Source of the DNA: an uncultured Clostridia bacterium
GTDB lineage: Bacteria; Bacillota; Clostridia; Oscillospirales; Ruminococcaceae
Direction: 5' to 3'
Assembly: GCA_947175045.1 (NCBI GenBank)
Contig: CAMWLH010000004.1
Location: 1-19,879 of the forward strand
Length of the DNA: 19,879 bases
This document shows positions 1 through 19,879 of the stretch, one piece after another. Position numbers and translations under genes: made by a program. Below the pieces are notes generated by a model. It did no database searches, was not told where the DNA came from, and saw nothing but the letters and a program-made list of their open reading frames with translations. How positions within the stretch are numbered: the stretch's first letter is position 1; every line of letters starts with the position of its first letter.

Positions 1-1538
1 TTGCTATGATCGATCCCAGAAACCTCGATTCAATTATCCACCCCCAGTTCGACGCTGCTGCGCTTAAGGCTGCAACACCCGTTGGAAAGGGTCTCGGAGC
101 TTCCCCCGGAGCTGCTTGCGGTAAGGTAGTATTCACAGCAGAGGACGCGGAAGCTTGGAAGGCTAAGGGCGAAAAGGTAGTTCTTGTTCGTCTTGAGACT
201 TCTCCCGAGGATATCACAGGTATGAAGGCTTCACAGGGTATCCTGACAGTACGCGGCGGTATGACTTCTCACGCTGCTGTTGTTGCACGCGGTATGGGTA
301 CTTGCTGTGTATCCGGCTGCGCTGCTATCAATATGGACGAAGAGAACAAGAAGTTCGAGCTTGCAGGCAAGACCTACCACGAGGGCGACTGGATCTCTAT
401 CGACGGTTCCACAGGTAACATCTACGACGGTCAGATCGCTACCGTTGACGCTACTATCGCAGGCGAGTTCGGCAGGATCATGGCTTGGGCTGACAAGTAC
501 AGAAAGCTCAAGGTAAGAACCAACGCCGACACTCCCGCAGACGCTAAAAAGGCTCGCGAGCTGGGCGCAGAGGGTATCGGTCTGTGCCGTACCGAGCATA
601 TGTTCTTCGCTGAGGACAGAATTGCGGCATTCCGCGAGATGATCTGCTCCGACACCGTTGAAGAGCGCGAGAAGGCTCTGGAGAAGATACTGCCTTATCA
701 GCAGGGCGACTTCGAGCAGCTCTATGAGGCTCTGGAGGGCAACCCCGTTACCATTCGTTTCCTCGATCCCCCTCTGCACGAGTTCGTTCCCACCGATGAA
801 GCTGACATCAAGAAGCTGGCTGACGCGCAGGGCAAATCCGTTGAGACCATCAAGAACATCATCGCTTCTCTGCATGAGTTCAACCCGATGATGGGTCACC
901 GCGGCTGCCGTCTGGCTGTAACCTACCCCGAGATCGCGAAGATGCAGACAAGAGCGGTAATCCGCGCTGCTATCAACGTGCTGAAGAAGCACCCCGACTG
1001 GAAGCTCGTTCCCGAGATCATGATCCCGCTGGTTGGCGAGATCAAGGAGCTGAAGTACGTTAAGGACATCGTTGTTGCCGTTGCCGACGAGGAGATCAAG
1101 AACGCGGGCAGCAGCATGAAGTATGAGGTAGGCACCATGATCGAGATCCCCCGTGCGGCTCTTACGGCTGATGAGATCGCTAAGGAGGCTGAGTTCTTCT
1201 GCTTCGGTACGAACGACTTGACACAGATGACCTACGGCTTCTCGCGTGATGACGCGGGCAAGTTCCTGAACGCTTACTATGACGCTAAGATATTCGAGAA
1301 CGATCCCTTCGCAAAGCTCGACCAGACAGGCGTAGGCAAGCTGATGGAGATGTCTATCAAGCTTGGTAAGGCAACCCGCCCCGAGCTTCATGTAGGTATC
1401 TGCGGTGAGCACGGCGGCGATCCGTCCTCCGTTGAGTTCTGCCACAAGCTGGGTCTGACCTACGTTTCCTGCTCGCCTTTCCGTGTTCCGATCGCAAGAT
1501 TGGCGGCGGCGCAGGCAGCTATCGCTGATAACAAGTAA
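1..1538 (+). CDS. ppdK: Pyruvate, phosphate dikinase, C-terminal part (5' end outside window)
   Basis: PPDK interconverts pyruvate + ATP + Pi with phosphoenolpyruvate + AMP + PPi in the cytoplasm. It often serves glycolysis or PEP recycling in anaerobic Firmicutes. The reading frame is open to the left edge of the window (an Ala codon precedes the first visible Met), so about 510 of the usual roughly 875 residues are present. Counting from the Met at base 6, the phosphohistidine loop GGMTSHAAVVARG is visible with His89. The C-terminal PEP/pyruvate barrel carries LCRTEHMFF, GHRGCRL, IPRAA and FGTNDLTQ, and ends with GICGEHGGDP containing the catalytic Cys466. The His-Cys distance (377) matches the 376 known for the clostridial enzyme. 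The gene ends with TAA and is followed by two terminators. There is no sign of decay. The identification is very secure; only the N-terminal nucleotide-binding domain is unseen. Confidence 0.97.
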   Translation, partial: AMIDPRNLDSIIHPQFDAAALKAATPVGKGLGASPGAACGKVVFTAEDAEAWKAKGEKVVLVRLETSPEDITGMKASQGILTVRGGMTSHAAVVARGMGTCCVSGCAAINMDEENKKFELAGKTYHEGDWISIDGSTGNIYDGQIATVDATIAGEFGRIMAWADKYRKLKVRTNADTPADAKKARELGAEGIGLCRTEHMFFAEDRIAAFREMICSDTVEEREKALEKILPYQQGDFEQLYEALEGNPVTIRFLDPPLHEFVPTDEADIKKLADAQGKSVETIKNIIASLHEFNPMMGHRGCRLAVTYPEIAKMQTRAVIRAAINVLKKHPDWKLVPEIMIPLVGEIKELKYVKDIVVAVADEEIKNAGSSMKYEVGTMIEIPRAALTADEIAKEAEFFCFGTNDLTQMTYGFSRDDAGKFLNAYYDAKIFENDPFAKLDQTGVGKLMEMSIKLGKATRPELHVGICGEHGGDPSSVEFCHKLGLTYVSCSPFRVPIARLAAAQAAIADNK

Positions 1539-1561
1539 TTTTTGCTTGAATAACTACTCAT

Positions 1562-1591
1562 CCCCGCACCGAAAGGCGCGGGGATATTTTT
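1562..1591 (+). terminator. Intrinsic terminator of ppdK
   Basis: CCCCGC (1562-1567) pairs with GCGGGG (1578-1583) around a short loop. It is followed by ATATTTTT and lies 24 bases after the ppdK stop codon. Confidence 0.85.
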
Positions 1592-1593
1592 AT

Positions 1594-1622
1594 AACTCCC
1601 TTTAGCAGGGAGTTTTTGCTTT
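1594..1622 (+). terminator. Second tandem terminator hairpin after ppdK
   Basis: AACTCCC (1594-1600) pairs with GGGAGTT (1608-1614) around a 7-base loop, then a T-rich tract. It lies immediately after the first terminator and would give a double stop. It also lies beyond the 3' end of the opposing regulator genes. Confidence 0.6.
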
Positions 1623-1637
1623 TAAATCAATCTGTGT

Positions 1638-1772
1638 TTAATCATCACTTTCTTCCGATGAAAGAGATATCTTCCCGTGCTCTTTCTCAAAATCATAAAT
1701 GCGCTTTTTCAGCATCTGCTCTATTTCCCTGTTAGCGGAACGCCCCTCGTATTCTGCAACATATCGTAATTG
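1638..1772 (-). pseudogene. Remnant of an Arc-type ribbon-helix-helix DNA-binding protein, no start codon
   Basis: A 44-residue open stretch on the minus strand ends in TAA and reads as the second half of a small clostridial Arc-like DNA-binding protein: it contains RYVAEYEGRSANREIEQMLKK and then a Glu/Lys-rich tail ending EHGKI plus an acidic end. From memory, relatives carry an N-terminal beta strand (ITIRLP type) before this. Here that part is missing: upstream the same frame hits TGA within five codons, and there is no ATG, GTG or TTG start before the helix region. The frame meets the end of the tiny XRE-like ORF at 1721-1891 one frame away, so a deletion or frameshift seems to have joined two small regulator genes. 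A programmed frameshift is possible but nothing specific supports it. Confidence 0.6.
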
Positions 1773-1891
1773 CGGGTGCCCTCCTCAATACCTTTGATAT
1801 GATGTCCCGAAATACCGGTGATCTGTGTCAAGCGATAACGTGTAATGCCTTTGGCTTCACGAAGTTCTCTTATAAGTTTTCCCAAATCCAT
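1721..1891 (-). CDS. Tiny truncated XRE-like helix-turn-helix ORF (56 aa), probably broken
   Basis: The ATG at 1891 is preceded by AAAGGG at a good distance, and lies only 10 bases after the stop of the upstream regulator, so the pair would be co-translated. The protein begins MDLGKLIRELREAKGITRYRL and continues TQITGISGHHIKGIEEGTR. This is the first four helices of a lambda-repressor-type HTH, but it then runs into a 16-residue tail unlike the family. Normal XRE domains need about 55-60 residues, so this one lacks the last helix. One frame away the sequence resumes as a ribbon-helix-helix remnant (1638-1772). It could be expressed as a short peptide, but it looks like a gene fused and broken by deletion. 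Confidence 0.5.
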   Translation of the reverse strand: MDLGKLIRELREAKGITRYRLTQITGISGHHIKGIEEGTRNYDMLQNTRGVPLTGK

Positions 1892-1901
1892 ACCAAGCCC
1901 T

Positions 1902-2219
1902 TTACTCTTGAAGCAAGCCTTGCAAATATGCTTGCAGCTTGGCTTTCTGTATATTATCAAGGCGTTTGAAGCCGAAAAGTATCTCCTTTTCCGCATCTGA
2001 AAGCCCGAATGATGAAACGCTGATTTTCTCATCGCTTATTTCAAGCAGATAATCCGATGAAACGCTAAAAAATTCCGCTATTCGGCGTATCGTATTTATG
2101 TCCGGCTCGGATATGTCAAGCTCATATTTGCTTATCATTGCCTGTGTAACGTTCAACTCAGCCGCGAGCCTTTGCTGATTTATGCCGCGTTCTTCGCGCA
2201 AGCTCCTTATTCTTTTCAT
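1902..2219 (-). CDS. XRE-family transcriptional regulator (105 aa)
   Basis: This is a cytoplasmic DNA-binding protein. The N-terminal HTH covers about residues 3-60 (IRSLREERGINQQRLAAELN, then VTQAMISKYELDISEP and TIRRIAEFFSVSSDYLLEIS). A short helical tail of about 40 residues ends in a Leu/Gln-rich helix that may dimerise. The length is normal for small single-domain XRE repressors of Firmicutes. The ATG at 2219 has a run of six G at about 8 bases upstream as ribosome site. The gene is divergent from the SLOG gene at 2340 across a 120-base AT-rich region that contains GTTATA inverted repeats, a plausible operator for autoregulation and control of the neighbour. The regulated function cannot be told from the sequence. 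Confidence 0.88.
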   Translation of the reverse strand: MKRIRSLREERGINQQRLAAELNVTQAMISKYELDISEPDINTIRRIAEFFSVSSDYLLEISDEKISVSSFGLSDAEKEILFGFKRLDNIQKAKLQAYLQGLLQE

Positions 2220-2277
2220 ATATATCCCCCCCTACTGTAATGATATAACTTTTTTGAGTATCTTTTATTCTTTATAG

Positions 2278-2306
2278 TTGTAAAAATTATTCTTGTATGT
2301 TATAAT
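2278..2306 (+). promoter_or_regulatory. SigA-type promoter of the SLOG gene
   Basis: TTGTAA (2278-2283), a 17-base spacer and a perfect TATAAT (2301-2306), 34 bases before the ATG at 2340. Confidence 0.75.
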
Positions 2307-2315
2307 AAATATAAC
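2299..2315. promoter_or_regulatory. Candidate operator GTTATA-5-TATAAC
   Basis: A perfect inverted repeat with 6-base arms overlaps the -10 box and the expected start site of the SLOG promoter. A further half site ATATAAC lies at 2243-2249, close to the divergent XRE gene. Position and symmetry suit binding by that regulator, but TA-rich palindromes are also common by chance. Confidence 0.4.
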
Positions 2316-2339
2316 ATTTATAAATATAGGGTGAGAAAT

Positions 2340-2813
2340 ATGATTGACAAATCAAAAGTAGCCTGCTTTTCGGGACACCGCAGGCTTTCAGAGGATAGCG
2401 AGGAAATAAAAAAACGACTGAGGTCAGCCGTAACATTTCTGATAGAGCGCGGAGTTGAGTTTTTCGGAGCGGGCGGAGCGCTGGGATTTGATATGCTCGC
2501 AGAGGAAACGGTGCTTGAATTAAAGCGCCGCTACCCCCACATCAAATTGATATTGGTGCTGCCCTGCCCCGCCGAACAGCAAACCCTGAAATGGTGCGGC
2601 GGGCAGCGGAAACGATATAACGGTATTCTCAATAAAGCCGATAAAATAAGGGTCTTATCTCCCATATACACCCCCGACTGTATGCTTGAGCGCAACCGTC
2701 ACCTCGTAAATAGCAGTGCGCACCTCATTTGCTATCTCCGCGAAAACACCGGCGGCACTTTCTACACTGTCAATTATGCGCAGAAGCGCGGGCTGAATAT
2801 AATTCGCCTGTAA
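2340..2813 (+). CDS. YpsA/DUF1273 SLOG-superfamily protein (157 aa)
   Basis: The family is a Rossmann-like SLOG fold, thought to bind nucleotides or nucleotide-derived ligands. YpsA of Bacillus is linked to cell division and stress, but the biochemical role is not settled. Visible hallmarks are ACFSGHRRL near the N-terminus, a glycine-rich GAGGALGFDMLAEE at about residues 43-56, LVLPCPAEQQ at about 73-82, and a C-terminal ERNRHLVNSSAHLICYL followed by GGTFYTVNYAQKRG. The start is set at the ATG at 2340, because AGGGTGAG immediately upstream is the ribosome site; an in-frame GTG at 2331 lies inside that site and is unlikely. The length is slightly shorter than the roughly 180 residues of YpsA. 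The gene stands alone between its own promoter and a strong terminator. Confidence 0.85.
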   Translation: MIDKSKVACFSGHRRLSEDSEEIKKRLRSAVTFLIERGVEFFGAGGALGFDMLAEETVLELKRRYPHIKLILVLPCPAEQQTLKWCGGQRKRYNGILNKADKIRVLSPIYTPDCMLERNRHLVNSSAHLICYLRENTGGTFYTVNYAQKRGLNIIRL

Positions 2814-2842
2814 AAAACCGCCCGCGGTTCTGCGGGCGGTTT
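2812..2842. terminator. Bidirectional terminator between convergent genes
   Basis: CCGCCCGC (2818-2825) pairs with GCGGGCGG (2832-2839) around a 6-base loop. Six A lie on the left and TTT on the right, so it can end the SLOG transcript and also the minus-strand cellulase operon. Confidence 0.85.
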
Positions 2843-2843
2843 C

Positions 2844-3506
2844 TCATATTTTCAGCTCCAGCGTCCGATAAGCCGTACCGTCGGAAAAGCCGACCAGCAG
2901 TGAATGTTCGGAAATATATTGCACCGTATAGCGCTCGTCGGCTTTCCCCTGCGAAAGCTCCTTAAGCTCCACGCAGACCAGCCTTACGCATTCATTCTCC
3001 TCGGGTGCGCCGCCAACGAAATATATTTTCAGCAGATTCTCATTGCGGTATTGCTCCTCCGCGAAAACGAGCTGATTCTCCTCGTCGGTAAATGAGGTAA
3101 ACACGATATTCCGCGGCTGCTCCCCATTGACGATATAAAGCGAGAACCCCGCCGCTCCTGCGGACAAAGCAAGCAGCAGGACTGCCGCGACAGCTTCAAA
3201 AACGATCTCGGACTTGTTCCGCCTTCTGCCGAGAAAGGCTCCCGCGATAATAAGAGCCGCGATCGCCGCAGCTGTTATCATAAGAGCCGCGGCGGCTATC
3301 CCGAACCACGAATAGGGAGCGCTTGACGAGATCACGCCGTCCGCGTAAAAATATCTTTCCGTGACCCTCCCGCGGGTCGCGTTGAGCACCGCCGCCGCTG
3401 CCAGCGTCAGAATATCCAGCGCCAGCAGCACCGACGCGGGTATCATCGGCTTGCGAAATATCCGCGGTAAGGGCTTGACCGTATTTTTTTTGTTTGAAGA
3501 TTTCAT
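2844..3506 (-). CDS. Membrane protein of unknown function, three predicted helices (220 aa)
   Basis: I do not recognise the family. The short basic N-terminus (about residues 1-20) is followed by three hydrophobic segments at about 21-41, 67-92 and 101-126. The first two are separated by a polar stretch, the second and third by a basic loop RRRNKSE. This topology would put the roughly 95-residue C-terminal region outside the cell. That region is mixed polar (about 127-220), without a motif I know, and ends LELKI. The gene starts 15 bases after the cellulase stop with GGGGGAG as ribosome site, so it is the last gene of the lgt-cellulase operon and ends in the shared terminator at 2812-2842. 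A role with surface polysaccharide capture is possible only by position. Confidence 0.75.
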   Translation of the reverse strand: MKSSNKKNTVKPLPRIFRKPMIPASVLLALDILTLAAAAVLNATRGRVTERYFYADGVISSSAPYSWFGIAAAALMITAAAIAALIIAGAFLGRRRNKSEIVFEAVAAVLLLALSAGAAGFSLYIVNGEQPRNIVFTSFTDEENQLVFAEEQYRNENLLKIYFVGGAPEENECVRLVCVELKELSQGKADERYTVQYISEHSLLVGFSDGTAYRTLELKI

Positions 3507-3521
3507 ACGCGCTCCCCCGCC

Positions 3522-6419
3522 TTACGGCTTTTTGCCGAAAACAGCCTTGCCGTCGTTCAGAATATAAACGTGCTCCGCGTTGCCCGCCGAATAGTCGTTG
3601 CCGAGGTTAAAATCCGACCAGTCCGCGCGGGTAATACGCACCTGAACAGTGATCCCGCCGCCGCTTGAAAGGCTTCCCGAGCCAAAGGTTATCGCGCACT
3701 TGGTGTCGCAGTTGTCGCCGCTCGCCTTGGAGAAGCTCCCCTTTACGCTGTCCGTCAGCGCCGCGTAATTATCCCCCGTAAGCGCGGAGTAATCGCACCA
3801 GAAATTCAGGTCGTTGTTCCCGTCCGCCGTGAAGAAATAGTCTATCTCCAGCTTTGAGAGGTCTATCGCCGCTCCGTTGTTGATTATATCCAGCGTGAAC
3901 TGCACCGTGTTTCCGTTGCCGCTGACCGACTGTTGGTTGAGCGTCACCGACAGCCCTCCGCCCGTTGAGGAAGGCTTCTGCTCCGTCTGACTTGTATTAC
4001 TGTTGGAATTATTGCTGCCGTTGTTGTTTCCGCTGTTCCCCGAGCCCTGCGAGCTGCTCTGACCGCCGCTGCTGCCGTTACCCTCCGAGACCACCGTGCC
4101 CGTGAATTTCCCGTTGGGCTCCGTGCCGTAGATCAGCTTTGAGTTTTCATACAGCCCCACGCTTTTCGCCCTGACAAGGGAGCTTCCGTTAGAGCCGACC
4201 AGCTCCTTGTATGAGGGATCGTTGTCCGCGCTCCAGCCCTCCGCCGACATTCTGAACTGAACCTCGCAGCGGTAGGCGCTCTGCCCGCCGGGGTAGATAT
4301 CCGCGCCGCTGAAATCCAGCGAAACATAATAGATATGCTTAGCCTTGTCCCACTCAAATATTCCCGCATACTTAGCGCCCTGATTGTAGTTGAGGGAGAC
4401 CGTAACGTCCGCCGCGCTCTTACCTGCCGAATAAAGCTCCGACAGGTCAACAAAATACCTCAATTCAAGGTTTTCCGAGCTTCTCGCGGGCCATGCTGTG
4501 GTATTGTAAATTACCGCCTTTATCTCAGTAAATCCGTTCCCCTGGGCGTTGGTGTTGTACTCGACGAACATCTCCTCGCCCACTTCCTCGATGGCGCCGA
4601 AATCCTTTATAGTCTGCCCGCCGTACTTCCCGTAGAGCTTTGCGAGCGCTCCCACAAAACCCGCGTTGTAGTCGCAGGCTACCTCGTTCTTGTTGTAGTC
4701 GCTCACCGAATCCGCATAGCCGTCCGAAGCGTCGGGACCTCCCACCAGCGCGCCGTAAAGGGTGTGGCGGTGGTAATTCGGCTCGTTCATATTATCGCTC
4801 CATGAGCCCTGCGCAGTGCGGTGGTGCGGGTGCTCGGGCGGATTTACGCCGAAGCCCACCACAAAGCTCCTGCCCGTGCTGCCGAGCGCATAGTCGATCT
4901 GCTTCTCGCAAAACTCGCTGTAAGTCTTAGCCTTGTCCGCGGGACAGCCCTTATAATCCGCGTAAACTCCCGCCAGAAAAGCCGCCGTAGTGGCGTAGCG
5001 CAGCGAGCCCCAGCTATCCAGCCAAGCCAAGCCCTTCGGGGAATATGTAACGCGCTCCCCGCCCGTGCCGACAGTCCACCAGTCAAGGTTTTTCTGTATC
5101 TTGTCCTTATATTTCTGCTCACCCGTCTGCGTGGCAAGCAGGCAGACCGCTCCCGCCCACTTGTCGTCCCAGCAGAGCGTCCACTTGTAATTGCCGCCCG
5201 ACTGTGCCTCGTAGGTTTTCGCCTTTTCAAGGTAATCTTTCTCGCCCGTGGCGATGTAGAGCCACATTCCCGCCCAGCTCAGCTCGTCGTAAAAGCCGCT
5301 CCAGGAATTATAAAATCCGTTTGCCGCAGTGTAGCCGCTGTCGCTTTTTGTGCTCTCGGCGAAGTCGTAGAGCTGCTTTGCGTGGGTAAGGCACTCCCGC
5401 GCATAATCGCCGTCAATATCCTTATAAACCGCCGCGCAGGCAGCCAGAGCCGCCGCGGCCTCCGCCGTAACGGTAGACCCGGGATTGTTTTTATCCACCT
5501 TGTAGGAGGGGCGGTTCATATGCATGACCTCCGCCGCACCCCACCAGCTGTGATCCGCGTTGCCGTCCCCCACCTGATAGTAATACACGTCCTTTTCGGG
5601 GTGACATTTTATAAGATAATCGTTTATCCACTTTATGCTGCCGAGGGCATATTCAAGCTGACCGCTCTTTTCATAAGCGTCCTTGTCCTCATATACGCTC
5701 CACGCGAGCATGGTAGCTGTGTACGCCATAGGAAGATTGAATTTCACATTGTCCCCCGCGTCATACAGCCCGCCCGTCAGATCAAGCCCCGCGTCCGCGC
5801 CGTCGCTCATGCCAGAATCCCCGCGCCAGTTGCAGCGGGCGGTTTCCTCGTCGATATCGCCGCTGCGCTGAAGCTCGTAGAATATCAGCGCCTTTTGCAG
5901 AGCCTCTCCGTAGTTATAGCTGCCCTTGCCCGCACTGCCCTCTGTGCCGCTGCCGCTCTCGGAGAGCTTGTCGTTGCCGACCGTTCCGCCCGAGGCTTTG
6001 GGCTGAGTGCTCACAGGCTTTTTATCTGAGCCGCCCGAGGTACCCGCCGTGCTTGTAACGCCCGTCGCATTTCCCGATGAAACGGGAGAATTTTCCTCAA
6101 CGGAGGTATTAGGCGCAGCCGATCCGATGTTGCTCTCCGCGTCGCCTAAGGTTTCCCCGTTATCCGAATTTTCAGCGCCGCCGTCGGTCATATCGGAGCT
6201 CCCCGAGTTGTCTGCGTTGTCTGCGTTGTCCGAGCCGTACGCACTTGTTTCGTCCCGTGAATTTTCCGTATTCTCCTCCCCCAACGGCTCGAAGCTTTCA
6301 CCGCCTGCCGCCTCGGAGCTTTCACCCGCACCCACGGGGTTTGGTATCTCGGAAACGGCGCAGCCCGTCAGCAGCGCTCCCGCCAGAATTACCGCCAGAA
6401 ATCTTTTACCTATTTTCAT
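3522..6419 (-). CDS. Lipoprotein GH9 endoglucanase with CBM3c-like and second CBM3-like module (965 aa)
   Basis: An inverting cellulase acting on the cell surface. Numbering is from the ATG at 6419, chosen because GGAGG lies 6 bases upstream; the in-frame TTG at 6425 would abut that site. Residues 1-20 form a lipoprotein signal with lipobox LTG-Cys20. About 22-165 is a disordered Ser/Gly/Glu/Asn-rich linker. The GH9 domain covers about 168-598: YDAGD holds the base pair Asp220/Asp223, PPEHPHHR the conserved histidines, and [11 protein letters not shown] the acid Glu579. A CBM3c-like module follows directly at about 600-770, the arrangement of processive theme-B GH9 enzymes. A Ser/Asn/Gly linker (about 780-820) leads to a second CBM3-like module to the end (about 822-965). 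No dockerin is present: anchoring is by lipid. The gene follows lgt by 44 bases. Confidence 0.93.
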
Positions 6420-6463
6420 AGTCAACCTCCCTGCACGCTCTCACTGCCCCCGACATCGGGAAA

Positions 6464-7255
6464 TCAGCTTTCCTCAACGCTCTCCGCTCTCTTTTTAGGC
6501 TTTATCACAAAAATGACCGCCGATACAACGAACACCAATATGCTTATTATCTGCGACGTTGACAGTCCGAAAAGGAACCCGCGGTACTCGTCGCCGCGCC
6601 AGAACTCCAGAATAAACCTTCCCACCGAATAGGTGATAATATAAACAAGCAGCAGGCGGTTTTTCAGTATTCCCTTATTCAGCAGCAGCCACAGCGCGAA
6701 AAACAGCGCCAGCTCAAAAGCCGCTTCATACAATTGCACGGGAACTCTTGGCACTCCGTTTGCGCTTTCTATAAGGGAGCGCGTAAAGGTTATCCCATGT
6801 TCGCTCTCCACTCCGTAGCAGCACCCGCCCATAAAGCAGCCTATTCTGCCGAAGCAGTGAAACAGCGCCAACGCGGGAGCGGCACAGTCCGTGGTAAGTC
6901 CCGCGGGCAGCTTCTGTACCCTGACGGATATTCCGCCGGCCAGCAGTCCCCCCAGCAGTCCGCCGTAAAACACCGAACCGCCAAAGATCTGCGCAAACTT
7001 CAGAATAAAATCTTTGATCCCCTCCGATTCAGCCAGAAAATACCACAGCGGTATATTTGTTATTCCGTAAAGAATGTGCATTCCAAGGAACGCTCCGACA
7101 GCACCGAAAAGATACACAAGTATCAACGCTATATCATTGCCGCCCCGCTTTTTGTACCAGTGTATCGAAAGCGGGCAGGCGGTGAATATCCCCGCGATAG
7201 CGCACAAAGAATAACTGCTTATGAATTTGCCTAAAATTGTAAATCCCGGAAACAT
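6464..7255 (-). CDS. lgt: Prolipoprotein diacylglyceryl transferase
   Basis: Lgt is a polytopic membrane enzyme that moves a diacylglyceryl group from phosphatidylglycerol to the lipobox cysteine of prolipoproteins, the first step of lipoprotein maturation. The 263-residue protein has about seven hydrophobic segments and family motifs: GGSVFYGGLLGGLLAG at about 92-107, the signature HCFGRIGCFMGGCCYG at about 133-148 with the essential-type Arg137, RVPVQLYEA at about 170-178, and GRFILEFWRGDE at about 212-223. The ATG at 7255 has AAGGAG upstream. The gene is first in an operon with a lipoprotein cellulase, so enzyme and substrate are encoded together. The leader upstream (7278-7350) is highly structured. 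Whether this is the only Lgt of the organism cannot be told; several clostridia carry more than one. Confidence 0.93.
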   Translation of the reverse strand: MFPGFTILGKFISSYSLCAIAGIFTACPLSIHWYKKRGGNDIALILVYLFGAVGAFLGMHILYGITNIPLWYFLAESEGIKDFILKFAQIFGGSVFYGGLLGGLLAGGISVRVQKLPAGLTTDCAAPALALFHCFGRIGCFMGGCCYGVESEHGITFTRSLIESANGVPRVPVQLYEAAFELALFFALWLLLNKGILKNRLLLVYIITYSVGRFILEFWRGDEYRGFLFGLSTSQIISILVFVVSAVIFVIKPKKRAESVEES

Positions 7256-7277
7256 TTTTTCTCCTTATTTTAAATAA

Positions 7278-7350
7278 GTTTTTCGCAACCCGGCTGCGAA
7301 AACTCCGCAAGCTCCGCTTCCGTAGTCTCTTGCGAAAAATTTTCCTGCAA
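7278..7350 (-). repeat. Structured leader element in front of lgt (copy A of GGA-loop family)
   Basis: Perfect 10-base arms (7330-7339 and 7279-7288, TTTTTCGCAA / TTGCGAAAAA on the minus strand) enclose about 41 bases. Inside, GGAAGC (7321-7316) pairs with GTTTTC (7303-7298), leaving a symmetric GGA/GGA internal loop around GCTTGC. A third TTTTCGCA copy at 7301-7294 can compete for the downstream arm. It ends 23 bases before the lgt start. Its outer sequence and open frame resemble the aguB element at 10600-10687. The rest of the 7256-7490 gap holds a terminator and no clear promoter. Confidence 0.6.
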
Positions 7351-7445
7351 GGGCGCTTTGTTGCTTTTTGCTTTGGAAGTCTTAGACCGCTTATTTTTGT
7401 GTCGCTTTGATCAATAAGGTTATTGGCGGCAATTCCTCCTATAAA

Positions 7446-7471
7446 AAGAACCCCGCCCATTATTGGGCGGG
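7446..7471 (-). terminator. Terminator of the DUF4190-like gene at 7491
   Basis: On the minus strand CCCGCCCA pairs with TGGGCGGG around a 4-base loop (7452-7471), followed by GTTCTTTTTAT. It separates this gene from lgt. Confidence 0.85.
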
Positions 7472-7490
7472 ATAAGTACAGCGGTTTAAA

Positions 7491-7787
7491 TTAAAAACTG
7501 CCTGCCGCGCCCGCAAGAACCGCAAGACCGCATACCGCGCAAAGTGCGCAGGCAAGCATGAGAACGCTGAAAGCAGTGGAAACAATACCAAGTATAAATC
7601 CTACCAAAGCCAGTGTCTTGGAATCGGTATCTTCCCCATTCTTAATACGCTTCAACGCCAAAGCACCGAAAACGATGCCCGCAATAGCCGCCAGCGGAGC
7701 GATATAATCCACATATGGAATAAACGAGCCGGCAATACCGACAATACCACATACAAGCGCTGTGATTGACATATTCTTTGCTGTCAT
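7491..7787 (-). CDS. Small DUF4190-like membrane protein (98 aa)
   Basis: A small integral membrane protein of unknown function. It opens KNMSITALVCGIVGIAGSF, and the hydrophobic stretches at about 6-20 and 29-44 are followed by a polar KRIKNGEDTDSKTLA segment. A further long hydrophobic stretch (about 59-95) is rich in Ala, Cys and Leu. The layout of hydrophobic segment, basic/acidic loop with Lys/Arg-Ile-Lys, then hydrophobic segment is that of DUF4190. The gene has its own near-consensus promoter, a GGTGAGG ribosome site and a terminator, so it is a single-gene unit. It is a paralogue-like partner of the protein at 7988-8221, with which it also shares promoter sequence. Confidence 0.8.
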   Translation of the reverse strand: MTAKNMSITALVCGIVGIAGSFIPYVDYIAPLAAIAGIVFGALALKRIKNGEDTDSKTLALVGFILGIVSTAFSVLMLACALCAVCGLAVLAGAAGSF

Positions 7788-7837
7788 ATTACTAACCTCA
7801 CCTTCCGAAAACAGAATATTTTGAGTTTCCGCTTTTT

Positions 7838-7866
7838 ATTATAACATATTACCATCTGCTTGTCAA
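7838..7866 (-). promoter_or_regulatory. Consensus promoter of the gene at 7491-7787
   Basis: On the minus strand TTGACA (7866-7861), a 17-base spacer and TATAAT (7843-7838). The 17-base block GACAAATATTGACAAGC that contains the -35 box is repeated exactly at the promoter at 8279-8307. Confidence 0.9.
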
Positions 7867-7934
7867 TATTTGTCGCGTAAGGGTAAGATAAAAAAAACAA
7901 ATATCTTTTTTGTGAAAAATAAATAAAAAGCGCG

Positions 7935-7970
7935 AAAAAAATATCCCCTGCCCAAAAGGACGGGGGATAT
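7935..7970 (-). terminator. Terminator of the DUF4190-like gene at 7988
   Basis: On the minus strand ATATCCCC (7970-7963) pairs with GGGGATAT (7948-7941), followed by TTTTTT. Outer complementary tracts AAAAAGCGC (7925-7933) and GCGCTTTTT (7976-7984) can extend the structure. Confidence 0.85.
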
Positions 7971-7987
7971 AACAAGCGCTTTTTTAA

Positions 7988-8221
7988 TCAATAGCCCGCA
8001 GCCGCAAGACCTGCACCTGCAATGCAAAGGCAACCGACCATAAGAATGTAGATAGCCATGATAACGATTCCTATAATCAGACCCGCCATAGCCATACCCT
8101 TGCCTTCCTCAACGCCCGTTTGCTTCATCTTGTTCAGCGCGATAGCCGATACGATAATACCCGCTACCGGTACAAGAATGCCAAGAATAAGACCTACAAT
8201 AGACAATGTTTTTGTGTCCAT
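7988..8221 (-). CDS. Small DUF4190-like membrane protein (77 aa)
   Basis: The ATG at 8221 is chosen because GGAGG lies 7 bases upstream; an in-frame TTG two codons earlier is too close to that site. The 77-residue protein is almost wholly hydrophobic: a first segment (TLSIVGLILGILVPVAGIIV), then the polar linker NKMKQTGVEEGKG, then a second long segment that ends in a small-residue tail (AGAGLAAAGY). The hydrophobic, Lys-rich linker, Gly-rich hydrophobic plan resembles DUF4190 proteins of Firmicutes, whose function is unknown. It is monocistronic, with its own promoter and terminator, and appears to be a divergent duplicate of the downstream gene at 7491-7787. Confidence 0.78.
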   Translation of the reverse strand: MDTKTLSIVGLILGILVPVAGIIVSAIALNKMKQTGVEEGKGMAMAGLIIGIVIMAIYILMVGCLCIAGAGLAAAGY

Positions 8222-8278
8222 TTCCAAACCTCCGTAAAATAAGTAAAATCATTATTACAGCTGAATTACTGTACTCAT

Positions 8279-8307
8279 ATTATAGCACATTTGTTCCCGC
8301 TTGTCAA
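8279..8307 (-). promoter_or_regulatory. Consensus promoter of the gene at 7988-8221
   Basis: On the minus strand TTGACA (8307-8302), a 17-base spacer and TATAAT (8284-8279). It shares GACAAATATTGACAAGC exactly with the promoter at 7838-7866. Confidence 0.9.
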
Positions 8308-8390
8308 TATTTGTCATGATATATAAACAAACTAAAAATCATCTGTTTTTTGTTGAAAATGCCTATATCTCACAAACAAATGAGGCTATA

Positions 8391-8419
8391 TTGATTTTTA
8401 AGCGGAAATGTGCTATAAT
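8391..8419 (+). promoter_or_regulatory. Promoter of the agmatine operon
   Basis: TTGATT (8391-8396), a 17-base spacer and a perfect TATAAT (8414-8419), about 80 bases before the aguA start. It is divergent from the promoter at 8279-8307. Confidence 0.85.
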
Positions 8420-8432
8420 GGTTAAAATATCG

Positions 8433-8479
8433 AGTGCTTTTGCAAACCGCCTCGCTTTTCCGGAGCTTGCAAAAGCACT
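8433..8479 (+). promoter_or_regulatory. Long hairpin in the aguA leader
   Basis: AGTGCTTTTGCAA (8433-8445) and TTGCAAAAGCACT (8467-8479) are perfectly complementary over 13 bases around a 21-base loop. The hairpin starts near the expected transcription start and ends just before the ribosome site AAAGGA. There is no T-tract, so it is not a plain terminator. It may protect the mRNA 5' end or control translation. Confidence 0.6.
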
Positions 8480-8500
8480 TGGGTGAAAGGACACGATACT

Positions 8501-9601
8501 GTGAATATCATAAACTCAACCCCCGCCAAGGACGGCTTTTATATGCCCGCGGAATTTTCGCCGCACTACGGCTGCATACTTATTTTCCCGGAGCGCTCGG
8601 ATTCGTGGCAGTACGGCGGCTATGCCGCGCGAAAGGCTTTTGTGAGGGTCTGCGAGGCTATCGCCGAAAGCGAGCGCGTAACCGTCTGCGCAAGTGAAAA
8701 GCAGTATGAAAACGCCCGCCGCATGCTCCCGCCGCATATCAGGGTTGTAGAGATGTCCTCTGACGACGCTTGGGCGAGGGATTACGCACCGACCTTTGTT
8801 ACAAACGGCAGCGATATACGCGGGATAAACTGGAGCTTCAACGCGTGGGGCGGCTTGGAGGACGGCTTGTATTTTCCGTGGGACAAGGACGATAAAATGG
8901 CACGCAAGCTGTGCGACCTCTACGAAAAGGATATGTATGATATGAGCGGCTTTGTTCTTGAGGGAGGCTCGATACACGTCGACGGCGAGGGGACCTGTAT
9001 CACCACGGAAGCCTGCCTTTTAAGCGCGGGACGAAATCCCGATATGACAAAGGAAGAGATAGAGCACAAGCTGATGGAATGCCTTAACGTACAAAAGGTA
9101 ATATGGCTGAAGCGCGGTATCTACAACGACGAAACAAACGAGCATGTCGACAATATATGTGCCTTTGTGCGCCCCGCCGAGGTTGTGCTGGCATGGACGG
9201 AGGACAAATCCGACCCGCAGTACGAGCTGTCGAAATCCTGCTATGACATTCTGTCGAATTCGACCGACGCCAAGGGCAGACCCTTTAAAATACACAAGCT
9301 GAATTGTCCCGCTCCCGTCACGATAACCGCCGAGGAATGCGAGGGATTGGACACAATGGATTTTCAGCCGACAAGAACGGAGGGTGAACGCCTTGCCGCT
9401 TCTTATGTAAATTTTTATATTTCCAACGGCGCGGTGGTAATGCCGTTTTTCGGTGACCCAGCCGACGAACCGGCGCGTGAAAAGCTGGCGGAGCTTTTCT
9501 CTGACAGGAAAATTATCCCGATATACGCGCGGGATATTCTGATAGGGGGAGGAAATATCCACTGCATTACACAGCAGATACCGATTTTCGGAGGTCTATA
9601 A
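8501..9601 (+). CDS. aguA: Agmatine deiminase
   Basis: AguA hydrolyses agmatine to N-carbamoylputrescine and ammonia in the cytoplasm. The protein shows the family order: STPAKDGFYMPAEF at the N-terminus, WARDYAPTFVTN, INWSFNAWGG, VLEGGSIHVDGEGT, NDETNEHVDNICAFVRP, NGAVVMPFFGDPADE, and the terminal GGGNIHCITQQIP holding the catalytic Cys355. The start is taken as GTG at 8501, since it has AAAGGA at 9 bases and matches where relatives begin; an in-frame GTG at 8483 would add six residues. The length of 366 residues is typical. The stop codon overlaps the start of the next gene by one base, so translation is coupled. With aguB downstream it forms the two-step agmatine to putrescine route. The neighbouring genes do not include a putrescine carbamoyltransferase, which argues against the energy-yielding agmatine deiminase pathway. 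Confidence 0.95.
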   Translation: MNIINSTPAKDGFYMPAEFSPHYGCILIFPERSDSWQYGGYAARKAFVRVCEAIAESERVTVCASEKQYENARRMLPPHIRVVEMSSDDAWARDYAPTFVTNGSDIRGINWSFNAWGGLEDGLYFPWDKDDKMARKLCDLYEKDMYDMSGFVLEGGSIHVDGEGTCITTEACLLSAGRNPDMTKEEIEHKLMECLNVQKVIWLKRGIYNDETNEHVDNICAFVRPAEVVLAWTEDKSDPQYELSKSCYDILSNSTDAKGRPFKIHKLNCPAPVTITAEECEGLDTMDFQPTRTEGERLAASYVNFYISNGAVVMPFFGDPADEPAREKLAELFSDRKIIPIYARDILIGGGNIHCITQQIPIFGGL

Positions 9602-10080
9602 TGGATATCGTAATGATAGAAAAAGAACAGCTCCCGCTATGTCTTGAAGTTATTCACAAAAGTTTTGAAACAGTCGCACGTGATCTCGGGTTTACCGAGC
9701 AAAACTGCCCCGGTCACACAAGCTTCATGAAAATAGAAAAGCTGAATAATTTTTGGGAATGGGGATTTATGATGTTCGGACTTTGGGACAAGGAAGAGCT
9801 TGTTGGGTATTATTCCTTGTCGGATAAAGGCGGCGGGCGGTATGAGCTGCATAATCTTGCGGTAATTCCCGAACGACGGCATGGCGGCTGCGGAAAAACG
9901 CTGCTTGACGACGCGAAAAAACGTTCAAGAGAAGCGGGCGCGACCACACTTATTCTCAGCTTTATTGAAGAAAGCGCGATATTGAAGCAGTGGTATCTGT
10001 CAAACGGATTTAAACATATCGGCACTGAAAAATATGAGCACCTGCCGTTTACGGTGGGGCTTATGGAACTTGAATTATAG
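9601..10080 (+). CDS. GNAT-family N-acetyltransferase (159 aa)
   Basis: An acetyl-CoA-dependent N-acetyltransferase of the GNAT fold. The central motif A is clear: a strand LHNLAVIPE followed by RRHGGCGKTLLDDAKK (about residues 82-105), giving the pyrophosphate-binding loop. The motif B region FIEESAILKQWYLSNGFKHIG (about 120-140) has the usual Tyr and NGF. The gene starts with ATG overlapping the aguA stop codon, with GGAGG 7 bases upstream, and ends 13 bases before the Nudix gene. The substrate is not visible. Its place between the two agmatine enzymes suggests a polyamine or related amine, but GNATs are also frequent passengers in clostridial operons. Confidence is high in the family and low in the substrate. 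Confidence 0.88.
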   Translation: MDIVMIEKEQLPLCLEVIHKSFETVARDLGFTEQNCPGHTSFMKIEKLNNFWEWGFMMFGLWDKEELVGYYSLSDKGGGRYELHNLAVIPERRHGGCGKTLLDDAKKRSREAGATTLILSFIEESAILKQWYLSNGFKHIGTEKYEHLPFTVGLMELEL

Positions 10081-10093
10081 CGGGGGGAAGAAA

Positions 10094-10558
10094 ATGTCGG
10101 AAGAAAACACAAACTGGGAGAAATCCGTTGCGGGAGTTGTGTTAAAGGACGGAAAAGTCCTGCTGGCGCGGCACACCTACGGCGCAGGCAAAGGGAAGCT
10201 GATTATACCCGGGGGATATATTCAGCACGGCGAAACTCCCGAGAACGCCGTCAAACGCGAGCTAACGGAAGAAACGGGCATTACCGCCGAGCCTGTGGAA
10301 ATAGTCGGGATACGCTTTAATTCGCATGACTGGTATGTTGTATTCCGCGCGGAATACATAAGCGGAGAAGCCCGCTCCGACCACGACGAAAACAGCGAGG
10401 TCATCTGGCTTGAAGTCGAAAAGGCGCTTGAAGCGGAGGACGTCGCGGATTTATCCAAGAAAATGATACAAGCCGCAGTAAGCGGAAAGCCGCTTGTTCC
10501 CACCGAATATAAGGCGGGGGAAAAGCACGCTCCGCAAAGCCTGTACAGCGCCGTATAA
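10094..10558 (+). CDS. Nudix hydrolase (154 aa)
   Basis: Nudix enzymes split nucleoside diphosphates linked to another group, using a divalent metal. A complete Nudix box fits G-x5-E-x7-REL-x-EE-x-G-I: GYIQHGE, seven residues, then RELTEETGI at about residues 36-58. The start ATG at 10094 has a GGGGGGAAG ribosome site and lies 13 bases after the GNAT stop. The N-terminus begins MSEENTNWEKSVAGVVLKDG, and the C-terminal tail of about 25 residues is polar. The substrate cannot be read from the sequence. It is the third gene of the agmatine operon; its link to polyamine metabolism is unexplained. Confidence 0.9.
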   Translation: MSEENTNWEKSVAGVVLKDGKVLLARHTYGAGKGKLIIPGGYIQHGETPENAVKRELTEETGITAEPVEIVGIRFNSHDWYVVFRAEYISGEARSDHDENSEVIWLEVEKALEAEDVADLSKKMIQAAVSGKPLVPTEYKAGEKHAPQSLYSAV

Positions 10559-10599
10559 AAGAGCGGCGCCCGCCACGATCAACGCTTTGCCCCCGCAGG

Positions 10600-10687
10600 A
10601 ATTTTTCCGCAACAAGCCGAAAAAGCGGAGTGAAACGGAGCTTTCTCGGCGCGGTAGGCGAACGGAGTTCGCCGGTGCGGAAAAATT
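10600..10687 (+). repeat. Three-stem structured element before aguB (copy B of GGA-loop family)
   Basis: A perfect 12-base outer stem, AATTTTTCCGCA (10600-10611) with TGCGGAAAAATT (10676-10687), encloses two hairpins. Hairpin 1 (10616-10650) pairs GCCGAAAAAGC with GCTTTCTCGGC with one mismatch. It continues as GC-GGA-GT-GAA-AC-GGA-GC, so a symmetric GGA/GGA internal loop sits under a GT/AC stem and a GAA loop. Hairpin 2 (10657-10673) is GGCGAAC-GGA-GTTCGCC. It lies between the Nudix stop and the aguB ribosome site and could act as an RNA control element or a palindromic repeat. Confidence 0.65.
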
Positions 10688-10708
10688 TTTCAGATAAGGA
10701 GATTTATA

Positions 10709-11590
10709 ATGCGAAAAATTACAGTTGCCGCCGTGCAGATGTCAATACCCGAAACGCCCGAAAAGTCCGTTGAAAAAGCGGACGGGCTTGTCAGAGAAGC
10801 TGCCGCGAAGGGCGCAAACATCATACTTCTGCCCGAGCTTTTCGAGAATTGGTATTTCTGTCAGGAGCGCCGCTATGAAAGCTATAAGTTGGCACTTCCG
10901 TTGGAGGAGAACCCCGCCGTGAACCATTTTAAAGGTGTGGCGCGGGAATTGGGCGTTGTGCTCCCCGTCAGCTTTTTCGAGCGGGACGTTACCGCGCTCT
11001 ACAACAGCCTTGCAATGATAGACGCGGACGGGACGATACTCGGGGTATACCGCAAAACCCATATCCCCGACGATCATTTTTATCAGGAAAAGTTCTACTT
11101 TACCCCCGGGAACACGGGCTTTAAGGTATGGGATACAAAATTCGGCAAAATAGGAGCAGGGATATGCTGGGATCAGTGGTTTCCCGAGGCGGCTCGCTGC
11201 ATGGCACTTATGGGTGCGGAGCTGCTGCTTTATCCCACCGCGATAGGCAGCGAGCCGATAATCGAGTGCGACAGTATGCCCCACTGGCGGCGCTGTATGC
11301 AGGGACATTCCGCAGCGAACCTCATACCCGTTATAGCCGCCAACCGCACGGGAACAGAGCGGGTAACCCCCGATGACGGCAACTCCCGCCAAAGCAGCTC
11401 TCTTACCTTTTACGGAAGCAGCTTCATTACCGACGGCACCGGCGCTCTGCTTCAAAGCGCCGACAGGGTATCCGACTGCGTTCTGACGCAGGAGTTTGAC
11501 CTTGACGCTATCAAGGAGCTGCGCATGAGCTGGGGCGTTTTCCGCGACAGACGACCCGAGGTCTACGGGCGGCTGGTAAGTGACAAATAA
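10709..11590 (+). CDS. aguB: N-carbamoylputrescine amidase
   Basis: A nitrilase-superfamily enzyme that converts N-carbamoylputrescine to putrescine, CO2 and ammonia. The Glu-Lys-Cys triad is visible: Glu43 in LLPELFENWYF, Lys116 in YRKTHIPDDHFYQEKFYF and Cys153 in GICWDQWFPEAAR. The ENWYF and KTHIPD-YQEKFYF motifs are typical of AguB rather than general amidases. The length of 293 residues is standard and the start ATG at 10709 has AAGGAG upstream. It completes the pathway begun by aguA, 1.1 kb upstream on the same strand, but is separated from the Nudix gene by 150 bases that hold only the structured element at 10600-10687. No strong terminator follows, only an AT-rich hairpin near 11645-11676. 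Confidence 0.94.
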   Translation: MRKITVAAVQMSIPETPEKSVEKADGLVREAAAKGANIILLPELFENWYFCQERRYESYKLALPLEENPAVNHFKGVARELGVVLPVSFFERDVTALYNSLAMIDADGTILGVYRKTHIPDDHFYQEKFYFTPGNTGFKVWDTKFGKIGAGICWDQWFPEAARCMALMGAELLLYPTAIGSEPIIECDSMPHWRRCMQGHSAANLIPVIAANRTGTERVTPDDGNSRQSSSLTFYGSSFITDGTGALLQSADRVSDCVLTQEFDLDAIKELRMSWGVFRDRRPEVYGRLVSDK

Positions 11591-11644
11591 AGATTATGAT
11601 TGTTTAAAATGTTAAAAATAACACGCGTTCCTTGTGAAATTATA

Positions 11645-11676
11645 CAAAAATTTTATCAAAAGATAAAAATATTTGT
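11645..11676. other. AT-rich near-palindrome between aguB and the next gene
   Basis: TTTTATC (11651-11657) and GATAAAA (11662-11668) pair around AAAA, with imperfect extension on both sides. It may be a weak terminator for aguB or an upstream element of the promoter at 11685. The remainder of 11591-11757 holds that promoter and nothing else I can recognise. Confidence 0.35.
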
Positions 11677-11684
11677 AAAAAGCT

Positions 11685-11713
11685 ATGACAAACCGCCGAA
11701 AATATGGTATAAT
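11685..11713 (+). promoter_or_regulatory. Promoter of the cytidylate-kinase-like gene
   Basis: ATGACA (11685-11690), a 17-base spacer and a perfect TATAAT (11708-11713), 44 bases before the ATG. Confidence 0.75.
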
Positions 11714-11757
11714 GGAAATGGAAAACCACCTATAATATCTAAAAGGGGGCTTGCATT

Positions 11758-12357
11758 ATGGCTAACAAGATAATCACCATTTCAAGACAATACGGAAGCG
11801 GAGGGCGCGAGATAGGACAGCGCCTGGCGGAAAAGATGGGGATAGAGTTCTACGACAACAAGCTGTTGGACGTCGCCTCAGACGACAGCGGCATTCACAA
11901 GGCTCATTTCACCGCCAATGACGAAAAGCGCACCAACAGCTTTCTGTATCTGCTGTCGACCGCATACGGGCAGGGCTCCATGCCCTTTGACGATACGCTT
12001 TATTTCGCCCAGCAGAACGCCATCAAAAAGGTAGCCGCGGAGCACTCCTGCGTAATAATAGGTCGCTGCGCGGATTACGCGCTGAGGGATTTCAGCGGAG
12101 TAGCCAACGTGTTCATAACCGCTCCCTTTGAGGACAGGGTAAAGCGCGCGATAGAGGTGTACGATATCGACGAGAAGCACGCCGCGGATTATGTCAAAAA
12201 GGTCGACAAGCAGCGTGTGTCGTATTACAACTACTACACCGACAGGCGCTGGGGGCAGGTGCAGCATTACCAGATATGCCTTGACAGCTCCGCGCTCGGC
12301 ATCGAGGGCACGGTAGACCTGCTGGAGCAATTCCTCAAGAGTTATTATCATGAATAA
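11758..12357 (+). CDS. Cytidylate-kinase-like family protein (199 aa)
   Basis: A small P-loop kinase-like protein of the cytidylate kinase-like family (Pfam Cytidylate_kin2 type), common in Firmicutes and of uncertain substrate. The N-terminal ITISRQYGSGGREIGQRLA holds an atypical Walker A loop. It is followed by EFYDNKLLD. CVIIGRCADYALRD is the NMP-binding type core at about 95-108, and the Arg-rich lid includes RVSYYNYYTDRRWG at about 153-166. The ATG at 11758 has AAAGGGGG upstream. The gene has its own promoter and a strong terminator, so it is monocistronic. True CMP kinase activity is not implied: housekeeping cmk genes differ in sequence. The family call is confident, the function open. 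Confidence 0.88.
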   Translation: MANKIITISRQYGSGGREIGQRLAEKMGIEFYDNKLLDVASDDSGIHKAHFTANDEKRTNSFLYLLSTAYGQGSMPFDDTLYFAQQNAIKKVAAEHSCVIIGRCADYALRDFSGVANVFITAPFEDRVKRAIEVYDIDEKHAADYVKKVDKQRVSYYNYYTDRRWGQVQHYQICLDSSALGIEGTVDLLEQFLKSYYHE

Positions 12358-12361
12358 GCCG

Positions 12362-12397
12362 ACCCCGCACGAAATTTTGTTTTCGTGCGGGGTTTTT
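12362..12397 (+). terminator. Terminator of the cytidylate-kinase-like gene
   Basis: A 13-base perfect stem, ACCCCGCACGAAA (12362-12374) with TTTCGTGCGGGGT (12381-12393), is followed by TTTT. Confidence 0.92.
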
Positions 12398-12408
12398 AAT
12401 TTTACGTT

Positions 12409-13923
12409 TTATGCCACCGAGTAAGCCAATATTGCTGCCGCGTCAATTGCGTTTACGCGTCCGTCGCCGTTGAAATCGCCTATAAACGTGTCTATTGTCA
12501 GATTATTAGTAAGATATCTCAAGAGCAGAGCCGCATCCATCGCGTTGACTGCTTGATTTCCGCTGATGTCTCCCGGTATCTTCGCCGTGCGGTCAATAAC
12601 CACGAAATACCGCCCCGCACCGTAAACATCGAGAGCCGCATTGCCCGACTCGTCGACCCGCCCATAGGAAACATATTCCGCTTTGTTGCGCGATTCGTTG
12701 TAGCGAAGCAGCGTGACAAAACTGCCGCTGTCCGCCGTTCCGACGTTGTATATAAGCTGCGCTCTCATATTGATATTGCCGATATCGAACCCCGCGCCCA
12801 TGCTGCCGCCGACGAGACGCAGGATATCCTGCGGGATACGGTTTGTGTAGTAAAACTGCGGATTTACAATGCTGATATTGCTGTTAGGGTCAGCCAGCCA
12901 TGAGAAACGCATATCTATCGGAACGCTCTCCGAAAGCACAGGCTCGACCTCAGGCACTTCGGGAATATCGGGCTCGGCGGGCTTCTGGGGTTCGGAGGGT
13001 TTAGCGGGCTCGGTCGGCTCGGCGGGTTTAGCGGGAGTATCGGTCACCTCGCTCATGCTCTCGTCATAGTCCGTGTCCGCTTTAGGGATAGCGACGGGAT
13101 TGCTGATGGAATGATCCTTTCTTATCGTCGCGGTGCTCACGCAGAAATAATCGTGCCGCAGCACGGGCTGCGAGCCCACGGGATCGTCCCACGTAACGTC
13201 CACATGATACCATTTATCGCCTATCCGCACCATATTCCACATATGATTTTCGCCGTTGCCCGAGCCTACGACGCATATGCACTGAACGCCTATCGATTGA
13301 CAAAGATACGCAAACGCCTTTGAATATCCCTCACATAGCGCCCTGCCGTTCACCAAAGGTCCGTCGGCTTCGGATTTGTAAACCGGACCGTTAAGAGTAT
13401 ATGTAGTCATATTGACGATAGCGTCGTGCAGCACCTTTACCTGCTTAAATACGTCCGATTCCTTAAGCGCGTCCTCGATTATCGGCGCGGCGGCTTCCTC
13501 TATCTGCGACCGTATGTTTCTGACCTGCGCGGCGGTCCTCGTATAATTGGGATTAACCGTAAGCCAGTTATGCGTGGTGGGATTTCCCGTGCCCGTTGCC
13601 GAGCCGTCCGTATTGAAAAGCTGCGGATTTTCGTATTTCAGCAGCGTCATAACCATTCCCAGAGTATCATCGTTAAGCTTGTATTCCGAAATATCCATGC
13701 CGCTCTCGCTGTTTTTGACAGCGCTGAAAAGCAGCCCGTAAGCCGCCTTCTGATCCTCCGTCAAAAGGGAATAATAATATTTAGACTCATAGTCCTCCAA
13801 TATGCTCGCGCCCGCCGCATAAACCGCGGAATACCTTCCGCCGAGAAGCTCCGTAACAGGCGAAGAAAAAAACGCGAGCGCCGTCAAAAATGCTACAAAA
13901 TAACTCAAAAATCTATGTTTCAT
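12409..13923 (-). CDS. Secreted transglutaminase-like protein with C-terminal dockerin (504 aa)
   Basis: Numbering is from the ATG at 13923, which has GGGAGG 4 bases upstream; a GTG eight codons earlier lacks a site. Residues 1-36 or so form a signal peptide ending near AVYAAGAS. The transglutaminase-like cysteine-protease fold spans about 150-275, with the triad Cys197 in GRALCEGYSKAFAYL, His227 in ENHMWNMV and Asp242 in WYHVDVTWDDP. A Pro/Glu/Lys linker lies at about 297-330, then a roughly 110-residue beta-rich region of unknown type. The end (about 451-504) is a type I dockerin with two calcium-loop repeats, GDISGNQAVNAMDAALLLRYL and GDFNGDGRVNAIDAAAILAY. It is thus predicted to attach to a cohesin, as a cellulosome component that may cut or crosslink protein. 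It follows the membrane protein at 13981 by 57 bases. Confidence 0.92.
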   Translation of the reverse strand: MKHRFLSYFVAFLTALAFFSSPVTELLGGRYSAVYAAGASILEDYESKYYYSLLTEDQKAAYGLLFSAVKNSESGMDISEYKLNDDTLGMVMTLLKYENPQLFNTDGSATGTGNPTTHNWLTVNPNYTRTAAQVRNIRSQIEEAAAPIIEDALKESDVFKQVKVLHDAIVNMTTYTLNGPVYKSEADGPLVNGRALCEGYSKAFAYLCQSIGVQCICVVGSGNGENHMWNMVRIGDKWYHVDVTWDDPVGSQPVLRHDYFCVSTATIRKDHSISNPVAIPKADTDYDESMSEVTDTPAKPAEPTEPAKPSEPQKPAEPDIPEVPEVEPVLSESVPIDMRFSWLADPNSNISIVNPQFYYTNRIPQDILRLVGGSMGAGFDIGNINMRAQLIYNVGTADSGSFVTLLRYNESRNKAEYVSYGRVDESGNAALDVYGAGRYFVVIDRTAKIPGDISGNQAVNAMDAALLLRYLTNNLTIDTFIGDFNGDGRVNAIDAAAILAYSVA

Positions 13924-13980
13924 AATGCCTCCCGAAAATTTTTCCACTTTATCCGTCTGCCTGAACCGCCAACTGTCATC

Positions 13981-14715
13981 TCACCATTTCCTGTCATAGC
14001 TCGGAGCGTCCAGAGCGGGGTTTGAAGTCCTCGGAACGACCCTCTTTTTCTGCGAGATATGCTCCGCGATATTGAAGGGCTTCTTTTCGGGCTTGTTTTT
14101 ATATTGCTCCGCGTAATGATTTATAGCCTGCTCCAAGCGTTTTGTGCTGCCCAGCCGACCGCTTACCTCCAGCGTTTCGCGCAGCGTAAAGCCCCTTTCG
14201 TTCAACTCGCGGTCGTCGAAAGCGGTCTCGCCGTTTTCCACATGATACCCCAGATGCTCGTCCGGCAGCAGGAACTCCCGTATCTCGCCCTTTATCCTAA
14301 CGCTGTCGGGAGCGGTCTTGGGGTCGCGCGAAACGCTCTCGAACCCCTCAAACCTTATAAAATACAGCCGCCTGTAAATTATCCTCTCCCCGTACCGTAT
14401 AAACTCCCCCGCGTAAACGCTGTAAACCATCGCGTCGGGAAGAATATCAAAATAAGTATATCGGCTGTGCCGGCGCTTCATTTTTTCCGTAAAATACGCC
14501 GCCGTAAAGGCGAACACCATACCTATAAACACCGTCCCCGCGATAACAGCCAGCATAAGCACGATAATTTCCCTGTCCATATCCGCGCGCAGATTCATCA
14601 CCAGATAAACCGTGCAGAACACGCACACCGCAAACAGCGGCATAAACACTATTATCATCATGCTTTTCAGCCTGCGGCGGTATTTCTCCGTGTCCGCGTG
14701 AAAAAAATATTTCAT
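13981..14715 (-). CDS. Membrane protein of unknown function, two helices plus cytoplasmic domain (244 aa)
   Basis: I do not recognise a named family. A basic N-terminus (KYRRRLKS) leads into two hydrophobic segments at about 18-41 and 49-72, followed by a basic KMKRRHSRY. The remaining 165 residues would therefore be cytoplasmic. The part at about 85-150 alternates strands (YTYFDILPDAMVYSVY, ERIIYRRLYFIRFEGFESV), a layout like YcxB or bacterial PH-like domains. A helical, charged tail ends in KKRVVPR and a short polar stretch. The ATG at 14715 has AAAAGG upstream. A promoter at 14827-14855 and a structured leader precede it. It probably heads a two-gene unit with the dockerin transglutaminase. 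Confidence 0.75.
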   Translation of the reverse strand: MKYFFHADTEKYRRRLKSMMIIVFMPLFAVCVFCTVYLVMNLRADMDREIIVLMLAVIAGTVFIGMVFAFTAAYFTEKMKRRHSRYTYFDILPDAMVYSVYAGEFIRYGERIIYRRLYFIRFEGFESVSRDPKTAPDSVRIKGEIREFLLPDEHLGYHVENGETAFDDRELNERGFTLRETLEVSGRLGSTKRLEQAINHYAEQYKNKPEKKPFNIAEHISQKKRVVPRTSNPALDAPSYDRKW

Positions 14716-14774
14716 GTTAGTATGCCTTTTATAAATGCTGCTCCAAGCAAATTATTTAAATTTGAATTTTCCGC

Positions 14775-14812
14775 GTCGAGCTTTACGCCGCTCCGTGCTT
14801 ACGCGGCTCGAC
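14775..14812 (-). promoter_or_regulatory. Hairpin in the leader of the gene at 14715
   Basis: GTCGAGC (14775-14781) pairs with GCTCGAC (14806-14812); a short inner CGC/GCG pairing is possible. The minus-strand loop contains ACGGAG. It lies just downstream of the promoter, about 60 bases before the start codon, and there is no T-tract after it. Confidence 0.45.
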
Positions 14813-14826
14813 CGTTCCTTGATATT

Positions 14827-14855
14827 ATTGTAGCACATTTTTCGCCATTAGTCAA
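14827..14855 (-). promoter_or_regulatory. Promoter of the membrane protein / dockerin unit
   Basis: On the minus strand TTGACT (14855-14850), a 17-base spacer and TACAAT (14832-14827). Confidence 0.75.
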
Positions 14856-14892
14856 CCGTTTGAGCCATCCTGTTCTCGGATATATTCCCGCA

Positions 14893-16083
14893 TTATTCTT
14901 CCATTTCCTCCGCGCCCTTTTGAACGGGAGCAAAGCTGCGGTCGACCGTTATCGAGCAATAATAATCCGGGTGAAGTGCCGCCAGAAATCTCCCTATCTC
15001 CTCCCTAAGCTCCTTTTCGGGCATATCGAACCCTCTGGGAACCACCACGTCAAAAACGCACCTTGTGCGCTCCGCTCCCTGAATCAGCCGCACATCGTGC
15101 ACCGAGAGCCGCGGGTCTATCCTCACCACTATCTCCGCAAGCTCCCTGTGGACTTTTCCCGTCATGCAGTTCTCCGCAACTATCGGGTCAAGGTGAATAA
15201 GCATATTCAGCCCGCTTTGCATAAAATCACGCTCGATCTTATCCACCACCTCGTGGGTCTCCGAAAGAGTGCGCTCTCCCGCCATCTCAACATGAACGCT
15301 TGCGAATTTTCTCGCGGGACCGTAGTCATGTATCATCAAGTCGTGAGTGCCGAGCACCCCCTCATAGGACATTATCTCCGCGCGTATCCTCTCCACAAGC
15401 TCGTCGTCGGGAGCCTTCCCGAGCAGCGGGTTCATAGCCTCTCTTACCAACCCCGCGCCGCTGTACAGAATAAACACGGCGACCGCCGCTCCCATTATAC
15501 CGTCAAGCTGCACCGAGGCGAATTTCGATATTGCCGCGGCAATAAGCACCGCCGAGGTGGAAATAACGTCGTTTCTGCTGTCCGCGGCGGCGGTCTTAAG
15601 GGTATCCGAGCCGATAAGCCGCGCCGTTTTCCCGTAAAATATCATCATACCTATTTTCACCGCGATAGACGCCGCCAGCACGATAAACGAGACCGTCCCG
15701 AACTCCACCGCCTCGGGGCGGATTATCCTCGCGATACTGCTGCGCAGAAGCTCCGCGCCGATAAGCAGGATTATTACCGCCATCACGAAACCCGCCAGAT
15801 ATTCATACCGCGCGTGACCGTAGGGGTGCTCCTCGTCCGCGGATTTTTCGGACAGCTTGAACCCGATAAGGCTTATCACCCCCGAAGAAGCGTCCGACAA
15901 ATTATTCAGCGCGTCGGCGGTGATCGACACGCTCCCAGAAATAATTCCCGCCGCGAACTTCCCCGCGCACAGCAACAGATTGCACACTATCCCCGCCAGC
16001 CCCGCCAGCTTTCCGTAAGCGGAGCGCACCGCGGGCTTTTCCGTGTTTTTATAGTCCTTTATAAACAGTCTTGCCAAAAGCAC
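14893..16083 (-). CDS. Cation diffusion facilitator family transporter (396 aa)
   Basis: A CDF protein that exports divalent metal ions by proton antiport across the cytoplasmic membrane. The N-terminal half has about six hydrophobic segments. The metal site residues are visible: Asp57 and Asp64 in SITADALNNLSDASS, and Asp168 and Asp172 in AADSRNDVIST. The cytoplasmic loop HPYGHARYEYLAG (86-98) is typical. The soluble C-terminal domain (about 205 onward) contains GTHDLMIHDYGPARKFASVHV, and then an additional roughly 100-residue region that makes this protein longer than the usual 300. GTG at 16083 is the start, with GGAGGG 7 bases upstream. Metal specificity (Zn, Fe, Mn) cannot be decided here. 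It is monocistronic with its own promoter. Confidence 0.92.
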   Translation of the reverse strand: MLLARLFIKDYKNTEKPAVRSAYGKLAGLAGIVCNLLLCAGKFAAGIISGSVSITADALNNLSDASSGVISLIGFKLSEKSADEEHPYGHARYEYLAGFVMAVIILLIGAELLRSSIARIIRPEAVEFGTVSFIVLAASIAVKIGMMIFYGKTARLIGSDTLKTAAADSRNDVISTSAVLIAAAISKFASVQLDGIMGAAVAVFILYSGAGLVREAMNPLLGKAPDDELVERIRAEIMSYEGVLGTHDLMIHDYGPARKFASVHVEMAGERTLSETHEVVDKIERDFMQSGLNMLIHLDPIVAENCMTGKVHRELAEIVVRIDPRLSVHDVRLIQGAERTRCVFDVVVPRGFDMPEKELREEIGRFLAALHPDYYCSITVDRSFAPVQKGAEEMEE

Positions 16084-16109
16084 AGAAAATCCCTCCTCTT
16101 TATTAAGCT

Positions 16110-16139
16110 ATTATATCACGCTGCCCCGCGGTTAGTCAA
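16110..16139 (-). promoter_or_regulatory. Promoter of the CDF transporter gene
   Basis: On the minus strand TTGACT (16139-16134), an 18-base spacer and TATAAT (16115-16110), about 27 bases before the GTG. Confidence 0.75.
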
Positions 16140-16153
16140 GAGAAACCGCACAT

Positions 16154-16181
16154 AAAAAGCGGCAGCCGCGCAGGGCTGCCG
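16154..16181 (-). terminator. Terminator after the SGNH gene
   Basis: On the minus strand CGGCAGCC (16181-16174) pairs with GGCTGCCG (16167-16160), followed by CTTTTT. It separates the SGNH unit from the CDF promoter. Confidence 0.85.
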
Positions 16182-16195
16182 TTTATGCTTTTAAG

Positions 16196-16250
16196 TTATG
16201 CTGACGAGAGGTGAATTATTCAAAAGAATTTCAAAATTCCCCTGCGCGGG
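16196..16250. repeat. Dispersed repeat, apparent empty-site version
   Basis: Bases 16196-16241 match 17733-17778 without gaps at 38 of 46 positions (TTATG-TGAC start, shared end AAAAGAATTTCAAAATTCCC). The next bases CTGCGCGGGC match the sequence that follows the 94-base insertion at 17873 onward (CTGCGTGGGC), so this copy lacks the hairpin block. Confidence 0.65.
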
Positions 16251-16261
16251 CGCTACTCTCA

Positions 16262-17608
16262 TCAGCTTACCGCAATTGCCGAGATATACATAGCCGCCGC
16301 GCCGTCCTTTGACTGCGGAACGATCTTCAGCGTATGTTCACCCTCGCTGTCCAGCGCCGCTATCTCCGCGAACTCGGCGTAATTGCCCCAGCCGCCGCTG
16401 AAATCGGTGTCCAGCGTAGCGACAAGCTCGCCGTCGATATACACGTCAGCCTTTACGGAGTTGCTTACGGTCTTGCCATAAAGCAGCCCGATATTCTTCG
16501 CGGTCACCCTGAACTCTATCCCGTCGTCCTCGGTGAACTGCCCCTCGGAGGATTTCAGCATCCAGTGTCCGTTAAAGCCACCGAAAGCCGCGTCCCTTAC
16601 CATAAACGCGCCGAGAGAAGCAGGCTCGGTATCGGCGGGGGTGAGCAGCTTGGCGTTAAGATACTTGTCGCCGTTTTCTGTGGGCTGTGAGAAATCGCTC
16701 TCCTCCGCGCTTATATTATCGAGATCGTCAATAACGGATTGGAGATAGTTTGTGATAAGATCGGTCAGCAAAGCGTGCCCGGGGATATTGGGGTGAATAT
16801 TGTCGTCTGAGATATCCGTCCACTGAATGTAACCCTTGTCTATAACGTCGAGAATAGCGTTCTTGTAGGAGATCATAGGAATATCGTATCTCTTTACCAC
16901 CTCGCCGTGGTACTCCTGGAAGCTGGTTCCGTTATCCTGTGTCATGGCAATGGTAACTATCGCGGGGCTGCTCTCCGCGAACCACAGCTTTCTCATAAGG
17001 CTTTCATAGGTGATCTTATTCAGCTCGGTGCGCTCCGTGGTGTCGTTTACCGAGAAATCCACGAAAACGATATCGGGGTTCTGCGAGAGCACGTCCGTAT
17101 CGCAGCGGTGAACTCCTATATATGAACCCGTTGCGCCGATACCCGCATTAACATAATTTACGGTCGCGTCGGGGAACTGCTCCTGTATCCAGTTAGCGGT
17201 AAGCCGCGCATAGCACAAGTCGTTGCCCGCGGACGTGCCCTGCGTGATAGATCCTCCGAGGAACGCCGCCGTTACCTCCTCGCCCGCCTGCAGCTTCTTG
17301 AAGAACGCCGCCAGCCTTGCCTGATTACCCACATTATACCTTGAGTTTGCTATCATTGTGGGGGTAAGCTCCCCGCCGAGGGTGTAGGGTATCTCCTCTA
17401 TCTCCTCCTGCGGCTCGCTCTCGGTATCCGACGTCTCGGGAACATCGTCCGATGCATTGCTGTCGGGAGCGCTTGAGATATCGGGCGTACTCTCAGACGC
17501 GCTGCTGTCGGGAGCGCCCGACCCGCTGTCGGATACCGTGTCGTTTTTGCAGGCTGTCAGCGAAAGCACAAGCGCCGCAACCGCCGCAATGGCAATAAAT
17601 TTCTTCAT
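16262..17608 (-). CDS. SGNH/GDSL hydrolase lipoprotein, likely carbohydrate esterase (448 aa)
   Basis: A surface lipoprotein of the SGNH hydrolase fold, in this setting probably a polysaccharide deacetylase or esterase. Numbering is from the ATG at 17608, which has GGAG 8 bases upstream; the in-frame ATG at 17632 has no site. The signal peptide ends in lipobox LTA-Cys20. About 22-75 is a Ser/Asp/Glu-rich spacer. The SGNH domain covers about 85-305: block I AAFLGGSITQG with nucleophile Ser120, block II NAGIGATGSYIG, block III FSVND with Asn188, and block V DDNIHPNIPGH with Asp269 and His272. A beta-rich C-terminal region (about 315-448) contains VYIDGELVATLDTDFSGGWG and may bind carbohydrate. 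All catalytic residues are present. Substrate unknown. Confidence 0.88.
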   Translation of the reverse strand: MKKFIAIAAVAALVLSLTACKNDTVSDSGSGAPDSSASESTPDISSAPDSNASDDVPETSDTESEPQEEIEEIPYTLGGELTPTMIANSRYNVGNQARLAAFFKKLQAGEEVTAAFLGGSITQGTSAGNDLCYARLTANWIQEQFPDATVNYVNAGIGATGSYIGVHRCDTDVLSQNPDIVFVDFSVNDTTERTELNKITYESLMRKLWFAESSPAIVTIAMTQDNGTSFQEYHGEVVKRYDIPMISYKNAILDVIDKGYIQWTDISDDNIHPNIPGHALLTDLITNYLQSVIDDLDNISAEESDFSQPTENGDKYLNAKLLTPADTEPASLGAFMVRDAAFGGFNGHWMLKSSEGQFTEDDGIEFRVTAKNIGLLYGKTVSNSVKADVYIDGELVATLDTDFSGGWGNYAEFAEIAALDSEGEHTLKIVPQSKDGAAAMYISAIAVS

Positions 17609-17640
17609 AATAAATTCTCCTTTGATTTTCATTTTATTTT

Positions 17641-17657
17641 ACGCCGAAATACGGCGT
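17641..17657 (-). other. Hairpin in the SGNH leader
   Basis: ACGCCG and CGGCGT pair perfectly around a 5-base loop, 33 bases upstream of the SGNH start. No T-tract follows on the coding strand. Confidence 0.4.
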
Positions 17658-17696
17658 TACAGTCTTTAAAAATATTTACCCAAGCTGTTATGCTGT

Positions 17697-17778
17697 TAAG
17701 ATATGTTGATGAGGAGCTGTAATGCGGTTAAATTATGTTGACAAGGAGCAAATGATTTAAAAGAATTTCAAAATTCCC
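17697..17778. repeat. Tandem and dispersed repeat upstream of the SGNH gene
   Basis: Two diverged neighbouring units begin GTTAAGATATGTTGATGAGGAGC (about 17697) and GTTAAATTATGTTGACAAGGAGC (about 17728). The second continues to 17778 and is the counterpart of 16196-16241 (38 of 46 bases equal). The SGNH gene is therefore bracketed by related repeats. Confidence 0.6.
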
Positions 17779-17870
17779 GCACTCACTCTCGCTCCACTTC
17801 GTTCCGCTGCGAGCGACTGCGGGAACCGGTCATCGTTTGCCATTCGGCAAACTTGACCTTTTTGAAATTC
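17763..17870 (-). repeat. Three-stem palindromic element (copy C of GGA-loop family)
   Basis: Perfect 11-base arms GAATTTCAAAA (17763-17773) and TTTTGAAATTC (17860-17870) enclose two structures. Structure 1 has CCCGCA (17776-17781) with TGCGGG (17818-17823) and an inner CTCGC/GCGAG; its minus-strand tip reads GC-GGA-AC-GAA-GT-GGA-GC (17807-17791). Structure 2 is GGTCA/TGACC (17828-17832, 17854-17858) with an inner TTTGCC/GGCAAA. AAATTCCC occurs at both ends (17771-17778 and 17865-17872). On the minus strand TTTT follows the outer arm, so it might also end the GH26-like transcript. Confidence 0.65.
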
Positions 17871-17873
17871 CCC

Positions 17874-18019
17874 TGCGTGGGCTGTTTGCGGATTAGATTT
17901 TTATGCCCCCTAATGCGTGGGCTGTTTGCGGCTTGGGTTTGTATACCCCCTAATGTGTGGGCTGTTTGCAGCTTGGGTTTGTATGCCCCCAATGCGCGGA
18001 CAATTTGCGGCTGTTTACC
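17874..18019. repeat. 40-bp tandem repeat downstream of the GH26-like gene
   Basis: Units start at 17874, 17914 and 17954 (40, 40 and 39 bases), with a degenerate fourth from 17993. The shared core is GCGTGGGCTGTTTGCGG, a TTGGGTTT-type middle, then GCCCCC. The period is not a multiple of three and no start or ribosome site is seen, so it is treated as non-coding. It fills the space right up to the stop codon of the GH26-like gene. No gene is found in 17609-18021. Confidence 0.85.
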
Positions 18020-18021
18020 CA

Positions 18022-19596
18022 TCAATTCAAAGCATATTCCTTAAAATCGGGCAGCTCGTCAAGCGTCCTGCATATTCTGCTGTTGTACGCGTTATACAGG
18101 CTCTGCCAGTCGGTATATACCTCCGAAAGATTTCCCTCGCTGTCAACGATATAGCTGCCGCTGCCGACGGCGAACCACAGCCACATAGCGTTGTCGCGGT
18201 ACATATATTCGGGCTTTGGCAGACTGTCGCAGGAGGTGATAGCCAGTGGCTTCTTCTGCATATCGGGAACCTCCGAAAGCGCCGAAAATCTTCCCGCAAA
18301 GGACGAGTTCGACTTTTCATATATGCTCTGCCCGATGATATCGCAATAGCTGTTCCCCGGGTAAAACTCCGCGTCGCTTCCGTTCCACACCCATATCAGA
18401 TTCCCGAGCCCGTGCAGCTTGTTAAGGCGGTTGAAAATGAACTTCCAAAGCTTTTTGTACTCCTCGCTGTTACCGCCCCACCAGTACATTTTGCTCTCAC
18501 CGTCGGGTATAGGCTGCCATATAACGGGGATATCCTCGTCGTCAAAACGCTTAAGTATTTCCGCGATCCTGTCCAGATCCCTTATCATCGCGTACATTCT
18601 GTCCGAGACGTACCCGCCGTCATAAAGTACCTGAAGCTCCTCCTCGCCCGCCATCGCGAGATTTTCCATATCCTGCCCGTCTATCGCCATTGTAAGCCTG
18701 AAGTTAGTGTCCGCGGTAAGCGCGGCGCGGCTTGTGTCGGGGGAATACCAGTGCCATGTATAGGACACCAGCCCGCCGTTTTTGCCCCACTCCAGCGCGA
18801 GCTGTATCTCCTCTTCCGCCCGCTCTGCCTCCTCGTCCAGCAGCGAAAGCGCAAGCTCCCCGCAGCGCATTGCGGGATAACGCCCCGTTTCCTCATGAAT
18901 AGCCTCAAGCTCCGCGTTTGTGCCCGGGGTAACGTTTTGGGCGGTGATTATCCCGCTGCCGTAGGTGTAGGTAAGATATTTCATCACCCCTATCGCGGAG
19001 ACCGACGCGTTTGAGCTTACCGAAGACGAGTGAACAAGATAGCTCTCGGGGCTTACGGCGCCCGTATCCTCCAGCAGGATATAGTCTATTGCCGCGCTGC
19101 CGCTCTCCGCAGTGAAGTTCAGCAGCATCGTGCCCGCCGTCAGATATATGCTGTCAATGGCGTAAAGCCCGTAGGAGAGCTCCTCGGAGGGCTCCACATA
19201 AAATATCCCCTCCGTCTGCGTCCTGACGGAAAGCCTTACAGCCGCGCCTTTCTCTGATGAAGCGGCGATAATTATGCGATAGTGCTGCGGCTGGGGTATC
19301 TCGGCAATATGCGTAAGTGTCATACCCTCGTCCAGCACGACATATCCGTTACCGTCGTATTCCCCGTCCGTGCGCACGCTGCCGTTGAACACGCCGCCCT
19401 CCGCGTTGAGCTTTATAAGCTCGTCCGACTTATATATCTCATACTCCGCGGGAGAAAGCTCCTCGAATTTCTCCGCTTCCTCCGTTATCGTCTCGGAGCT
19501 TTCGCTTGTAACGGCGCTGTCGGGACGGTCGGGTATGCTCGTGCAGCCGCACATCAGCGCTCCCATAAGCAGAGCCGCGATCTTCTTGATTTTCAT
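18022..19596 (-). CDS. GH26-like lipoprotein with CBM35-like domain and altered catalytic residues (524 aa)
   Basis: Numbering is from the ATG at 19596, 7 bases after the upstream stop (a TTG at 19611 would add five residues; neither has a strong ribosome site). The lipoprotein signal ends MCG-Cys18. Residues about 55-180 look like a CBM35/CBM6-type beta domain (YDGNGYVVLDE). About 190-520 follows GH26 mannanases closely: GGLVSYTWHWYSP, YKKLWKFIFNRL, NLIWVWNGSDAEFYPG, DIIGQSIY, DNAMWLWF, TLDELPDF. Where active members have WRPLHEASGGWFWWG, this protein has WQPIPDGESKMYWWG, so the acid/base Glu aligns to Asp365. Where they have a Ser-Glu-Asn-Gly type nucleophile strand, it has AITSCDSLP, aligning Ser455 to the nucleophile. 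It is probably a non-catalytic binder or sensor, by my alignment from memory. Confidence 0.85.
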   Translation of the reverse strand: MKIKKIAALLMGALMCGCTSIPDRPDSAVTSESSETITEEAEKFEELSPAEYEIYKSDELIKLNAEGGVFNGSVRTDGEYDGNGYVVLDEGMTLTHIAEIPQPQHYRIIIAASSEKGAAVRLSVRTQTEGIFYVEPSEELSYGLYAIDSIYLTAGTMLLNFTAESGSAAIDYILLEDTGAVSPESYLVHSSSVSSNASVSAIGVMKYLTYTYGSGIITAQNVTPGTNAELEAIHEETGRYPAMRCGELALSLLDEEAERAEEEIQLALEWGKNGGLVSYTWHWYSPDTSRAALTADTNFRLTMAIDGQDMENLAMAGEEELQVLYDGGYVSDRMYAMIRDLDRIAEILKRFDDEDIPVIWQPIPDGESKMYWWGGNSEEYKKLWKFIFNRLNKLHGLGNLIWVWNGSDAEFYPGNSYCDIIGQSIYEKSNSSFAGRFSALSEVPDMQKKPLAITSCDSLPKPEYMYRDNAMWLWFAVGSGSYIVDSEGNLSEVYTDWQSLYNAYNSRICRTLDELPDFKEYALN

Positions 19597-19603
19597 TCCC
19601 AAT

Positions 19604-19879
19604 TTATTCAATAACTATCACATCTCCATCGTGAATTTCCTCGTCCAGCCGCGCGAACCTCCCGTTTACAGTGATTATGTTGGAGTGCGCCAGCAGCGTT
19701 GTGGGATCGTCCGAAAAAGCGGAGGCGATATCCAGAAAAATAGGCTGACGCCCCTCCTCCGGCAGCGGGAAAGTGCATTCCATACCGTTGAATGAAATGG
19801 CTATGCCGCTTACCTGCTCGGGCTGAGCCTGTTCGGCTTGAACAGGCTGAACGGGTTGGGTTGGTGGAGTGGGTGGGAT
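19604..19879 (-). CDS. C-terminal end of a probable FtsA-like cell-division protein (5' part outside window)
   Basis: A minus-strand frame is open from the right edge of the window to a TAA at 19604. Its 91 visible residues begin with a Pro/Gln-rich stretch (TPPTQPVQPVQAEQAQPEQ). A compact domain follows: VSGIAISFNGMECTFPL, FLDIASAFSDDPTTLLAH, and the end ITVNGRFARLDEEIHDGDVI. This pattern of strand, linker, then VNG...L-GD-I resembles the beta-grasp-like tail found after the SHS2/actin-like core in FtsA-domain proteins of clostridia. The core that would prove it lies beyond the window. The next gene starts 7 bases after the stop, so the GH26-like lipoprotein is very likely co-transcribed. 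Confidence 0.6.
   Translation of the reverse strand: MPPTPPTQPVQPVQAEQAQPEQVSGIAISFNGMECTFPLPEEGRQPIFLDIASAFSDDPTTLLAHSNIITVNGRFARLDEEIHDGDVIVIE

Follow-up and report, generated by a model that had tools for sequence, protein, structure and literature searches.

The elements reported here can be placed, as a new variant, among the small dispersed structured repeats. BOX, RUP and SPRITE repeats of Streptococcus pneumoniae are small, modular, structured intergenic repeats dispersed in many copies and, according to PMC3049150, are over-represented between convergent genes. Our elements share this general build, but, compared by description, they differ in context: no copy of types A and C (below) lies between convergent genes, nearly all are in sense direction, and most end in a Shine-Dalgarno sequence (SD) beside a start codon. 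REPIN/REP sequences and their RAYT enzymes (PMC3116915) offer another likeness, dispersed hairpins with compensatory changes, whereas here a three-way junction has an SD behind it, and the Y1 transposase has no match in the second species studied and only a fragment in the first. ERIC and Correia elements are MITE-like repeats that, once part of an mRNA, change how it is processed or how stable it is; the excerpted descriptions (PMC10969869, PMC3049150) report RNase cleavage effects but no element that supplies an SD. The GNA mini-hairpin DNA d(GCGAAGC) (PMC4686876) has the same compact motif as the RY-GNA-RY tip of our elements; the difference is that the tip here occurs naturally, varies in length and belongs to an element dispersed in a genome. 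A literature search by titles and the beginnings of abstracts returned no paper on such elements in this group, which is not proof that none exists.

The window, by which we mean the whole stretch of 19,879 nucleotides analyzed from an uncultured, gut-type bacterium of the Ruminococcaceae, contains three elements (A, B and C, Table 1) that are members of one large dispersed family. Most listed copies have in common a motif 5′ of the outer stem that is mostly GCCCACGCAGG-like elsewhere (versus GATCAACGCTTTGCCCCCGCAGG at element A), the outer stem itself (P1) and an inner hairpin tipped by a run of RYGNA units. Type A has two inner hairpins and forms a three-way junction, type C has one hairpin, and type B has another outer stem. 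An initial annotation of the window had described the tip hairpins; it included neither the second hairpin (P3), which makes element A a three-way junction, nor the SD of aguB directly after the outer stem. Fold z-scores are -2.45 for element A, -5.43 for element B and only -1.36 for element C, the lgt copy.

Table 1. Features of the window, with positions counted from its first nucleotide.
Feature	Position	Strand	Basis and remarks
Upstream module GATCAACGCTTTGCCCCCGCAGG	10577..10599	+	5′ of outer stem; precedes most listed A/C copies
Element A, three-way junction	10598..10691	+	Fold; 38-copy alignment with covariation; R1 match G000:C4:10590-10700
Element A, outer stem P1	about 10598-10611 / 10676-10691	+	Fold
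Element A, hairpin P2	10616..10650	+	Tip GC-GGA-GT-GAA-AC-GGA-GC at 10625-10641
Element A, hairpin P3, GGCGAAC-GGA-GTTCGCC	10657..10673	+	Sequence, fold, covariation
SD AAGGAG	10696..10701	+	3′ end of cassette, directly after outer stem; sequence and context test
aguB (name from the initial annotation)	10709..11590	+	Gene downstream of element A; start 10709; relatives found
Element C, one-hairpin type, leader of lgt (name from the initial annotation)	7263..7353	-	SD 7261-7266, start codon 7255
Element B	17755..17880	-	Outer stem GAATTTCAAAA..TTTTGAAATTC (arms 17763-17773 / 17860-17871), two hairpins, RYGNA tip GC-GGA-AC-GAA-GT-GGA-GC on the minus strand; start codon not adjoining
Three tandem 40-bp units, GCCCACGCA-like motifs	17874..17993	-	Upstream of element B; repeat search
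Repeat of element B flank, outer-stem-only palindrome GGGAATTTTGAAATTC without inner hairpins	16185..16241	-	Repeat search, fold

The window has several further features. Tandem units of about 40 bp lie on both sides of element B (17681-17760 and 17874-17993), GCCCACGCATTAGGGGG-like upstream and GCTCCTCGTCAACATAA-like downstream. The outer-stem-only palindrome may be a minimal form or remnant of element B or, alternatively, a precursor; at 16185-16270 (minus strand) this B-like outer stem without hairpins lies between GCTGATGAGAG / CTCTCGTCAGC inverted repeats. A protein encoded at 12409-13923 (minus strand) carries two C-terminal repeats (GDISGNQAVNAMD.. and GDFNGDGRVNAID..) that we take to be dockerin-like, and the large secreted proteins of the window presumably resemble glycoside hydrolases.

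In the fold of the tip, RY dinucleotides from facing units form pairs that alternate with GNA/GNA internal loops, and a GNA triloop, mostly GAA, closes the end. The stacking of these loops resembles the zipper-like (GGA)2 motif known from the TGGAA repeats of human satellite DNA. Sequences and folds of elements A and B bear out the initial annotation, which had reported a shared GGA/GAA/GGA tip with a compensated change in its inner pair, and the compensation holds generally: across 44 distinct odd-length tips, RY pairs are Watson-Crick complementary in 86/103 cases, with G.U in another 12, as against a mean of 45% and a maximum of 61% complementarity in 1000 shuffles. Among RY pairs with at least one side not GC, 29/46 are complementary, versus 11% when shuffled. 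The lgt leader, put forward as a third example, does contain both GGA, but pairing of its innermost GC..GC would leave a loop of two bases, so that the tip is degenerate and the example not a clean one. Runs of at least three RYGNA units number 84 in 356 kb of the bacterium's own genome (G000), a sequence set chosen for its elements, versus 2 in the reversed sequence and 5 in the block-shuffled one. The flanking N of GNA in G000 tips is G in 67 cases, A in 23, C in 18 and T in 10.

In the G000 alignments, two-sided changes occur in 16/25 pairs of type A, 11/27 of type C and 11/34 of type B. At the joints of the three-way junction, P2 and P3 are most often separated by A or GA, and G, GG or GT precedes P1. 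Paired positions hold more G.U than A.C in all four alignments (50:13, 94:16, 44:8 and 37:5), an excess that is weaker once the two commonest G.U pairs are removed (25:13, 33:16, 23:8 and 17:5) and that was counted on structures which themselves favour G.U. As had been claimed, GGA stands on the sense strand of the neighbouring genes in all three window elements. Together, the G.U excess and the strand-specific GNA loops suggest that it is the sense strand that folds, either as RNA or as single-stranded DNA, which agrees with the sense-strand structure of the initial annotation.

We searched for further copies in G000, a draft of 2.55 Mb in 443 contigs that is 78% complete. With blastn, the three elements gave at least 55 (E ≤ 10), at least 48 and at least 46 (both E ≤ 1) matches. 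The upstream arm of A/C, searched as an exact pattern, had 0 matches in the genome contigs, so distribution was studied with covariance models for types A (R1), B (R2) and C (R3). Their alignments come from 356 kb of G000 stretches, window included, and hold 38 A-type copies (out of 41 whose 3′ end was recognised, the tandem duplicates being omitted), 19 C-type and 36 B-type copies; 25/93 raw matches, in which no 3′ end could be recognised, stayed out of the alignments. The models found at least 84 (R1, E ≤ 0.001), 132 (R3, E ≤ 0.01) and 86 (R2, E ≤ 0.01) matches. Counted once each, these occupy at least 248 places, spread over 148 contigs and including a few matches that are weak or partial. 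By comparison, 20 unselected long contigs (285 kb) hold 11 R1, 3 R2 and 8 R3 matches at E ≤ 0.01; an assembly that breaks at repeats probably leaves its long contigs poor in elements, and this sample is excluded from any density estimate. The window has no Rfam overlap at the gathering threshold, the level at which B and C were covered, and at E ≤ 1 Rfam 15 returned only a tRNA (in L116) for loci L001, L116, L118 and L124, one of which lies around element A.

Some G000 cassettes are duplicated in tandem, in two to three copies (L031:864-1373, L057:3241-3568, L040:1992-2280 and C95:7084-7294 in L079). In these four sets the SD is found on the last copy and the earlier copies are without one; two of the four have AAATCATTT at the corresponding place of the earlier copies.

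Copies are strongly oriented with respect to genes. Gene calls were made with our own script, which in the window agrees with the long ORFs and missed the small ORF 7491-7787. Dropping 7 antisense matches after inspection (double matches of palindromic C copies) reduced the A/C set from 93 to 86 elements, 14 of them without a called downstream gene. Among the other 72, 71 are sense and 1 is antisense to the gene downstream; the start codon lies within 30 nt of the copy in 49/61 cases with a known end, and none falls between convergent genes. No copy of the A/C or B sets lies inside a called gene in the G000 sequence examined. Type B is related to A/C but lies mostly away from start codons: 33 of 41 copies are sense and 8 antisense, and by a similar count only 4/33 are within 11 nt of a start. 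The 3′ end of type B and of some A copies is a module, AAATCATTTGCTCC, without an SD. A role as a 3′ element, which the initial annotation had also allowed, suits A/C poorly because most abut start codons, and may hold for B.

Matches to R1 are confined to one genus among the genomes compared. They occur in 8/41 genomes including the bacterium's own, all congeneric (8/25, versus 0/16 from other genera); among the best 18 candidates per genome in 197 genomes of the family, at least 3 of them from the same genus, R1 recovered its own genome only, a weak negative. As a second species we took G018, a 99% complete congener, in 40 stretches of 20 kb (0.80 Mb), 39 of them picked regardless of element places, with 707 genes, 405 of which have at least 60 nt upstream. 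Of 36 R1 matches, the 30 with E ≤ 0.014 entered the context count (6 above this value were omitted): 29/30 are sense, the start is within 22 nt in 26/29, and one lies between convergent genes. A model-free search found an outer stem scoring at least 11 just before the start in 85/405 genes, versus 4/405 after letter shuffling. Of these 85 stems, 61 form a GCAAAT..ATTTGC family and 24 fall outside it, some being plainly other inverted repeats; the minimum-free-energy structure is a three-way junction in 65/85, with P1 arms of 12 bp at the median.

The G018 family differs from G000 in stem sequences and has the same architecture, although the three-unit RYGNA tip is rare in it (5/61). An alignment of 26 G018 copies, which was drawn from R1-match loci and fitted to R1 and to that extent favours the structure, has 98.4% paired cells, versus 78.8% when shuffled and 35-50% in slid controls; two-sided changes occur in 20/25 pairs, and 0/500 shuffles match the observed pairing. 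The initial annotation is supported by many further copies in G000, a strand bias of 71 to 1 for A/C, covariation in the G000 alignments and, independently, in G018, and the lack of an Rfam match in the searches run.

Other repeats occur within the elements of both species. Several G000 elements (L056:3053-3198, C33:4774-4919 in L077, C16:1055 in L024, C88:5984 in L104 and C3:2793-2974 in L021) carry within their hairpins an insertion of a second palindromic repeat, about AAGTTTTGCGCAA..TTGCGCAAAACTT. In G018 a different, GC-rich repeat with GGCGGTCAC or its complement lies in the P2 region of several copies, upstream of C20:51788, C17:90470, C1:9816, C27:171204 and C20:130763. Other repeats thus seem to land in the element tips.

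The SD belongs, by several measures, with the element. In 60 G018 element genes with a recognised SD the stretch from P1 to the SD is conserved, far more than in 133 other genes: T stands at -7 in 57, A at -2 in 54 and T at -1 in 54 of the 60. The context WARAT(A/C)AGGAG is found in 46/85 element genes versus 8/297 others in G018, and in 25/53 versus 9/123 in G000; a looser form occurs in 51/61 of the G018 GCAAAT family. The SD is also predicted to be more exposed, with a median unpaired probability of 0.58 in element genes (n = 54) versus 0.39 in others (n = 111). The SD and spacer therefore appear, on this sequence evidence, to be conserved with the element in the A/C types and the G018 family. 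A target preference could mimic an element-borne SD, since the element-free G018 site before yebC itself reads TTCAGATAAGGAG.

We also asked how far positions are shared between species. Among 66 ortholog pairs in the sequence sampled from G000 and G018, a stem is present in both species in 3, in G000 only in 7, in G018 only in 10 and in neither in 46 (Fisher's exact test, P = 0.40), a test too small to exclude some shared positions; including the C322 copy, which is just under threshold, gives 4/7/9/46 (P = 0.21), and adding lgt as well 4/8/9/45 (P = 0.23). Both species have a member at aguB and at the genes of C322 and C187, and in one of the three shared pairs the G018 stem is of another kind.

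Syntenic sites without the element occur in both directions. Of 10 relatives examined at aguB, two (G014 and G020) share the upstream gene, which we take to be NUDIX-like and which directly precedes aguB there with no element, and G018 has a different member of the element superfamily at the site; in the other seven no element was seen by eye, the upstream sequence being another one and, in G024, partly N. The locus of a gene that we take to be yebC was recovered from 11/12 genomes, with the same upstream gene in 8, and by eye the element is found in 0/11 relatives; the G024 gap has two small hairpins of another kind. In the reverse case, 152 nt with an element precede the gene at C17:102772 in G018, where the corresponding G000 gap (C151) is 1 nt. 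The mostly unshared positions and element-free syntenic sites suggest that copies spread as insertions, and arrival after the species split argues, at most sites, against a leader kept by descent.

Several properties are those of a MITE. The P1 arms are inverted repeats that enclose about 90-150 nt in most listed copies, with no coding capacity as judged by size only, and the elements are dispersed over the genome and polymorphic for insertion between species. No target-site duplication was found with one genome per species and relatives' flanks too diverged, and no mobilising gene was found either.

By sequence, then, we document dispersal, orientation, position, covarying structure, an element-linked SD context and element-free sites in relatives, and together these look like a small mobile element taking over the start regions of genes. 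Our preferred reading, to which we give a probability of roughly 0.6, is a dispersed, MITE-like, non-coding element consisting of a structured leader that ends in its own SD and inserted in sense direction before start codons. Transcripts of type C would fold into one hairpin and those of type A and most G018 copies into a three-way junction, and the A/C types and the G018 family would end in a spacer and SD of their own, T/A-rich and then ARAT-AAGGAG. Copies would be moved by an enzyme acting in trans and would insert between genes, in sense, directly before start codons, so that the stem sits about 15-23 nt upstream of the start and the downstream gene (here aguB and lgt) would be translated from the ribosome-binding site of the element. 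A usable site at its end may explain why such insertions are tolerated or favoured. The stem would keep the SD open and/or protect or define the downstream mRNA, which we favour over its main rival, the needs of transposition. The initial annotation had posed an RNA leader and a palindromic mobile repeat as alternatives; the evidence points to both at once, a dispersed insertion with a transcript that would form a structured leader carrying an SD.

The main rival holds that these are REPIN-like single-strand-DNA elements whose structure is kept for transposition only, with SD-adjacent places reflecting target choice and purifying selection. This is unlikely but has points in its favour: hairpins with GNA loops, strand-specific here, are very stable in DNA (PMC4686876), compensatory changes are common in REPINs (PMC3116915), other repeats are nested in some tips, and G006 and G020, both with R1 matches, have Y1 transposase matches. 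However, the Y1 transposase (PF01797) has no match in G018, which is 99% complete and element-rich, or in G021, G023 and G024; G000 has only an interrupted fragment, and G008 and G015 have matches to it but none to R1. A RAYT enzyme is unlikely as the mobiliser, although two element-bearing genomes have one, and the element-linked SD context and exposure of the SD would need another explanation.

That the elements are instead a host regulon, in which a conserved cis-regulatory leader is read by one trans-acting factor (CsrA-like or another RNA-binding protein) that coordinates many genes, we consider improbable. A fixed place before start codons and a sense-strand structure agree with it, as do the presence of csrA and the three genes at which both species have a member, but positions are mostly unshared between species and the element is absent from syntenic relatives. 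By eye the downstream genes look unrelated (aguB, lgt, yebC and an rnc-like gene, tentative names in part taken from the initial annotation). The leader motif bound by CsrA is ANGGA in hairpin loops. In the G018 family ANGGA lies inside P1 in 9/61 members and any GGA in 38/61, and the conserved letters of GNA leave N variable, which speaks against CsrA as the general reader that the initial annotation had in mind. The gene itself, csrA, is present in 8/8 genomes searched, including G014 and G020, which each have a single R1 match, so its absence cannot be used as an argument. Finally, a SPRITE-like transcription terminator or attenuator, suggested by at least five T in the 13 nt around the P1 3′ end in 52/68 A/C copies of G000 (T partly within the stem), is very improbable, since the long T-run is not kept in G018 (longest run at most 3 in the 10 nt after P1 in 51/61 copies, a different stretch and hence a rough comparison) and A/C copies lie before start codons, none between convergent genes.

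A bolder extension of the preferred reading, which we offer tentatively, is a class of mobile translation-start cassettes that took the place of native ribosome-binding sites. Some 9% of a species' genes (61/707 sampled in G018) might then be translated from copies of one RNA architecture, which differs between species by compensated changes. A conserved fold with very different stem sequences is in any case a well-constrained RNA architecture without a match to Rfam 15 in the searches run. Small bacterial repeats are usually viewed as passengers between genes, with effects on the processing or decay of mRNA at most. Should the ribosome-binding site come from the cassettes, a mobile element would have changed how translation starts at many genes of one genus, and every insertion with an element-free counterpart in a relative would be a natural before-and-after experiment.
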